Assembly (NCBI GenBank): GCA_030700255.1
Contig: JAUYJN010000042.1
Coordinates: forward strand, 1 to 64,000
Direction of reading: 5' to 3'
DNA from: Candidatus Peregrinibacteria bacterium
GTDB taxonomy: Bacteria; Patescibacteriota; Gracilibacteria; UBA1369; JABINC01
Length of the DNA: 64,000 nt
Every line of letters begins with the position of its first letter. The first letter of the stretch is position 1. This document shows, piece by piece, positions 1 to 64,000 of this stretch. Under the pieces are notes generated by a model. It saw nothing but the letters and a program-made list of their open reading frames with translations. It was not told the origin of the DNA and did not search any database. The translations under genes were made by a program, and so were the position numbers.

Positions 1-253
1 TTATTGTACAATCCCTCCTTCCGGGAAGAGTTTTTGTACAAGATAACGTACAAAATCTGTGCACGTGCACACTTCCACATGATCAAAATTCATTAAATTT
101 GTTTTCGTACGTTTGGATTTTTTAGATTTCAGCATCTACATGCTCTCGAACATACTTTTGATTGCCCAATTTGTTTCAAGAACCGCAGGCGACTTGACAA
201 ATTCAGCCCAGATGGTGTACCCTTGCGTCTAATTACATTTTAAGTATATTAAA
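1..253. other. Intergenic segment with short palindromes
   Basis: I see no convincing gene here. The segment holds two identical palindromes TTGTACAA (4-11 and 34-41, centres 30 bp apart), a related GTACAA at 48-53, and a perfect 12-bp palindrome GTGCACGTGCAC at 59-70. A TTGACA at 194-199 has no good -10 partner. These could be operator sites for a gene upstream of the window or for the small gene that follows. Confidence 0.4.
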
Positions 254-652
254 ATGAGAGGAAATCATAAAAAACCTATTCTAAGTGTTTGTATAACACA
301 AGGAAAAAGAGATCGTGTACTAATAGAAAGTGTTGATAAGCTAGTTCCGCAAAAAAGCTTACTACAAAAATTAGCTTTACCTGGAGCTTTAATGGCAGCT
401 ATTTTAGCATTTGGATTTCGAGATGAATTAAACGACTTAATAAATAGCCAAAGAAATCCTGAAGAAATACCACTCAACGAAAGAATAGATGCATATCCTG
501 GAGAAGAGATTGGTTGGGAAATAGATGACGGAAGCGCCTATCCACAAATAACTGAAAAGGAAGCCGAGGTTAGATTCGAAGATGAAGCACATTCTTCAAA
601 AACAGCTTTTTCAGCAAGTAATTCGTCTCTTCGAGCCCAAACGGGAGAATAG
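254..652 (+). CDS. Hypothetical single-pass membrane protein
   Basis: A 132-residue protein I do not recognise. It has a basic N-terminal part (to about residue 37), one hydrophobic segment (about 38-55, rich in Leu/Ala/Ile) and an acidic, Glu-rich C-terminal tail, so it is probably a single-pass membrane protein. The ATG is preceded by an A+T-rich stretch with TATATT at 245-250. There is no Shine-Dalgarno sequence, as for most genes in the window. Its last 83 bp overlap the 3' end of murJ on the opposite strand, so either the overlap is real or this reading frame is partly fortuitous. The coding-like first half and the plausible topology favour a real gene, but no function can be offered. 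Confidence 0.5.
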   Translation: MRGNHKKPILSVCITQGKRDRVLIESVDKLVPQKSLLQKLALPGALMAAILAFGFRDELNDLINSQRNPEEIPLNERIDAYPGEEIGWEIDDGSAYPQITEKEAEVRFEDEAHSSKTAFSASNSSLRAQTGE

Positions 653-2186
653 AACAGAAAAATACTATAATACCGACCACTATACTCGCACAAAGTGCGA
701 GTATTTGATTTAGTGAAGAAACTTCTGCAAAAGCTATAAGATAAATATTCATGAAATATACAGCAATTCCCATGATTATCCCTGCAAATAAAATAGCCCC
801 TACTCTTCTCAGATCAAAAATTTGCATACCTGATAAGAATTTTGATCTCAAGAATATCACCAATAAAACCATGTTCAGAAGTGAAGTTAAGCTAGTCGCA
901 AGTGCTATACCATAAACACCAAGCTCTAGGGAAAGTGCGAAATAAAAGTTCAATCCGATATTTAAAATCATAGCACTAACACTTATCAAAACAGGAGTAA
1001 GTGTGTTTTTGAATGCATAAAAAGTTCGTGCAAAGACAGGAATCAAACTTTGACCAAGCAGCCCTATAAGAAAGAAAGCCAGCGTATTGCCGGTAAGCAA
1101 AATATCATTATCTGTAAACGCACCATTGCCAAGAATCACATCTACGATTTGAAATCGAAGCACAAAAAGACCAACTGCGGCAGGTACTACAAAATACAAA
1201 ATACTTACAACTATTTTACCTAGATGATTTGCAAATTTTTTACGAAATTCGAGAGTTGGTTTGCCTGCTTTTTCTATATCAACCGCCATAGAGGAAAGTG
1301 TCGCAAAAGACGCAATAGCAAACGAAATACCCACCATCCCCATCGGCAAACTATTCAAATTTACGGCATAATTTAAAATTGTAATACTCCCGGTAGCTAA
1401 CAATGAACCAACCAAAGTATCAAAAATCAAATTCACCTGCATGACTGACATGCCCAAAATACGCGGAATAACCAGACGAATCATCTTACGTAAATACGGA
1501 TCTTTCAAACAAACAAAAGGCCTGTATCTAAATTTCAGTGCCAATACCCCGGGAATTTGAATAAGTAAATTTAAAAATGCACCAACGATTACACCTCCGG
1601 CAACAGCAAAAACCCCATACTGCTGCGCAAAAAAATATATACCTAAAATAATACCAATATTATAAAAAATCGGTGCGATAGCTATATAAAAGAATTTATC
1701 AAAAGTATTTTGAGCCGCCTGCAAGACAGCACTAATACCAAAAAATATTGGTGAAACAAGCATTATCCTCGTAACTAAAATAGTGAGCGGAAAATCTCCT
1801 CCGGTAAAACCAGGGACTAAAAATCGAACAATGAAAGGAGCAAACAAGAAAGCAATACCTCCAAATAAAATAACTGCACAAAGAACAACATTCAAAACGT
1901 TTGAAACAAATAGTGAGCCACCTTCATCAAGAGTTTTACCTTTACCATGCATCACTTCAGTCAATACAGGCACAAAAGCCGCGGACACAGCGCCCATAAT
2001 CAAAATAGCATATATAAAGTCAGGAATTCGAAATGCAGCATAATAAACATCAAGATTAAAAGCCCCTTCTCCTTGAGCTCCAAATGTACCGGCAAGCAGA
2101 TGGTCACGAACAACCCCGAGAAGTCTACTCAAAAGAGAAGAAAACCCCAATATAAATGCGCTTTTATAGAGAAGTGATTTCGTCAT
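570..2186 (-). CDS. murJ: Lipid II flippase MurJ
   Basis: Polytopic membrane protein of the MurJ/MviN family, which flips lipid-linked peptidoglycan precursors across the inner membrane. About 14 hydrophobic segments can be counted over 538 residues, the usual family size. The N-terminal region has the family-typical SRLLGVVRD stretch and a conserved arginine-rich cytoplasmic loop. I chose the ATG at 2186, giving an N-terminus beginning MTKSLLYKSA. A longer frame to 2267 would add 27 hydrophobic residues not typical of the family and would run into the divergent promoter and the start of the neighbouring gene. It is transcribed divergently from the HEAT-repeat transporter gene, and its 3' end overlaps the small gene at 254-652. 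Confidence 0.93.
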   Translation of the reverse strand: MTKSLLYKSAFILGFSSLLSRLLGVVRDHLLAGTFGAQGEGAFNLDVYYAAFRIPDFIYAILIMGAVSAAFVPVLTEVMHGKGKTLDEGGSLFVSNVLNVVLCAVILFGGIAFLFAPFIVRFLVPGFTGGDFPLTILVTRIMLVSPIFFGISAVLQAAQNTFDKFFYIAIAPIFYNIGIILGIYFFAQQYGVFAVAGGVIVGAFLNLLIQIPGVLALKFRYRPFVCLKDPYLRKMIRLVIPRILGMSVMQVNLIFDTLVGSLLATGSITILNYAVNLNSLPMGMVGISFAIASFATLSSMAVDIEKAGKPTLEFRKKFANHLGKIVVSILYFVVPAAVGLFVLRFQIVDVILGNGAFTDNDILLTGNTLAFFLIGLLGQSLIPVFARTFYAFKNTLTPVLISVSAMILNIGLNFYFALSLELGVYGIALATSLTSLLNMVLLVIFLRSKFLSGMQIFDLRRVGAILFAGIIMGIAVYFMNIYLIAFAEVSSLNQILALCASIVVGIIVFFCSILPFGLEETNYLLKKLFLKNVLHLRI

Positions 2187-2226
2187 AAGTTCGCCTTTTT
2201 TAGTACTTTTAGAAAGATCGTTTTTC

Positions 2227-2235
2227 TGGTATACT
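2227..2235 (+). promoter_or_regulatory. Extended -10 promoter for the transporter-phosphatase pair
   Basis: TGGTATACT is an extended -10 element (TGn followed by TATACT) 32 bp before the ATG at 2268. No good -35 is seen, as is common with extended -10 promoters. Confidence 0.5.
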
Positions 2236-2267
2236 ATAAAGATTATTATATACAAATAAAACAGCAA

Positions 2268-4769
2268 ATGTTCGGCAAAATAAACCTAATCAAAACATTT
2301 GGGGTAGGAAGCAGCTCATTCTCTAGAATATCTGTGTCTTGGCTAGTAAATTTTTTCTACAGATTTAGCTTTATGCTTGGGTGGACTGTTATAACGGCAA
2401 TTTTTGTAAATAGAATCGGAATAGAGTCATTACCATTTCTATTTATAGGAAATGCAATTCTTGTAATGTGCGGGACTTTAGTCTTCTCTGAACTAATAAG
2501 ATTTATCAACAAAGCAACTCTAATTACGGTAACTTTGATGATAGCAGCAGTGATATTATTCTCCGCAGCAACATTCATATTACCACGCAGCGAATTATGG
2601 TTTTTGATAACAAGCCTCGTTGGAATAAGCCTCTTCCTCGGACAACTAAATATACTAATACAACTCTTCATCGAAGATATGTTCACGCCAATAGAAAGCG
2701 AGTCTGCATTTCCGGTTATTGAAACGTCAGAAACTATAGGAGGTATCGTCGCCGGTATCGTACTGACATCGCTTGGTAGCTTTATAGCACCGTACAAATT
2801 TCTTTATTTACTCATAATTATTTCATTTTTAATAATACCAACAATAGCTGTTTTTAAACGCAATTGTCACAATGACCTTCCAAATTTAAATTTACACAAA
2901 AAAGAAAAACTAAGAGAAATTAGTAAATTACAAAGGATCGAGGAAGGCTGGGCTGAAATAAAAAAAACCAGCTTCTTACAAGGAGTTGTAGTTATCATAT
3001 TGTGCCAATTTATCATTTTCAATCTTGTTGAGTTTCAATATACCAAAGCGATCCAGCAAAAAGTATACAATGCCCATGAGGAGACCATAGTAATGGACAC
3101 TGGAATACAACTAGCCTCCACAGAATATGCAACAACGGACGAATCTCATGCGACATTCATAGAAAACTCTAAACTGGAAAAAGAACTCGCTTATACGCTC
3201 GGATTTTTCCAGATGATAATAAGTGCATTTGCATTATTAATGCAACTTTTCGTTGCAAGTAAAATCATAAAAAAAATCGGTATCATACAAAGTATACTCG
3301 TACATCCATTGCTTATGATTGCAAACTTTTCAATTATGACAATGCATTTCAACATCTCTACTGCATTTATATCAAAAACAGGATTTGAAATGACTAGATC
3401 GATTTTTCAAAATGCATACTTAACAAGCTATTATTCATTGAGAGAAGAAGTACGTGAAGAAATAAAAGAATTTATGGAAGGTATCATAACTCCACTCGGA
3501 GCAATAATCGGTACTGGATTTATATTTCTATTTGAATATTTATTACATGACAGTCAAATAACTCTCGGTATCAATATCGCAATGTTGGCGGTCGCATTTG
3601 TAATGTCATACGTGATCTACAACTCACAAAAAGAATACACGAAGGTAAGTAGCCATGCATTGAAACTAATAGACAACACTGCCGACAAATTAAACTCAAT
3701 AGAATTGCTAAGCCAAAAGGGACACAGGGACTCCGCTAAAATATTGATGAAAGCATTGGATAGTCCTATCGAAAAAAATATAGTAAAAATTAAAATCCTT
3801 GAAGCCCTAGGGAGAATAAAAGATGGAGACGCTATCCCAATGATAATTCGATATATCGACAATCCAAACCCGGAAGTTCAGATGGCGGCAGTCAATGCTC
3901 TTTATCAATATAAACAAATAAATAAACATCTTTTTCAAAATGCATTCGCTAAATTCAGAATCGTAACGGCGCTAAAAAATCTATTTGAAAGAAACGCACC
4001 AATAGAAACAAAAGAAGTAGTGATAAAAATACTCACAAGGGTTAATCAACAAGCTACAGTAGAATATTTAATTGAATTACTGCGTATAGGCGGAGCAGAG
4101 TTAAAACGTGATTGTATTAAAGTAATGGCATGCTTCAAAGATACAAGCGCATCACATTTCATCCAAGGCTTCCTCATTTCTAATAATGTTGAACTTCGAT
4201 GCTCTGCAATGACAGCAGTTTGGATAAATGATGAACATAAACAATTTATCAGAAAAGAACTCAAGTCATTATTGAAATCATCAAAAGACAATCATGTAAT
4301 AAATGCGATGGAAGTTATAGGAGAATTACGCTTGATGGATTTCAAATCACATATCTTAGAATTAAGTAAATCAAAAAGACAAGCCATAGAAGAATCCGCT
4401 TTGAAAGTATTGATGCAACTAGAAGACAAGGATGCGATAGCTCCATTTATAAACTTGCTGCTAAATAGCAAACATAATTACAAGCAAATCAAAACGTACA
4501 TGCAAAGTGAGCATATTAGTGAGAAATTCAAAAAACTAATAAATGCAAAACTTAATGATAAAGTCAGTATGCACATACATGGAATACTGCTTCAAAATAA
4601 CAATAAAACATTATCAGAGTTCAGCCTCTATACATTAAAAGAACTTAAGCATTTCTATGATCTTATCGGCAAAGACAGAGAGGTTACGCATATTTCAGAG
4701 ATAATCGACAAAACTTTAAAACCTCACATGAAGCGTTACAAAAACAAACTTAATCCACAAAACACTTAA
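2268..4769 (+). CDS. Nucleotide-transporter/MFS-like membrane protein with HEAT-repeat tail
   Basis: An 833-residue fusion. The N-terminal half (about 15-455) has roughly 12 membrane segments with the look of the ATP:ADP antiporter (NTT/Npt) and MFS-like families. The C-terminal half (about 470-770) is soluble and made of helical pairs resembling HEAT repeats, for example the stretches around residues 485-540, where 'IKILEALGRIKD' and 'VQMAAVNALY' are typical. HEAT-carrying NTT-like proteins are known in several bacteria, where the soluble part is thought to bind partner proteins. The substrate cannot be told from sequence. The stop codon is followed at once by the ATG of a SpoIIE-type phosphatase gene with no intervening base, so the two are surely co-transcribed and may work together, with the phosphatase regulating transport or reading it out. 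That functional link is inference. Confidence 0.7.
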   Translation: MFGKINLIKTFGVGSSSFSRISVSWLVNFFYRFSFMLGWTVITAIFVNRIGIESLPFLFIGNAILVMCGTLVFSELIRFINKATLITVTLMIAAVILFSAATFILPRSELWFLITSLVGISLFLGQLNILIQLFIEDMFTPIESESAFPVIETSETIGGIVAGIVLTSLGSFIAPYKFLYLLIIISFLIIPTIAVFKRNCHNDLPNLNLHKKEKLREISKLQRIEEGWAEIKKTSFLQGVVVIILCQFIIFNLVEFQYTKAIQQKVYNAHEETIVMDTGIQLASTEYATTDESHATFIENSKLEKELAYTLGFFQMIISAFALLMQLFVASKIIKKIGIIQSILVHPLLMIANFSIMTMHFNISTAFISKTGFEMTRSIFQNAYLTSYYSLREEVREEIKEFMEGIITPLGAIIGTGFIFLFEYLLHDSQITLGINIAMLAVAFVMSYVIYNSQKEYTKVSSHALKLIDNTADKLNSIELLSQKGHRDSAKILMKALDSPIEKNIVKIKILEALGRIKDGDAIPMIIRYIDNPNPEVQMAAVNALYQYKQINKHLFQNAFAKFRIVTALKNLFERNAPIETKEVVIKILTRVNQQATVEYLIELLRIGGAELKRDCIKVMACFKDTSASHFIQGFLISNNVELRCSAMTAVWINDEHKQFIRKELKSLLKSSKDNHVINAMEVIGELRLMDFKSHILELSKSKRQAIEESALKVLMQLEDKDAIAPFINLLLNSKHNYKQIKTYMQSEHISEKFKKLINAKLNDKVSMHIHGILLQNNNKTLSEFSLYTLKELKHFYDLIGKDREVTHISEIIDKTLKPHMKRYKNKLNPQNT

Positions 4770-5864
4770 ATGAATTTCTACAAAATAAAAAGTAGTTTAA
4801 TTTTGAAAGTAATCATACATATATTGCTTGTTATGTGTATAGCAACAATCGGACTACTTATATTACAAAAAACTAATAAAATAGATATTTCATTAGTCAG
4901 TGGACTTAGCATTATGATAATCACTTCCCTACTCTACATAATATTCATGTATATAGAATTCATTCGTCCAACAAAAAAGATACTCCATGAAATGAAAGCT
5001 CTTTTAACAGGGAAAAGATATAGAAGAGTAATTACTACGCGCGTAGATGAAATAGGTGTAATCGGACATTTCTTCAATGATATAACAAAAAACCTAGAAC
5101 AAATATCCACAGATCTAAACGCTCACAGACGTATAACAAAAGAACTGGATATAGCTCATCAGATACAACAAAATCTCTTACCTCAATCAGCACCAAACGT
5201 AGACGAGCTGGATATTGTTGCAAAAACAAAACCCGCCGAAGAAATCGGAGGGGATAGCTTCGATTTTATGGACAAAGAAAACAATCTCTTCTTTTACATT
5301 GGGGATGTGACTGGACATGGCGTGCCGGCAGGACTGGTTATGATCATGGTCGATACTCTACTTGATACATTCATAGACAAAGAGATGAACTCAAAAGACG
5401 TACTTACAAACACAAACAAATATCTACAACCAAAAATATCGTCCACAATGTTTATGACGATGGTAATGTTCAGATGGGATAAGCAAAATAAAAAAATGTA
5501 TTACACAGGTGCGGGACATGAGCACGTCGTTATATATCGCCAAAGTACACATAAATGCGAATCATATCCTGCTGGAGGAATAGCTCTTGGTATGGTGCCT
5601 GATAATTCGAAAATGCTAATTGAAAAAGAAATCGACTTTCAATCGGGGGATACATTAATACTTTATTCTGATGGAATAACTGAAGGAGAAAATTCAAACG
5701 GCGAATTATATGGACTTGAAAGATTAAAAAAAGCTGCTGAGAAATTCGGCAACCTACCAAGTTCAAATTTAATTTTTGAAAGTATCTCAAAAGACTTCAG
5801 TTCATTCATCGAAGGGCACATTCAAGATGATGACATGAGTATTATGATTGTAAGAAGGAAGTGA
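4770..5864 (+). CDS. Membrane-bound SpoIIE/RsbU-type serine phosphatase
   Basis: A 364-residue PPM (PP2C-like) phosphatase of the SpoIIE/RsbU class. Two membrane segments lie at about 10-30 and 37-60, followed by a HAMP-like linker and coiled coil (about 62-128) and the catalytic domain (about 130-364). Metal-binding motifs are visible: GGDSFDF near 160, GDVTGHGVPAG near 178, SDGITEG near 300 and a closing DDDMS near 355. This class normally dephosphorylates anti-sigma-factor antagonists or other Ser/Thr-phosphorylated partners. No cognate anti-anti-sigma gene is nearby, but an ECF sigma/anti-sigma pair lies 25 kb away. The gene starts directly after the transporter-HEAT gene stop. It ends in TGA followed immediately by TAA. 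Confidence 0.87.
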   Translation: MNFYKIKSSLILKVIIHILLVMCIATIGLLILQKTNKIDISLVSGLSIMIITSLLYIIFMYIEFIRPTKKILHEMKALLTGKRYRRVITTRVDEIGVIGHFFNDITKNLEQISTDLNAHRRITKELDIAHQIQQNLLPQSAPNVDELDIVAKTKPAEEIGGDSFDFMDKENNLFFYIGDVTGHGVPAGLVMIMVDTLLDTFIDKEMNSKDVLTNTNKYLQPKISSTMFMTMVMFRWDKQNKKMYYTGAGHEHVVIYRQSTHKCESYPAGGIALGMVPDNSKMLIEKEIDFQSGDTLILYSDGITEGENSNGELYGLERLKKAAEKFGNLPSSNLIFESISKDFSSFIEGHIQDDDMSIMIVRRK

Positions 5865-5921
5865 TAAAACTACTTAATAAGCTCTCCAACTATATCATCC
5901 AAACTATGTTCAGCCTTAAGC

Positions 5922-6875
5922 CTATTTTGCCAAAAGATTTATCTTAATTTCCATATCGAACCCGAGACTTTTCAACGCAAGCCCTGAAATAACATTGAAT
6001 TTTGACGCATCTTCACCATCAGGTAAAAATCTATATTTCTCAACAAAAGCAACTGAAAGAGAAAGCCCAGGTCCAAGCAGCTCTTTCATCGACTTCCCGA
6101 CACCATCAATATCACCAGAAACCAGGACATGTGTCATCTCAGTCCCAACAACACTTACGAAAGCTTCTTTTGATTTTTTCAAATCCTCCAAAAGCAAATC
6201 AGGTTTTTCTTTAAATTTATTTAAAGCAATCATATTACTATCAACAACATCCTTCCCCAAAAATGAAAACCAAGTAATAAATCCTCCACGAATATTTATA
6301 AGAAAAAAATTCTTAACCTTATCAAAATTCAAAGGAATATTACGAAGTAGGCTCAAAGATTCAGGCTCAAGAAAAACAGGCTTAAGCCCACAGGAATTTT
6401 TGATAACTTCATAATACTGGTCAATTATAAGCCTTCGCACAGCGACAACAAAAACAATCTGTTTATCCACATGACTAGAGACGTGATAATCATATTTGAT
6501 TTCATGCAAAGGCACTGGGATAGTCTCCCCAACCAGCCTTTCAAGCTCCGCATCAAATTCTTTACCTTTAAGAGCTAAAGGTAAATGAAAAAGATACTCA
6601 TAACTTTGAGACTCTTGGAAAGCAACAAAACATTTTTTAGAAATAATTGGATTAGGTTTGATTTCAGCCAAAAACCTTTTAATACCCTCACTAAGAGGCT
6701 GCTCTTGTAAGATTTCCCCATCTTTCACAACGCCAGCATTGAACCTCTTCTCACCAATAGCAAGGACTTGCGGAGCCTCAGGCCTCCCATCGAGCTGCAG
6801 AGCCTGTATAAACTCATCAGTTATATACAATGCAAACGGCTTACCAGGAATCAAATTTTTTAGAAATTCAAGCAT
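5922..6875 (-). CDS. pilM: Type IV pilus actin-like protein PilM
   Basis: A 317-residue actin/FtsA-fold protein of the PilM family, the cytoplasmic ATP-binding component that links the pilus motor to the inner-membrane alignment complex. An early strand with FALYITDEFIQALQL matches the family's first phosphate-binding region, and the C-terminal region contains the VLVSGD segment expected of the second subdomain. It is the last gene of the minus-strand pilus operon, 4 bp after the preceding minor-pilin gene. The usual partners PilN and PilO do not follow, so they must lie elsewhere or be replaced. The 3' end converges on the phosphatase gene. Confidence 0.8.
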   Translation of the reverse strand: MLEFLKNLIPGKPFALYITDEFIQALQLDGRPEAPQVLAIGEKRFNAGVVKDGEILQEQPLSEGIKRFLAEIKPNPIISKKCFVAFQESQSYEYLFHLPLALKGKEFDAELERLVGETIPVPLHEIKYDYHVSSHVDKQIVFVVAVRRLIIDQYYEVIKNSCGLKPVFLEPESLSLLRNIPLNFDKVKNFFLINIRGGFITWFSFLGKDVVDSNMIALNKFKEKPDLLLEDLKKSKEAFVSVVGTEMTHVLVSGDIDGVGKSMKELLGPGLSLSVAFVEKYRFLPDGEDASKFNVISGLALKSLGFDMEIKINLLAK

Positions 6876-6879
6876 AATT

Positions 6880-7278
6880 TTAATCAGTTATCTCACTCCA
6901 AGAAGTAATCACGAACTCAGGCGACAAAGTAACAACAGCTTCTATTTCCCTATCATAATCAGTGCCATACGTAGCCACAACATTTATTGTACGCGTACTT
7001 CCATGACCTGTCACAACTATAATACAGGAGATATTCCCCAATGTTAAAACTTCTCCAGTATATGAGCTACTATTATTCAATCCCAACAGTCCTTCATCAA
7101 GACACCCATCAGTGCCTGAGAAAATCTCAAGAGATTTATTTTGATGTGCTCCAGTTTGAGTTTCATCAATACCTTTGAGAGTTGCGCTCATCGCAATAAG
7201 AAGTATAACTGCAGATACAATGATAATAACTATAAGTGTCGCAATTCCTCGTCTATTTGTATATGCATTCAAATTCAT
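6880..7278 (-). CDS. PilX-like minor pilin / pilus-associated protein
   Basis: A 132-residue protein with a short basic leader, then RRGIATLIVIIIVSAVILLIAMSATL, a single hydrophobic helix resembling the N-terminus of PilX-type minor pilins. The glutamate at position 5 of mature pilins is absent, as in PilX/PulK-like proteins. The C-terminal two thirds are rich in Ser, Gly and Thr with two cysteines (near residues 58 and 84) that could form a disulfide. It lies in a tight operon, 8 bp after the PilW-like gene and 4 bp before pilM. Its position suggests a minor component of the pilus tip or initiation complex. This is family analogy only. Confidence 0.62.
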   Translation of the reverse strand: MNLNAYTNRRGIATLIVIIIVSAVILLIAMSATLKGIDETQTGAHQNKSLEIFSGTDGCLDEGLLGLNNSSSYTGEVLTLGNISCIIVVTGHGSTRTINVVATYGTDYDREIEAVVTLSPEFVITSWSEITD

Positions 7279-7286
7279 AATATTTA

Positions 7287-7829
7287 TTATTTTTCACGAA
7301 TAGATACCGCGGTCTCGAAACTCAAATTACGATCACGCAAAGGATCTTCCCCAGTTGTAATATGCACAAGTGTTATTTCAATATTAATATTAGCAGGTTC
7401 GGTATCACGAGTAAGGTTCGTAAGTACAAAATTCGTTAAATTCACTTTATCACTTGTAATATCCACCGCAGGATCGGTCCCATCTTGCATACGTAATTTT
7501 GTTATACTAATAACCTGGCCACCTACAGTTACATCCTTAGCATAAGTATCAAAAACGACATCAGTATTCGGACCAGAAAGATCCAAAGTCAAGACGCCTG
7601 GGCTCACACCAAAAGTCGAACTACCTATTACTACATCCTCAGCAGCATGTATTTCTTGCGTTATCTTCTCAAGTACAAACCGACCATTCTGAGTTAACTC
7701 CGAAGACACATCGACCTTCACACCAGAGCCAATAACAGCCCAAGCAAATGTAATAACAGATACAAGTACTCCCGAAGCAATTGCTACGTAAATGATCAAT
7801 TCAATTAATGTAAATCCTTTATTTCGCAT
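7287..7829 (-). CDS. PilW/PulJ-like minor prepilin
   Basis: A 180-residue prepilin with a textbook class III signal: leader MRNKG followed by FTLIELIIYVAIASGVLV, with cleavage expected after the glycine and Glu5 present. The rest is a beta-rich globular domain, with a predicted match to the PilW/PulJ minor pilin type. Its ATG overlaps the end of the propeller-pilin gene by 11 bp, so translation is probably coupled. It probably acts in pilus initiation or tip assembly with the other three minor pilins of this operon. No prepilin peptidase gene is present in the window. Confidence 0.78.
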   Translation of the reverse strand: MRNKGFTLIELIIYVAIASGVLVSVITFAWAVIGSGVKVDVSSELTQNGRFVLEKITQEIHAAEDVVIGSSTFGVSPGVLTLDLSGPNTDVVFDTYAKDVTVGGQVISITKLRMQDGTDPAVDITSDKVNLTNFVLTNLTRDTEPANINIEITLVHITTGEDPLRDRNLSFETAVSIREK

Positions 7830-9666
7830 ATGGTATTGTTATATTTTCAAGTATAGGAGTAGTTGTTCCATCCCCAAGGAACAAAGCCTGAAGCTGAATC
7901 CAACGTTTATTAGAGGCTGCGTTAATAATAGTCCCTGATGTCGTATAGTAAGTCGCAGTCGTGCCGTCAGGGCCTATCCAATCAGCATCAGAAAGGCTCT
8001 CCTCAGAATTAGCAGAACGTAATTGAAATTTTATAGTTCCTGTACCACTCTGTGTCCATAAAATATCTGTATAAATTGTAGAGTCAGAGCCACTATCAAA
8101 TGCTTGCGATATAAATGTCCCCCACTGCGCATATTGAGTACCTGGCCCTGATGGGACACCACCTGCATACACAACTTGCAAAGTATGGGTATTATCATCG
8201 GAACCAACGTAAATATAAGCCCCCTGAAACCATATCGCCCCAGTATTATAAGAACCAAGCAAATCTATAGTGGCCTCAATTGTATATGTCGTTAAATCAA
8301 TGATTGTAAGCTCCTCATTTCCTTGAGCTCCAGTTGCAATATAAGCTCTATCTCCCTCAGTATATAAATCGCGCATATCAGCACTACCAGTATCTACAGA
8401 ACCAAGAAGAGTAATGGTACCGGTAGGGTCACTCACATCGAGTGCGAAAAACTCATCATTTACACCACTACCATCACGAATGATATAAGCAACAGTTCCA
8501 ACGACATGTAATGCCGTATCACTAGATGACCCAGGAAGATCGTACGAATTAATATTCGCATAATCACTCAAACGTATAATCATCAATTCAGCCGTATTAG
8601 CTTCGGTAGTAATATAGGCATAATTACCATCTACAAAAATGCTATTCACATCGCTATTAATTTCCAACTCAACAATTGGAGTACTTGAGATACTTTCAGG
8701 ATTGCTTACATCGTATGCAAACAACTCATTACCATTACCATCCCTCTTAGATCCAATATAAAGAGTATTATTTTTTACAAATACAGCATTAGCATCATCC
8801 GCACCTGGAAGATCAATAGTATCCACTTTCGTATAGTCAGATAAACGAATCACCATAACTTCTTCATCAACATGATTCGTAGCTAAATATGCATAATTAC
8901 CATCTACAAAAATTTGATTACCATTTACACTAAGCTCAAATGAACCCAATTTAGTAATATTACCATTCCCAACATCAGACACATCAAGAACTATGAATTC
9001 TGCTCCAGCACTAGTTTGATTTGTGACCATATAGAGAGTATTACCGACCAAAAATATATCATTTACATCAGAAGAACCATCAAAATCAAATGAAGTCAAA
9101 ATAGAAGGAGTAGACCAATCACTAATAACATCGAACTCCAATTCACCATCCAAAGTATTAGTAATAACAAGACTGTTCAAAAATCCATTTGTAAAATCAA
9201 GGACAGAAGAAAGAATCCACGATGAGCTCTGCCAATCTGTAAAACGTGAAGTCATTGTCAAAGAATTTGGCACTCCAGTAGTAACCTCCCACGATACATT
9301 CACGGCTACATCTTTCCGGTCTGGACTAATCTCAGTAACAATAATGGAACGAGTATAAGCACCAATTGTGTCAGATGTACCAATAAATTCCCAATATCCA
9401 TTTACTCGACTTAGCCCATGTGCCCCAACAGTTAAGTTGGTCCAATCGAAGTCACGTATTGAACGTACAGCTTCAACACCTTGCTGAGCTATAGCAGTTG
9501 CCTCTAAACGACCTTCAGAACGAAGAGTCCCAGTATGACTTCCGAGTGACATAACCACAACAGAAGTTGCAATAAGTATAAACACACCAATAGAAACTAT
9601 AATCTCAAGAAGAAGACTCGCCTGCTTCTTTAGAAAAACTTTTTGTAAAAAATTAATTGATTTCAA
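7819..9666 (-). CDS. Prepilin fused to a seven-bladed beta-propeller (candidate tip adhesin)
   Basis: About 615 residues. The N-terminus has a leader ending KKQA, then SLLLEIIVSIGVFILIATSV, a pilin helix with Glu5. A globular stretch follows to about 150. Residues about 165-480 contain seven related units of about 45 residues, each with a core such as 'IFVDGNYAYLAT' then a 'RLSDY' or 'DVSD' strand. This pattern fits a seven-bladed LVIVD-like beta-propeller. The C-terminal 110 residues form another beta-rich domain. I place the start at the TTG at 9666, overlapping the stop of the upstream pilin gene by 14 bp. A longer frame to 9750 would put 28 extra residues before a leader of ordinary length. 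Such modular minor pilins usually sit at the fibre tip and bind surfaces or partner cells. Confidence 0.75.
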   Translation of the reverse strand: MKSINFLQKVFLKKQASLLLEIIVSIGVFILIATSVVVMSLGSHTGTLRSEGRLEATAIAQQGVEAVRSIRDFDWTNLTVGAHGLSRVNGYWEFIGTSDTIGAYTRSIIVTEISPDRKDVAVNVSWEVTTGVPNSLTMTSRFTDWQSSSWILSSVLDFTNGFLNSLVITNTLDGELEFDVISDWSTPSILTSFDFDGSSDVNDIFLVGNTLYMVTNQTSAGAEFIVLDVSDVGNGNITKLGSFELSVNGNQIFVDGNYAYLATNHVDEEVMVIRLSDYTKVDTIDLPGADDANAVFVKNNTLYIGSKRDGNGNELFAYDVSNPESISSTPIVELEINSDVNSIFVDGNYAYITTEANTAELMIIRLSDYANINSYDLPGSSSDTALHVVGTVAYIIRDGSGVNDEFFALDVSDPTGTITLLGSVDTGSADMRDLYTEGDRAYIATGAQGNEELTIIDLTTYTIEATIDLLGSYNTGAIWFQGAYIYVGSDDNTHTLQVVYAGGVPSGPGTQYAQWGTFISQAFDSGSDSTIYTDILWTQSGTGTIKFQLRSANSEESLSDADWIGPDGTTATYYTTSGTIINAASNKRWIQLQALFLGDGTTTPILENITIPYAK

Positions 9667-10141
9667 TTTGCCCGAATTTGTTAATAGTAATTGTATAATT
9701 ATCGATATCACCTTGCACCTGTAGAGAACCGAAGTCATCCGTCTCTCCATTCACCTTTGTAAAAACAACCTCAGTCCCACCACTGTCGAACGAGATATTA
9801 TTCAATGAAAGACTTGGCGGAAGAGTCTGAGCTTGGTCATAATTAGTATCACGAGCGCTGTATGAAGCTCCTTGAAAAAAAGTCACAACCCCTCCTCCAC
9901 TATCAAAATTGACTCCCCACTGACTTACCTTAACCCTCATCATTGAATTTGACTGAGCTTTTCGGAGAGAATTAACAATCTGCTTAGAATGATCAGTAAG
10001 TTGGCTTTTTGCAAAAAAAGAAGATAAAGACAAAATAGTTCCTCCAACCACTATTGAAAAAATAGCAATAACGAGAATCAATTCAAGCAAAGTAAATCCT
10101 TTTTTTTTCAACAACCTAATTTTAAAAAAATCTTTAACCAC
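9653..10141 (-). CDS. GspH/FimT-like prepilin
   Basis: A 162-residue type IV prepilin. A basic leader ends KKKG, followed by FTLLELILVIAIFSIVVGG with Glu5, the canonical cleavage and assembly signal. The remaining 120 residues are beta-rich, as in GspH/FimT pseudopilins. The start is a GTG that overlaps the pilC stop by 8 bp, and the 3' end overlaps the next pilin gene, so the operon is translationally coupled throughout. Likely a minor pilin. Confidence 0.8.
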   Translation of the reverse strand: MVKDFFKIRLLKKKGFTLLELILVIAIFSIVVGGTILSLSSFFAKSQLTDHSKQIVNSLRKAQSNSMMRVKVSQWGVNFDSGGGVVTFFQGASYSARDTNYDQAQTLPPSLSLNNISFDSGGTEVVFTKVNGETDDFGSLQVQGDIDNYTITINKFGQIEIN

Positions 10142-11213
10142 TTAAATTCCCTGTTATTTGATAAATAGGTCCAAGTATAGATATAGCGACAGTACCAACG
10201 ATAATACCAATAACAATTAAAAGCACTGGCTCAAGAACAGTAGACAAATTCTTAGTAGTTTCATCAACTTCATCTTCATAAAAACCAGCCAAGTATTTCA
10301 ATGTATTATCCAAATTACCAGTTTTCTCCCCTACCCCTATCATTCTCGAGGTAATCATCGGGAACAACTTAGGGTGCTTAGAAACAGCCATCAAAAGACT
10401 ATTCCCAGATTTAACTTCTGGAAGAAATGAAAGAACAACACTATGATATGCTCGATTTTCCATAGCATCCGCCGTAATCTGAAGACTTTGATCCAAAGGA
10501 AGCCCACTCTCAAGAAGAGTTCCAAATGTGCGTGTAAAACGTTCAAGATTTATATTTCTCACAATAGTTTTAACAACTGGAATTTTTAATATAAGCCTAT
10601 GGGTAAAAGGTTTTACAAAATCTCGCCTAAGCAACCAAAGCAACAAAGTCACACCTAGTACCGTACCTACCAAAAGACTAAAACCATGGTTTTCAAAAAC
10701 TTCAGCCACCCAAATAAGTCCACGAGTAGTAATAGGTAATTCCACATCAAGTGTACGGAAAAGAGGTAATATCTTCGGCAATACAAAAAGTGCAACAGAC
10801 ATACCAAGCCCAAACACAGCTACGAACACGAACATAGGATAAATCATTGCTGATTTAATTTTTCTCCTAAGAATCTGAGCTTTATTAAGATCAATTACAA
10901 GCCTCGCAAGATTATCTTCCAAAGTACCAGACAGTTCACCAGTACGCACCATATTTATATATATAGGGGAAAAATACTTAGTATAAGCACAGAGAGCTTC
11001 AGAAAAAGATTTACCAGACCTGACAGTCTCTAGCACACCAATAAGAACACTCTCCATTTTCCCCTTCGACTGATCAAGCAAAATCTCAAGCCCCTCCACA
11101 AGAGTAAGTCCACTTTTAATTGTAATCGCAAGATGCTTGGTAAAAAGAAGTATAGCAGTAGCATTAATCCCACCTATACTAAGTTCCTTTTGAAATAAAC
11201 TCTTCTTTTCCAT
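10134..11213 (-). CDS. pilC: Type IV pilus inner-membrane platform protein PilC/GspF
   Basis: A 359-residue platform protein on which the PilB motor acts to polymerise pilins. Two T2SF repeats are visible (about 20-145 and 225-345), each with the GLTLVEGLEIL / GLPLDQSLQIT type start and the 'VRTGELSGTLEDNL' / 'IGVGEKTGNLDNTL' hallmark. Three membrane segments lie near 125-150, 175-200 and 325-350. It starts 15 bp after pilB and overlaps the next prepilin gene by 8 bp. Length and motifs are normal for the family. Confidence 0.93.
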   Translation of the reverse strand: MEKKSLFQKELSIGGINATAILLFTKHLAITIKSGLTLVEGLEILLDQSKGKMESVLIGVLETVRSGKSFSEALCAYTKYFSPIYINMVRTGELSGTLEDNLARLVIDLNKAQILRRKIKSAMIYPMFVFVAVFGLGMSVALFVLPKILPLFRTLDVELPITTRGLIWVAEVFENHGFSLLVGTVLGVTLLLWLLRRDFVKPFTHRLILKIPVVKTIVRNINLERFTRTFGTLLESGLPLDQSLQITADAMENRAYHSVVLSFLPEVKSGNSLLMAVSKHPKLFPMITSRMIGVGEKTGNLDNTLKYLAGFYEDEVDETTKNLSTVLEPVLLIVIGIIVGTVAISILGPIYQITGNLSG

Positions 11214-11228
11214 AATTAAGAATACAAA

Positions 11229-12902
11229 TTAATCACGCACAACTCGAAGCATCTCCTCTATGGTAGTAACACCATTCAAGACTTTCTCACGAGCATCATC
11301 AAACATTGTAGTCATTCCATTCTCAACCGCCTTGGCCTTGATTGTATCTGCATCAGAATTTTTCATAATCAACTCACGTATATCATCATCCACTTCCAAA
11401 ACTTCAAAAATCCCAACTCGACCAAGGTAACCAGTATGAGCACAAAGCTCACATCCAGCGCCCTTATACAAAGTTATTTTGTCATTGCCACGAGCAAGCT
11501 GCTCCAATACTGAGACTGGAAGTGTCTCAGAAAACTCCGTGACATCTGCTTCATAAGTATGTATACATTTTGGACAAATTTTTCTAACAAGCCTCTGCCC
11601 AATAGTGACATTAACGGTAGAAGATATCAAAAATGGCTCAACTCCCATTTGAAGTAAACGCGGTATTGTCGTCGCTGCATCATTTGTATGAAGCGTGGAA
11701 AGTACCAGATGTCCAGTCATCGCAGAATTAACAGCGATATCTGCCGTTTCAGAATCACGAATTTCCCCAACCATAATTATATCCGGATCCTGCCTAACAA
11801 TAGACTTAAGCCCAGAAGCAAACGTAAGCTCAGCTTTAGGATTCACCTGAATCTGAGTCATACCATCGATATTGTATTCAACCGGATTTTCAATCGTAGC
11901 AATATTGACTTCTTTTTGATTTAAAATTTTAAGAATCGCATAAAGATTCGTAGTCTTACCACTACCAGTTGGCCCTGTAGCAAGGATCATCCCCCATGGT
12001 TTTTTAATATTTGCCATGAGTTTTTCAAAATCCTTATCAGAATAACCAAGCTGATCAAAAGTGAAATTACGAGCCTTATCAGAAAGAAGACGCATTACAC
12101 TATTCTCCCCTTTGGTTGTAGGCACAACTGAAATACGAACATCGATTTTTCTATCTCCAAACTTGAATTCCAACTTACCATCCTGAGGAGTCTGATGTTC
12201 ATCTGTCCGTAATTTCGCCATAACCTTGATACGAGATATAAGGAAATCATGATGTTTTCTAGGAATTGAAATAATATCATGCATCACACCATCAATTCTA
12301 AAACGAATAACTGTTTCGTCTTCATATGGCTCTATATGAATATCTGAAGCATTACTTTCATATGCACGAGCGATTAAAACGTCAATGATTTTCACAGTTG
12401 TGCTATCTTCCATCAAACCAGCTTTCCCATCTATTTCAGCCTTGAAGATTTTCTCAAATTCTTCTTGTATATCTGATTTATACAAAGTCAAATGCTCTTC
12501 AATATCTTCATTCGTAGCAAAGTAAGGGATTACCTTACCAAGCCTTTTACTAAGCAAATGAACCAAAGTGGTATCTTTTGGATTATTCATTGCAACCTTA
12601 ACGCCTTTATCTGTTTTCAGAAAAGCAATAACCTTCTGCTTCCTTGCAACCTTCTCAGGAATCATTCTTAGCATCCCTTCATTAACAACTTCCTTACGAA
12701 GATTTACGAATTGCCAACCATTTTGATTCGCAATCAAGCTTCCAAGCTGTGGATCAGTCATCAAGCCACTATCAATAATCAATTTTTCAAACGACTTATC
12801 AGTCTTTTCATGCTCTTTCTTTAATTCATAAAATTGCTCCTGCGTTATGAAATCATCTTTCAACAAAAAATCAATTATTGTTTGTGATATTTCTTTAGCC
12901 AT
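11229..12902 (-). CDS. pilB: Type IV pilus extension ATPase PilB/GspE
   Basis: A 557-residue hexameric secretion ATPase that drives pilus extension. It has an N-terminal MshEN-type domain (about 1-150) and a C-terminal motor with Walker A GPTGSGKTT, an Asp box and Walker B region around 'DPDIIMVGEIRDSE', a His box ('GHLVLSTLHTNDA'), and a zinc-binding tetracysteine (CPKC and CELC). I start at the ATG at 12902 (MAKEISQ). The longer frame to 12953 adds residues that fall in the likely promoter. First gene of the minus-strand pil operon, divergent from the major pilin gene. No pilT retraction ATPase is in the window. Confidence 0.95.
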   Translation of the reverse strand: MAKEISQTIIDFLLKDDFITQEQFYELKKEHEKTDKSFEKLIIDSGLMTDPQLGSLIANQNGWQFVNLRKEVVNEGMLRMIPEKVARKQKVIAFLKTDKGVKVAMNNPKDTTLVHLLSKRLGKVIPYFATNEDIEEHLTLYKSDIQEEFEKIFKAEIDGKAGLMEDSTTVKIIDVLIARAYESNASDIHIEPYEDETVIRFRIDGVMHDIISIPRKHHDFLISRIKVMAKLRTDEHQTPQDGKLEFKFGDRKIDVRISVVPTTKGENSVMRLLSDKARNFTFDQLGYSDKDFEKLMANIKKPWGMILATGPTGSGKTTNLYAILKILNQKEVNIATIENPVEYNIDGMTQIQVNPKAELTFASGLKSIVRQDPDIIMVGEIRDSETADIAVNSAMTGHLVLSTLHTNDAATTIPRLLQMGVEPFLISSTVNVTIGQRLVRKICPKCIHTYEADVTEFSETLPVSVLEQLARGNDKITLYKGAGCELCAHTGYLGRVGIFEVLEVDDDIRELIMKNSDADTIKAKAVENGMTTMFDDAREKVLNGVTTIEEMLRVVRD

Positions 12903-12970
12903 AATTAGCCATTTATTACATAAATATAATCCTATTATTTTAACATATTTCAATTGAAAAAGCTACCCTC

Positions 12971-12982
12971 TATTAGCTAATA
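12971..12982. promoter_or_regulatory. Palindrome between pil operon and major pilin
   Basis: TATTAGCTAATA is a perfect 12-bp palindrome in the 191-bp divergent region between pilB and the major pilin gene. It is suitable as an operator but may be chance in A+T-rich DNA. Confidence 0.25.
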
Positions 12983-13023
12983 AGAAATTCTTGGTCATTT
13001 CCATATAAAATACTTTATGTAGC

Positions 13024-13052
13024 TTGAAATCAGACAAAAACAATGATACTCT
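13024..13052 (+). promoter_or_regulatory. Candidate promoter of the major pilin gene
   Basis: TTGAAA (13024-13029), 17-bp spacer, then TACTCT (13047-13052) preceded by TGA. The -35 is good and the -10 is poor. It lies 42 bp before the pilin ATG. Confidence 0.45.
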
Positions 13053-13093
13053 TACAAAGAAAAGTTTTCTAAAATTAGTTAACCCAAACAAAC

Positions 13094-13600
13094 ATGAAAA
13101 CAAAAACCAAAATAGACCGAGCCTTCACGCTCATTGAGCTTATTATCGTTATTGCGATAATAGCTATTTTAGCTGGAGCAATTTTCGTTGCTATAGACCC
13201 TGCAAGACGTCTAAACGAATCTAGGAATGCAACTCGTGCAAATGATGTGGGCACTGTACTAGATGCCGTTATCAAATATCAAGCTGACAATGATGGGACA
13301 CATTATAGTACTGTCGCTGCCTTAACGGCAGGGAATTATCATACAATTGGAACCTGTGCTACAGGAGGTGATACAGGATGTACAGCACAAACTACCCAAG
13401 CAGCCTGTGCTGACTTATCTGCAATTGGTTCTAACTACTTAGGAGCTGTGCCAAAAGATCCTAAAACAGGAACTGATGCACTTACAGACTACTACATAAT
13501 GAAAGATGCCAACGGAGCTATAACCGTCGGATCATGTGACACTGAAGGAGAAGGTGCCGGAGGTGCTGGAGCTGCCCCAACAGTTAAGGTTATAAGATAA
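13094..13600 (+). CDS. Major type IV pilin (PilA/PulG-like)
   Basis: A 168-residue prepilin with leader MKTKTKIDRA followed by FTLIELIIVIAIIAILAGAIF, the most canonical pilin N-terminus in the window, with Glu5 intact and cleavage after Ala. The globular part has six cysteines (near residues 94, 101, 106, 126 and others) and a C-terminal Gly/Ala-rich tail. It is a stand-alone gene with its own promoter and a strong intrinsic terminator, divergent from the pilB operon. This arrangement suits high expression of a major subunit. Confidence 0.85.
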   Translation: MKTKTKIDRAFTLIELIIVIAIIAILAGAIFVAIDPARRLNESRNATRANDVGTVLDAVIKYQADNDGTHYSTVAALTAGNYHTIGTCATGGDTGCTAQTTQAACADLSAIGSNYLGAVPKDPKTGTDALTDYYIMKDANGAITVGSCDTEGEGAGGAGAAPTVKVIR

Positions 13601-13630
13601 ATCTTACTCCAAGACTCAAAAGACAAATAA

Positions 13631-13668
13631 AAAACTGCAAGTTTCTATCATAGAGACTTGCAGTTTTT
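13631..13668 (+). terminator. Strong intrinsic terminator after the major pilin gene
   Basis: A 17-bp stem (left arm from AAAACTGCAAG, right arm ending CTTGCAGTTTT, one G-T wobble) with a 3-base loop, ending in a run of six T. It lies 30 bp after the pilin stop. Confidence 0.92.
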
Positions 13669-13674
13669 TCATAA

Positions 13675-13703
13675 TTGCCACAATTAATAAAGCATGGTAC
13701 AAT
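13675..13703 (+). promoter_or_regulatory. Promoter of the two-kinase/receiver operon
   Basis: TTGCCA (13675-13680), 17-bp spacer, TACAAT (13698-13703) with TGG before it (extended -10). It lies 34 bp before the first kinase ATG and just after the pilin terminator. Confidence 0.75.
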
Positions 13704-13737
13704 TATAAGATTATTATACCTATAGGTTTGACTATAA

Positions 13738-14928
13738 ATGAGAAGTAAAAATAAACAAAAAACAGGAAAACAGAAATCGATGTTTAATAGCCTAGTAGCT
13801 AAAATCATACTTCATTTCGTCATAGTCGTTATAGTACCACTACTATTAACAACTTGGCTTACATTGCAAGCTTTTGGCTCATTACAAGAAGTTATCACTG
13901 ATCCAATTCAACTTACACACATTACAAGAATCAAGGCATTTTCAGTAGGAAGTGGATTACTTACAATCGTGTTAATTTCAGCAGTCGCATATTTTACAAC
14001 TCAATTTATAACAAGACGACTACTTGCACTCAAAAATGCTGCGGATGAAATGGCGAAAGGGAATCTTGAATATCGACTAAAAACGGATGAAGTTATAGAA
14101 AACGAACTATCTGAGATCTACAGTAGTTTCAACGTAATGAGTGGTTTTATTGGAGATTCTCAAAACAACCTCAATTCAGCAGTAGAAAAACTCGAAAGAG
14201 CCCTTCTCAAAGAAAAAGAGCTGTCTGAATTAAAGTCAAAATTCATTACTGTAATTTCACATCAATTACGTACACCAGTTTCAGCAATCAGAGGGAATTT
14301 AGAATTAATATTGGCCGAAGAAGGAAGAAAACTAGATGATGAACAAAAAACAATAATAGAAAATACTTATAAAAACAATTTACGTCTAATAGGAACTATC
14401 GACGATCTAGTTATGGTACTTGATATAGAAAAACGATCTCTGACACTCAGACCAAGTGATATAGATCCAATCAAAATTGTCAAAAAAGCTATTAAAGAAT
14501 ATAAGGAAGATGCCAAAGAAAAAAAGCTAAAAATTACCTTGAAGTTACAAAAAAACAAAATCCCACACATACAAGCAGACGCATACCAGCTAAATAGAAT
14601 TCTTAATAGGTTGTTAGAAAATGCCATCTTCTACAATGAAGGGAATGGCGAAATTGTTATAAGTATAAAATTAACAAAAGAAAAAGAAATAGTATTCAGT
14701 GTGAATGACATAGGGATAGGTATACCAGACAAAGACAAAAAGGCTATCGCCAGTAAATTTTTCCGAGGTAGTAACGCAGCACTTTTACATGCAGATGGTT
14801 CTGGCCTCGGTCTCTTTATCACCAAACACTTAGTCGAAGCTTCCGAAGGAAGATTCTGGTTTGAATCCAAAAAAGGCAAAGGGTCTACATTCTACTTTAG
14901 CATACCTATTCTTACGAAAATAAAATAA
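13738..14928 (+). CDS. Membrane sensor histidine kinase (HAMP)
   Basis: A 396-residue histidine kinase. Two membrane helices (about 20-42 and 70-90) bracket a short extracytoplasmic loop, so it may sense membrane or pilus state rather than a large ligand. A HAMP domain and coiled coil (about 90-165) precede HisKA with SHQLRTP (phospho-His near 179) and a HATPase domain with N box (LENAIFYN), G1 (DIGIGIP), F box (KFFRG) and G2 (GSGLGLFI). It ends 1 bp before a second kinase gene. Adjacent to pilus genes, but regulation of the pilus is only a guess. Confidence 0.9.
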   Translation: MRSKNKQKTGKQKSMFNSLVAKIILHFVIVVIVPLLLTTWLTLQAFGSLQEVITDPIQLTHITRIKAFSVGSGLLTIVLISAVAYFTTQFITRRLLALKNAADEMAKGNLEYRLKTDEVIENELSEIYSSFNVMSGFIGDSQNNLNSAVEKLERALLKEKELSELKSKFITVISHQLRTPVSAIRGNLELILAEEGRKLDDEQKTIIENTYKNNLRLIGTIDDLVMVLDIEKRSLTLRPSDIDPIKIVKKAIKEYKEDAKEKKLKITLKLQKNKIPHIQADAYQLNRILNRLLENAIFYNEGNGEIVISIKLTKEKEIVFSVNDIGIGIPDKDKKAIASKFFRGSNAALLHADGSGLGLFITKHLVEASEGRFWFESKKGKGSTFYFSIPILTKIK

Positions 14929-14929
14929 C

Positions 14930-15730
14930 ATGAGCAAAGATAATAATAAACAGGATGAAATTAAGAAAGTAGAGATTGCTTTAATTTCTACCATTTCACA
15001 TCAATTACGCACACCTCTTTCTGGAATCAAATGGTTTCTAGAAATGTTAATGAAAGGGAATCTCGATCCAAAGAAACAAAAAGAACTCTTACATGATGCG
15101 CACCAGAGCAATGAACGAATGATTATACTTGTAAACGATTTGTTAAATATTTCCAAAGTGAAATCTGGACAACTTTTAATTGATCCAAAAGCAACTGACA
15201 TATTCAAATTAACCAAAGATATTATTTCTGAGATCACACCAACTATAAAAAGAAAAGGAACGAAAATAGAACTCATAAAACCATCTAAGTCACTGGCAAA
15301 AACAAATACTGACCCAGAACTAATAAGGCAAGTAATCATCAATCTGATTTCAAATGCTATAAAATACTGCCCAAAAGGACTAATTAAAATTGAGATCACA
15401 CCAAAAGAAAAAGGCATACAATTTAAAATTTCTGATAATGGGGTCGGAATACCTAAATCTCAACAAAAAAAAATCTTCGAGGAATTTTTCAGAGCAGATA
15501 ATGCAATAGAAGCTGAAATCGATGGCAGCGGCTTAGGGCTTTACTTATCAAAGTGTATCATCGAAGCAAGCGGAGGGAAGATATGGTTTGATTCTAAAAC
15601 AAAAAAAGAAACGAAAAATAATGAGCATGGAAGTTGCTTTTACTTCACCTTGCCACCACAATGCATTAAATGGAAAAGGGGAAAAGGAGGACAAAAGCTT
15701 ATTGTAAAAGATATCAAAAAAGACCTATAA
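14930..15730 (+). CDS. Soluble histidine kinase
   Basis: A 266-residue kinase core with no sensor or membrane part: HisKA with SHQLRTP near residue 24, then a HATPase domain with N box (ISNAIKYC), G1 (DNGVGIP), F box (EEFFRAD) and G2 (GSGLGLYL), ending in a basic tail. It starts 1 bp after the membrane kinase stop and 22 bp before a lone receiver gene. It may be cytoplasmic, working with or against the upstream kinase on the same receiver. Confidence 0.88.
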   Translation: MSKDNNKQDEIKKVEIALISTISHQLRTPLSGIKWFLEMLMKGNLDPKKQKELLHDAHQSNERMIILVNDLLNISKVKSGQLLIDPKATDIFKLTKDIISEITPTIKRKGTKIELIKPSKSLAKTNTDPELIRQVIINLISNAIKYCPKGLIKIEITPKEKGIQFKISDNGVGIPKSQQKKIFEEFFRADNAIEAEIDGSGLGLYLSKCIIEASGGKIWFDSKTKKETKNNEHGSCFYFTLPPQCIKWKRGKGGQKLIVKDIKKDL

Positions 15731-15752
15731 TTAAGCAAAATTAAATAAAAAT

Positions 15753-16139
15753 ATGACAAACAAAAACATTAAAATATTTATAGCTGAAGATGACAAGTTT
15801 CTAAGCAAAATTTATCGAACAAGGCTAGAACAAGAGGACTATACTATTATAGCTGCAAACAACGGAATCGATGCGGTGGAAAAAATAATAGCTGAACAAC
15901 CTGATCTCATCTTACTAGATCTTCTTATTCCACAAAAAAATGGTTTTGATGTACTAGAAGAACTAAAAGCTAATAGCACGACGCAAAACATTCCTGTAAT
16001 CATTTTATCAAATCTTGGCCAAGAATCCGATGTTGAAAAAGGGATGAAGTTAGGCGCCATCGACTTTTTGATAAAAGCAAATTTTTCTATCGATGAAGTA
16101 ACGGGGAAAATCAAAGAACATTTGAAGGAAACCAAATAA
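15753..16139 (+). CDS. CheY-like single-domain response regulator
   Basis: A 128-residue receiver: acidic pair EDD near 12, phospho-acceptor Asp in LLDLLIP near 57, the Ser of ILSN near 87 in the Thr/Ser position, and Lys in IKAN near 109. There is no output domain, so it acts by protein contact or in a phosphorelay. Last gene of the two-kinase operon. Its 3' end converges on the ATP-grasp gene. Confidence 0.9.
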   Translation: MTNKNIKIFIAEDDKFLSKIYRTRLEQEDYTIIAANNGIDAVEKIIAEQPDLILLDLLIPQKNGFDVLEELKANSTTQNIPVIILSNLGQESDVEKGMKLGAIDFLIKANFSIDEVTGKIKEHLKETK

Positions 16140-16141
16140 CC

Positions 16142-18580
16142 CTACTCTTCCAACCACTTCGGCAAATACTTCGGCTGCTTAATTCCGCGGAGCTTTTTTA
16201 TCCAGTCAATATCATGAACGCTTACTTTACCTATATATAAGTCTTTTATCTTACCACCATTTTCAACGTACTGAACTATCTCTTTGTATCCTTTGTAATA
16301 TATAAAATCTTTAGTAAACACTCCTTTTTGACTAGTGTCTTCAAGTCCTCTTTTTAATTTAAGAGCTATACGAAATGATTTATCTTCAAAAAAACCAAGC
16401 TTCCTTAAATAGTTATATACATCTCGGAAACCACCATCTCGAGCGACAGAAGTCGCCATAACTATCACATGAGGAACGATATTAAAGAAATCCGGATCAT
16501 CTTTTGAAACCGTTCTAGTATTATAAATAGCAAGCCCTTCCTGAGTTTCCAAATAATTTGCAGTACCACGATTAAAGATCGTATAAGGCTGTAACTTCCC
16601 ATTCTCAGCCGACAATATATGTGTTTCAACTTCATGAGCAATCAAAGCCTTAATGCGCTTTTCATTAAACAAAGCACCTTTTCTTACAAAGAGAGAATTT
16701 TTCTTACCAGCTATACAACGTGAAACGAGATCCTCTTTTATTTTCGCCTTCCACTCAATTTTATATTCTTTAAAAATATTATTGAATTCCTTCACGACAT
16801 TATCAGCATTCAACGTACCTATAGAATCCTCATCCAATTTAGGCCATACAACCTTACCATGTTCTTTCACAGTCTCTTCAAATTCTTTAGAAGCCATCAA
16901 AACAAGATGTGAATCAGGATATCCAAACAAATCTATAGATGCGGCTGTAAATGCCTCGGTCCCTCTTTTTTCAAGCAAACTTATCTTTTTTAAAATCTCA
17001 TCTTTTTTTGCTAAAAATAATTTCCCATAATCAGAATCATCAACTTTTATTTTCTTAAGATCAGTTCGAGCCTCATATGGATCAAATTTCAAATCAGGAT
17101 ATACGAATTGTGGGTTATATAATTCATCAGCAAAAAATTTATTTTTTTCCTCCGCCAAATTCATCGGTTTCAAATAATACAAAAGCTTGATTTTGCTATC
17201 TATCAAATTAATCGTCTTATCCACCTCTACAAAATTTATTACGTCAGTGTTATTTTGAGTTGAAGAATTTATTTTTTTATTCCCTCCCATTTTTGGGAGT
17301 TTTTTCTCATCTTTTTTACGAGAAGGGTCAACCAAGAAATGATTTGAAATATCTTTACGCCCAATGAGTAATTTATAATCTTTATCTGATAAGTCTTGTA
17401 CGGTAGCAAGCGTCTGCACTCTTTGATTACCCAATGAGAACTTAATACGTACCCTCTCAATATCACCCTGTATAGAATCATCATCTACTTGAAACATTTC
17501 AGCGTATTTTTTATCTATAACTGTAGATTCCAAAGACATACTTATATGAGCCATCGTTTTTGCCGTACCTCCATCCGGCAAATACAAAGCCACGGGTTCA
17601 TCCACACCAATCACCTCTTTACCGGAAATATTTTTAATTTCCTTATCCAATTTATTACCAAACATATCCTGAGCAACACGCACCCCTTTTTCCGGATTCA
17701 AAACTTTTACACCCTTGATGCGCTCAAGTCGACGCTTGAGTGGCGCAAGATTCGCTATTTGTACAGCAAGTCCCGCCCTCGCGTTCACCTCCAGCAACAT
17801 AGGCCCTGCATTTTTATCAAGAGCTAAATCAACAGCAAGGTAACCTATATTCGTTACAAGTTGGATCTTAGATGCAATTAGCAGCATTTCATCGAAATGC
17901 GGAATGATCAAATCCCGAATCCCACCCGCTCCGGGCACTTCATCAACTATTTTATTATGATGCATAATATGAGTAGCACGACCTGTAGAAATATCTATTC
18001 CAACCCCAACAGCTCCAAGATGTAAATTCGCCTTCCCATCAGATGCTTCCGTCGGAAGTCGAAGCATCGCCATAATAGGAATCAAGTTATGTACAACTAT
18101 ACGAATATCCGGAAGACCTTTGTAAGCAAATTTAGCGACAGTTTCATCGCATTCTATCAATTGCTCAAAAAAAGCCATATCACGCTGATTTGCAATAGAA
18201 AAACGACCATCCATAATATCTTCTATATGAGCTCTCAAAAAATCAACAGACAAAACCTTACCTGATGATGTAATAAAACCTTTATCATTTCGACCAACAA
18301 CTATTATGATCCCCTCGCCTCCATAACCATAATTCGGCTTAAGTGCAAATTTATCCGGTAAAACATTAAAATCAAATCGTTCAAGCTCAGAACGTTTTTT
18401 TATAGTGTTATAAAGCCTCGGAACCGGAATATCCCTAGCTGACAAAAATTGTTTTGTACGCATCTTGTCATCAGCAAGATTCATAGCTTTTTTCGAATTA
18501 TAAGCTTTGATATACGAAAGGTTACGTGCATTTATCCCAAGCACACCTATTTGGTTCAATTTGAAAAGTCTTTTTAACAT
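16142..18580 (-). CDS. ATP-grasp ligase / degenerate RimB-like domain / DUF1704 metallopeptidase fusion
   Basis: About 812 residues with three parts. (1) About 20-300: ATP-grasp peptide/glutamate ligase of the RimK-like type, with the flexible Gly loop in 'KPNYGYGGEG' and the metal-binding 'LLEVNARAG' near 270. (2) About 320-430: a RimB/DUF785-type retropepsin-like domain, recognisable by its C-terminal 'LLIGRKDISNHFLVDPSR', but the catalytic Asp-Thr-Gly is not seen where expected ('MAHISMSLEST' instead). (3) About 450-812: a DUF1704 peptidase with HEVETH near 649 and the QEGLA motif near 682. DUF1704 includes the eukaryotic tubulin carboxypeptidase MATCAP, so one chain may both add and remove C-terminal residues. 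That is inference. I start at the ATG at 18580; a TTG lies at 18586. Operon with the 7TM gene, about 15 bp after its stop. Confidence 0.8.
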   Translation of the reverse strand: MLKRLFKLNQIGVLGINARNLSYIKAYNSKKAMNLADDKMRTKQFLSARDIPVPRLYNTIKKRSELERFDFNVLPDKFALKPNYGYGGEGIIIVVGRNDKGFITSSGKVLSVDFLRAHIEDIMDGRFSIANQRDMAFFEQLIECDETVAKFAYKGLPDIRIVVHNLIPIMAMLRLPTEASDGKANLHLGAVGVGIDISTGRATHIMHHNKIVDEVPGAGGIRDLIIPHFDEMLLIASKIQLVTNIGYLAVDLALDKNAGPMLLEVNARAGLAVQIANLAPLKRRLERIKGVKVLNPEKGVRVAQDMFGNKLDKEIKNISGKEVIGVDEPVALYLPDGGTAKTMAHISMSLESTVIDKKYAEMFQVDDDSIQGDIERVRIKFSLGNQRVQTLATVQDLSDKDYKLLIGRKDISNHFLVDPSRKKDEKKLPKMGGNKKINSSTQNNTDVINFVEVDKTINLIDSKIKLLYYLKPMNLAEEKNKFFADELYNPQFVYPDLKFDPYEARTDLKKIKVDDSDYGKLFLAKKDEILKKISLLEKRGTEAFTAASIDLFGYPDSHLVLMASKEFEETVKEHGKVVWPKLDEDSIGTLNADNVVKEFNNIFKEYKIEWKAKIKEDLVSRCIAGKKNSLFVRKGALFNEKRIKALIAHEVETHILSAENGKLQPYTIFNRGTANYLETQEGLAIYNTRTVSKDDPDFFNIVPHVIVMATSVARDGGFRDVYNYLRKLGFFEDKSFRIALKLKRGLEDTSQKGVFTKDFIYYKGYKEIVQYVENGGKIKDLYIGKVSVHDIDWIKKLRGIKQPKYLPKWLEE

Positions 18581-18595
18581 AAACAATATTTATAA

Positions 18596-20140
18596 TTATT
18601 CTTCTTCAGCATAATGAGTGAAAACCTCTCTGAATCGAATATATTCGATAAGCCGAAGCCCCTTCCAACGTCCAAGAAAGAAATTTACAAAAAGCAGAGC
18701 AAATACAATTTCTGGGAATGCAAGCATCATAGTCCTAACATATGCGCTATCTGCCACGAAATACGCAAGCACAGAAACCGATAAAACTTCAAAAATAACC
18801 TGTGTCGCAACTTTCATACCTTTTTCGCTGACAAGACTGACACACCTTTCAACTACATTTATAAGCAAAAACATTGGGAAGATCGAAATCGCGATAATAT
18901 TTGAAACATTGAAATAAGTCGTAAGCACCAATAAAAACAAAATCAACAAACTTATAACAATCATTACAATACTCATACGTGGGATATACATCATCCTATA
19001 CCTCTTCATAAATCTACGCGTAAGCAATGAGACGACGAGGATAGTAAGTAAGATCATAAGTCCAAACCATATATCAAGTGCAATAAATGAAATCGCAAGC
19101 ATCGATGGCGTATATACTCCAAGCGTATCAAACCCAATCACCTGCTTCATAAAAGAAACAACTGTAACGATCACTGACAAAATCAATATAAGCTTAATCG
19201 TATTACTGGGAACACCATTATTTATCATATAATTAATAAAATATGACATAAAACGATGGATCTTAAACTTAGTTTTAGTATCTATAACTTCATATCCAAC
19301 GCCTCGAGCATCCAACGTTTCAGTCAAAGTCCCCCTGTCTTCTGAACTCAAATCAAGCGATTCAAGCAGTGGGTAACGAGCCTCCGGATAAGTAATAATT
19401 ATATACTTGGGACGAGTATTATCAAAAGTACCTTGAGCTATATTCTCAAGACCCCGAAGATTACTATTTGTGACAAACACTATAGTTTTATTTGAAAAAT
19501 CAATAATTGTTGAAGGTAAAGTATTGCGCAAAGCAGAAAGAAGTGTCGCCCCAAGCGAACCTTCCGTCCAAAACATTATAGTATCCGCATCTTTGATCTG
19601 CTGTTGACCATCAGAAAGTTTTACAAGCAATTCTTCCTCTATAAGGAACTCAGAAACACCACCATCTGAACGAAAATTATTTACGAATGTATTTTGCTCT
19701 CTTGCTGATTTCATAAAACCATTGATCATCTCCTCTCTCACAGATGAATCACTTACAAGCAAAATATTATTGTTATAAACGAAAATCTGCTTGGTTAATT
19801 CAGCTTCTTGATCTTCTCCGGAGATAATCAGATGCACCTCATAGAGACCGGGCTTAGAATAATTATGAGCAACTTCTGGGCCAAATTCATTTGAACCATC
19901 TCCAAAGCTCCATTTGAATACATAGTCATCAAGCTTAGGCTGTGGCACAGAATTACGTGCGTCAAGAATCAACTTGCGCCCTACTCCAACAGTATCTACA
20001 GAATTAATCTGAATTTCTATTATGGAGTCAGGGAGTGAATCAGGCTCAACGCTTTCATCTGCAAAAACAGGACTAATAGATGTAAAAACCATCAAGGTGG
20101 CGAGGGACACTAAGAGCGATCTTTTTAAAGATAAGAGCAT
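18596..20140 (-). CDS. PKD-domain protein with C-terminal 7TM module of the transglutaminase/RimK-linked type
   Basis: A 514-residue membrane protein. Signal peptide 1-28 ends near VFA. A PKD domain at about 40-125 has the hallmarks 'WSFGDG' and 'HNYSKPGLYEV'. An alpha/beta extracytoplasmic region of unknown type (about 130-290) follows, then seven membrane helices (about 318-500). The loop motifs 'GVYTPSMLAISF', 'IPRMSIVMIVI', 'FPMFLLINVVER' and 'LGRWKGLRL' match the 7TM domain normally fused to an inactive transglutaminase and encoded beside RimK-like ATP-grasp and retropepsin genes in predicted peptide-modification operons. Here PKD replaces the transglutaminase. First gene of the operon with the ligase-peptidase. 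Confidence 0.8.
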   Translation of the reverse strand: MLLSLKRSLLVSLATLMVFTSISPVFADESVEPDSLPDSIIEIQINSVDTVGVGRKLILDARNSVPQPKLDDYVFKWSFGDGSNEFGPEVAHNYSKPGLYEVHLIISGEDQEAELTKQIFVYNNNILLVSDSSVREEMINGFMKSAREQNTFVNNFRSDGGVSEFLIEEELLVKLSDGQQQIKDADTIMFWTEGSLGATLLSALRNTLPSTIIDFSNKTIVFVTNSNLRGLENIAQGTFDNTRPKYIIITYPEARYPLLESLDLSSEDRGTLTETLDARGVGYEVIDTKTKFKIHRFMSYFINYMINNGVPSNTIKLILILSVIVTVVSFMKQVIGFDTLGVYTPSMLAISFIALDIWFGLMILLTILVVSLLTRRFMKRYRMMYIPRMSIVMIVISLLILFLLVLTTYFNVSNIIAISIFPMFLLINVVERCVSLVSEKGMKVATQVIFEVLSVSVLAYFVADSAYVRTMMLAFPEIVFALLFVNFFLGRWKGLRLIEYIRFREVFTHYAEEE

Positions 20141-20170
20141 GCGATTTGGATATTAGATTTTGTCCGTTGG

Positions 20171-20199
20171 ATTCTAGCAAACTTAAACTAACTTATCAA
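20171..20199 (-). promoter_or_regulatory. Promoter of the PKD-7TM / ligase-peptidase operon
   Basis: Read on the minus strand: TTGATA (20199-20194), 17-bp spacer ending TGC, TAGAAT (20176-20171). It lies 30 bp before the ATG at 20140. Confidence 0.8.
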
Positions 20200-20254
20200 T
20201 TTCTACTTCATCTTGACGTAACGCCAATTTCATATCGTGATAGAACCACACTCT

Positions 20255-20283
20255 TTGAAAGAATTGCAACTAAGTGCTATAAT
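20255..20283 (+). promoter_or_regulatory. Near-consensus promoter of the surface-protein gene
   Basis: TTGAAA (20255-20260), 17-bp spacer ending TGC, TATAAT (20278-20283). It lies 32 bp before the ATG at 20316. Confidence 0.85.
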
Positions 20284-20315
20284 GAATTGAAAATAAAAAC
20301 AAATCACAAAAAGAT

Positions 20316-22433
20316 ATGAAAAAGTTACTTAGCAGTATAGTCGCAATAGTTATGATAGTTGGGTTGGGTGTCAGCCCTGTTTTTGCAAAAACAAAAAGCC
20401 CGGTAACAGTAAAATGCAACGACACAATTGCCGGATATGATACGGATATTGAAATAAACACTTTAAAAAACACAGAGATCAATTTAATGCTATCGACTCC
20501 AAGCGGAGGAAAAGTATACCTACAAGAAAAAAGCAATGATGCGGGAAGTCTCGCAACGAGCGTAGCGGATTATCATTTACAGAGATCAGGTGATTATACG
20601 ATTTCAGCAAAATTTGCAGAACAAAACGAGGATTTTGGAAATAAATGTTCATTTACAGTTTATCCTGGGGATTTATCAGTAAATAAATCTTTATTAACAG
20701 TTAATAGAAAAACGGCAGAAGCCGGAATCTTTGAAAACATAATAGCAGAAGTGAAATTGGTTGATAATTTTGGCAACCCTATAAAAGGACATTCAATTGA
20801 ACTTTTATCTAGCCGCAGTGAAGACGACATCCAACTATTATCACAATTACCTTATACAGATGATAATGGAGCTATCGCATTCCTTGTCAATTCAGAGAAA
20901 AGCGGCATGAGTACTCTCTCCGCAATAGACACCTCTGACAATATAACGCTAGATGCCAGAACAAAAATAGCATTTATTGCGCCGGATGACATAAAAGCTA
21001 TTGGAGGTAGTGACCTCTCATATGACAATTACTTCGAAGATGCTAGCATATTTTTATCCAGTATTACCGATATAGGAGAAGTTTATGAACTTATCATAGA
21101 ACTAAAAGATGAGAATGGAGATAACGATATGAATGGAGAAATCAAAAAAAATCTAAGTGCATCAATAAGTGTATCCGCAGTAGACGAACTTGGTAATGTC
21201 GTTCCAAACTACACAGGTACAATAAGATTTTCTGCAACAGATGAAAATGCAAGCTTACCTGAGGATTACACATTCACAAACGAAGACTTAGGGGTTCACG
21301 ATTTCGCACTTGGAGTAACTTTTAAAATAGAAGGCACTCAAATTTTAAGCGTAAACGACATAGACAGTTTCGCAGTAAAAGGCGAAGTGGAATTTGAAAT
21401 AACGCCAACTGAATTACTTCCTGTAGTTGGAGTAAGTAAAGAAGTTAACTTAACTTCACCCTCTACAGGGTCTTATAATTCGAATGAAGTAAAGATAAGT
21501 GGATCCGCTGCTCCAAACACAAAATTACAAATAACAGATAATGATTTAGTTCTTCAAGAAATCACTTCCGACAATGATGGAGGATTTGATATTACATTAC
21601 AAAACGTAGAAGATGGTGACCATTTGTTCTTTGTAACAAGTGTAGATGCAACTGACAAGATGATAGGACGATCAAGCAAAGTGACAGTGACAATAGATAC
21701 GGTTGCACCTATGATTGAAGCCTTTGAAATAGATCAAAAAGATGCGGTACAAATTGATTCTGACATCAATGCGAAACTTAACTCGGAAGCAAACTTAGGA
21801 TCAGCTTCATTGATAGTAGAAGATAGAATAATCAAATTAACTGAAAATATTGATATGCCTGGTGAATACACAGGTATGTTCAAAGCTCCATCAAAAGGTG
21901 GTGAATATGAAATAGATCTTGTGCTCAAAGACAACATTGGAAATGAAGGGAATTTCCCTAAACATATTATACTTCAAGTTGTGGAAGATGAAATTCTCAT
22001 ACCATCGCAAGTCGTAGAGATTGATACTGTAGGATCAGACCAACGTGTAACTCTAACATGGGCCAGCGCAGAGGATGACACATACATTACAAATTACAAA
22101 ATATCATATGGGCCTGACCCGGAGGATCTTACATTTGAAGCAACTACATTTGATTCGAGTACTACATGGTACATACCTTACCTGGCAAATGGAGAACCAA
22201 ATTACTTTGGTATACAAGCTATCGACTCAGATGGCAATCCAGGTCCAATAAGCGACCTTATAGTGGCGCAAGCCATAGAACCCGCTCCTGAGCTCGGGGC
22301 CAGCTTAGAAGACCCGGTCGTCCTCGAAGAACTCCCTGCGAGAACTCCGGAAACAGGTCCGGAAATTTGGTTTATACTCTTAAGCTCACTTCTACTTGTA
22401 GACATCTTTTACAGAAGAAGAAAAAACGCTTAA
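20316..22433 (+). CDS. Secreted multi-domain surface protein with C-terminal anchor
   Basis: A 705-residue exported protein. Signal peptide 1-24 ends at VFA. Several beta-sandwich modules follow: an Ig-like region about 25-130, Big_1-like stretches about 130-230 and 265-370 ('AEVKLVDNFGNPIKGH', 'VDELGNVVPNYTG'), a Big-like module about 375-470 ('APNTKLQITDND', 'SVDATD'), another about 470-560, and a fibronectin type III-like domain about 565-660. The C-terminus has TPETGPE, a hydrophobic helix and RRRK, the layout of a sortase-type sorting signal with a variant motif. No sortase gene is in the window, so it could instead be a plain membrane anchor. The first gene after its own strong promoter; yggT follows. 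Probably an adhesin or cell-envelope component. Confidence 0.68.
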   Translation: MKKLLSSIVAIVMIVGLGVSPVFAKTKSPVTVKCNDTIAGYDTDIEINTLKNTEINLMLSTPSGGKVYLQEKSNDAGSLATSVADYHLQRSGDYTISAKFAEQNEDFGNKCSFTVYPGDLSVNKSLLTVNRKTAEAGIFENIIAEVKLVDNFGNPIKGHSIELLSSRSEDDIQLLSQLPYTDDNGAIAFLVNSEKSGMSTLSAIDTSDNITLDARTKIAFIAPDDIKAIGGSDLSYDNYFEDASIFLSSITDIGEVYELIIELKDENGDNDMNGEIKKNLSASISVSAVDELGNVVPNYTGTIRFSATDENASLPEDYTFTNEDLGVHDFALGVTFKIEGTQILSVNDIDSFAVKGEVEFEITPTELLPVVGVSKEVNLTSPSTGSYNSNEVKISGSAAPNTKLQITDNDLVLQEITSDNDGGFDITLQNVEDGDHLFFVTSVDATDKMIGRSSKVTVTIDTVAPMIEAFEIDQKDAVQIDSDINAKLNSEANLGSASLIVEDRIIKLTENIDMPGEYTGMFKAPSKGGEYEIDLVLKDNIGNEGNFPKHIILQVVEDEILIPSQVVEIDTVGSDQRVTLTWASAEDDTYITNYKISYGPDPEDLTFEATTFDSSTTWYIPYLANGEPNYFGIQAIDSDGNPGPISDLIVAQAIEPAPELGASLEDPVVLEELPARTPETGPEIWFILLSSLLLVDIFYRRRKNA

Positions 22434-22504
22434 AAAATAAAAGTATTTAATCTCGACTTAAGTTGTCCCCATCGCTAAAATACGATAGCGTATTTTATAA
22501 TGAT

Positions 22505-22765
22505 GTGGAATTGAACCCTATACTTACATTCATCAACGTACTTCTAAAACTACTCTCAGTTGCAATAATTATACGAGTGATTTTCTCATGGATAAAAATA
22601 AATAAAACCAGTCCATTTTATCTTTTTATAAGAGATGTAACTGAACCAATCATGGGGTTTTTCAAAAAATACATACCGCCAATCGGCATGATTGATATAT
22701 CTCCAATCGTTGCTATATTTGCAATCGACTTACTGATCATGATCGTCAATTCAATGATGTATTAA
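22505..22765 (+). CDS. YggT family membrane protein
   Basis: About 86 residues with two membrane helices separated by a short loop containing SPFYLFIRDVTEPIMGFFKKYIPPIG, the signature of the YggT family, whose members often sit near division genes. The function is not settled. I prefer the GTG at 22505, which gives an N-terminus like other family members. A TTG at 22463 is possible, but TATAAT at 22496-22501 suggests transcription starts inside that longer frame. It is followed 7 bp later by cysS, so the two are co-transcribed. Confidence 0.75.
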   Translation: MELNPILTFINVLLKLLSVAIIIRVIFSWIKINKTSPFYLFIRDVTEPIMGFFKKYIPPIGMIDISPIVAIFAIDLLIMIVNSMMY

Positions 22766-22772
22766 TTTTACA

Positions 22773-24158
22773 ATGCAGATACACAACACATTAACAAAGA
22801 AAAAAGAAGACTTCATACCTGTAAATGAAAGTAATATTGGTATGTACCTCTGTGGCCCTACAGTTTATGATTTCGCACATTTAGGACATGGGCGGAGCGC
22901 AGTCGCGTTCGACGTTATACGTCGATACTTCATGTACAGAAACTATAAAGTGAAATTTGTTTCAAATTACACTGATATAGATGACAAAATGATAAACCGT
23001 GCAAATGAAGATGGGATCTCAGTAAAAGAATTATCAGAAAAAATAATCCCACATTACGCCGAAGATTATGGGAAATTAAATATCCTTCCATCGGATGTAA
23101 GTCCAAAGGCAACTGATTTTATTGAAGAAATGATCGATATAATAAGGGCTCTGGAAGAAAAAGGTATTACATACAAACTCGAAGATGGAATTTACTATGA
23201 CATTGCAAAAGATTCCGAATACGGGAAATTATCAGGACAGAAATTAGAAGACCTACGAGCTGGTGCACGAGTTGAAGAAAGAACAGACAAACATAATCAT
23301 CAGGACTTCGTACTGTGGAAATTTGAAAAACCTGGAGAACCTGGTTGGGAAAGTAAATGGGGCAAGGGTCGTCCGGGCTGGCATATAGAGTGCAGTGCCA
23401 TGAGTATGAAACTACTCGGCGAGACTTTTGACATACATGCCGGAGGACTGGATCTAACGTTTCCTCATCATGAATGTGAAATAGCCCAAAGCGAACTTGC
23501 AACAGGGAAACAATATGCTAAATACTGGATGCACAATGGTTTCATACAAATAGATAATGAAAAAATGAGCAAAAGTCTCGGCAATTTCTTCACACTCAAA
23601 GATATTTTCAGAAAATATAATCCATTTGCCGTAAGGTTATTTCTAATCTCTACACATTACAGAAGCCCGATAAATTTTTCTGACGTTCAGCTCGAGCAGG
23701 CGGTACAAACATTACAACGCTTAAACGATTTCGTATTCAATTTAAAAACATACGAATCAAACTCTGAAAACAATGCAAACGTAAATAAACTCATCAAATC
23801 AGCAAAGGAAGAATTCGAAAAATCTATGGATGACGACTTCGAAGTACCATCAGCTCTCGCAACAATATTTTCTCTAATCAAAGAAATAAATATATTCATG
23901 GCTGAAAAAAACATGTCAGTACAAAACGCTATGGAAGTATTGCAAATAATAAAAGAATTTGACGGGGTACTAGGTATTGTCGAAGAAAAGCAAGGTGAGG
24001 AGCTAATAGACCTTGAAGTAGATGCTATGATCCAAATGCGTGAAACAGCAAGGAAAGAAAAAAACTATACAGAGGCTGATCGTATTCGTGATGAATTAGC
24101 AGAAAAAGGTATCGAACTTATAGACACTCCGGACGGAGTAAAGTGGCGCAAATCATAA
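22773..24158 (+). CDS. cysS: Cysteinyl-tRNA synthetase
   Basis: A 461-residue class I aminoacyl-tRNA synthetase. It carries CGPTVYD with a zinc Cys, the HIGH-type sequence HLGHGR, a zinc-ligand region 'WHIECSAMS', the 'FPHHECEIAQSE' stretch and KMSKS in 'KMSKSLGN'. A C-terminal anticodon-binding helical domain with 'ARKEKNYTEADRIRDELAEKGI' completes the normal length. It charges tRNA-Cys in the cytoplasm. Tightly linked downstream of yggT. Confidence 0.97.
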   Translation: MQIHNTLTKKKEDFIPVNESNIGMYLCGPTVYDFAHLGHGRSAVAFDVIRRYFMYRNYKVKFVSNYTDIDDKMINRANEDGISVKELSEKIIPHYAEDYGKLNILPSDVSPKATDFIEEMIDIIRALEEKGITYKLEDGIYYDIAKDSEYGKLSGQKLEDLRAGARVEERTDKHNHQDFVLWKFEKPGEPGWESKWGKGRPGWHIECSAMSMKLLGETFDIHAGGLDLTFPHHECEIAQSELATGKQYAKYWMHNGFIQIDNEKMSKSLGNFFTLKDIFRKYNPFAVRLFLISTHYRSPINFSDVQLEQAVQTLQRLNDFVFNLKTYESNSENNANVNKLIKSAKEEFEKSMDDDFEVPSALATIFSLIKEINIFMAEKNMSVQNAMEVLQIIKEFDGVLGIVEEKQGEELIDLEVDAMIQMRETARKEKNYTEADRIRDELAEKGIELIDTPDGVKWRKS

Positions 24159-24228
24159 TAAAAAAATCTTGCTTTACAATTTTTTTAGCTGATGTAGTGT
24201 TCGACGTAAGACAGCATTTAATTCTAAC

Positions 24229-25530
24229 TTACTTAAGTAGTAAGTCACAAATTTGAGTAACATTTCCAGCTCCCATAATCACACAAATGTCATTATGCGT
24301 TAGTATTCTTTTTAGAATATTTGCAGTATTATCTAACCCTTCACCATTTACAGCACGATCAATACCCTCGTATTCATTAATTGCTTGAACAAATTCATCA
24401 ACGTCCACTTCATCTATATCTTCCTTTGCATCACGCACCTCATATATATCGGGGATAATCACATAATAAGCAGCTTGTAACGACTCAACAAATTCATCAA
24501 AAAATGAAATCATTCTAGAATACTGATGAGGTTGGAAAACACATACAATCTTTTTATGAGGAAACTCATGCTTTAAAGCGCTCAGAGTTACCGTAACCTC
24601 TGTTGGATGATGTCCATAATCATCATAAACTTTCGCACCATTAAAATCCCCCTTATATTCAAGTCTTCTCCATGTGCCTTCAAATTTCTCAAGTGATTTT
24701 ATCGCATCTTCTTCTTTTACACCCAGTGATTTAGCGGCAAAAATAGCATGCCATGCATTATACTGATTATGCTTACCAATCACCTTCAGGTTCAAAGGTG
24801 CATTGTTCAAAAAAGAAACTATCTCTTTATGCCCTTCATATCCTTCGATTACATCAAGACTCGGTGCATCATCACCATTTGCGATAACAACCCCACCCTT
24901 CTTCACATTTTCCAAATACTCTTTAAATGCCCTAAAATAATTATCCTCTGTCACATAATGGTCCAAATGATCCGGCTCAATATTTGTAATTACAAGAACA
25001 TCCGGGTGGTAATGTAAAAAAGATTCCTTATATTCACAGGATTCCAACAAAAACAAATTCGACTTACCGATACGGTAATTTTTGCCATCAAGCTCAGGTA
25101 CACGAGTACCAACGATAATATTTGGATCCAACCCTGCATCTATTAAAATCCTTGAAAGCATAGAGGTAGTTGTTGATTTACCATGCGTACCACTAACACA
25201 AATCAATTTAAATCCATCAGTCAGACGACCAACAGCTTCAGGGTAAGTCAAAACAGGTATCTTTAAATCAAGAGACTTTTTAAGTTCTTCATTATCTATA
25301 GATATAGCATGGGAAGCTATCACCAAATCAATACCCTTCTTTATATTTTTCTCAGATTGTTCTCCCAAAAATTTCACTTTAGATGGTATGTCATTACTTT
25401 GTACAGTATCGCTACCTGTCACTTTACAACCTTTATCAAGAAGAAAAGCGCTCAATGCACTCATACCAATGCCGGAAACCCCAACCATATGTATATGCCG
25501 CCCTTTATAAAAAAACTCTTTCTTTTTCAT
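24229..25530 (-). CDS. murC: UDP-N-acetylmuramate--L-alanine ligase MurC
   Basis: A 433-residue Mur ligase that adds L-Ala to UDP-MurNAc in the first peptide step of peptidoglycan synthesis. Hallmarks: N-terminal Rossmann motif GVSGIGMS, the ATP loop GTHGKSTT, 'NIEPDHLDHY', 'NAWHAIFAA' and 'YDDYGHHPTEV', which marks MurC among Mur ligases. The ATG at 25530 (MKKKEFF) is chosen. The frame extends 16 codons further, but that stretch covers the probable promoter (TAGAAT at 25564-25559 on the minus strand). Divergent from the FtsB/DivIC-like gene. Confidence 0.95.
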   Translation of the reverse strand: MKKKEFFYKGRHIHMVGVSGIGMSALSAFLLDKGCKVTGSDTVQSNDIPSKVKFLGEQSEKNIKKGIDLVIASHAISIDNEELKKSLDLKIPVLTYPEAVGRLTDGFKLICVSGTHGKSTTTSMLSRILIDAGLDPNIIVGTRVPELDGKNYRIGKSNLFLLESCEYKESFLHYHPDVLVITNIEPDHLDHYVTEDNYFRAFKEYLENVKKGGVVIANGDDAPSLDVIEGYEGHKEIVSFLNNAPLNLKVIGKHNQYNAWHAIFAAKSLGVKEEDAIKSLEKFEGTWRRLEYKGDFNGAKVYDDYGHHPTEVTVTLSALKHEFPHKKIVCVFQPHQYSRMISFFDEFVESLQAAYYVIIPDIYEVRDAKEDIDEVDVDEFVQAINEYEGIDRAVNGEGLDNTANILKRILTHNDICVIMGAGNVTQICDLLLK

Positions 25531-25643
25531 GAATGCAAAATTTAAGAAATCAAGTTGAATTCTACCAAACAAATACAAAAAAACTAGATAAATAAAATGA
25601 CTTGTAGTAAATTCAAATACGCAAATTCACAAAAAACATTTCA

Positions 25644-26060
25644 ATGTCGATACGCGGTGCCTCACAAGAATCAAATACGATAATGGCAATCATAATTGTC
25701 GGTTTTTGCATGATCGCTTACATGCTTTATGGATTGACCCTTTCAATTTACAGAAACTACAGTATCAACACGCATATAGAGAAATACGAACAAGATAATT
25801 TGAAAATTCAAAATGAATTAGAAAAAAAGATAAAAAGTTATGAATACTACACCTCACTCGAATACAAAGATAAAATCGCCAAACAAAATCTAAATCGTAT
25901 AAATCCTGGCGAAGAAGTGATCGTTATTCCACCTTCAGCAAAAATAGAAGTATTTGAACTGGATGATTTAAACACTGAAAAAACTACCAGACTCAATAAA
26001 TTATCCAACCCTGGCAGATGGTGGGCATTTTTCTTCACGGAAAATCCATTTAAGTACTAA
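25644..26060 (+). CDS. FtsB/DivIC-like septum formation initiator
   Basis: A 138-residue bitopic protein: short cytoplasmic start, one membrane helix (about 13-35), then a coiled coil (about 40-75) leading into KDKIAKQNLNRINPGEEVIVIP. Lys-rich residues followed by NPGE and a short beta segment are typical of the FtsB/DivIC family, which joins FtsL and FtsQ in the divisome. Encoded divergently from murC, a common cell-wall/division setting. A Trp-rich tail (GRWWAFFF) is an extra feature. Confidence 0.78.
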   Translation: MSIRGASQESNTIMAIIIVGFCMIAYMLYGLTLSIYRNYSINTHIEKYEQDNLKIQNELEKKIKSYEYYTSLEYKDKIAKQNLNRINPGEEVIVIPPSAKIEVFELDDLNTEKTTRLNKLSNPGRWWAFFFTENPFKY

Positions 26061-26066
26061 AACATA

Positions 26067-26143
26067 TGGTAGCAGGAGGCGGACTTGAACCGCCGACCCC
26101 GGGCTTATGAGTCCCGTGCTCTAACCACCTGAGCTACCCTGCC
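26067..26143 (-). tRNA. tRNA-Met (CAT), elongator or Ile2 type
   Basis: A 77-nt cloverleaf with CCA encoded. Acceptor GGCAGGG pairs with TCCTGCT, discriminator A. D-arm GCTC/GAGC, anticodon loop CTCATAA (anticodon CAT at 26109-26107), T-arm GGCGG-TTCAAGT-CCGCC. It lacks initiator features (position 1 is G, pairing with U72). The anticodon stem CGGGA/GCCCG has an unusual A-G apposition next to the loop. Elongator Met and lysidine-modified Ile2 cannot be told apart with certainty here. Confidence 0.95.
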
Positions 26144-26210
26144 ACATTATTATGTACCCTCAAAGAAAGCCTTAAATCTAAAGGCTCGCCTATTTTAGGA
26201 ATTTCTAAGA

Positions 26211-26239
26211 TTGATTGCAAGCTGTTTTAACCATACAAT
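26211..26239 (+). promoter_or_regulatory. Promoter of trmB
   Basis: TTGATT (26211-26216), 17-bp spacer, TACAAT (26234-26239). It lies 27 bp before the trmB ATG. Confidence 0.65.
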
Positions 26240-26266
26240 CACGAAGTACACTAAATAAATATACAT

Positions 26267-26944
26267 ATGAGACCGCGAAGACGTTCAAAACTCGAAGCAA
26301 AAAAAGAAATTTTCAATTATCCGGAGAAAATCTTAATAGATAATTCAACTTACGATAACAATCTTCGATTACAGCTAAAAAATGACCTACAAGCCCTTAT
26401 TCAACAACGTACCAAGGATAAAAAAACACGTATATGCGTAGAAGTTGGAATTGGTAATGGCGAATTTCTAAATGAAATAGCCCTGAGAGAACCGGAAACA
26501 ACATTTATTGGAATAGAAGTAAAAGAAGAAAGAATCTTGGATGCTTTGGATGAAGCCACTATAAAAAACATAGAAAACACAACAATAATCAGAATGTCAG
26601 TCGAATTTCTAGATCAAATCTTTAATGAACAACAAATTGATACAGTATTTATGAATTTCCCCGACCCTTGGCCAAAAAAAAGACATACAAAAAACCGTAT
26701 GACCACCGCTAAATTCATAAAAATATATGAAAAAATTCTTAAAAAAAATGGTCAATTTATCCTAAAAACAGATAATGAGAATATGTATAGATACACGTTA
26801 GAGCAATTGGAGAACAGTAAAATAGAAATCATGTCTACCAACGAAAACCTAGAAGACGATGAAAACAACATCCCAACTCAATTTGAAAAAAGATATCGAA
26901 GTGAAGGTAAACCAATCTTTCAAATCATTGCAAAAAAACAATGA
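26267..26944 (+). CDS. trmB: tRNA (guanine-N7-)-methyltransferase TrmB
   Basis: A 225-residue SAM-dependent methyltransferase that makes m7G46 in tRNA. SAM motif I 'VEVGIGNGEFL' near 62, 'FIGIEVKEERI' after it, then the family signature 'MNFPDPWPKKRHTKNRM' near 137 and a C-terminal 'TQFEKRYRSEGKPIF'. Length is normal. It follows a tRNA gene on the opposite strand and ends in TGA, one of three genes here that do so. Confidence 0.96.
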   Translation: MRPRRRSKLEAKKEIFNYPEKILIDNSTYDNNLRLQLKNDLQALIQQRTKDKKTRICVEVGIGNGEFLNEIALREPETTFIGIEVKEERILDALDEATIKNIENTTIIRMSVEFLDQIFNEQQIDTVFMNFPDPWPKKRHTKNRMTTAKFIKIYEKILKKNGQFILKTDNENMYRYTLEQLENSKIEIMSTNENLEDDENNIPTQFEKRYRSEGKPIFQIIAKKQ

Positions 26945-26956
26945 ATGTGCTAGAAT
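26928..26956 (+). promoter_or_regulatory. Promoter of the TSP3-repeat surface protein
   Basis: TTGCAA (26928-26933), 17-bp spacer ending TGC, TAGAAT (26951-26956). It overlaps the end of trmB and lies 34 bp before the next ATG. Confidence 0.72.
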
Positions 26957-26990
26957 TACACGATAAATTAAATGCAAAACAAACAAAACC

Positions 26991-29144
26991 ATGAAAATAA
27001 AAAATATTTTTAAGAAGATTGCGAGTTTCTCAACCCTTACGCTATTGATCGTGAGCTTAGCTAGTCCTATAAATTTAGCAGCAGCAGAAGATGACGCCTT
27101 ACTTCAACTATATAGAGATCAAGCCAAAGAATATGAAGGAAATGACTTACGCGCAATACTTACGGCAAGTGCAAACGTACTGCATAAGACCGGTCAAGAC
27201 CCTTCTTGCCAAAACTTTACTAGATACATGGGCAAACCATCATTTAATAGTCCAGAAGCATTCACAGCAGAAGCATTCACAATGGAATTCAAAAAAATGA
27301 TGGACTTCAGTCCTGAATGTATGAAGTTCATAAACAAAAACCTTAGCTTAGTTGGTTCCAAACTATATGGACCTGGGCAAATTATCGACTCTTTTAATTA
27401 CGCAGCTATAGCAATCCAAAATCACCCGGGTGCAAAATTTATTGATTCCAATGCCCCACAAAAAGAAGTGGCGGTAGAACCAGAAGTTGTACCTAAAATA
27501 ATAAAAGAAGATATGAAACCGGAAGTTGTACCTGAAGTAATAAAAGAAGATATGAAACCGGAAGTTATATATGAAGTCATCGAAGAGCCGGGAGAAGAAC
27601 CTACAGAAAACACAGTAATTTACGAACCAATCGTTGAAGAGGGATCAACTACTACGAAACAACCAAGTGAAGAACCATATGTCATTGATGATGATGATAA
27701 CGACGACAATAATAACAATAGACTACCTGACTTCTTTGAAGCTGCATATAATTTAGAGGTAGATAATTTAGGGGAAGTGGTAGAGCTGGCGAATTTGGAT
27801 TCTGATGGAGACGGACTTACAAATAAAGAGGAATATTTATATGGTACAGACCCAACAGAACCTGATTCTGATTTTGATGGTATCTCTGATAAGGATGAAA
27901 GACGCGCAGGTACAGACCCATCTAATGATGATTCTGATGGAGACGGACTTTTAGATGGTGATGAAAATCCCAACCATAATGGTTCTATTGATCCCGGTGA
28001 AACAGACCCAAATAACTGGGATACGGATAAAAATGGTATGTCTGACTTCGTACAGAAAAAATTAGGTATACCGGCTGGTACTACAATTTCAAGTAAGAAT
28101 AATGCGGAAGCTTTTTTCACGAAAGAAACGGGGATTGTAATAGAGACTGGATATCAAGATACAGATCTTGATGGTATCGCAGATGCTGTCGAACTAATAA
28201 AAGGTACAGACCCAACAACCAACAATTCATTTAACAATGGATTCTCAGATGGCGAAGTTATTTTTGATTATCGAAACACCCTCAGTCAAAGAAAAAGAAG
28301 GCTTAGAGCCGGTGAATTAATTAGAAGTACAAAAAAAGCACGTATAATCAATATCAAAAATGGAGAGGTCATACTGGACAAAACGCCATTGATCAAAGGA
28401 AACGCCCCTGAACATTCAACAGTTGTTTTCTACTACAGAGACCAAATAACCGGAGTTGCGATAGAAATGGGTGAAGTAATAGCGACCGGTGGAAATAAAT
28501 TCATATTCGAACCGGCGTACGAATTGCCACTAGGTAGACAGAGAATCTCAGCACGTGTTTTCAACAACAATAGAATGTCGATAGACTACATCGCTCCGAT
28601 CGAAATAACAATTGTCGATGAAGCAGTATACACAGAAATTGCCAAAGCTCCAACTGTTGAAAGTATAAACGAGATAACTTTAGATAGCAATGCTGAATTA
28701 GAAAAAACCCTAGAACTAACTCCGGAACAACGTGCAGCAAAAATAGAGAAACTCAAATTACAATATTATGAAAAAGGTCAAAAAAATACCATAAGAGGTT
28801 ATGCAAACCCCGGAAGTATTGTTGAAGTATATTGGCAAAGTCTTATCGTTTCATCAGCTGTAATGACAGATGCGGAAGGTTACTTCGAAGTATCTCCTCC
28901 GGATAGTGCGGTATTCGAGCCGGGAGACCACACTGTATGGCTATATTCAGTTGATCCGAACACAGAGATAAAAAGTAATGATACTACATTTGAATTCTCA
29001 ATAAGCGAAGGTACAGTGGCTACAATCTTAAAATTAGATGGTAACCAAAACGTAATACTATTATTAATAGGATTACTGATACTAGTCGGAGGAGCAACGT
29101 TTATAGTTAAACGCAAAAATAAGATACCTACTCCACTTTCTTAA
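26991..29144 (+). CDS. Exported calcium-binding-repeat surface protein
   Basis: A 717-residue surface protein. Signal peptide 1-31 (ends AAA). A helical N-terminal domain about 32-155 contains three cysteines. A 13-residue acidic repeat (E-V-V-P-x-x-I-K-E-D-M-K-P) occurs twice plus a degenerate third copy, about 165-205. An acidic Asp/Asn linker follows, then thrombospondin type 3-like calcium-binding repeats about 255-400 ('DSDGDGLTNKEEYLYGTDP', 'DSDFDGISDKDE'). Two beta-sandwich domains lie at about 455-545 and 590-680. The C-terminus is a hydrophobic helix followed by KRKNK, a membrane anchor. Probably a stalked adhesin or envelope protein. Its last 17 bp overlap the end of the anti-sigma gene on the other strand. 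Confidence 0.72.
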   Translation: MKIKNIFKKIASFSTLTLLIVSLASPINLAAAEDDALLQLYRDQAKEYEGNDLRAILTASANVLHKTGQDPSCQNFTRYMGKPSFNSPEAFTAEAFTMEFKKMMDFSPECMKFINKNLSLVGSKLYGPGQIIDSFNYAAIAIQNHPGAKFIDSNAPQKEVAVEPEVVPKIIKEDMKPEVVPEVIKEDMKPEVIYEVIEEPGEEPTENTVIYEPIVEEGSTTTKQPSEEPYVIDDDDNDDNNNNRLPDFFEAAYNLEVDNLGEVVELANLDSDGDGLTNKEEYLYGTDPTEPDSDFDGISDKDERRAGTDPSNDDSDGDGLLDGDENPNHNGSIDPGETDPNNWDTDKNGMSDFVQKKLGIPAGTTISSKNNAEAFFTKETGIVIETGYQDTDLDGIADAVELIKGTDPTTNNSFNNGFSDGEVIFDYRNTLSQRKRRLRAGELIRSTKKARIINIKNGEVILDKTPLIKGNAPEHSTVVFYYRDQITGVAIEMGEVIATGGNKFIFEPAYELPLGRQRISARVFNNNRMSIDYIAPIEITIVDEAVYTEIAKAPTVESINEITLDSNAELEKTLELTPEQRAAKIEKLKLQYYEKGQKNTIRGYANPGSIVEVYWQSLIVSSAVMTDAEGYFEVSPPDSAVFEPGDHTVWLYSVDPNTEIKSNDTTFEFSISEGTVATILKLDGNQNVILLLIGLLILVGGATFIVKRKNKIPTPLS
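27483..27590 (+). repeat. 39-bp tandem repeat inside the surface-protein gene
   Basis: Two near-identical 39-bp copies (27483-27521 and 27522-27560) and a diverged third copy encode the 13-residue repeat EVVPxxIKEDMKP. Likely length-variable by slippage. Confidence 0.75.
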
Positions 29145-30801
29145 ATTCACTCTTAGGCGGAGTAGGTACAAACACTCGATCAGTTGGATTCAATTCTTCA
29201 GTCTGTTGTTGCATACGAAGTTGAAATCTACGATTAGCCAGATCATCCTGCATAGTTTCTCTATTTTCAAGAAGCTCCATATAAGATGGGGTTTTGGTTG
29301 CATTAATTTCCACACCATCCAAGGGCTTATCCATTGGTTCAGCCATATAGGGTTCAGGAATAGAATGATCTATTAAATCAACAACACCATCCACTGGGAC
29401 GGGAACATCTGAGATAGGTACGTCCAAATGCTTATCAATAAGGTCGTCTTTTGGTAAATCGATAACGTGTGGATCTGACACAGGAATAACCTTCTCTAAA
29501 GGAGTAATCACATCAACATATGGTGCCTCTATGATCTTTAGCGCCTCATCACCATCGAAACGCCCTTCAGTCGGTGGAGCCGTTTTTGGTTGTTCATCAT
29601 CTTTGAGCAAATCATAGAAAACATTCTCTAAATAAGCATCACGTACCAAAGTCTTATGACCGGGAGCAACTTTAGGCAATTCCATAGTCTCAATGGTACC
29701 CGGCATTCCAACCAAAGTAGGTGCAACTATCGTTGGAAGTTCATGCTCTATTGTCGGCTGTGCAATATCAGACATTATAGCGGCAACCTCAGGCTCGACT
29801 ACAGGAAGGGCTAGTTCTTTTCTATCCCAAGCAAAATAAGATTCTTTATCAGATAAATCGTTATATTCACGTACAAGATCATCAATATCCGTATCGACAA
29901 ATTCAGACATCTTTTTATTAAATTCTTTATTCTGCACAAATACTACGTATTCACTTGGCTTTTTAACTTTGTGCTCTATAGCTTGGAGCTCACGATATTC
30001 AATCGTTTCAACGTCATTTCTTGCAATCATAGACCTGTTCACATCATCTGCGAATTTTTGTTTACGGATTTTGCTTACAGGAGCGAAATCTCTAAAAGAT
30101 AGCTCGTTTATAAACACTTTTCCATCAAAATTCTCCTCATAAGCTATACGAACAAGTCCGTTTTCTTCTTCTGTAAATGTAACATCATCTTTAGTCATAA
30201 TATCTTTCCATTCATCTTGAGGATCAGCGAGATCGGCAAGTACGAGAGAGTTCAAAATCGAAGTCAACTCATCAGCCCTATCTGTCGCAACGTTATCAAC
30301 AAAAGCAGCCTCTGCCATCATTTCAACAACAGGCTTTACATCTTCTTTTACATATAACACGCCATCATGCATAACAAAATTTTCAACTGTGTTTCCTTCT
30401 TGAGAAACATTTACCTGTAAATTCCCATCTTTATCACGAAGAACCTCTACATCAAGAGTATAACCATTAACAGTATGTATTGTATGAACTTTCACACCAT
30501 CTTTAAGATCACTATTATGTTTTTCAACTTGTTTAAGATAAGCATAAGCCGTCATCGGCTTATTAACATATTCATAAGATATAAATACTGCCAAAACCAA
30601 AATCGCCATAATAGGCGTAAATACCAGCTTATTGAAATTGAAGAATGACTTCTTCTCTGGAGCCTGCGCCCTAAAGTCTTCTTCAATACCATATTGAGCA
30701 TGATATTCTTGCATAAGTTTTCTCTTCAATTCCAATTTGAATTTTGAAGCGTCATATTCATATGCTTTCATCTGGCCTAATTTTGTCTTTGCGTCATTCA
30801 T
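29128..30801 (-). CDS. Predicted membrane anti-sigma factor with large extracytoplasmic region
   Basis: A 557-residue protein with a short cytoplasmic part (about 1-57), one membrane helix (about 58-76) and a long acidic extracytoplasmic part. The cytoplasmic part is helical ('FKLELKRKLMQEYHAQYGIEEDF'), as expected for an anti-sigma domain, but I cannot see a zinc HxxxCxxC motif. The far C-terminal 200 residues are Pro/Asp/Val-rich and probably extended. It begins 33 bp after the ECF sigma-factor stop, the standard sigma/anti-sigma arrangement, and that context is the main ground for the call. It may sense envelope state. It could also be an unrelated membrane regulator. Confidence 0.6.
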   Translation of the reverse strand: MNDAKTKLGQMKAYEYDASKFKLELKRKLMQEYHAQYGIEEDFRAQAPEKKSFFNFNKLVFTPIMAILVLAVFISYEYVNKPMTAYAYLKQVEKHNSDLKDGVKVHTIHTVNGYTLDVEVLRDKDGNLQVNVSQEGNTVENFVMHDGVLYVKEDVKPVVEMMAEAAFVDNVATDRADELTSILNSLVLADLADPQDEWKDIMTKDDVTFTEEENGLVRIAYEENFDGKVFINELSFRDFAPVSKIRKQKFADDVNRSMIARNDVETIEYRELQAIEHKVKKPSEYVVFVQNKEFNKKMSEFVDTDIDDLVREYNDLSDKESYFAWDRKELALPVVEPEVAAIMSDIAQPTIEHELPTIVAPTLVGMPGTIETMELPKVAPGHKTLVRDAYLENVFYDLLKDDEQPKTAPPTEGRFDGDEALKIIEAPYVDVITPLEKVIPVSDPHVIDLPKDDLIDKHLDVPISDVPVPVDGVVDLIDHSIPEPYMAEPMDKPLDGVEINATKTPSYMELLENRETMQDDLANRRFQLRMQQQTEELNPTDRVFVPTPPKSEFKKVE

Positions 30802-30834
30802 ATTTTTTTGAACAATTTTTTAGTACAAGTAATT

Positions 30835-31410
30835 TTATTGTGTTTCACCTTTCATCCATCTATTCAGCTTATTAAGAGAACGATTCATACGTACTTTTAT
30901 GGTTCCTTCTCTCAAATTTAGTATTTCACTGATTTCAGAGAACTTTCTATTTTCGAAATATCTTAATGTAATTATTGATTGATCGATATCTTTGAGTTTT
31001 TTAACGTATTCCATCATAAGTGTGAATTCAACCTTATTTTGCTTTTCTTCTTCCCATTGCTTCATATCTTCATCTGCAGTTTCAAAACTAACAGGCTCCA
31101 TACTTGGTAAAAAGAAACCTATTGAAATAAAACTCTTCTTCCTAAAATGTTGATTGATTTGATTTGTAGCTATACGGTATATCCAAGAAGAAAACCGAAC
31201 TTCTGTAACTTTATATTTTGGCAAATAATGCAAAATCTTCATAAAAGTTTCAGACGTAAGGTCAGCCGCAAGCTCAATATCTCCTGTACGTTTCAAAATA
31301 TAGTGGAAAACCATATTAAAATAACGTTCATATAGAGTGCCAAACCCCTCTTCAGAAGTTTTAGCTGACTCTATCAAAAGTTCTTCCTGTTCTTTTGTTA
31401 ATTCTTCCAT
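30835..31410 (-). CDS. ECF-type RNA polymerase sigma factor
   Basis: A 191-residue sigma-70 family factor of the ECF group. Region 2 lies at about 22-95 ('YERYFNMVFHYILKRTGDIELAADLTSETFMKI' and 'FSSWIYRIATNQINQHFRKK'), then a linker, then region 4 at about 130-185 ('LKDIDQSIITLRYFENRKFSEISEILNLREGTIKVRMNRSLNKL'). It lacks regions 1 and 3. Followed by the predicted anti-sigma gene. TATTAT with TGG before it (31425-31420 on the minus strand) would start transcription only a few bases before the ATG, so the mRNA may be nearly leaderless. Confidence 0.9.
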   Translation of the reverse strand: MEELTKEQEELLIESAKTSEEGFGTLYERYFNMVFHYILKRTGDIELAADLTSETFMKILHYLPKYKVTEVRFSSWIYRIATNQINQHFRKKSFISIGFFLPSMEPVSFETADEDMKQWEEEKQNKVEFTLMMEYVKKLKDIDQSIITLRYFENRKFSEISEILNLREGTIKVRMNRSLNKLNRWMKGETQ

Positions 31411-31572
31411 ACAAAGCCGATAATACCACGTTAAACTAAAAAAGAAATATATTTTATTCTCAATTTACGGAGAAACACGATGTGTAAAGGATCATTTGTG
31501 TACGACATTCAAATACGAGTACAGCACAAAAGTTACACTTTTTCATAACAATAAAATAAATAAGAATTTCAT

Positions 31573-31601
31573 TTGACTTTTAGTTGAACACAAAATATAA
31601 T
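31573..31601 (+). promoter_or_regulatory. Near-consensus promoter of the TMEM43-like gene
   Basis: TTGACT (31573-31578), 17-bp spacer, TATAAT (31596-31601). It places transcription start near 31608, which rules out the TTG at 31584 as translation start and supports the ATG at 31677. Confidence 0.85.
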
Positions 31602-31676
31602 CAACTATGCTGTAAAACAGCTTGGCAACAAGCTAAATCACAAAAAAAACCAAAATACAAATTAACCCAAAATGCT

Positions 31677-32684
31677 ATGCAGCAAAACTTTGGAATGGGA
31701 ACGCCACCTGGAGGTGGGCGCGTGGTCTCTGAACGCGTACTCGGATCTAGCAATCCTATAGCACGTTATTTTAGAAACCTTATGAAGTCTGTTGGAGGTG
31801 TTGTCCTTGGACTCATCCTCTTTTTCGGATCGTTCGGTGTAATGTGGTTTTCAGAAAACTTCACAGAACACTCAAAAGTAGTTGAAGCGGTCCCTATGAG
31901 TGAGGCTTCAGCATTAGTTGAAGGGACTGTAAAGTTCGAAGGGCCAATAAATGTACAAGACTATGCGATCGTAGCACCAACTGGTGGAGACGCCCTTTAT
32001 TACAGTTATTTGGATGAAAGATGTGAAATGGAAACGTACAATGAAACAAAGGTTGTACAAAGAGACGGTCAAGATGTTGAACAAACTATAGAAAAAGAAA
32101 GAAACGTATGGAAAGGAGAACCTCTGGAAGAATGGGCTACTTTTACAGTAGGAGGTATCAAAGTAAATCCAAGTGCTGCTATGAACAAGCTACAACTTAC
32201 TGAATTATCAAAAGAAGGTAATTTCAACTCAGGAGAATGTGTAGTTGGAACTTATCGTCACAAAACTATGGGTTTCGTACCAAGTGATGCAACTACCCTA
32301 CTCGTTGTCGGTGACTACTTAGGAGATAGTGTATCAAGCGGAAGTACTTTTATCGTTACTGACCTTGGTAATGACGCTTTACTTGCTAAATTACAAGGTG
32401 AAGAGAGTACCTTATTCTGGATACTAAAAGCCGCTGCCGCACTTATGTTCGCAGCAGGACTAACACTTATAGTATCTCCGGTACTTATGCTACTCAATGT
32501 ACTTCCGGGACTTGGAAAGGCTTTGCAAGCCGTAGTATTCTTCGTATCATTGATACTTGGAATAGTTGTAGTACTACTGGCAACTATAATTCTTAAATTC
32601 TGGTGGCTAATCCTACTACTACTTTTAGGATTCGGAATCTATGCATGGAAGAAAAAGAAAGACGCCGGACCAGTCAAAAAATAA
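31677..32684 (+). CDS. TMEM43-like membrane protein
   Basis: A 335-residue membrane protein. A Gly-rich N-terminus is followed by one membrane helix (about 38-58), a soluble extracytoplasmic domain (about 60-245), and three further helices (about 250-325), ending in a basic tail. The topology, the first helix ('GGVVLGLILFFGSFGVMWFSE') and the 'EGTVKFEGP' beta segment fit the TMEM43 family, which spans bacteria to animals and has no settled bacterial function. The start is set by the promoter, which overlaps the upstream part of the open frame. Transcribed divergently from the sigma-factor gene and ends at a strong terminator. Confidence 0.62.
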   Translation: MQQNFGMGTPPGGGRVVSERVLGSSNPIARYFRNLMKSVGGVVLGLILFFGSFGVMWFSENFTEHSKVVEAVPMSEASALVEGTVKFEGPINVQDYAIVAPTGGDALYYSYLDERCEMETYNETKVVQRDGQDVEQTIEKERNVWKGEPLEEWATFTVGGIKVNPSAAMNKLQLTELSKEGNFNSGECVVGTYRHKTMGFVPSDATTLLVVGDYLGDSVSSGSTFIVTDLGNDALLAKLQGEESTLFWILKAAAALMFAAGLTLIVSPVLMLLNVLPGLGKALQAVVFFVSLILGIVVVLLATIILKFWWLILLLLLGFGIYAWKKKKDAGPVKK

Positions 32685-32715
32685 CCGAGCCCCTACTGCT
32701 CAAATCACCCAAAAT

Positions 32716-32745
32716 AAAAAGGCCCCGCATACGGGGCCTTTTTGA
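32716..32745. terminator. Bidirectional intrinsic terminator
   Basis: AAAAAGGCCCCG, loop CATA, CGGGGCCTTTTT: a perfect 12-bp stem with A and T runs on both sides. It serves the TMEM43-like gene on the plus strand and the initiator tRNA on the minus strand. Confidence 0.93.
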
Positions 32746-32753
32746 TATCTAAA

Positions 32754-32828
<75 letters not shown>

Positions 32829-32846
32829 TTAAAAGAAGGCTCACGC

Positions 32847-32875
32847 ACTCTACTTAAGAAACCTCTCTAAGTCAA
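32847..32875 (-). promoter_or_regulatory. Promoter of initiator tRNA
   Basis: On the minus strand: TTGACT (32875-32870), 17-bp spacer, TAGAGT (32852-32847). It lies 18 bp before the mature tRNA 5' end. Confidence 0.75.
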
Positions 32876-32935
32876 ATTTTTTAGCCTTGAATTGCTGTAA
32901 ATGATGTAAAAGCCATATTGGCGCAGTAAAAATAT

Positions 32936-34156
32936 TTACTCCACAACCAATTCAAATACATAGCTTTTGATCTGGTCGTAATTACCGGAATTTGGAAGGA
33001 GAATATAGGCTCCGCTGACGTTAATCATGCTGTACAAATAATTTGAACTAGTAAGGACATTATTTCTTTCTATCTCATAGTTTTTAAACATTTTTGCATA
33101 AGCAAGTGTAGAGAAAATATCCAAATCTGTGTGAACATATTCTTTGAGAGTATTGTACATTTCAATAGCCTTTGTTTTGTCATCAGCAATCTTTAATTCT
33201 TTAGCTTTACGATACAACGCCTCTATAACTTGCTGCTGGCGTTTAGCACGATCAAAGTCAGAAGTTGATTTACGACTACGCGCGTACTTTTCGGCCGCGT
33301 CTCCATCCATATGATGCTGACCGGCAGCAATACTGAATACCTGATATCCTTTATTTGCAGTAGGATATTGATAATCTGCCAAATCTTTTTCTACATATAT
33401 ATCAACGCCTCCAATAGTATCAATAATCTTCGGAAATGATTTTAAATCAACCGCTATATATTCGCTTATTTTCAAACCAAGTATATCCTCCAAAGCCCGC
33501 TCCAAACGCTCAACTCCATGATGAGTATATATCGCATTTATCTTACGTCCATTTACATAAAGATCTCTAGGTACTGATATAAGAGTGATTTTTTGAGTAC
33601 TGGGGTTTACAGAGGCTACCATGATAGTATCAGTTAGCCCTGAATTAGAACCTACTATCAATATATTAACCATGTCTTCCGGATACTGAAGAACGATCTG
33701 CCCATCCTTCTGAGTAGCGGATTTTACTAAAGATTGATTTTGGAATTTTTTACTTAAAGCCTCAATATCAACTTTTATTTGAGAAGCTTCATCTGAATCC
33801 AATTCACTAATTCTATCGCTAAGGTTTTCAAGTGAAGCCTGAACAGAAGCAAGCTCTGTCTGAGTTTTTTTAAGTTCCATATATACGTCTGTATTTTCAC
33901 CACGAACATCACCCATTTCATTATAGATTGAATCCATTTTGACAGTGCTTGTCTGAAAAGATGAGGCATGACTATTAAATGTAAGCCAAGCCCCAACTGT
34001 TACTACTAGAAGTGTAAACATAGTCACAAGAATACTTATTTTCAACTGAACAGTGCCGGAGGAATCAAGATTCAATGAATCATTTGGCACGTACGACATT
34101 AGTCGATTACGTTGTTCTAACAAATCTTTATCCAAATTTTCATCATTATAATTCAT
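32936..34156 (-). CDS. LytR-CpsA-Psr (LCP) family protein
   Basis: A 406-residue membrane protein with a cytoplasmic N-terminal part, one membrane helix (about 38-60), an extracytoplasmic coiled coil (about 75-145) and an LCP catalytic domain (about 160-330). Visible LCP motifs: 'NILIVGSNSGLTDTIMVASVNP', 'ISVPRDLYV', 'GGVDIYVEKDLAD', 'LDGDxAxxYARxRK' in the form 'MDGDAAEKYARSRK', then 'SDFDRAKRQQQVI'. LCP enzymes transfer glycopolymers from lipid carriers to the cell wall or to proteins, so the family fits a cell with anchored surface polymers. The long coiled coil is an unusual insertion. It starts 2 bp after the VirD4-like gene stop. Confidence 0.88.
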   Translation of the reverse strand: MNYNDENLDKDLLEQRNRLMSYVPNDSLNLDSSGTVQLKISILVTMFTLLVVTVGAWLTFNSHASSFQTSTVKMDSIYNEMGDVRGENTDVYMELKKTQTELASVQASLENLSDRISELDSDEASQIKVDIEALSKKFQNQSLVKSATQKDGQIVLQYPEDMVNILIVGSNSGLTDTIMVASVNPSTQKITLISVPRDLYVNGRKINAIYTHHGVERLERALEDILGLKISEYIAVDLKSFPKIIDTIGGVDIYVEKDLADYQYPTANKGYQVFSIAAGQHHMDGDAAEKYARSRKSTSDFDRAKRQQQVIEALYRKAKELKIADDKTKAIEMYNTLKEYVHTDLDIFSTLAYAKMFKNYEIERNNVLTSSNYLYSMINVSGAYILLPNSGNYDQIKSYVFELVVE

Positions 34157-34158
34157 AA

Positions 34159-36915
34159 TTATTTGTTATCTTGTGCAGCATCATTAGTATCTGCATCTTT
34201 AGTAATATTAGAATCATCTTTTTTATCATCTTCAGGCTTCTTTATAGCTGATGCAGCCATTGCCCCGATTGCACCAAGCATACCTCCGGCAGGGTCACCA
34301 TTGGCACCCTCGGGCGCTTTGGACTCAGACCCGGGAGGTTTTCCCAGTTCGCCGAGTACAGCGGCGCTATCGTCATTTAAATCAATACCTATACGAGCTG
34401 CAATTTCTTGATCAACGAATTCCTTTTTACGACCATACTTCATACGCGAATACTGTTTAACTATTTCCGCAATCTTTGCATTCTTACCGGTAGTATCCCA
34501 AATTGTCTGCAATGAGAATGGCCTTGTTGGACTATTATCTATACTGAGCTTAATATAAGCCTTATACTTAGCGATTCCAATGATGTCTTGCTGTGAAAGC
34601 ACCGGAGAATATTCTTTCTCCAAATACTCACCATCCTCAGCACCAACTTTGAAAGATACTATAGTACCGGCATTACCAAAAACGGCATCTCGAATTTTCG
34701 TACTGGAATTACCAAATTTGGAAACAGTCAGCTGCCCTATATACTGATGAGCCATAATTAATGCCAAGTGATATTTACGAGCCTCAGAAAGAATTTCACA
34801 AAATGAATCTGTAGCGAAATTTTGGAACTCATCCACATATAAATAGAAATCTTTACGCTCATCCTCCGGAATATCAGCTCTAGACATAGCAGCCATCTGA
34901 ATACGTGCCACAACAATAAGTCCGAGTAGCTGCGTATTCAAATCCCCTATCTTACCTTTTGACAGATTAATAAGTAGAATTTTCTTATTATCCATCACAT
35001 CTCTAAAATTAAATGCAGACTTAGTTTGACCAATCGTATCACGCATAATCGAATTCGTAATAAACGGTCCAAACTTTGAACTGAAGTATGGAATCATTTC
35101 CTGACGTTCACGATCTGCAGTATGTGCATACTCATGTACCCAGAAGGATTTAACTACTGGATTTTTAACCTTTGAAACCTTGTATCTCATAAAATCATCA
35201 TCCGTGAACATACGTGGTACATCTATAAGGGTAGCACCCTCCTCCTTGTCTTCCATCAAAGTCAAACATGCATTACGGAAATAATGCTGAATACGAGGTC
35301 CGAATATCTCATCACCAAACAGCTTTATAAATATCTCTGTCGCCTGACTGGATACAAGGTCCATCTCCTCGGGGGTATCAGCTTCAAGAATATTAAGTCC
35401 CATAGGACGATCCATATCGGATGGATTGAAAACAATAACATCCTTTGCACGCTCCTTTGGAATATAATGCAAAACATCCTCAATCAAATCACCATGAGGG
35501 TCAACCACACAGACTCCATCACCATTCGCTATATCCTGACGAGCCATATAACTCAAAAGCGCAGATTTACCTGAACCGGATTTACCAATGATATATTGAT
35601 GACGAGTACGATCATTTTTCATTATACGTACTTCATGTTTCTCCCCCCTAAAGACATTATAACCAAGGACAACCCCTTCTGTAGGCAAATTCGTAGGGGC
35701 CGGAAGAATAGAGTAAGATAACCACTTAATCGTTGGAGTATAATTGTATTTGGTCGAAGGGAAATGATACATAGAAGCCAACTCTTCCGGCACCATAAGA
35801 GAAACCTTATTGAAAAACTTACGAAGACGCAGCTTATAACCATGCAATATAAGTGGTGTGCTCACAAAATCTAATGGAAGGAGAGAGCGCCTATTTTGAA
35901 AATAATTCATCTCCGGCTCATTGAAAAGATTGAACGCCACGACCAAGTTATTTAAAATATCCTCTGTTCTATTCTTCGTCTTAGATGACGCAACTACACG
36001 TATTGTAGTATCAAAACCTACTTGAAGCGCTTTTTCACCAACCTTCTTCGCGACCTCCTCACGTGACTGCAACATACGCACATAACTATCTCCGGAGTCG
36101 GCGCCGGGAGCATTTGTTTTAACTTGATCCGCACCAAGTACGGCACCTACTAGAATAGAATTGAGGAAACCTATAACGGGTATTTTGGACCAAAAAGATT
36201 TGCTCCCCTGCCCTTTGAACATCATCTCACCTTTTTTCTCAGCCTTCTTTCCCCAACCCTTCGCAAGAGCATTCACTATAATTTGCACAGAGGCAAATTC
36301 ATCCTCTTGAAGTTTGGAGAACACATTCGTAAGATCATTCAAAGCGTCATTTTCAAGCGTCTTGTAAGTACGAATTGGCAAATGATCTTCACCCTTAGTA
36401 TACAAATAATAACCTTTTGTACTATCCCCCTCATTTCCAACCTTATAATCATCCTCATAAGTAATCTCCGCATCCGGGTAATATGAAGTAATTTGTTTTT
36501 CAACAAGCGTTTTAAAATACTTATACGTCACCACATAAAAATATAATTCTTTATTTTGCAGCACTAACTCAAATGAAACCGAATCATGATTAAAAATATA
36601 TGATTTAAGTTGATTCCACAGATTAAGCTCACGAATTTCATGTATATTACGAAAAAACTGCTCCATCACAGCAATCTTCTCTTTGAAATCTTTTTCAGTC
36701 TCTTTCTCTTTATCAAGCTTCGAGTCCTTCCTTGGCAAAATAACCTTCATGTAAACAGTGTCGTTGCGATGAAACCTCGTATACCAATATTCAAGTGAAC
36801 GGAATATCCATTTTGGTAAAAGCCAAGCTGAAATTAAAATCGCAATGAAAATCACAGGATGAGTCAGAATAAAACTCCACAGAGCTGTACCAATTGTTAG
36901 AAGTGTCTCTTTCAA
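34159..36915 (-). CDS. VirD4/TraG-like membrane ATPase
   Basis: A 918-residue ATPase with an N-terminal membrane helix (about 15-38), an N-terminal domain of about 350 residues, and a C-terminal FtsK/VirD4-type motor. Walker A 'GKSGSGKSALL' near 438; 'VVDPHGDLIEDVL' follows, typical of TraG/TraD proteins; Walker B region 'FYLYVDEFQNF' near 690. The tail (about 840-918) is low-complexity Gly/Ala/Asp. Such proteins are widespread in CPR genomes and may pump DNA or protein. The full type IV secretion apparatus is not present here, so role and substrate are unknown. Operon with the LCP gene. Confidence 0.78.
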   Translation of the reverse strand: MKETLLTIGTALWSFILTHPVIFIAILISAWLLPKWIFRSLEYWYTRFHRNDTVYMKVILPRKDSKLDKEKETEKDFKEKIAVMEQFFRNIHEIRELNLWNQLKSYIFNHDSVSFELVLQNKELYFYVVTYKYFKTLVEKQITSYYPDAEITYEDDYKVGNEGDSTKGYYLYTKGEDHLPIRTYKTLENDALNDLTNVFSKLQEDEFASVQIIVNALAKGWGKKAEKKGEMMFKGQGSKSFWSKIPVIGFLNSILVGAVLGADQVKTNAPGADSGDSYVRMLQSREEVAKKVGEKALQVGFDTTIRVVASSKTKNRTEDILNNLVVAFNLFNEPEMNYFQNRRSLLPLDFVSTPLILHGYKLRLRKFFNKVSLMVPEELASMYHFPSTKYNYTPTIKWLSYSILPAPTNLPTEGVVLGYNVFRGEKHEVRIMKNDRTRHQYIIGKSGSGKSALLSYMARQDIANGDGVCVVDPHGDLIEDVLHYIPKERAKDVIVFNPSDMDRPMGLNILEADTPEEMDLVSSQATEIFIKLFGDEIFGPRIQHYFRNACLTLMEDKEEGATLIDVPRMFTDDDFMRYKVSKVKNPVVKSFWVHEYAHTADRERQEMIPYFSSKFGPFITNSIMRDTIGQTKSAFNFRDVMDNKKILLINLSKGKIGDLNTQLLGLIVVARIQMAAMSRADIPEDERKDFYLYVDEFQNFATDSFCEILSEARKYHLALIMAHQYIGQLTVSKFGNSSTKIRDAVFGNAGTIVSFKVGAEDGEYLEKEYSPVLSQQDIIGIAKYKAYIKLSIDNSPTRPFSLQTIWDTTGKNAKIAEIVKQYSRMKYGRKKEFVDQEIAARIGIDLNDDSAAVLGELGKPPGSESKAPEGANGDPAGGMLGAIGAMAASAIKKPEDDKKDDSNITKDADTNDAAQDNK

Positions 36916-36975
36916 AGTAATAACTTATTAAATCTGTAAATTTTACCATTTTTTTAATATTTTTTCAATTATGTA

Positions 36976-37065
36976 GGCTTGACGCGCCAACGAGGAAAAT
37001 GGCTCCAGTGGCCAACATACCAAGTCGATGTGGCGGAGCGACACGTTCACGGCAAATGTCAAGCC
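36976..37065. other. GC-rich nested inverted repeat (candidate structured RNA or REP-like element)
   Basis: A 90-bp island of clearly higher GC in A+T-rich DNA. Outer arms GGCTTGAC (36976-36983) and GTCAAGCC (37058-37065) pair perfectly. Inside, GCTCC (37002-37006) pairs with GGAGC (37035-37039), and GCCAACAT (37011-37018) pairs with ATGTGGC (37028-37034) with one bulged A. Stem-in-stem folding is possible on either strand. It lies just upstream of the Tad operon (plus strand) and upstream of the VirD4-like gene (minus strand). I could not match it to a riboswitch class I know. Confidence 0.6.
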
Positions 37066-37096
37066 GTCTTATTTCACAAAAAAAACACACCATTAT

Positions 37097-37372
37097 ATGA
37101 TTCGGTACACAATGGGACCAACAAAACACATTATTGCAGATACGTTTTTAAGTCGACTCCTTGGGATAAAAAACTTGAAAAATCCTAAAAAAGGGCAGAC
37201 AATAACTTTCCCTAAGTGTAGAGCCGTTCATACATTCGGCATAAAACACAGGCTCGCTATCGTATTCCAAGATAAAGATGGAAATGAATTAAAAAGAATA
37301 AATGAACTAAAACCTTGGCGGATCGCAATAGGCCCAAAAAAAACAACAACTACAATAGAGATAATTCTCTAA
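37097..37372 (+). CDS. DUF192 family protein at the head of the Tad operon
   Basis: About 91 residues. The core 'ADTFLSRLLGI', then 'KCRAVHTFGIKHRLAIVFQDKDGNELKRINELKPWR', matches the DUF192 type found inside Tad/Flp pilus loci, where the 'C-x-x-x-H-T-F-G-M-x-x-x-I-D-V-V-F' segment is conserved. The function in the pilus is unknown. I start at ATG 37097. An ATG at 37028 would extend the protein into the GC-rich inverted repeat with atypical residues, and ATG 37112 is also possible. It ends 19 bp before flp. Confidence 0.68.
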   Translation: MIRYTMGPTKHIIADTFLSRLLGIKNLKNPKKGQTITFPKCRAVHTFGIKHRLAIVFQDKDGNELKRINELKPWRIAIGPKKTTTTIEIIL

Positions 37373-37391
37373 TTATATAACCCCTCCTAAT

Positions 37392-37568
37392 ATGAAACTA
37401 CAACTTTGCACACTATATCTTCGCCTTATGGATAAAAAGGCACAAGCTATGTCTGAATACGCACTTATCCTTGCATTGATTGCCGTAATCGCTGTCGTAA
37501 CAGTCACTCTACTTGGTACAACTCTAAGAACGACATTCCAAAACATTGTAGATTCATTTGGTTCGTAG
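37392..37568 (+). CDS. flp: Flp-type major pilin of the Tad pilus
   Basis: A short gene of 58 codons. Residues 14-58 begin DKKAQAMSEYALILALIAVIAVV and continue with VTLLGTTLRTTFQNIVDSF. A short basic leader, a hydrophobic helix with Glu and Tyr at the start (SEYA) and a brief amphipathic tail are the signature of Flp/Fap pilins. Cleavage would fall near Ala17 or Ala19. ATG at 37392, 19 bp after the DUF192 gene and 12 bp before tadE, so part of the operon. Confidence 0.9.
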   Translation: MKLQLCTLYLRLMDKKAQAMSEYALILALIAVIAVVTVTLLGTTLRTTFQNIVDSFGS

Positions 37569-37580
37569 TAGACAAAACCC

Positions 37581-37976
37581 ATGTTTAAACTCATCATAAA
37601 TAAACGAGGGCAAGCCTTGGTAGAGTTTGCTGTGATTTTCCCATTGATCATCATTCTACTTTTTGGAATCTATGAAATTGGGATCGCCCTTTCCGCACAA
37701 CAAACCATAACCTATGCTGCAAGAGAAGGAGCCAGGGTTGGCGCACTTACAAACGAGAACTCTCAAATAGAGGGTGCTATACAAGCTGCCACAGAGTTTA
37801 TAGATGAGAGTAATAGTCGAATTACTATCCAAATCATCCCGGAATCCGAAGCCACTCGAAACAGAGGAGATGAATTAACAATTCGAATTGAATATACTAT
37901 GCCACTACTTATTTTAAATATAATATCAAACGATATTACCTTAACCTCTCAAGCAACTGCAAGAATTGAAATCTAA
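37581..37976 (+). CDS. tadE: TadE-like pseudopilin
   Basis: A 131-residue protein with 'KRGQALVEFAVIFPLIIILLFGIYEIG' near the N-terminus: a short leader, Glu in the pilin position, then the hydrophobic helix, followed by 'YAAREGARVGAL', the TadE hallmark. The remainder is beta-rich. TadE-type pseudopilins are processed by the Tad prepilin peptidase and are needed for pilus assembly. It overlaps the TTG start of the TadG-like gene by 11 bp. Confidence 0.92.
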   Translation: MFKLIINKRGQALVEFAVIFPLIIILLFGIYEIGIALSAQQTITYAAREGARVGALTNENSQIEGAIQAATEFIDESNSRITIQIIPESEATRNRGDELTIRIEYTMPLLILNIISNDITLTSQATARIEI

Positions 37977-38472
37977 AAATGCAAATGCACTAACTATTGC
38001 AATCGTTATGATTCCGGCCGTACTTATTCTCACCGGTTTGGTCATAGATGGAGGCATGGTTTTCGTAAAAAAAGCAAAACTTCAATCAATAGCCGATAAC
38101 GCCGCTAATGCCGGAGCGTCAATGGTAGGAGATGAAATAGTGGATATAGTAAATGCAAAACTGGCCGCCGACCCAGAATTTGAAGTGCCAGAAAATATAC
38201 TCGATGCATTAGACGATACAGATAGAGATCAACTTGCCGCAAGCTCAGGCCCAAAAAGCAAAGCATCCGAATACATAACCTTAAACAATTCCAATAACTT
38301 TAACCTAAATCAAGAAGATATTGTATTCCCATACAATTATTCACCTGGAGACTCCAATATATCAATTAAAATTGACTTAGGTACTATACATGAACTATAT
38401 TTCACCTCTATGCTTGGAATTCAAAACCAACAAGTCACTGCTGAGTCAATAGCTCTAATCGGTATTAAATAA
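37966..38472 (+). CDS. TadG-like pilus protein
   Basis: A 168-residue protein with N-terminal 'NANALTIAIVMIPAVLILTGLVIDGGMVFVKKAKLQSIADNAANAGA'. The stretch from the helix through D-G-G-x-x-x-x-x-K-x-x-L-Q-x-x-A-D-x-A-A-x-A-G-A is the N-terminal mark of TadG/Flp pilus-assembly proteins. The usual von Willebrand A domain of full TadG is missing, so this is the short form. The start is a TTG inside the end of tadE. The stop shares one base with the cpaB start (TAATG). Confidence 0.8.
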   Translation: MKSKNANALTIAIVMIPAVLILTGLVIDGGMVFVKKAKLQSIADNAANAGASMVGDEIVDIVNAKLAADPEFEVPENILDALDDTDRDQLAASSGPKSKASEYITLNNSNNFNLNQEDIVFPYNYSPGDSNISIKIDLGTIHELYFTSMLGIQNQQVTAESIALIGIK

Positions 38473-39158
38473 TGGAATATAAAGAATTACAAAAAAAGTT
38501 AAAGGCGGCGGCCCCAAAAACAACCTTAAGTTGGGAGCAGTATTTCAAGAAGCGTAAGAAAAAACGAAAAATAATATTACTAATCACCCTTGTGATATTT
38601 TTCATATGGCTGATCATCCATAATGCAAAAACTGAATACAACGCAGAACTGATAAGCGTCATCGTAAGTAATAACGAATTAGCAAAAGCCTCCCAAATTA
38701 TCGACTCAAACCTCGCTACTGATGAATTCACGAGAGACCAACTCCCAAGTGATTACTATACAAACAAAGATGAATTGATAGGGCTATATGCAATACAAAC
38801 AATACCAGGCCATGCAATTATCACACCAGAGGATGTGAAAAGATTTATAAAAGCCGATTCCATGGCAATAGAACTCAACGAAAATGAAGTGGCATTTACT
38901 ATAGATGGGAAATGGCTGGAAAGTAAACTCCCACAGTTAATCAAAGGAGATCGCCTCAGCGTACTCGTCAGCAACCCGAAAAGAGGAATTGATGATACGG
39001 TATTTATAGTAGAATCAGTCGAGGTCATTGATTTCGTAAGGGACGAGAGAAACAGTTCTTCAAATTATATAACAATAAAAGTAACGAGCGATGAAAGTCG
39101 AAATCTGTTATATGCAAAATCACAAAGCCTTGCAATAACTATAGTTCTCACACAATAA
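38472..39158 (+). CDS. cpaB: CpaB/RcpC-like SAF-domain pilus protein
   Basis: A 228-residue protein with a basic cytoplasmic start, one membrane helix (about 32-50), then a SAF-like domain ('VIVSNNELAKASQIIDSNLA', 'GLYAIQTIPGHAIITPEDV') and an RcpC-type beta domain ('LIKGDRLSVLV', 'VESVEVIDFV'). In Tad systems CpaB/RcpC helps assemble the outer part of the secretion channel. No secretin gene (RcpA/CpaC) follows, consistent with an organism lacking a typical outer membrane. Overlaps the previous stop by one base, 2 bp before tadZ. Confidence 0.83.
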   Translation: MEYKELQKKLKAAAPKTTLSWEQYFKKRKKKRKIILLITLVIFFIWLIIHNAKTEYNAELISVIVSNNELAKASQIIDSNLATDEFTRDQLPSDYYTNKDELIGLYAIQTIPGHAIITPEDVKRFIKADSMAIELNENEVAFTIDGKWLESKLPQLIKGDRLSVLVSNPKRGIDDTVFIVESVEVIDFVRDERNSSSNYITIKVTSDESRNLLYAKSQSLAITIVLTQ

Positions 39159-39160
39159 AC

Positions 39161-39880
39161 ATGAACAATACCCAATCCCACAAACAGATTATCGCATTCA
39201 CCTCAGCCAAAGGCGGGACTGGTCAAACATTGATAGCAAGCAATATGGCCTATTTGGCATCCAAAAGAACTAACACCCTATTCATTCAACTGACAAGATA
39301 TCCTGATGCACACACATTTTTTGACATAGATAATGAAAAAAACTTCACGCATGTGATAAATTTCTTAGAAAACAAAGAAGACGTCATCAAAACCTACCAA
39401 GCTCTTACTTACAGAAAAAACAACCTCTCGATTTTACTTTCACCAAGCAATACAAAGGAGTTAAGTGACCTAAGCGGTGAACGAATATCAGAGATTATAA
39501 GGACGGCTGCTATGATCTATGGAAATATCATAATAGATCTAAGCAATGATTTCCAGGAGAGAGATGCTGTACTATATAGCGCAACTCAAATTATTATCAC
39601 TTCAAACCTAGATCCACAAAGCATAGTGAAAACAAATCAATTGACTGAAGAGTTGGAACGCAAATTACCGCAAACTCAAAAACAATTGATCATAAATCAA
39701 ACCCCAGCATCGATAAGCAAAAAGGATTTCCAAAGTTATTTCAAGAAAGAGGTCGCGTACACACTACCATTTGACAATGAAGGCGCCTGGGACAATATAG
39801 CGTTTTCAACTCCATATGTAGACAGACCATCCAAATTATCAAAAAAAACAGAAACAATATTGGATAAAATTTTATCTTAA
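39161..39880 (+). CDS. tadZ: TadZ/CpaE-like ParA/MinD-family protein with altered P-loop
   Basis: A 239-residue MinD/ParA-fold protein, the pilus-localising factor of Tad systems. The deviant Walker A reads 'SAKGGTGQT': the signature lysine of KGG is present but the P-loop lysine that contacts phosphates is glutamine. The switch I region is also weak. 'NIIIDLS' occupies Walker B. Loss of the lysine suggests weak or no ATP hydrolysis, and atypical Walker A motifs are known in TadZ proteins. Overlaps the tadA start by one base (TAATG). Confidence 0.82.
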   Translation: MNNTQSHKQIIAFTSAKGGTGQTLIASNMAYLASKRTNTLFIQLTRYPDAHTFFDIDNEKNFTHVINFLENKEDVIKTYQALTYRKNNLSILLSPSNTKELSDLSGERISEIIRTAAMIYGNIIIDLSNDFQERDAVLYSATQIIITSNLDPQSIVKTNQLTEELERKLPQTQKQLIINQTPASISKKDFQSYFKKEVAYTLPFDNEGAWDNIAFSTPYVDRPSKLSKKTETILDKILS

Positions 39881-41109
39881 TGATTACTTCTGAACAAACA
39901 ATTCATGAAATAGAGGAGGCTTTACACAAAAAGCTTTTTCATTCTATAAAAAAGTCCGAATCATTCAATAAATTTGAGCTGGAAAAAGAGGCTATGAAGT
40001 TAATCGAAGAAGGTAACTACATCCTACCGACTTCAATTAAAAAGATAATAGTAACGAATATCATAAATAAAATCACCGGACTTGGGCCACTTGAAGTTCT
40101 GATGCAAGACAGTACAGTCACTGAAGTTATGGTCAATGGAAAAGATGATATCTTCGTAGAACAAAACGGCAAACTACAAAAAACCGACATAAAATTCCAA
40201 TCAGATGAAAGCCTACTGCAAGTAATTAATAGAATCGTAAGTAGAATTGGTCGTCGAATAGATGAATCAAGCCCACTAGTTGATGCACGCCTACCTGACG
40301 GATCACGTGTGAATGCAATCATACCTCCATTAAGCCTCACTGGGCCGATTTTAACTATTCGAAAATTTCCGGAAAAATCTATTGAAATCGCAGACCTGCT
40401 AAAATTCAATTCACTCTCAGACAAAATGGCTGAATTCCTATATTACTGCATTCTTTCAAAGCAAAACATGATTATATCCGGTGGAACCGGATCCGGTAAA
40501 ACAAGCCTACTCAATGTGTGCGCGAACTTAATACCAAAGGACCAAAGAGTAATAACTATAGAAGATGCCGCCGAAATAAAACTAGACTTACCTCACTTGA
40601 TTCGTCTGGAAAGCAAAGCTGCAAATATGGAAGGTAAAGGATCAATAGCCATCCGTACCTTACTCAAAAATGCCCTGCGAATGCGCCCGGACAGAATTAT
40701 AGTTGGTGAAATCAGAGGTGCAGAGGCGATAGATATGCTGCAAGCGATGAACACTGGACATGATGGTTCGCTCACTACAGTCCATGCAAATGCACCACGT
40801 GAAGCGCTAATCAGAACTGAAACGATGGTATTGATGGCAAACCTAGACTTACCTTTGCCTGCTATTAGAAATCAAATTATAAGCAGTATAGATATAATCA
40901 TACAACAAGAGCGTGACGTCGAAGGTAAAAGACGAATTACACACATAAGTGAAATAGACAAAAACTTCAATTCGACTGAATACAAAGTCAATGATATATT
41001 TGTCTATTCAAGAGAAACCATGACCCATGTTCCGACTGGCTTCATACCGAAAATGATAAAAAAATTCAAAGACTATAATATAGACGTAAATGAAGATTTC
41101 TTTAAATAA
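39880..41109 (+). CDS. tadA: Tad pilus assembly ATPase TadA/CpaF
   Basis: A 409-residue secretion ATPase powering Tad pilus assembly. An N-terminal helical region (about 1-95) precedes the motor with 'LGPLEVLMQDSTVTEVMVNG', the arginine-rich 'RRIDESSPLVDARLPDGSRVNAI', Walker A 'GGTGSGKTSLLN' near 205, Walker B region 'RPDRIIVGEIRGAEA' near 272 and the His box 'GHDGSLTTVHAN' near 294. Overlaps tadB by 20 bp, indicating coupled translation. Confidence 0.96.
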   Translation: MITSEQTIHEIEEALHKKLFHSIKKSESFNKFELEKEAMKLIEEGNYILPTSIKKIIVTNIINKITGLGPLEVLMQDSTVTEVMVNGKDDIFVEQNGKLQKTDIKFQSDESLLQVINRIVSRIGRRIDESSPLVDARLPDGSRVNAIIPPLSLTGPILTIRKFPEKSIEIADLLKFNSLSDKMAEFLYYCILSKQNMIISGGTGSGKTSLLNVCANLIPKDQRVITIEDAAEIKLDLPHLIRLESKAANMEGKGSIAIRTLLKNALRMRPDRIIVGEIRGAEAIDMLQAMNTGHDGSLTTVHANAPREALIRTETMVLMANLDLPLPAIRNQIISSIDIIIQQERDVEGKRRITHISEIDKNFNSTEYKVNDIFVYSRETMTHVPTGFIPKMIKKFKDYNIDVNEDFFK

Positions 41110-41803
41110 AATTTATTCTTACAAATATTTTCTTCTGATATGTGAATTCTTGATCTTCATACTTTGCATGCTTATTGGAATTAAGTTTTTATTCTCATTT
41201 TTCATTGCAGTAAGTCCGATGGCCTTCATATATATAGTACAAAAATTCGCCGAAATAAAAAGAAAGCGCCGCTTTAGCGAACAAATACCGGAAACCGTAC
41301 GTGCCATTTCAAATGCAATGAAAGCAGGCTACTCATTTGAGCAAGCATTATCATTTGTATCCAGAGAATCTATAAGTCCAATCAAAGGATACCTAACCGA
41401 AACGGTAAGAGAGCTTGAATATAACTTTTCAACGGAAGAAGTCCTGAACAACCTAAAAAACAAAGCAAATAACTCGGATATAAACCTAGTAGTAGATGGT
41501 ATCTTGATGCAATACAAAATCGGTGGCAACCTTATCGAAATGCTAGAAAACATCGCTGATGTCACTCGCGAAAGAGTAAAATTACAAAACGACTTAAAAA
41601 CATTCACTGCACAAGGGCGGTTTTCAGGAATATTGGTATCGATGCTATTTCCATTATCATTATTTATGTTTTCTATAATAAGCCCAGAATACGTCGCTCC
41701 AATGTACGACACTATAACCGGACAATTCTTCTTGATACTAGCCGTATTGCTCGAAATCATAGGGTTTCGACTCATATGGAATATTACTCATATAAAATTA
41801 TAA
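41090..41803 (+). CDS. tadB: Tad platform protein TadB
   Basis: A 237-residue GspF-fold membrane protein. Two N-terminal helices (about 10-50), a T2SF domain about 65-180 ('FSEQIPETVRAISNAMKAGYSFEQAL', 'GGNLIEMLENIADVTRERV') and two C-terminal helices. TadB and TadC together form the platform worked by TadA. Starts inside the end of tadA, and tadC begins directly after its stop. Confidence 0.92.
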   Translation: MKISLNKIYSYKYFLLICEFLIFILCMLIGIKFLFSFFIAVSPMAFIYIVQKFAEIKRKRRFSEQIPETVRAISNAMKAGYSFEQALSFVSRESISPIKGYLTETVRELEYNFSTEEVLNNLKNKANNSDINLVVDGILMQYKIGGNLIEMLENIADVTRERVKLQNDLKTFTAQGRFSGILVSMLFPLSLFMFSIISPEYVAPMYDTITGQFFLILAVLLEIIGFRLIWNITHIKL

Positions 41804-42559
41804 ATGGATCAAAGTTTAATAAAATTCATTTACAAGATACCAAAGCTCCCATTCACTCAACCTGGATGGTTTGTCAAAAAATTTACAAATAAAGAGAAAT
41901 TAAACAAACAACTTCACTTACTTGATGACATACAATTAAGTGATTTGGAAATAATGAGAATCAAACAATTCCTTTGTAATTTCACATTTATTTTTTTCTT
42001 TATATATATATTGGTAACCGGCCTATTTCTAAAAGGAATATTTTTAAATTTGGCCATGGATCTGACAATATGCTTTCTTCCTGAAACAATATTTACCAGA
42101 ATTTTAAGATTAAAAAATAGAAAAATAAAAAAGCAATTACCAGATTTCATAGATGCACTCACGATGGCAATAGAGTCCGGACTCAATTTCAACAACGCAT
42201 TTGACTATGTAAGTAGCAAAACAAAGGGTGAGCTTGGAGAGGAGACAAGCAAAACTAAAGGTGAGATATCATTTGGTGTAAGCCAAGAGGAAGCTTTGCA
42301 AAATATGGCTGACAGAATATCTATTGATGATTTTACGAAATTCGTCAGTGCTATCAAGCAAGCAAAACAACTAGGTGTATCCATAGCGGAAACTCTAAAA
42401 ATCCAATCTGATTTGATACGAACACGCCGCAAACAAAGGGCGCAAGAGTTGAGCCAAACAGCAGCAGTTAAAATATCGATACCATTGGTGTTCTGTATAT
42501 TCCCTGCCCTGCTGATTATATACCTAATGCCTGGCATACTAAGATTATTTATGTCGTAA
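41804..42559 (+). CDS. tadC: Tad platform protein TadC
   Basis: A 251-residue second GspF-fold platform protein. Two membrane helices at about 60-95, a T2SF domain about 105-215 ('QLPDFIDALTMAIESGLNFNNAFDYV', 'QAKQLGVSIAETLKIQSDLIRTRRKQRAQE') and a final helix. It starts immediately after the tadB stop and is the last gene of the Tad operon. Prepilin peptidase (TadV), secretin and TadD are missing from the window. Confidence 0.92.
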   Translation: MDQSLIKFIYKIPKLPFTQPGWFVKKFTNKEKLNKQLHLLDDIQLSDLEIMRIKQFLCNFTFIFFFIYILVTGLFLKGIFLNLAMDLTICFLPETIFTRILRLKNRKIKKQLPDFIDALTMAIESGLNFNNAFDYVSSKTKGELGEETSKTKGEISFGVSQEEALQNMADRISIDDFTKFVSAIKQAKQLGVSIAETLKIQSDLIRTRRKQRAQELSQTAAVKISIPLVFCIFPALLIIYLMPGILRLFMS

Positions 42560-42666
42560 TATGCAGAACTCAAAATGATACCAGTATTAGTCAACAAATA
42601 ATATTTGTATTCACAAAAATTAAAACATAAATTGCGAATGTTTTACTTCTTACCTAACCCCTCTCT

Positions 42667-45378
42667 ATGGCTAAGAAGATTGGAAAATTTAAAAAATTGC
42701 TTTTGCCGTTGTCAGCAGTGATAATAATATCACTATATACTGTCAATTATATTGCGTTTGCTGATTTCAGTACACCTATTTCTAGATCAACAACAAACAA
42801 AAAATATGATGAGGTAAATTTGAACAAAGGGAATATTGATAAAATCCAATTCTTTAAGATAGAAAAGAAAGCTGCGGCAGGACAGGATCCAAGTTCACTT
42901 ATAGGCAAAAGCACTGAAAAACCAAAGCCAAAAACACCTTTTGCAGCTATTTTTGGTATCATAGGTGCAACGGCCATAGTCAAAAAAACCGCAGATATAT
43001 TAAAAGATGAAATAACTTACAAAATACAAAATATTCCACGAACCATATATGAGAATGTAACCAAGAATGTCACAAAAATGGTGGAAACGACAAAGCAAGT
43101 ATCCTCAACAGTATATGAAGCGGCAACTAGGACGGTTGACAAAGTTATAGAAGTTACCAAAAAAGTACCAGAGATTGTCTACAACACCGTGAAGGAAACA
43201 ATAATCAAACCAGTCGTTGAAACCTACGATAAAATAGTAACTAAATTAAAACCTGTTACGGAATATGTGAAGCAAACATTTGAAAAAATAGTTCAGGTGC
43301 CGCGAACAATATACGATACCGTAACAAGATTAGTCGATAAGACTGTCGCAGTAGTAAAAACAGTACCATACACAGTCTACGAAACAGCAAAAAGAACTGT
43401 AAATAAAGTGGTTGAAATAACTAAACAAGTACCACGCACAATATATAAAACTGTTAAAGAAAAAGTTGTTCGGCCTGTTGTCGAAACGTACCAAGCGGCC
43501 ATAACAAAATTCAAAAATGTAACTGAATATGTAAGTAAACGAATAAAAGAAAGTACTCAGGTAGCAAGAACTATATATGAGAATGTAACGCGATACGTGA
43601 ACAAAACCGTCAAAGTAGTTAAACAAGTTCCTTACACTGTCTACGAAACCGTCAAACAAGTAGTCAATAGGGTCTCATATGTAACAAAATATATACCAAA
43701 AACCATATATAGCTGGATCAAGAGTGGATGGGGATGGCTTAAGAAAAAAGTAACTCAATACACAAAAGTAGTACAGAAAATAATAACACCTGTTGTAACT
43801 TATGTTAAACGTGCAATTACAAAATTCAAAAATGTAACTGAATATATAACTACAAAAGTAAAGCAAGTTATCAGCGTCCCACGAACCATCTACAAAACCG
43901 TTACAAACTACGTAAACAAATTAGTCCCAGTTGTAAAACAAGTGGCATATACAGTATATAAGAAAGCAAAACGTATTGTGGACAAAGTATTTACAGTTAC
44001 AAAACAAATCCCACAAACTATCTACGAAACAGTCAAAGAAAAAATCATCACACCAATAGTTGAAACGTATCAACAGGCAGTGACGAAATTCAAACAAGTA
44101 ACTGAATATGTAACAGAAAAAGTAAAACAAGTAATTCAGGTCCCAAAAACCATATACGAAAGTGTAGTAAAATTCACTGAGAAACTCGTACCTGTCATAA
44201 AACAAGTGGCGTACGATGTAACCGAAAAAGCGGAGAGAACAGTCAACAAAGCATTTGACATCACAAAACAAGTCGCAAGCACAATATACAAGAATGTAAC
44301 AGAAAAAATAGTAACTCCTATAATCGAGACATACCAAAAAGCAATCACAAAGGTACAAGATATAAGACAGTTTATTGCTACAAAAGTCAAAGAAACCAGC
44401 CAAGTTGCAAAAACCATTTATGATAAGGTGAAAGTGCCGGTAAAAGTGGTCACTATAGCCGGGATTACAATAACAAACCCAGCTTTAGGTGTACTCATGA
44501 TGCCTAAACAGACAAGGGAAGACATAGCGATTGGAACTGGAAAATGGGCTCTTGGACTAGTAGAAGTCTTAACAAGCCCTCAAACTCTCGTCACACTTTC
44601 AACGCTTGGAGAAAATGGAATAAAATTACTAGGACGTTTAATTATAACTTCATCTTCATTTATTCCAGACAAATATAATGAACAATTAATAAGTACATTT
44701 GGATTCAATAAAACAGAATTAAGCTCAGCTCAACGATTAATTCCATCTGACCTTCACGGCCCTATAAACCCTGACTGGGTAAAAGCTGACAACCCAACCC
44801 AACTCGCAACCATGCTTGGCCTTGATGTTACAACATTGATTATAGGAATAGGTGAAATATCTCTCGCATCAAAAGGAGCAAGGGTGGCGAAAGTTGCTGA
44901 AGCTACAAAAAACTCAGAAGGCATATTAAATTTAATAAAAAATCTTTTTTCTAAAGATGCTAAAATTTTAGATAGCGCTGAGGATGTAAGCCAAATAATT
45001 ACAAAACCTGGGAAATACAAAAGCCTTTTATCAAATGATGAGGTTGGAAGGCTTTATAACTTACAAAAGACTAGTGACGGTAAAATACGGTACTTTGTTA
45101 ACAATGAAAGACGCTCTATTAAAACAGTTGATTATATTTTACAAGACGGCAAATTGAAATTTGGAGAAAAACATTCATTCATATCAAAAGGAGGAAATGT
45201 TGATTATGCTGGGACTATGAACATCAGTAAAGATGGTAAATCAATAGAATCATGGGATAATATGTCAGGGCACTACAAACCTAATGCTAGTGATATTGAA
45301 GGGCAGAGTGCTGTGCGTGAAGCGTTCAAAGAACAATTTGGCCTTGAGTTACCTGAGTTTTCAAGAGTATCATTCTAA
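42667..45378 (+). CDS. Exported 22-residue-repeat protein with toxin-like C-terminal domain
   Basis: 903 residues. Signal peptide or membrane helix about 8-31. A repeat region about 120-590 is built of 22-residue units of the form xVPxTIYxxVxxxVxKxVxVxK, grouped into about 90-residue superrepeats. The regularly placed proline and amphipathic pattern recall apolipoprotein-type helices. A pore-like or linker region about 590-790 includes Gly/Ala-rich hydrophobic segments. The C-terminal domain (about 800-903) has 'YILQDGKLKFGEKHSF', 'YAGTMNI' and 'SGHYKP', a motif set I recall from C-terminal domains of bacterial secreted proteins and plant IQM proteins. The 171-codon gene 14 bp downstream is placed like an immunity gene. 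A polymorphic toxin is the leading idea, unproven. It follows the Tad operon by 107 bp. Confidence 0.6.
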   Translation: MAKKIGKFKKLLLPLSAVIIISLYTVNYIAFADFSTPISRSTTNKKYDEVNLNKGNIDKIQFFKIEKKAAAGQDPSSLIGKSTEKPKPKTPFAAIFGIIGATAIVKKTADILKDEITYKIQNIPRTIYENVTKNVTKMVETTKQVSSTVYEAATRTVDKVIEVTKKVPEIVYNTVKETIIKPVVETYDKIVTKLKPVTEYVKQTFEKIVQVPRTIYDTVTRLVDKTVAVVKTVPYTVYETAKRTVNKVVEITKQVPRTIYKTVKEKVVRPVVETYQAAITKFKNVTEYVSKRIKESTQVARTIYENVTRYVNKTVKVVKQVPYTVYETVKQVVNRVSYVTKYIPKTIYSWIKSGWGWLKKKVTQYTKVVQKIITPVVTYVKRAITKFKNVTEYITTKVKQVISVPRTIYKTVTNYVNKLVPVVKQVAYTVYKKAKRIVDKVFTVTKQIPQTIYETVKEKIITPIVETYQQAVTKFKQVTEYVTEKVKQVIQVPKTIYESVVKFTEKLVPVIKQVAYDVTEKAERTVNKAFDITKQVASTIYKNVTEKIVTPIIETYQKAITKVQDIRQFIATKVKETSQVAKTIYDKVKVPVKVVTIAGITITNPALGVLMMPKQTREDIAIGTGKWALGLVEVLTSPQTLVTLSTLGENGIKLLGRLIITSSSFIPDKYNEQLISTFGFNKTELSSAQRLIPSDLHGPINPDWVKADNPTQLATMLGLDVTTLIIGIGEISLASKGARVAKVAEATKNSEGILNLIKNLFSKDAKILDSAEDVSQIITKPGKYKSLLSNDEVGRLYNLQKTSDGKIRYFVNNERRSIKTVDYILQDGKLKFGEKHSFISKGGNVDYAGTMNISKDGKSIESWDNMSGHYKPNASDIEGQSAVREAFKEQFGLELPEFSRVSF
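43030..44440 (+). repeat. 66-bp / 270-bp protein-coding repeat array
   Basis: Tandem, diverged copies of a 22-codon unit arranged in about five 90-codon superrepeats within the exported-protein gene. The third superrepeat has a Trp-rich insertion (SGWGWLKKK). The period explains the long but meaningless open frames on the opposite strand. Confidence 0.85.
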
Positions 45379-45392
45379 ATAAATTATATACA

Positions 45393-45908
45393 ATGAATTC
45401 AACAAAACAAAATTTAGATAAAGCCTTTATTCGCGCCTACATCAGAGTCGTAATTGCTAATAAAGAGCCTGAGCTATTAAGTACCGGTATGAATTATGAA
45501 GAGGAAGAGAAACTTATGGAAGATTTCCATGATGCCATATTAAATCTTTCAAATTCTGAAATGATACAACTTGCACATGATATTTTCGAGATAACATATG
45601 ATGAATTTAAAGACTCTCCAGAAAAAGGAGCATTTGCATTATATATTCTTGATGTGATTTTAGGAGATCGTCCATCAATGAAACATTTTCAAAAAATAGG
45701 CATCCAACTACCCAAAGATAAAAGAAAGGTTATGGAATATTCAAGTAAAGAAGAAGAAGAGCTAAGACGAATAATCATGTTAATCAAAGATGATATACGG
45801 GAATTTGATTATTTTAGAATCGATAAGTTGATTCACATTATTACAGGAGAATCACCTAAGTTGATGAAGGCCATTTGGGCAAAATATGAAAATACACCTT
45901 CAGGATAA
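45393..45908 (+). CDS. Small acidic protein, candidate immunity protein
   Basis: A 171-residue soluble protein I do not recognise. It is Glu/Asp/Lys-rich and mostly helical by eye, with no signal peptide or membrane segment and no enzyme motif. Segments such as 'ILNLSNSEMIQLAHDIFEITYDEF' look like packed helices. It begins 14 bp after the stop of the exported repeat protein, so it is almost certainly co-transcribed. Its size, cytoplasmic character and position fit an immunity protein for the SGHYxP C-terminal domain. It could also be an unrelated conserved hypothetical protein. Confidence 0.55.
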   Translation: MNSTKQNLDKAFIRAYIRVVIANKEPELLSTGMNYEEEEKLMEDFHDAILNLSNSEMIQLAHDIFEITYDEFKDSPEKGAFALYILDVILGDRPSMKHFQKIGIQLPKDKRKVMEYSSKEEEELRRIIMLIKDDIREFDYFRIDKLIHIITGESPKLMKAIWAKYENTPSG

Positions 45909-45921
45909 AATATAACACACT

Positions 45922-46551
45922 GTGCCAAAACCATTCAACCCTCAAGATAAATATTTTCACAAAGCAAAAAAAGAAGGCTATAAGGCTAGAAGTGCTTTTA
46001 AGTTAGAAGAAATTCAAGAACGACTCAAAATCCTAAAATCAGGGAATCTAGTTCTAGATCTAGGGGCTGCACCGGGGAGTTTTTTGCAATACACTTCAAA
46101 AGTCATCGGCGAGAATGGTGCTGCACTCGGCCTGGACTTACAAGAAATAGATTTAGAATTACCAAATGTACACACAGAAATATGCGATATTTATGAGGAC
46201 AACAGTGTGGATGAGCTAATCAAAAAGTTTCTTGAGACAAAAGGCATTCATACGCCTGCAACAACAAAGTTTGATGTAGTACTCTCAGACCTCGCTCCCA
46301 AGACCTCCGGACAAAAAGATGTAGATCAATGGAGATCAGTTGAACTAAATCAACAAGTACTGGAAATCGCCGCAAGACATTTAAAAATCCATGGCAACTG
46401 CCTCATGAAAGTATTTCAGGGCGCGGACTTCGATGAATTCCTCAAAAACACCAAAAAACTTTTTAAACTCGTAAGAGTAGTTAAGCCAAAAGCAGTTAGA
46501 GATAGAAGTTTTGAGGTATACCTAGTTTGCCTTGATAAAAATTCTGCATAG
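45922..46551 (+). CDS. rlmE: 23S rRNA 2'-O-ribose methyltransferase RlmE (FtsJ)
   Basis: A 209-residue FtsJ-type methyltransferase that makes Um2552 in 23S rRNA. The K-D-K-E catalytic set is visible: Lys in 'ARSAFKL', Asp in 'VVLSDLAPKTSG', Lys in 'NCLMKVFQG' and Glu in 'RSFEVYLV'. SAM motif I is 'LDLGAAPGSFLQYT'. The start is a GTG, 13 bp after the candidate immunity gene. Normal length. Confidence 0.95.
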   Translation: MPKPFNPQDKYFHKAKKEGYKARSAFKLEEIQERLKILKSGNLVLDLGAAPGSFLQYTSKVIGENGAALGLDLQEIDLELPNVHTEICDIYEDNSVDELIKKFLETKGIHTPATTKFDVVLSDLAPKTSGQKDVDQWRSVELNQQVLEIAARHLKIHGNCLMKVFQGADFDEFLKNTKKLFKLVRVVKPKAVRDRSFEVYLVCLDKNSA

Positions 46552-46593
46552 ATTATCCTCTAAAGGCAGAAATCACATAAACCATCTTTCAAA

Positions 46594-47976
46594 ATGACGG
46601 AATTTAGAAAAGAATCAGACAGTTTCGGAGAGCTACAAGTACCAACAAATTCTTATTACGGAGCGCAGACCGCACGCTCTTTGATAAATTTCAAAATTGG
46701 AGATGAAAAACTTCCTCGTCCACTTGTACGTTCCCTCGGAATTGTAAAAAAAGCGGCAGCAATGACAAACAAAGACCTAGGAGTTCTAGACGAGGCGCTC
46801 GCTGATACAATAATGAAAGCTGCAGACGAAGTAATCGATCTAACTCTATACGATCATTTTCCACTAACAATTTGGCAAACAGGTTCAGGGACTCAGTCAA
46901 ACATGAATGTAAATGAAGTAATTGCAAATCGTGCAATTGAAATGCTAGGTGGGGAAATCGGTTCTAAAACTCCGGTGCATCCAAATGATCATGTAAACAA
47001 AGGACAATCTACAAACGACACATTCCCATCTGCTATGCACATCTCAGCGGTCGAGCAAATTCATAATGAACTAATCCCAGCTCTTGAAGATCTATATGCA
47101 GCCTTAAAAGAAAAACAAGAAGAATTTAAAGATATTATAAAAATCGGACGAACTCACTGCCAAGATGCAACTCCACTTACACTCGGACAAGAATTTTCAG
47201 GCTATGTCACACAAGTAAAAAAAGGAGTCAAAAGGATAAAAGACACATTGCCAAATCTATACGAACTAGCGCAGGGTGGAACAGCGGTCGGCACTGGACT
47301 AAATACCGCGCATGGATTTGCAGAAAAATTTGCAAAAACCGTATCAGAATTAACAGGCCTTCCATTTATAACTGCAGAAAATAAATTCGAAGCACTAGCT
47401 GCACACGATGCGATTGTTGAGGCTAGTGGAGCTATGAATACACTAGCATGCAGCCTAATGAAAATAGCAAATGACCTTCGCCTACTCGGCTCCGGCCCTC
47501 GCTCTGGCCTCGGTGAAATCTCACTTCCGGAAAACGAACCGGGCTCATCAATCATGCCGGGAAAGATCAATCCAACCCAGTGCGAGGCCCTCACAATGGT
47601 CTGTGCACAAGTAATGGGGAACCACACAACTATCACAATGAGCGGGGCAACGGGACATTTCGAACTAAACGTATTCAAACCAGTCATGGCATACGCTGTA
47701 CTCCAATCCATCCGCCTACTCGCAGACTGCACCGGAAGTTTCACTGAAAAATGCATAACCGGCATCAAAGCAAACAAAGACCGAATCAACCAATTGATGG
47801 AAGACTCACTAATGCTAGTAACCGCACTCAATCCACACATCGGCTACGACAACTCAACTAAAATCGCCAAATACGCTCACGAAAAAGGCATCTCCCTCCG
47901 CGACTCAGCCATCCAAAGCGGCCTACTCACAGAAGAGCAATTCACTGAGTGGGTACGTCCTGAAAATATGATTTAA
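46594..47976 (+). CDS. fumC: Class II fumarate hydratase
   Basis: A 460-residue homotetrameric enzyme interconverting fumarate and malate. It has the fumarase/aspartase signature '[13 protein letters not shown]' near 318, '[19 protein letters not shown]' near 95, '[17 protein letters not shown]' near 136 and '[20 protein letters not shown]' near 185. The combination is FumC rather than aspartase or argininosuccinate lyase. Isolated from other TCA genes here. It could supply fumarate, an electron acceptor of NadB, encoded 12 kb downstream; that link is inference. Confidence 0.95.
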
Positions 47977-48008
47977 ACGAGAAAGCATTATGGTATAGCC
48001 ATTAAGTG

Positions 48009-48036
48009 TTGACATTTTAAATTCTGCCATTACAAT
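48009..48036 (+). promoter_or_regulatory. Upstream promoter P1 of the 744-residue protein
   Basis: TTGACA (48009-48014), 16-bp spacer, TACAAT (48031-48036). Confidence 0.65.
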
Positions 48037-48037
48037 T

Positions 48038-48066
48038 TAGACAAACACGCCTTTTTGTGTTATAAT
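48038..48066 (+). promoter_or_regulatory. Downstream promoter P2 of the 744-residue protein
   Basis: TAGACA (48038-48043), 17-bp spacer ending TGT, TATAAT (48061-48066). In tandem with P1, 40 bp before the ATG at 48106. Confidence 0.75.
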
Positions 48067-48105
48067 TCCGTAACTAATATAGATTAGGAACTTTAATTAA
48101 AACTA

Positions 48106-50340
48106 ATGGCAGAACTTGCAGAAAAACAATTAGAAGAAGATAGAATTCCATATGCAATGCATCAACCAACACTTCCTGATGGATACGAGCAAACTAGGCT
48201 AGCTATCACGGATGCACTGAGTGACCTAACCATCTCAGAAGTATCTTTACCATCAATAAAAATACAAAAATCGGAAAACAACCCTAATTCATGGGAAGAT
48301 TGTTACATTGATGGGCCGGAGGATGGTGCGAAAATCATAGATTTCAAAAAAGCAGTTGAATACATTAATACAAAAAGAAAAATAGCTGACTTTAGCCCGG
48401 AGCTTCGGCTCGCATTGTCAAATAATCCATGTAAAACAGGGCCATTTGGCCTTGAAATGCAATCATTTCCAATAGGTCAAGGGAAGCAAAAAAAAATGAT
48501 TCAAGATAATCTAATGTTTTTATTCAAACTGGGGATTATAGAGTCAGGATTTCCAAAAGGTAATGAAGAAACCCTAACGGAATTATCAAGAAAACTTATA
48601 AAACAATATAAAAAGAATTTAAGCATATTAATGAGGAACCATAAAGAAATTGAGACGCAAGATGGCAAATTCTCAGTTCAGGACATTATGACTAGATTCG
48701 CACGCGTAAAAATCCTAGATATCAATGATATGAATAATGAGAAAGTAAGTCTAGCAAAGCATACTCTTAATGAAGCTAGAACTGTTGCAAAAGAACAAAT
48801 GCAGAATAATGATGATAGCCGGAGCGGAGATATCGATAGCAGGTCACCACGTATACCATTATCTTTCTTAAAAAGTGATAAGGAGGAAGTCGTAATTAAA
48901 TTACTTGTACTTTTGGATTTATTAGGGGAAATCCAACTAGGTGAAATATCTGGAGCAAGCTTACTCAGTATCTTACAAATACTTAAATGGTCTAGTTACA
49001 AAGCGACAGAATTTTTAAATACAGGTGAAAGAATGATAAAAGACCTCCAACGTAAAATGCGAGAACCTGGTGATTTTGAAGACTATGACAAGGCTCATTT
49101 TTTGAAAAAACTCGAAATAATGAATTTCTACGAGTTACTTGCATTTACAATGAATCCAAAAAACTCTATAGACTGGCGTAACCAAGCTACTTTACGCGCC
49201 TACGCTATGCTGAAATTCATTAGGATTAGAACTAACCATGAATATAGGCATGTAGAAGAATCTGCAGATGTAATGGCCGAAGCTCGTGAATCATTTGATT
49301 TTGAAAAAGATGAAGAAGGAAACCCGGACTGGGCAAGTTTTACTTATTATGAAAATGCAAAAGGAGATCGTTCAACAATACAAAATGATGAATACACACT
49401 TGAAGTAAACGAGCGCGCAAGAATTTGGGAATCACCATTGTCAGATATAAGGTATGCGACCTTCTTCTTCGGTGAAAAACCGATCAAAGAAAAACTTTCA
49501 ATTGCACTGAAAGCGCATATAAAAAATTCAGGAGGCGATCCAAAAAAACTCCTGGATTTAGTTAGAGATGGGATTGTTATGTATCCGATAGATGAGAATA
49601 GAAACATGTTACAAGCAAAAGAAGTAATTATGAAAGATAAATTGTACTTCATCTACTCATATTTAAAGGAAATAAAAATCGAGATACCAAAAACTGAGGA
49701 AATAAGAGGTGTTTCTCTATGCCAAAAAAATGGAGGAATGGATTTAAAAAATGTTGGAACTTGGCAAACTCACTCTGCACAAGAGATTTACGATTCATTA
49801 CTTGGCAGAAAGCCATGCTTAGAAAAACCTGGGAATGCTACTATAGAAGACACTGAACTACGCGGCTTAAATGGTAATTCAAATCAACTATTTAGATGTA
49901 TGAAATTATTATTACGCATGCCGGAACCACTCAGAACCGGCTGCGAGTTCCAAATATACGACCCAAAAGATTATTGTGAGATAATGTCCCCATCTTCACC
50001 GGCACATCATAAAATATATGAATACTTACGCTCACTCGAATTACATGGGAATTTTTATCCGGGACAATATTTCCCTGGAACGCAATTAAATGATCAAGCT
50101 CTAAGATTAAATATCGCATCAATGCATTTGATGTATATGTATGATAGAAGTCAAAATGAAGGTTACCAAAGACATGCGCAGTTATTAAAAGAAAAAATCG
50201 AACTATTAAATAAAGTCCGCCGAGATATTGAGAATGGCGAAAGAGGCGCCCACTGTGACGTAAACTTGGCTGTAAATGATGACCTATATGCTATAGCTAA
50301 TATAAACAGACAAATTGAGGAATTAAATACTGCAGCATAA
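48106..50340 (+). CDS. Large soluble protein with a possible divergent RelA/SpoT-like domain
   Basis: A 744-residue cytosolic protein with no signal or membrane segment. Most of it (about 1-430) is helical and unrecognised. From about 440 to 650 I see an ordered series reminiscent of RelA/SpoT nucleotidyltransferases: 'FGEKPIKEKL' (compare the R-x-K-x-x-x-S-x-x-x-K-L start), 'PKKLLDLVRDGIVMYPID' (compare D-x-x-G-x-R-I-V), 'DKLYFIYSYL', 'LNGNSNQLFRCMKLLLRM' (compare N-G-Y-x-S-L-H) and 'CEFQIYDPKDYCEIM' (compare E-x-Q-I-R-T), then 'AHHKIYEYL'. Several catalytic residues differ, so it may be inactive or the likeness may mislead. Two tandem promoters suggest regulated expression. Confidence 0.5.
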   Translation: MAELAEKQLEEDRIPYAMHQPTLPDGYEQTRLAITDALSDLTISEVSLPSIKIQKSENNPNSWEDCYIDGPEDGAKIIDFKKAVEYINTKRKIADFSPELRLALSNNPCKTGPFGLEMQSFPIGQGKQKKMIQDNLMFLFKLGIIESGFPKGNEETLTELSRKLIKQYKKNLSILMRNHKEIETQDGKFSVQDIMTRFARVKILDINDMNNEKVSLAKHTLNEARTVAKEQMQNNDDSRSGDIDSRSPRIPLSFLKSDKEEVVIKLLVLLDLLGEIQLGEISGASLLSILQILKWSSYKATEFLNTGERMIKDLQRKMREPGDFEDYDKAHFLKKLEIMNFYELLAFTMNPKNSIDWRNQATLRAYAMLKFIRIRTNHEYRHVEESADVMAEARESFDFEKDEEGNPDWASFTYYENAKGDRSTIQNDEYTLEVNERARIWESPLSDIRYATFFFGEKPIKEKLSIALKAHIKNSGGDPKKLLDLVRDGIVMYPIDENRNMLQAKEVIMKDKLYFIYSYLKEIKIEIPKTEEIRGVSLCQKNGGMDLKNVGTWQTHSAQEIYDSLLGRKPCLEKPGNATIEDTELRGLNGNSNQLFRCMKLLLRMPEPLRTGCEFQIYDPKDYCEIMSPSSPAHHKIYEYLRSLELHGNFYPGQYFPGTQLNDQALRLNIASMHLMYMYDRSQNEGYQRHAQLLKEKIELLNKVRRDIENGERGAHCDVNLAVNDDLYAIANINRQIEELNTAA

Positions 50341-50347
50341 CTAAATT

Positions 50348-51181
50348 TTAGAAAAACACCCTCTCAGCATTCTGAGCAGTCAACTCACCAATCTCTTCTA
50401 CTGACACCCCACGAACTTTAGCGATCTCTTTGGCGGTTTCGAAAACAAAAGCAGGCTCGTTGTCCTGACCTCGTTTTGATTGTGGGCTCAAATATGGGCA
50501 ATCTGTCTCGATAAGAAACATATCGGCTGGAGCAGCCAAAACAACTGCGCGAAGATATTCGTTTTTTGGATAAGTCACAATCCCTGAGAAAGAGGTCAAA
50601 TACCCAGCCTCCCAAACCTTCTTTGCAAAATCTAAATTATAAGAAAAACAATGAAATATAGCTTTAACTATGCCTTCTTCTTGCAAAACATCAAAACACA
50701 TCTGACCACATGGACCAACAGCACCAGGGTTTGGTTTGTTATCCATATCAATCTTTGAACTCACCATCCCCTTATCACGCGAATGAATGATTAGCGGTAT
50801 ATCTAGCTCCTTGGCCAATCTCGCCTGTTTTCGCAAAGCCTCAATCTGCTCTTCCTCAGAGAAAGTCATATGATAATAATCAAGGCCGGTCTCTCCTATT
50901 GCAACGGCTTCACATGAAATAACCCTTTCATGACACCACGCAAGGAAATCATCCGTCAACTCGTTGACTGATGTCGGATGAACACCAACTGTCGCATAAA
51001 AATTATCGTATTCTTTTGCAAACTTAACAGCTCTTTCACTCGAATCCTTCGCACAACCAACCAAAATCATTTTACCCCCACCTACTCTTTTATAATTTTC
51101 AATAACCTCCTCTCGCCGATCGTCAAACAAATCAAAATTAATATGTGAATGTGTATCTATAAGCCGAATATCTTGAGACAT
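50348..51181 (-). CDS. tatD: TatD family metal-dependent hydrolase
   Basis: A 277-residue TIM-barrel hydrolase of the TatD family (3'-5' DNA exonuclease and related activities). Metal ligands are visible: HSHIN near 11, Glu in 'AIGETGLDYY' near 98, 'IIHSRD' near 130, 'IFHCFS' near 170 and Asp in 'LIETDCPYLSP' near 222. A short insertion after IIHSRD (about 133-155, Gly/Pro/Asn-rich) is longer than in typical members. ATG at 51181 chosen; upstream codons overlap the promoter. Converges on the 744-residue protein gene, with 7 bp between the stops. Confidence 0.9.
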   Translation of the reverse strand: MSQDIRLIDTHSHINFDLFDDRREEVIENYKRVGGGKMILVGCAKDSSERAVKFAKEYDNFYATVGVHPTSVNELTDDFLAWCHERVISCEAVAIGETGLDYYHMTFSEEEQIEALRKQARLAKELDIPLIIHSRDKGMVSSKIDMDNKPNPGAVGPCGQMCFDVLQEEGIVKAIFHCFSYNLDFAKKVWEAGYLTSFSGIVTYPKNEYLRAVVLAAPADMFLIETDCPYLSPQSKRGQDNEPAFVFETAKEIAKVRGVSVEEIGELTAQNAERVFF

Positions 51182-51213
51182 AGGTGGGTTATAATAAATA
51201 TGATTACAATTGC

Positions 51214-51241
51214 ATTGTAGCCTAACTTTTGATATCATCAA
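51214..51241 (-). promoter_or_regulatory. Promoter of tatD
   Basis: On the minus strand: TTGATG (51241-51236), 16-bp spacer, TACAAT (51219-51214). It lies 32 bp before the ATG and shows that the longer frame to 51241 is not translated. Confidence 0.65.
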
Positions 51242-51277
51242 GTTAGACGCTTGTGAAGCGAAAGCTTCTGACGGAAA

Positions 51278-51706
51278 TCATCTGTCGACAGGTGTCTTTT
51301 TTAGTTCCAAATCAGCAAACTTTCTAGTAACAAAATTTGGGATAACACTATAAAAATGTTTTTTACCCATACCAACCTGCCTAATAACAACTTTCAACTT
51401 TTTACCTCTTATTATCGCAATAAAACCCCAAAACAAAACGACTTTATCATTATGCCTAATAAGAGTTTGTCTTGCTTCGTATTCTTGTAAAGTACCAGAA
51501 TAACGCAAAATTTCTTCAACAGAACGCAAATACCTAAAGCGAACCATTTGCTGATCTTTATCACGTTGAATATGCCCACGCTTATAAAGAATGTGATACC
51601 AAGACTGTAACGGGAAACTTATCTTATCTTTTAAATAAGGACAATACACACTCTTAAGTGCAGAATAATAATTCCTAGCCTCCTGTTTTCTAGTCTCATA
51701 TTTCAT
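51278..51706 (-). CDS. Small basic protein, possible BECR-fold nuclease
   Basis: A 142-residue, strongly basic protein. Residues about 35-125 run 'SWYHILYKRGHIQR', 'RFRYLRSVEEILRYSG', 'VLFWGFIAIIRGKKLKVVIRQVGMGKKHFYSVIPNF': a helix with His, then a beta-meander ending in a conserved-looking 'KHFYSVIP'. This recalls barnase/EndoU/colicin-E5/RelE-like (BECR) nucleases of phage and mobile-element type, where the last strand carries such a motif. Similarity is by eye only. It lies alone between tatD and the aro leader, without an antitoxin-like partner. Confidence 0.45.
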   Translation of the reverse strand: MKYETRKQEARNYYSALKSVYCPYLKDKISFPLQSWYHILYKRGHIQRDKDQQMVRFRYLRSVEEILRYSGTLQEYEARQTLIRHNDKVVLFWGFIAIIRGKKLKVVIRQVGMGKKHFYSVIPNFVTRKFADLELKKTPVDR

Positions 51707-51863
51707 ATATTTTAGATTAAAATAAAAAAAACACTACCACACAAAATTAAAAATTCTCTAAAAAATGGAAGAGGTTATTTTTAATGTTTTTTTATTATTC
51801 ATTTAAAATTACTTCCAATATGAAAATAATTGGTATAGAATATTAGAGTAATCATCATCTTAT

Positions 51864-51974
51864 ATGGAACAAAAGAACTTTCTACAAGCTGTGCAAAATT
51901 TCTTCCGATTTTTCTTTGGGTTCTTTTATTATGCACCAGTAAAAGTGAGGAAGGATGATCGCTATCGCAGATAA
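51864..51974 (+). CDS. Phe/Tyr-rich attenuator leader peptide
   Basis: A 36-codon open frame from ATG to TAA. Residues 13-23 read FFRFFFGFFYY: seven Phe and two Tyr codons in eleven (51900-51932). Further aromatic residues are F6 and Y34. No protein function is expected. The peptide resembles the pheA and pheST leader peptides of enteric bacteria in concentrating Phe codons just before an attenuator. The Phe/Tyr run ends 12 bases before the first antiterminator arm, so a ribosome stalled on it would leave that arm free. There is no clear Shine-Dalgarno, as is usual in this genome. Confidence 0.88.
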   Translation: MEQKNFLQAVQNFFRFFFGFFYYAPVKVRKDDRYRR

Positions 51975-52012
51975 AGCGACTTAAGACAAAAGACTTAAAC
52001 ACACTTCCTCAC
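51945..52012 (+). promoter_or_regulatory. Antiterminator hairpin of the aro attenuator
   Basis: GTGAGGAAG (51945-51953) is the perfect complement of CTTCCTCAC (52004-52012). Forming this 9-bp stem takes up CTTCC, which is the left arm of the terminator, so the two structures exclude each other. Confidence 0.85.
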
Positions 52013-52031
52013 AAAAAAGGAAGTTTTTTTT
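52003..52031 (+). terminator. Attenuator terminator upstream of the aro operon
   Basis: ACTTCC (52003-52008), 10-base loop, GGAAGT (52019-52024), followed by a run of T to 52031. A 6-bp stem is short but has an eight-base T run. It shares its left arm with the antiterminator. Confidence 0.82.
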
Positions 52032-52062
52032 ATTTAATAAATAATTCATAACCAAAAAAACT

Positions 52063-52152
52063 ATGAAAAAGAATTTAATCTCGCGCATCGAATCACTGAC
52101 TGTTAAGATACCGCAGGTAAGAAAAAACAGACATTTACCCTATCTTGCCTAA
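52063..52152 (+). CDS. Possible small open frame before DAHP synthase
   Basis: A 29-codon frame, basic (MKKNLISRIES at the start), lying between the attenuator terminator and the DAHP synthase ATG. No aromatic-codon run. It may be a second leader or simply chance. It ends 49 bp before the synthase start. Confidence 0.25.
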   Translation: MKKNLISRIESLTVKIPQVRKNRHLPYLA

Positions 52153-52201
52153 AAAACTGACCCAGCATACAAATAAACCAAAACTTTTAACTACAACAAA
52201 T

Positions 52202-53260
52202 ATGATTATCGTAATGAAAGGCAACGCTCCTCAGAGTCAATCCGACTACATAATGGAAAAAATATTAGAGGTCGGTCTAAAACCGGTACCACTATACGGG
52301 ACTGAACGAACTGTAATAGCAATTATCGGAGATGAAAGAATTTTAGATATCAATCACATAAAAGCTTTCCCGGGGGTTAGCAATGTAATGGCGGTTTTAC
52401 AACCATTCAAATTAGCAAGTATAGAAACGAAAAGCGAACCTACTATTGTAAAAGTAGGGAAAGTGGAAATAGGTGGAGGCACTATCGCTATGATAGCCGG
52501 CCCATGTGCGGTTGAATCGTTTGAGCAGGTGGATGCAGCCGCAAAAGCCGTTAAGTCCGCGGGTGCGAATATACTACGCGGAGGAGCGTTCAAACCTCGT
52601 ACTTCTCCATACGGATTCCAAGGGCTCGGCGAGGAAGGTTTAAAAATTTTAAGAGAAATAGGGGATAAATACGATATGCCGGTAATCACTGAAGTACTTG
52701 ATCCGCGAGACGTCCCTATGGTTTGTAAATACGCAGATATTTTGCAAATAGGTACGCGAAATATGCAAAACTTCCGCTTACTCGAAGAGGTTGGTAAATC
52801 ACAGAAGCCGGTTATGCTAAAGCGCGGTATGTCAGCAACAGTAAAAGAATGGATCCTAGCCGCAGAGTACATTTTGCAAGAAGGAAATCCGAATGTAATT
52901 CTATGTGAAAGAGGGATTCGTACATTTGAAGATTCAACTCGCAATACAATCGCTATAGATGCGGTGCCTCTTGTAAAAGAATTAACACATCTGCCTGTGA
53001 TAGTAGATCCAAGTCATGGGACAGGTAGGCCGTCACTCATCCCTGCGATGAGTAAGGCGGCGATAGCGGCTGGTGCAGACGGACTCATAATAGATGTTCA
53101 CTGTAACCCGGAAACTGCTATGTGCGACGGAGCACAAGCCTTGAGGCCGGAACAATTTGAAATAGTAATGGAAGGGCTCGCACCAATTGCCGTAGCTATA
53201 GGGAAACGCCTAGCAAACTCTGATATAAAATGTGAACTTAAATGCGTGCACAAAAAATAA
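52202..53260 (+). CDS. aroF: 3-deoxy-7-phosphoheptulonate (DAHP) synthase
   Basis: A 352-residue type I-beta DAHP synthase, first enzyme of the shikimate pathway, condensing phosphoenolpyruvate with erythrose 4-phosphate. An N-terminal ACT/ferredoxin-like regulatory domain (about 1-70, beginning MIIVMKGNAPQSQSDYI) precedes the barrel with 'IAGPCAVESFEQ', 'RGGAFKPRTSPYGFQG', 'LQIGTRNMQNF', 'LKRGM', 'CERGIRTFE' and 'VDPSHGTGR'. The regulatory domain is the type that gives feedback control by Tyr or Phe in Thermotoga. ATG at 52202 chosen; the frame is open upstream to a TTG at 52145, but those residues are not family-like. Expression is controlled by the upstream attenuator. Confidence 0.95.
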   Translation: MIIVMKGNAPQSQSDYIMEKILEVGLKPVPLYGTERTVIAIIGDERILDINHIKAFPGVSNVMAVLQPFKLASIETKSEPTIVKVGKVEIGGGTIAMIAGPCAVESFEQVDAAAKAVKSAGANILRGGAFKPRTSPYGFQGLGEEGLKILREIGDKYDMPVITEVLDPRDVPMVCKYADILQIGTRNMQNFRLLEEVGKSQKPVMLKRGMSATVKEWILAAEYILQEGNPNVILCERGIRTFEDSTRNTIAIDAVPLVKELTHLPVIVDPSHGTGRPSLIPAMSKAAIAAGADGLIIDVHCNPETAMCDGAQALRPEQFEIVMEGLAPIAVAIGKRLANSDIKCELKCVHKK

Positions 53261-53301
53261 AAATACGCTATAAATTGAAACGATAAGTTAAAAGTAATAC
53301 T

Positions 53302-54348
53302 ATGCCAACTATCACTCTCATACCGGAGGAAAATAAACGCAAAGATTACAAAATACGTATTGGCAAAGGCATAATTAAGCAAATCCCAAAGTATTTAAAA
53401 AAACTGCATTATTCAAAATATGTGATAGTTACAGACATGACCGTCCGTAAACTATATGGAATAAAGCTACAAAAAGCATTAATAGAAAATGATCTTGATG
53501 TAGAACTTCTATCGTTTTTATCTGGGGAGAAAAGTAAAAATCTCAAAACTATAGAAACATTACTCGATAAAATGCTTGGTCTTGGATGCGACAGAAATAC
53601 TTGCATACTTGCTCTCGGAGGTGGGGTCGTTGGCGACATCGCAGGATTCCTCGCTTCAACATTTATGCGTGGCATAAATTTCATACAAATACCAACTACA
53701 CTACTCTCAATGGCAGATTCATCGATAGGGGGTAAAACCGGTGTAAATACAAAATCAGGCAAAAACCTAATAGGTGCATTTCATCAACCGGTAACTGTTT
53801 TTGTTGATATAGAAACATTAAGCACTCTGCCGGAAAATGAGCTAAAAAATGGTTATGCAGAAATTATAAAAATGGCTACTATAAGGAACAAATCCCTATT
53901 TAAATTTTTAGAAAAAAATAATGACAAAATTCTGAAAAAAGACATGAGGAAGCTCAAAAAAACAATTGAATTATCCATAAGAATAAAAGCGGATATCGTC
54001 TCAAGGGACACTAAGGAGGCCGGGATAAGAATGATACTCAACTACGGACACACATATGGTCACGCAATCGAAAAAATAAGCAAATACAGTATCCTACATG
54101 GGTATGCTGTTTCTATCGGGATGTGCGGAATTAACTCAATTGCAGTTGAAAACAAATGGATGAAACAAAGTCATGCCGCGAGGATAGAGGCACTCCTAAC
54201 CAAAGCTGGGCTTCCAACAAAGCTACCAAAGAAAATTTCAGCAAGTTCATTAAATAAATGTATAAAATCAGATAAAAAACGAGTAAACGACATCCAAAGT
54301 TACGTAATAGTTCCAAAAATCGGCACTGCCGCAATAGTTGAAATGTAA
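53302..54348 (+). CDS. aroB: 3-dehydroquinate synthase
   Basis: A 348-residue NAD- and metal-dependent enzyme, second step of the shikimate pathway. Motifs: 'LALGGGVVGDIAGFLASTFMRGI' near 98, 'SSIGGKTGVNTKSGKNLIGAFHQP' near 138, 'GYAEIIKMA' near 185 and 'LNYGHTYGHAIEK' near 247 with the zinc histidines. Starts 41 bp after DAHP synthase and ends 8 bp before aroA. Confidence 0.96.
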   Translation: MPTITLIPEENKRKDYKIRIGKGIIKQIPKYLKKLHYSKYVIVTDMTVRKLYGIKLQKALIENDLDVELLSFLSGEKSKNLKTIETLLDKMLGLGCDRNTCILALGGGVVGDIAGFLASTFMRGINFIQIPTTLLSMADSSIGGKTGVNTKSGKNLIGAFHQPVTVFVDIETLSTLPENELKNGYAEIIKMATIRNKSLFKFLEKNNDKILKKDMRKLKKTIELSIRIKADIVSRDTKEAGIRMILNYGHTYGHAIEKISKYSILHGYAVSIGMCGINSIAVENKWMKQSHAARIEALLTKAGLPTKLPKKISASSLNKCIKSDKKRVNDIQSYVIVPKIGTAAIVEM

Positions 54349-54356
54349 AACAAACC

Positions 54357-55679
54357 ATGGAAAAACTTCAAATGCATCCCATCGACAAAAATAAGATCCC
54401 TAAACATTTTGAGATAGCCGTTCCAGGATCAAAAAGTTATGCGAACAGAGCTCTTCTTACAGCCGCTCTTGCCTGCGGCAAGAGCGTCCTAACAAACATG
54501 CTTATCAGCGATGACACAGAAGTTATGATACAAGCTCTAAAAGAACTTGGAATCAAAATAATTCAAAAAGGTACGACGATAACGGTACATGGAGGATGCG
54601 GGAAATTTAAAAAACCAAACGGTAAACTGTATTTCGAAAACGCAGGCACGGCAATACGTTTTATGGCAGCAGCACTAGCAATGCAAGATTTTGAATGTAT
54701 AATCACTGGAAATCCACGCATGAAAAATCGCCCAATCAAAGACCTCGTAAATGCCCTCCGGTCCGGCGGAGCTAAAATAGAATACCTAGGAACAGAAGAC
54801 TATCCACCACTTTTGATCAAAGGCGGATTTAAAGGCGGTAAAATCAAAGTACCGGGTGAAATCAGTTCACAATTTGTCTCAAGCCTACTGCTCATAAGTC
54901 CATACACAGAAAAGCTCACCGATGTCATGATAGAAGGTGTCCTAGCCTCAAAGCCATATGTCGATATGACACTCAAAGTCATGAAAGATTTCGGCGTCAG
55001 CCAAGGTAAACGCAATGGATATCAAAGATTTATCATAAACAACAAAGCAACTTACCATGGCACGAACTATGAAATAGAGGCTGACGCCTCTTCTGCCAGC
55101 TACTTTTTTGCACTAGCAGCTCTACACGGAACTGAAGTCACTGTAACCAATGCGAAATATAAATCCGCACAAGGTGACATAAAACTCGTAAACCTTCTCG
55201 AGAAATCAGGCTGCCAAATTAAAAAAGGAGAAACACAAGGTATAACTGTCAAAGGCCCGGAAAAACTAGATGATCTAAAATCCATAGGAGACATAAACAT
55301 GAATACTATGCCTGACGTTGCACTAACCATGGCAATAGTTGCCACATTCTCAAAAGGCCGTACTAGACTCAAAAACATCCCAAATTTACGTGTAAAAGAA
55401 TCTGATCGTATACTCGCTATGACGCAGGAATTGAACAAAGTTAACTGCAAAGCACGTCAAATGCTAGATGGAATAGAGGTGAAAGGTCATCCTCACAAAT
55501 ATCATGGAGCTGAAATAGAAACATACGATGATCACCGTATCGCAATGTGCTTCGGCATACTCGGAACAGTAGTCCCCGGAATAACAATTCTAAATCCGGA
55601 TTGCGTAAGCAAAACATATCCTGATTTCTGGAAAGATTTAGAAAAATTCAACGTCAAAACCGAACTTATAAAAGACTAA
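54357..55679 (+). CDS. aroA: 3-phosphoshikimate 1-carboxyvinyltransferase (EPSP synthase)
   Basis: A 440-residue two-domain enzyme joining shikimate 3-phosphate and phosphoenolpyruvate. 'VPGSKSYANRALLTAALACG' near 23 is the substrate-binding Lys-Ser stretch, 'FENAGTAIRFMAAAL' near 94 and 'GNPRMKNRPIKDLVNALRSGGAKI' near 120. The C-terminal half has 'LRVKESDRILAMTQEL' near 344 and 'YDDHRIAMCF' near 390. Normal length. 8 bp after aroB and 2 bp before aroK. Confidence 0.96.
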   Translation: MEKLQMHPIDKNKIPKHFEIAVPGSKSYANRALLTAALACGKSVLTNMLISDDTEVMIQALKELGIKIIQKGTTITVHGGCGKFKKPNGKLYFENAGTAIRFMAAALAMQDFECIITGNPRMKNRPIKDLVNALRSGGAKIEYLGTEDYPPLLIKGGFKGGKIKVPGEISSQFVSSLLLISPYTEKLTDVMIEGVLASKPYVDMTLKVMKDFGVSQGKRNGYQRFIINNKATYHGTNYEIEADASSASYFFALAALHGTEVTVTNAKYKSAQGDIKLVNLLEKSGCQIKKGETQGITVKGPEKLDDLKSIGDINMNTMPDVALTMAIVATFSKGRTRLKNIPNLRVKESDRILAMTQELNKVNCKARQMLDGIEVKGHPHKYHGAEIETYDDHRIAMCFGILGTVVPGITILNPDCVSKTYPDFWKDLEKFNVKTELIKD

Positions 55680-55681
55680 AA

Positions 55682-56227
55682 ATGAACATAGTTTTGATAG
55701 GAATGAGGGGGTCCGGTAAAACTGATATTGGGCAAAAAATCGCAGAGATTTTATCGTACAATTTTTTTGATCTAGATGGTGTGATAACCACAGCTTTGAA
55801 CAAAAATATTACTCAGATAGTAAAGGAGGAAGGCTGGCCCCACTTTCGCGAGCAAGAGGCCAAAATTTGCAAGTCGATTAGTCAAGAAAACAATGCGATA
55901 ATCTCAACTGGAGGCGGAATAATTCTAAATGAAAAAAATATCGAAAATTTAAAGAAGAATGGACTCATAATTTTACTCAACTGCGACGTTGATGTTCTAA
56001 AAAATAGACTCAAAAAAGATAAGAAAAACAATCAAGATCGACCTACATTAATCGACAAAAATCCGGAAGATGAAATAAATAAAATCTGGTTAGAAAGAAA
56101 GGAAAAATACTTCAATTCAGCCGATATTGTATTTGACGTATCAGGGGAATCATTGGATAGGCACGCTGACATACAAGCGAAAGCAGAGCGGATTATCGCT
56201 CTAGTAAAAGAGAAAATAGCAATCTGA
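55682..56227 (+). CDS. aroK: Shikimate kinase
   Basis: A 181-residue P-loop kinase phosphorylating shikimate. Walker A 'GMRGSGKTDIG' near 7, the shikimate-binding Asp in 'FFDLDGVI' near 32, the Arg of 'FREQEAKI' near 58, 'STGGGIIL' near 78 and the lid 'QDRPTLI' near 121. It ends in TGA and is the last gene of the aro operon. The steps catalysed by dehydroquinase, AroE and AroC are not encoded in the window. Confidence 0.93.
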   Translation: MNIVLIGMRGSGKTDIGQKIAEILSYNFFDLDGVITTALNKNITQIVKEEGWPHFREQEAKICKSISQENNAIISTGGGIILNEKNIENLKKNGLIILLNCDVDVLKNRLKKDKKNNQDRPTLIDKNPEDEINKIWLERKEKYFNSADIVFDVSGESLDRHADIQAKAERIIALVKEKIAI

Positions 56228-56268
56228 CACCTCTGAGCACAATAACACGCCCGCCACCCTCTTCAGGA

Positions 56269-56297
56269 TTGAAAAAATTCGGTTTTTCTGGTAGAAT
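56269..56297 (+). promoter_or_regulatory. Promoter of the 1040-residue protein
   Basis: TTGAAA (56269-56274), 17-bp spacer ending TGG, TAGAAT (56292-56297). Transcription would start about 5 bases before the ATG, nearly leaderless. It separates this gene from the aro operon. Confidence 0.8.
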
Positions 56298-56308
56298 TAA
56301 GAGATTTA

Positions 56309-59300
56309 ATGAATATATTTCAAATCTCAATGCAAGATTTCTACTGCCAATTCGGTACGAACGGCTCACACAAAGGCTTTCACATAGAAAACCGCCTAGT
56401 TTTCAAAAGTGATGAATCATCAGAAGAAATTCCAACTGCGACACCGAAAGAACTTTCAGAAGAGGATAGATTGAACTATATGAATGCGAATTTCGATGAT
56501 TTGATGGGCATAAAAGAGCTACCGGAAAATGAAGATAAAGCGATTCTCAACCACCTATTGCATAAAGCGGCAAGAAGTAATGATGAAATCCATTCATTTT
56601 TCAAAAGAAAAGGTGATAAACCTGCGAAAAGTGAAGCTATATTTGGATTTTTCATAAATACAGACGGGAAATATGAAATAAAAGGAGCTACGCCTATTGA
56701 AATAGAAGGGAATACGCTTGGACAATATCTCAAAGACAATCTTAAAAACCACGTAAAGACAGCTGGATTCAAAGAAGTGGATTCAGAAGATATGACCGCG
56801 AAAGATTTATCTAATCAAGTGATAGAAGCTGTTGATACTGCAAAAAAACACTTTGATTTTCTAGATAAGAACTATAATTCAATGGAAGGTCTAATAACTG
56901 ACATAGGAAAAGTTGGAACTATCAGACAATTTGCGGAGATAAATCATGATTATTCAGAAAAAAAAGCGACACTAATGGCAAAAAGCAAGATTAGTACAGA
57001 AGTACTTTCTTTCGAGGTAAGGATTGATTTGGTAAAGAGGAATGCCTCAAATCCAACTGAAGCCGCCCTACTCTGGTATGCAATAAACAGCCAACCGGCC
57101 CTATCGAGAGAAACTAAACTCGATGTTTACAAAATTTTTGATAAGAAAAATATAACAAAAAACAAAATAGCCATAGTGAACGGTCGACTCGTAGTGCCAT
57201 ATAAACCGAAAGACAAAAAGTTGGAAGATGGGGTGGATTACCTATATGCAACTTATGGCTACAATACAGAGAAACTCAACCCTGCACTAACTAAGCTAGT
57301 AGATCCGAACAATGAATTCGGGGGAGAGGAAGGTAAGAAAATAGCAGGAATCTTAAAAGATGGTATGGAAATTTACGGTAGCATAGTAGGAAGAAGTAGT
57401 GAATTAATCAAAAGTAGTGAATCAAGTGAAATATTCCAAGCAAACTACGAACTTTTACAATTAATCATGATCGTTCCGGAAAGAATGTTGAATAGCAAAG
57501 AAGAGTTAGAGGCGGATGGAGTAGATATGCCGGATTTCACAGAAGAAAACGGACCATGGTTCTTTGGTAGAGCTGACGGCAAGTACTACGCAAGAAATCT
57601 ACATTTCGTAGATCACAAAGAAGAAATCTGCTACGTGTTTGACATAAACAAAGGATGGATAAAGACAGATAAATTCCCAACTAGCGAATATGCGATGCCG
57701 GAACTATATACTCTAAATAAAAAAGGTGAATGGGATATAAATGACGAGGCTATTGAAATGACCTACAAACTTGGATTAACTCCAAAGGAAGTCCTTACAC
57801 GCACACTAAATGTCTTACATAAGACGGTTCAAAGCAGAGCAAAAAGAGAAGCCCTACTCAGAGCATTTGCAGAAAACCCACCTGAAGGTATGGCGATCCC
57901 ATTTCCTCAGTTAAAAGATGTTGAAATAATACTAGATGAAGAACATTGGGCTGACTCTATAACAAATTTACAGACCTATTTATACAAAGATTATTTACAG
58001 CTTTTTCCAGGAATGGAAAATGATACTCTACGTTGGATGACAAAAGAAATCTCTGAATGGTGGATGATTGAAATGAAAAGAAGCGGAAAAGATACAAGGC
58101 AACAACCAATCGATAACGAACATAAATACAAAATCTCTAGTAAAGGATTTGTAGATAACTTCGCTGACGCCCTTTTACCAACAAATATAAACATACTATA
58201 CACCGCAGAAAAACAATTCTCAGATGAGACACAAGGTAGAATTGATAGAATACATGAATATATCGAAGGAATGTACAAAGGATTCTTCGGTAAACTTACG
58301 TCAATACTCAGCAGTAAATTCGGAATAGTCGGTGAAACAATAAGTGAAATTGCGGAAGAATATGCAAGACAACCGCTAGGAGATGTGTGGGAACTTTCAG
58401 AAGAATTAACAGTTGAATGGGAAGCTCTAGAAAAAGAAAAAGGCGAGAAAATTCCATTCAAGAAATTCATGATTGTTTATGGAGTAAAGGCGTTAGTCAA
58501 ACTAAAAGACCCTGAAGCGGTAATCGAAGAAGATAGCTTCCTTGGCAAACTTAAGAAGTTTTTAACAGGAAAGAGTATAACCAAAAACCCCGCCATGACT
58601 GCAACAAAAGAACAAGCTGAACAACCAAGATCTCCACTGGATGTTACAGACAAAGCTCAATTACAAATTTTTGGAAGTGATTTGAATGCATTGAAATATT
58701 CATTTGGACAAAAACGTGGACAAAATATATTCACACCAGATGAAATTGCAACAATGATTGTGGAGGCGGGCGATACAAAAGATACAAGCTTCACAAATAA
58801 AGAACAAAACGAGTTTAAAATAAAAAAAATGAAAGCAAAATTAAATTCTCTATCAGGTGATGAGAAAACAGCATTTCAAACAGAATACGATTACCTTGTA
58901 AAAGGCAAAACACCTGCTGGATATACTACCACCGAAACTGCAGTTCAAGCGGGAACGGAAGAACCGAAAGCCACTGAAATAAAGACCGGACCAGGTTCTT
59001 CACCAAACAATGCAATTGATTTTAATAGCATAAATGAAGGAGACTCATACAATGGTTGGCACCAGGCAAATAGCACCATAACCCTAAAAAGTGGAAAATT
59101 AAACATCGATAATTTCGATTTCAAAGGGAAAGATTCAAATGGTAATCCTAAAACCGATTATAGTATCAAAATTGAAATCGTATATGAAGGTGAAAATGAA
59201 AGTGAGTTAAATAGCGAAAATAAAAAAATCGACACATATGACAGTTCACAATTTACAGCCATGGAAAAGTTACTTTCGGAAAACGATAACAATCTAAAAA

Positions 59301-59431
59301 TCGCTCAATCTTCGACCAGAATAAATAAGTGGAACGGCAATTTAACCAATAAAAAGGACACCATAAAAGAGATTCGTATTTACAAAGGAGTAAAACTAAA
59401 AGATCCACATCTTTATAAGATTACAGACTAA
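56309..59431 (+). CDS. 1040-residue protein of unknown function
   Basis: I do not recognise this protein. It is soluble and acidic, without signal peptide or membrane segment. A Ser/Glu-rich N-terminal region (about 1-60) precedes a long alpha-rich part (about 60-760) with scattered Trp-rich segments ('WFFGRADGKYYARNLHFVDH' near 418, 'ISEWWMIEMKRSG' near 590). A linker follows (about 770-900, Thr/Pro/Gly-rich), then a beta-rich C-terminal domain (about 905-1040) with 'DFNSINEGDSYNGWHQANSTITL'. It has its own promoter with an ATG at 56309; an ATG at 56330 is also possible. In size and character it resembles the 744-residue protein on the other side of the aro operon, but no shared domain is evident. 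Confidence 0.62.
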   Translation: MNIFQISMQDFYCQFGTNGSHKGFHIENRLVFKSDESSEEIPTATPKELSEEDRLNYMNANFDDLMGIKELPENEDKAILNHLLHKAARSNDEIHSFFKRKGDKPAKSEAIFGFFINTDGKYEIKGATPIEIEGNTLGQYLKDNLKNHVKTAGFKEVDSEDMTAKDLSNQVIEAVDTAKKHFDFLDKNYNSMEGLITDIGKVGTIRQFAEINHDYSEKKATLMAKSKISTEVLSFEVRIDLVKRNASNPTEAALLWYAINSQPALSRETKLDVYKIFDKKNITKNKIAIVNGRLVVPYKPKDKKLEDGVDYLYATYGYNTEKLNPALTKLVDPNNEFGGEEGKKIAGILKDGMEIYGSIVGRSSELIKSSESSEIFQANYELLQLIMIVPERMLNSKEELEADGVDMPDFTEENGPWFFGRADGKYYARNLHFVDHKEEICYVFDINKGWIKTDKFPTSEYAMPELYTLNKKGEWDINDEAIEMTYKLGLTPKEVLTRTLNVLHKTVQSRAKREALLRAFAENPPEGMAIPFPQLKDVEIILDEEHWADSITNLQTYLYKDYLQLFPGMENDTLRWMTKEISEWWMIEMKRSGKDTRQQPIDNEHKYKISSKGFVDNFADALLPTNINILYTAEKQFSDETQGRIDRIHEYIEGMYKGFFGKLTSILSSKFGIVGETISEIAEEYARQPLGDVWELSEELTVEWEALEKEKGEKIPFKKFMIVYGVKALVKLKDPEAVIEEDSFLGKLKKFLTGKSITKNPAMTATKEQAEQPRSPLDVTDKAQLQIFGSDLNALKYSFGQKRGQNIFTPDEIATMIVEAGDTKDTSFTNKEQNEFKIKKMKAKLNSLSGDEKTAFQTEYDYLVKGKTPAGYTTTETAVQAGTEEPKATEIKTGPGSSPNNAIDFNSINEGDSYNGWHQANSTITLKSGKLNIDNFDFKGKDSNGNPKTDYSIKIEIVYEGENESELNSENKKIDTYDSSQFTAMEKLLSENDNNLKIAQSSTRINKWNGNLTNKKDTIKEIRIYKGVKLKDPHLYKITD

Positions 59432-59495
59432 TAACTTAAGCTTCCAAAAATCTTTGAGTAAAGCTATATTTAGCGTGCTTTAATAAATATTTTTT

Positions 59496-61013
59496 CTGAA
59501 AAATCCTGATTTTATCATCATAGGTTCCGGAATTGCAGGGTTGAATTTTGCGCTAAACGTAGCGGAATTCGGCAAGGTGCTGATAATAACGAAAAAAAAT
59601 ACAGTTCACTCTTCGACAAATCATGCGCAAGGAGGAATAGCAGCGGTGCTGGATAAAACTGACGATTTCAAAACACACGTCGAGGACACCATGGTTGCCG
59701 GGGCGAATCATAACAACAGAAAAGCTGTAGGATTTATGGTGAAGAAGGGTCCACTCGCAATTAAGCGTCTAATTGAGTTTGGAGTGAATTTCGCCCATCA
59801 TAACGGAGAAATAGTTTTAACGCGTGAGGGGGGACATAAGAAGCGTAGAATCGCCTTCATAGGCGACTATACCGGTAAAGAAATCGAGGCTGCACTTGTG
59901 AGAAACGTAAAGAAAAATCCAAACATTGAAATCGTAGAACACACAACTGCTATAGATCTATTGGTAGATCAAGGAACATGTTATGGAATACAGGTTATCA
60001 ACAATGAGAAAATTCAAAATTTGTTTGCAAAAGCGGTGATCATAGCGACCGGAGGGATAGGTCAATTATATAAATTCACTACAAATCCAAAAATTTCGAC
60101 CGGAGACGGCATTGCTATGGGGCTACGCGCAGGGCTAAAGGTCAAAGATCTGGAGTTTATACAATTCCACCCAACGGCACTTGCTGTGCCAAAAGCTAAA
60201 TCATTCCTCCTATCGGAAGCCCTGCGCGGCGAAGGTGCATATATTCGCAATAGCAAAGGTGAAAGATTCATGCAGCAAATTCACAAAATGGCTGAACTTG
60301 CACCAAGAGATATCGTTGCAAAAGGAATTTACGATGAGCTAAAAAAAGGCCCTGTATATCTGGATATGCACCATCTGGAGGGAGATGAAATCAAAATAAG
60401 ATTCCCTCAAATTTACTCAACACTACTCAAGTACAATCTTGATCTCACAAAGGATTTAATACCTATCGCACCGGCCGCTCATTATCTATGTGGAGGGCTT
60501 GAAATAAATCAAAAGGGAGGTACTTGTGTAAAAAATGTGTACGCATTTGGAGAGGTGTCATATACCGGAGTTCATGGGGCAAATCGCCTAGCTTCAAATT
60601 CACTACTGGAAGCTCTAGTTTATAGTAATGAAATCAGCGAAAATATTAAAAAAAGTGTTAAATCACAATCTAATATAAACAAGAAATCCAACGAAATCGA
60701 AAATCAATTCAAATCACCTTCCTATAAACGAAATTCATCACAAGAGAACAAATTTATTGCTCAACTGAAACTGCAACTAAAAAACATAATGTGGGAATAT
60801 GCAGGAATCGTTAGAACTACCTCCGGTCTCAATCATGGACTCAAAAAACTTTCAAATTTAGAATTTAAATTAAATAAGAAATTCAAACAAAATGAAACTA
60901 ATGAAAATCTTATTGAAATACGCAATATGATACGTGCTGCCAAAGCTATAACTCTTTCAGCTAAACAAAGAAAAACAAGCCTCGGCACACATTTTATTAT
61001 AAGTGAATCTTAA
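59496..61013 (+). CDS. nadB: L-aspartate oxidase NadB, lacking a standard start codon
   Basis: A flavoprotein that oxidises aspartate to iminoaspartate, first step of de novo NAD synthesis. Motifs: FAD-binding 'DFIIIGSGIAGLNFAL', 'STNHAQGGIAAVLDK', 'LTREGGHKKRRI', 'IATGGIGQLYK', 'FIQFHPTAL', 'LSEALRGEGAYIRN', 'APAAHYLCGG' and 'GEVSYTGVHGANRLASNSLLEALV'. The dinucleotide-binding strand starts before the first ATG/GTG/TTG: the first such codon in frame is TTG at 59541, which would delete the GxGxxG loop. The frame is open upstream to a stop at 59484-59486; CTG at 59496 is the most plausible start (about 505 residues), ATA or ATT being others. nadA and nadC are not in the window. Confidence 0.85.
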   Translation: MKNPDFIIIGSGIAGLNFALNVAEFGKVLIITKKNTVHSSTNHAQGGIAAVLDKTDDFKTHVEDTMVAGANHNNRKAVGFMVKKGPLAIKRLIEFGVNFAHHNGEIVLTREGGHKKRRIAFIGDYTGKEIEAALVRNVKKNPNIEIVEHTTAIDLLVDQGTCYGIQVINNEKIQNLFAKAVIIATGGIGQLYKFTTNPKISTGDGIAMGLRAGLKVKDLEFIQFHPTALAVPKAKSFLLSEALRGEGAYIRNSKGERFMQQIHKMAELAPRDIVAKGIYDELKKGPVYLDMHHLEGDEIKIRFPQIYSTLLKYNLDLTKDLIPIAPAAHYLCGGLEINQKGGTCVKNVYAFGEVSYTGVHGANRLASNSLLEALVYSNEISENIKKSVKSQSNINKKSNEIENQFKSPSYKRNSSQENKFIAQLKLQLKNIMWEYAGIVRTTSGLNHGLKKLSNLEFKLNKKFKQNETNENLIEIRNMIRAAKAITLSAKQRKTSLGTHFIISES

Positions 61014-61463
61014 CGGATCAACGATTTTTTTCTCTAAGAAAATTTCAGATAGCATAATAAACTATTATTCCACGACAATCACTTTGATTTCACAATAATT
61101 TCCTCGGATTGTCATTTTTTTCTGCGCAGAAATTTTTGACTCAAGCACCATCCTATTGCGTATTCACCTTTGTGCGTACGCATAAGCTTTGAAAGTCGTA
61201 CTTCAAAGGTCATTCTATGAAAACAAATCCTGAACTGTACGATTTAAACATTATTTGAATTTGACATAAGCCAGTATGGTATTTCGCATGACCGGCGCCG
61301 GTCATGGAGAGATTATTTTTCAAATATGTCCAATCTAGCAATGACTTACCGTAAATAAAGACGTGCCCTCTAAGGTTTTTTTCAGTAAGTACATAAAATC
61401 TTCAAAAGAAATCATTGTTAATTTATTTATTCAGAGGGAGAATCTGTTGATCCAACTTAACGG
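61009..61463. mobile_element. MITE-like palindrome-rich segment
   Basis: About 455 bp without a coding frame. It is bounded by an 8-bp direct repeat CTTAACGG (61009-61016 and 61456-61463) and, just inside, by inverted repeats GGATCAAC (61015-61022) and GTTGATCC (61446-61453). The interior holds several dyads: GACAATC/GATTGTC (about 61074-61112), TTTCTGCGCAGAAA (61119-61132), TGCGTACGCA (61173-61182), CTTTGAA/TTCAAAG (about 61187-61208) and a perfect 20-bp palindrome at 61287-61306. This is the layout of a non-autonomous transposable element or decayed insertion, but the family is unknown. The left end includes the nadB stop codon. Confidence 0.45.
61287..61306. repeat. Perfect 20-bp GC-rich palindrome
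   Basis: CATGACCGGCGCCGGTCATG is its own reverse complement and is far more GC-rich than its surroundings. It could form a cruciform, be a protein-binding site, or be part of the surrounding MITE-like element. Confidence 0.85.
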
Positions 61464-61468
61464 TTCAA

Positions 61469-61496
61469 TTGACAATCTATACTGCTAGTATAGAAT
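61469..61496 (+). promoter_or_regulatory. Promoter of the lipoprotein gene with overlapping dyad
   Basis: TTGACA (61469-61474), 16-bp spacer, TAGAAT (61491-61496). A 7-bp inverted repeat CTATACT-GCT-AGTATAG (61477-61493) covers the spacer and part of the -10, the usual position for a repressor operator. Confidence 0.75.
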
Positions 61497-61528
61497 GACA
61501 GACGAAAATAATCATTAACTTTTACAAA

Positions 61529-61795
61529 ATGAAAAAAACATACTTAGTAGCAATCTCAATCATTGCTGGGACCCTAATCTTAAGTGCATGTGGTAAACCT
61601 GAAGAAATTAAAGTATTTGGAGAGGGTGATGCTGCTCCGGTAGTAAATTACAACCAACTAAACTGTGAACAGTCCGGCGGTACATTTACAGATGCTCTAT
61701 GTACATGTGCAGAAAACTACACTTACAACGAAAAATCAGGACTTTGTGCTGATGCTGATGGAACTCCAGGTGAGAAACTGGAAGCTACGCAATAA
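61529..61795 (+). CDS. Small cysteine-rich lipoprotein
   Basis: An 88-residue lipoprotein precursor: basic start, hydrophobic helix, and lipobox LSAC (Cys near 21). The mature part is short and acidic with four more cysteines (near 46, 58, 60 and 73) in a spacing like a small disulfide-linked EGF-type or knottin-like fold ('LNCEQSGGTFTDALCTCAENYTYN'). No enzyme motif. Own promoter with an operator-like dyad. It ends 3 bp before the prfA stop on the opposite strand. Role unknown, probably at the cell surface. Confidence 0.8.
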   Translation: MKKTYLVAISIIAGTLILSACGKPEEIKVFGEGDAAPVVNYNQLNCEQSGGTFTDALCTCAENYTYNEKSGLCADADGTPGEKLEATQ

Positions 61796-61798
61796 TTA

Positions 61799-62863
61799 TT
61801 ATTCTATTGCACTAGCCAGCTTTTTCGCTTGTTCTTCCATAATAAGACTATCAACTATGTCGCTGATTTGGCCTTCCATGATTGTTGGTAAATTATTCCA
61901 GCTTTTCTTGATGCGATGATCGGTAACACGGTCTTGTGGAAAATTATAAGTACGAATTTTCTCTGAACGATCCCCGGTACCTATCTGGCTTGAACGCGCT
62001 TCACCAAGCTCTTTTTCGCGTTTCTCAAGCTCCTGCGCATAAATTCTAGATCTTAACACTTCCATAGCCTTTTCTTTATTTTTGAGCTGAGATTTTTCAC
62101 TTGAAGTAGCAATCAATCCGGTTGGTAGATGAGTAATACGTACAGCTGAGTCGGTTGTATTTACACATTGCCCCCCTGGCCCACTTGCACGATAAACCTC
62201 TATTTTCAAATCATTATCTCTTATTTGTATATCAACTTCCTCAGCTTCAGGTAGAACTGCAACGGATGCCGTAGACGTATGGATACGCCCCTGACTTTCT
62301 GTAACCGGAACTCTCTGAACACGATGAACACCGGATTCATATTTCAAAAATCCATAAGCCCCATCATCAAGAACCTTAAATACAACTTCCTTAACCCCTT
62401 GCTCAGCCTCACTTTTACTCATCAATTCAACATTGCATCCTTTGTCTTCCAAATACCTCAAATACATACGGGACAATTCCTCTGCAAACAATGAAGCTTC
62501 AACCCCACCTGCCCCGGCACGAATTTCAACTATACAAGGCTTCATATCCTCAGGATCTTTTGGCAAAAGTTCCAATCTCAGCCTCTCTTCAAGTTCCGGC
62601 TGACGCGCCTTCGCCGCTTCAAGCTGTCCTTTAGCCAAATCCCTCATTTCTTCCTCATTACTCTCATACAAAATCACCTCAGCCTCTGCTATCTCAGCAT
62701 TAGCCTGTTTTAACTCAACAAAAAGACTCACAGTCGGCTCAAGATGCTTATATTTTCGTACAAGCTTCTGATACGCAACCTGATCAGATATAATCTCAGG
62801 ATCAGCCATCTGATTCTGAATTTCATTATACTCATCCTCTAATCTTTGAAGTTTTTCTAACAT
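61799..62863 (-). CDS. prfA: Peptide chain release factor 1
   Basis: A 354-residue class I release factor. The GGQ motif in '[17 protein letters not shown]' near 227 drives peptide release. '[19 protein letters not shown]' near 175 contains the PxT codon-recognition tripeptide (PVT) of RF1, which reads UAA and UAG. ATG at 62863 ([12 protein letters not shown]); the 12-codon upstream extension is not family-like. Third gene of the rpsU-prmC-prfA operon, next to the methyltransferase that modifies its GGQ. Confidence 0.96.
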
Positions 62864-62914
62864 ATTAAAATCATAAAATAACAAATCTTTGAGCCTCACG
62901 CAGTGTAGGGGGAG

Positions 62915-63760
62915 CTAAGAAATTTTGCAAGATGATAGAAATACCACCCTATCCCTACCCTCCAAATCCTTCACAACACTCACTTCATATTCGCAGGCCA
63001 AACTCTTGCACAATTCTATCGCACCCTCCCCCTGATCAAAACCAATTTCAAATAAAATATATTTAAATTTCATACCTTTATCAGCAATCTGCTCAAGAAC
63101 CTGCCTATACAATGCCAAGCCGCCATCATCTGCAAATAAAGCCATATGTGGTTCATGTTCACGTACCCCGGATCCTAACTGAGCATTTAAGTCAACATAT
63201 GGAAGGTTCGCAACAAGAATATCAAACTCATCATCTATCCCATCCAAAAGATCACCCTCAGAAAGCTCAATAATATTTTCAAGTTTATGTTTTTTTACGT
63301 TTTCATTTGCAACCTGCAGGGCCTCTTCACTTTTCTCGATACCTAAAATAGAAAGTTGATCAGGTAAACTAAACTCATTTGCAATAGATATAGAAATACA
63401 TCCAGAGCCGACGCCAAGTTCAAGCATCCGCACTAGTTTGTTCAACTTTTTTATACAACCAATGGCCTCATTTACTATTATTTCCGTATCCCTACGCGGA
63501 ATAAGAACGTTTTTATTTACTATAAATTCGAGCCCATAAAAGTTTACCTTCCCACGAATATAAGCCAGTGGATAACCCTCTTTCAAAGTATCAATATTCA
63601 TCTGAATAAGAGTTTCTATATTTTTTGGGATTTCTTTGTCACGAGTCAAAAACAATTCAACATTATCAATTTCAAGATAATCACACAAAAGAGTCTCGAC
63701 TTCTTTTAGAAGGTCGAGACCCTTTGAATATTTCAATATGTCTGAAACAGTTAAGGTCAC
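62915..63760 (-). CDS. prmC: Release factor glutamine methyltransferase PrmC (HemK)
   Basis: A 281-residue methyltransferase that N5-methylates the glutamine of the GGQ motif in release factors. An N-terminal helical domain (about 1-85) is followed by 'VLIPRRDTEIIV', SAM motif I 'LELGVGSGCISISIA' near 115 and 'ILVANLPYVD' near 186. The usual NPPY motif reads NLPY here, a substitution in the first proline. The start is a GTG. It lies between rpsU and prfA on the same strand, a standard functional pairing with prfA. Confidence 0.92.
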   Translation of the reverse strand: MTLTVSDILKYSKGLDLLKEVETLLCDYLEIDNVELFLTRDKEIPKNIETLIQMNIDTLKEGYPLAYIRGKVNFYGLEFIVNKNVLIPRRDTEIIVNEAIGCIKKLNKLVRMLELGVGSGCISISIANEFSLPDQLSILGIEKSEEALQVANENVKKHKLENIIELSEGDLLDGIDDEFDILVANLPYVDLNAQLGSGVREHEPHMALFADDGGLALYRQVLEQIADKGMKFKYILFEIGFDQGEGAIELCKSLACEYEVSVVKDLEGRDRVVFLSSCKIS

Positions 63761-63770
63761 AAATGTTTGT

Positions 63771-63980
63771 TTAACTGTAAAACTTCTTACGTGCAGCTTC
63801 CGCTCTATAGTTTTCTCGTATCACAGCTCCTTCACGAACTTGTCTTTTAGACTTATCCTTCTGGTGATAACGAGTAGAACGAACTCGCGGTATTGTACGA
63901 GCTTTTTGGACACGTTTATTAAACTCGTTAACGAGCTTATCGTCTGACTGACCGGTTTTTTTGAATGCATATACTCCCAT
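63771..63980 (-). CDS. rpsU: Ribosomal protein bS21-like
   Basis: A 69-residue, very basic protein: a short beta start (MGVYAFKKTGQSDDKLVNEFNKRVQKA), then an Arg/Lys-rich helix ('RVRSTRYHQKDKSKRQVREGAVIREN'). This is the bS21 layout (D-x-x-L-x-x-F-x-x-x-V followed by basic helices), a small-subunit protein near the anti-Shine-Dalgarno region. First gene of the rpsU-prmC-prfA operon. It ends 10 bp before prmC. It has the only textbook Shine-Dalgarno sequence in the window. Confidence 0.82.
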   Translation of the reverse strand: MGVYAFKKTGQSDDKLVNEFNKRVQKARTIPRVRSTRYHQKDKSKRQVREGAVIRENYRAEAARKKFYS

Positions 63981-63987
63981 GTGTAAA

Positions 63988-63997
63988 CACCTCCTTT
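63988..63997 (-). promoter_or_regulatory. Strong Shine-Dalgarno sequence of rpsU
   Basis: AAAGGAGGTG on the minus strand, 7 bases before the ATG, a near-perfect complement of the usual 16S rRNA 3' end. Most other starts in the window have no such site. Confidence 0.9.
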
Positions 63998-64000
63998 GAT

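Follow-up and report, generated by a model that had tools for sequence, protein, structure and literature searches.

A probable ribosome-mediated transcription attenuator with a Phe/Tyr codon run ahead of the aroF-aroB-aroA-aroK operon of a Peregrinibacteria bacterium

The window (the whole stretch of DNA that was analysed, 64,000 nucleotides) carries four genes of aromatic biosynthesis on its forward strand. Pfam matches bore out the order given in an earlier note on this DNA, in which the operon opens with DAHP synthase and continues with aroB, aroA and aroK:

52202 to 53260, + strand: aroF, DAHP synthase type I with an N-terminal ferredoxin-like domain (PF00793, E 1.2e-82; PF18152, E 3.9e-20)
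53302 to 54348, + strand: aroB, 3-dehydroquinate synthase (PF01761, PF24621)
54357 to 55679, + strand: aroA, EPSP synthase (PF00275, E 1.4e-121)
55682 to 56227, + strand: aroK, shikimate kinase (PF01202, E 6.8e-42)

The DAHP synthase most likely starts at ATG 52202 and not at TTG 52145, which opens the longest ORF, because the proteins of its relatives begin with MIIVM. The host genome (1.37 Mb; the genomes listed for its phylum span 0.6-2.0 Mb) lacks ribosomal protein L30 (PF00327), which was present in 13 of 14 control genomes; the small genome and the loss of L30 are consistent with a member of the CPR/Patescibacteria.

Upstream of aroF, the following elements were read from the sequence:

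51836 to 51841, + strand: TAGAAT, a possible -10 element of a leader promoter (weak, no good -35)
51864 to 51974, + strand: leader peptide ORF MEQKNFLQAVQNFFRFFFGFFYYAPVKVRKDDRYRR, 36 codons
51900 to 51932, + strand: regulatory codon run FFRFFFGFFYY, residues 13-23 (7 Phe and 2 Tyr in 11 codons)
51945 to 51953, + strand: region 2, antiterminator 5' arm GTGAGGAAG, 12 nt after the last Tyr codon
52003 to 52012, + strand: region 3 ACTTCCTCAC, terminator 5' arm and loop, also the partner of region 2
52018 to 52024, + strand: region 4, terminator 3' arm AGGAAGT
52025 to 52034, + strand: T run TTTTTTTATT of the intrinsic terminator

The frame and its aromatic run agreed base for base with the earlier description, as did the 9-bp arm: GTGAGGAAG (51945-51953) is perfectly complementary to CTTCCTCAC (52004-52012), and the duplex of the two, at -18.2 kcal/mol, is stronger than those formed with 40 of 41 partners swapped in. 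The intrinsic terminator that shares the CTTCC arm was likewise recovered (ACTTCCTCACAAAAAAGGAAGT at 52003-52024, followed by TTTTTTTATT); it is the sole terminator-like site in 51600-52400, where 0.2 were expected in shuffles. The two ORFs next upstream of the leader, tatD and a 142-aa ORF, are both on the minus strand, so the terminator (52003-52034) serves no upstream gene. The 142-aa ORF (51278-51706) lies between tatD and the leader region and has no Pfam match.

The density of aromatic codons at the window (7 of 8) was not reached in any of 5000 dinucleotide shuffles of the 400 nt upstream, and the leader RNA folds with a z-score of -3.3 (1 of 200 shuffles was equally good). The leader ORF has no Shine-Dalgarno sequence, like nearly all genes of the same genome: the motif was found at 4 of 63 gene starts (window and trp locus L111), and initiation regions are A+T-rich. 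Its absence is therefore no argument against the leader. Around the leader, promoter-like sites were no commoner than in shuffles, and TAGAAT is put forward from its letters as a candidate -10 element. In the window leader, 42 nt separate the last aromatic codon from the stop codon, a distance of 3-27 nt in nearly all other loci, and the ORF continues beyond region 2. A protector hairpin (UUCUUCC 51899-51905 with GGAAGGA 51948-51954) could be drawn in the window and was rejected, being no better than chance (p 0.38).

DAHP synthase homologues were gathered in the order, class and phylum, and the DNA upstream of each was read. Within the same order, 34 loci carry a short ORF with a dense Phe/Tyr (often also Trp) run upstream of DAHP synthase, a count that leaves aside L035, L046 and L063, whose runs have no arms. 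Typical order-mate runs are QFWAYFYF (L036), WGFEYFYFPSP (L023), FNWAFFYF (L039) and DFYFYF (L021, L029); runs also occur in other orders of the class (for example NNWYFFGFYFETR in L082 and NYFFYGFYFKVR in L093), and outside the class the same build was found at 8 of 12 DAHP synthase loci (for example YFGFYFYW in L116, NFWFFYF in L122 and SWYFFFF in L127). Runs with at least 6 aromatic codons in 8 were present at 38 of 81 class loci, compared with none of the 81 reverse strands and 0.57% of shuffles. The leader peptides vary in length and at nearly all residues except the aromatic run; since only the run is kept, they fit a leader peptide and not a functional small protein.

The earlier note had proposed to compare leaders among relatives. 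The Phe/Tyr run and the covariation of the stems held across the order and phylum, and the sole same-genus genome (L016) had lost the leader: in L016, where the tatD-aroF gap is about 130 nt, leader, terminator and any counterpart of the 51278-51706 ORF are all absent. Conservation among close relatives, as the note had asked for, is thus not borne out by this one genome, and the case for an attenuator rests on the wider order and phylum for this reason. Sensing of Phe and Tyr, as first proposed, agrees with the window run, which contains these two residues as its only aromatic ones. Many relatives also hold Trp in their runs, and the family therefore appears to sense up to three aromatic amino acids. 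The genome of the window has a separate Trp leader and a separate DAHP synthase in its trp operon. A rule by which a second, trp-linked DAHP synthase goes with an aro leader free of Trp was discarded, as G272, G075 and G305 have two copies and keep Trp.

At the 42 loci with both a leader and a terminator, the segment after the run paired with the 5' half of its own terminator at a mean of -15.6 kcal/mol, compared with -8.1 kcal/mol when region 3 was swapped in from other families (Mann-Whitney p 5e-23, a value that assumes independent loci though the genomes are related; swapping between families lessens the effect of kinship and does not remove it). Against shuffled versions of region 3, pairing of regions 2 and 3 reached p ≤ 0.05 in 38 of the 42 loci, and a median of 9 nt separates the last aromatic codon from the first 2:3 pair. 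The words of regions 2, 3 and 4 change together: AGGAAG/CTTCCT/AGGAAG in the window, GAGG/CCTC/GAGG in most of the order, AGCGG/CCGCT/AGCGG in family f22 and GGAAAGTTT/AAACTTTCT/GGAAAGTTT in L019, with 32 distinct words among 40 loci. Of all the evidence, this three-way covariation weighs most. A protector hairpin between regions 1 and 2 was supported at p ≤ 0.05 in just 5 of 43 loci, and the family departs in this from the classical four-region trpL layout.

Folding was modelled with the nucleotides under the ribosome kept unpaired, ignoring kinetics and steric effects. On these terms, 38 of 43 loci preferred the antiterminator when the ribosome stood early in the run, six codons short of the last aromatic one, and 22 of 43 did so when it stood on that last codon; once it had reached the stop codon, 42 of 43 preferred the terminator. 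An early stall shifted the predicted fold in the expected sense in 40 of 43. For the window, the modelled probability of the antiterminator was 0.76-1.00 for every A-site codon from 13 to 24, and that of the terminator was 0.93-0.98 for A-site codons 25-35. The predicted switch falls between codons 24 and 25 and sits just behind the last regulatory codon, because the terminator takes over from codon 25 and the last Tyr is codon 23. The window was the sole modelled locus at which the terminator did not prevail at the stop codon once pairing was permitted between the RNA on either side of the ribosome: at the stop, the antiterminator has a probability of 1.00 if such pairing is allowed and the terminator 0.98 if it is not. 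Over the eleven codons that precede the stop the terminator is favoured, and the window device should therefore work on the assumption that the polymerase gets past the terminator within that time.

Operons besides aro were covered by a targeted search (trpE). The trp operon of the same genome (L111, minus strand) reads trpR, leader, trpE, a fused trpG/D/C/F-like ORF, a second DAHP synthase, trpB and trpA, where trpGDCF, trpB and trpA were named by reading and not by family search. Two of its features bear on the window:

L111 (C38 of the same genome), 9700 to 9580, - strand: Trp (WWW) leader MGKRINQNNVWWWTRLYMQTRR and terminator, between trpR and trpE
L111, 4178 to 5176, - strand: second DAHP synthase, preceding trpB within the trp operon, with 49% identity to the aro copy

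Trp-run leaders also precede trpE in L137, L139, L142, L143, L144, L146, L153 and L154, and the energies of 2:3 pairing in these leaders range from -13.5 to -18.3 kcal/mol. Counting L138, W-run leaders stand ahead of trpE in nine order-mates in all; the L138 run forms the C-terminal end of the TrpR protein itself (...NQVIAWWQPSTIWQMWS) and is accompanied by an arm that matches and by a weak terminator. The codons read are thus Phe/Tyr(/Trp) ahead of the aro genes and Trp ahead of trpE, which bears out the attenuation model and which A+T-richness is unable to explain. Upstream of trpR in L143, L146 and L139, near its promoter, palindromic sequences of the GTACTA...TAGTAC type were observed; they resemble the E. 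coli TrpR operator and by that analogy suggest autoregulation by TrpR.

The conserved ORF, the covariation, the computed switch and the Trp leader of the same genome together support the initial reading as a Phe/Tyr attenuator, and the region is very probably a ribosome-mediated transcription attenuator of the aroF-aroB-aroA-aroK operon. We infer that the leader ORF is translated in the cell, that ribosomes stall on it and that read-through changes as a result, in the following way. The polymerase would transcribe the leader while a ribosome translates the 36-codon peptide behind it. When charged tRNA-Phe or tRNA-Tyr is scarce, the ribosome would stall on codons 13-23 and leave region 2 (51945-51953), just ahead, free to pair with region 3 (52004-52012); this pairing would disrupt the terminator and the operon would be transcribed. 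With ample charged tRNAs, the ribosome would advance two codons beyond the last Tyr and cover region 2, region 3 would then pair with region 4 (52018-52024), and transcription would end at the T run near 52031. In the simplest form of such a device, the ribosome would mask the antiterminator arm directly as it moves on, and this form is favoured here because no family-wide sign of a protector hairpin was found. It follows from direct masking that the operon would be on when the leader is untranslated, unlike E. coli trpL.

In E. coli trpL, a 1:2 hairpin forms and the stop codon lies before region 2. The present family is arranged otherwise: its stop codon or its continuing ORF reaches or passes region 2, which is probably masked by the ribosome directly. 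The attenuators of E. coli trpL-trpEDCBA and of Actinobacterial trp operons (PMC1262725) resemble the window in their regulatory codon run and in the competition of the post-run segment for the 5' arm of the terminator, and the trp operon of the window genome itself has a WWW leader. The Proteobacterial systems pheL-pheA, pheST and Rfam RF01859 likewise join a Phe-codon leader to an alternative antiterminator and terminator. They differ in that pheL-pheA and pheST control a branch enzyme or a synthetase, whereas the window leader precedes the common first step, and in that the window has no supported protector hairpin. The Phe_leader model (RF01859) was the best Rfam bacterial-element match by E-value at the leader, below threshold: it matched on the same strand and span over the whole model with 21.2 bits (E 0.64; gathering cut-off 55 bits). 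The ilvB and ilvGMEDA leaders sense several end products of the shared branched-chain pathway with one leader; the F/Y/W runs of the window relatives appear multi-amino-acid in the same manner, although the sequences are unrelated.

For DAHP synthase itself, the primary paper on the C. glutamicum aroR leader and aroF attenuator is reportedly that of Neshat et al. 2014. In C. glutamicum, the aroR leader places Phe-Tyr-Phe codons before the DAHP synthase gene aroF, whose transcription rises as ribosomes stall on the Phe/Tyr codons under Phe limitation (PMC11802643, PMC4046766). The earlier note had called the use of a Phe codon run for the DAHP synthase operon distinctive; given this precedent, it is not unique. 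The aroR leader has three aromatic residues and belongs to an unrelated phylum, compared with nine in eleven in the window and the addition of Trp in many window relatives; the likeness is likely one of convergence. Leader-peptide systems were known only in Proteobacteria and Actinobacteria when a 2010 survey added the Firmicutes (PMC2965389). Literature searches, in which subscription papers mostly lay outside the scope, returned nothing relevant on attenuation or leader peptides in CPR, Patescibacteria or Peregrinibacteria, in agreement with the opinion already voiced that none had been described in CPR-type bacteria. The kind of device is thus familiar, with one earlier case at a DAHP synthase gene; what appears new is its occurrence across CPR-like bacteria.

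Three other explanations were weighed. It is scarcely credible that the A+T-richness of the region alone produced a Phe-rich short ORF (TTT/TTC) next to an unrelated, simple terminator. The region is indeed A+T-rich, and runs with 5 of 8 aromatic codons arise in 4.5% of shuffles; however, the shuffles of the window (0/5000) and the reverse strands at ≥6/8 (0/81) gave nothing comparable, the segment after the run covaries with the terminator, no plus-strand gene lies upstream for that terminator to end, and the trp operon has Trp (TGG, not A+T-rich) in place of Phe. As far as the loci were read correctly, this explanation may be regarded as already refuted. It is also very improbable, if slightly less so, that the terminator belongs to another RNA sensor (a T-box or metabolite riboswitch) or to a protein-binding attenuator, with an incidental ORF beside it. 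A terminator and an antiterminator are common to all such devices, but the T-box and riboswitch models of Rfam gave no match up to E 10 in 51600-52400, and conservation across families falls on the codons and on how far they lie from region 2 rather than on an aptamer, while the arm sequences vary freely.

A decaying relic, in which the attenuator family is real and the window copy has ceased to switch because translation now ends about 20 nt downstream of the antiterminator arm, is unlikely, though the least improbable of the three. The loss of the element from the sister genome L016, the outlying stop at +42 nt and the preference for the antiterminator at the stop codon in the unrestricted-pairing model point in that direction. 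Against decay, the aromatic run (9/11 codons), the perfect 9-bp arm and the terminator with its T run are all intact, the computed switch across codons 13-35 is clear, and the terminator wins at the stop too (0.98) if RNA cannot pair around the ribosome. Moreover, GTG-AGG in frame with a stop further on recurs in three other loci (L044, L050, L059).

Beyond this locus, we think it somewhat more probable than otherwise that leader-peptide attenuation is an old and general system of the CPR/Patescibacteria that still make aromatic amino acids: one Phe/Tyr/Trp sensor on the common pathway and a Trp sensor on the trp operon, with direct masking and no protector hairpin, and with the TrpR tail of L138 serving as the leader in at least one relative. 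If so, one ORF of L138 would encode both a repressor and an attenuator leader. The usual picture of most CPR bacteria is one of reduced cells that depend on a host and regulate little. A conserved attenuator suggests that some CPR lineages keep the shikimate and tryptophan pathways and tune them to tRNA charging, and that transcription and translation are coupled closely enough in such lineages for this use. As the leader codons would name the amino acid that a lineage watches, amino-acid need could be predicted from sequence.

One further feature lies in the interval between the terminator and aroF:

52061 to 52150, + strand: second short ORF MKKNLISRIESLTVKIPQVRKNRHLPYLA, with counterparts in most order-mates and in the sister genome

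Counterparts were seen at the same place in L016 (near 1464), L020, L021, L029, L036, L038, L041, L048, L050, L053, L055, L058 and L060, and the ORF thus persists in the sister genome L016 despite the lost leader. Its start often follows TTAACCnAAAAAAnATG, and its end carries a conserved [YCWF][LAS]Y[RQ]-like motif (RYLYRR, SCLYRR, WAYRYKG, TYSYQN); it may be a second control element, one that acts on translation. A general UAACC initiation motif was considered, because TTAACCnAAAAAAnATG precedes the second ORF and a similar start precedes a transporter gene (L002), and was rejected: gene starts in the window and in L111 showed no enrichment for it. Aromatic-rich short ORFs about 100-250 nt upstream of DAHP synthase were also noticed in unrelated phyla, namely NSFCFTFFFSFFGV in L007 and L008 (Brachyspira) and SRFYYYAYLYPGEG, with a strong terminator, in L003 (Syntrophobacteraceae).
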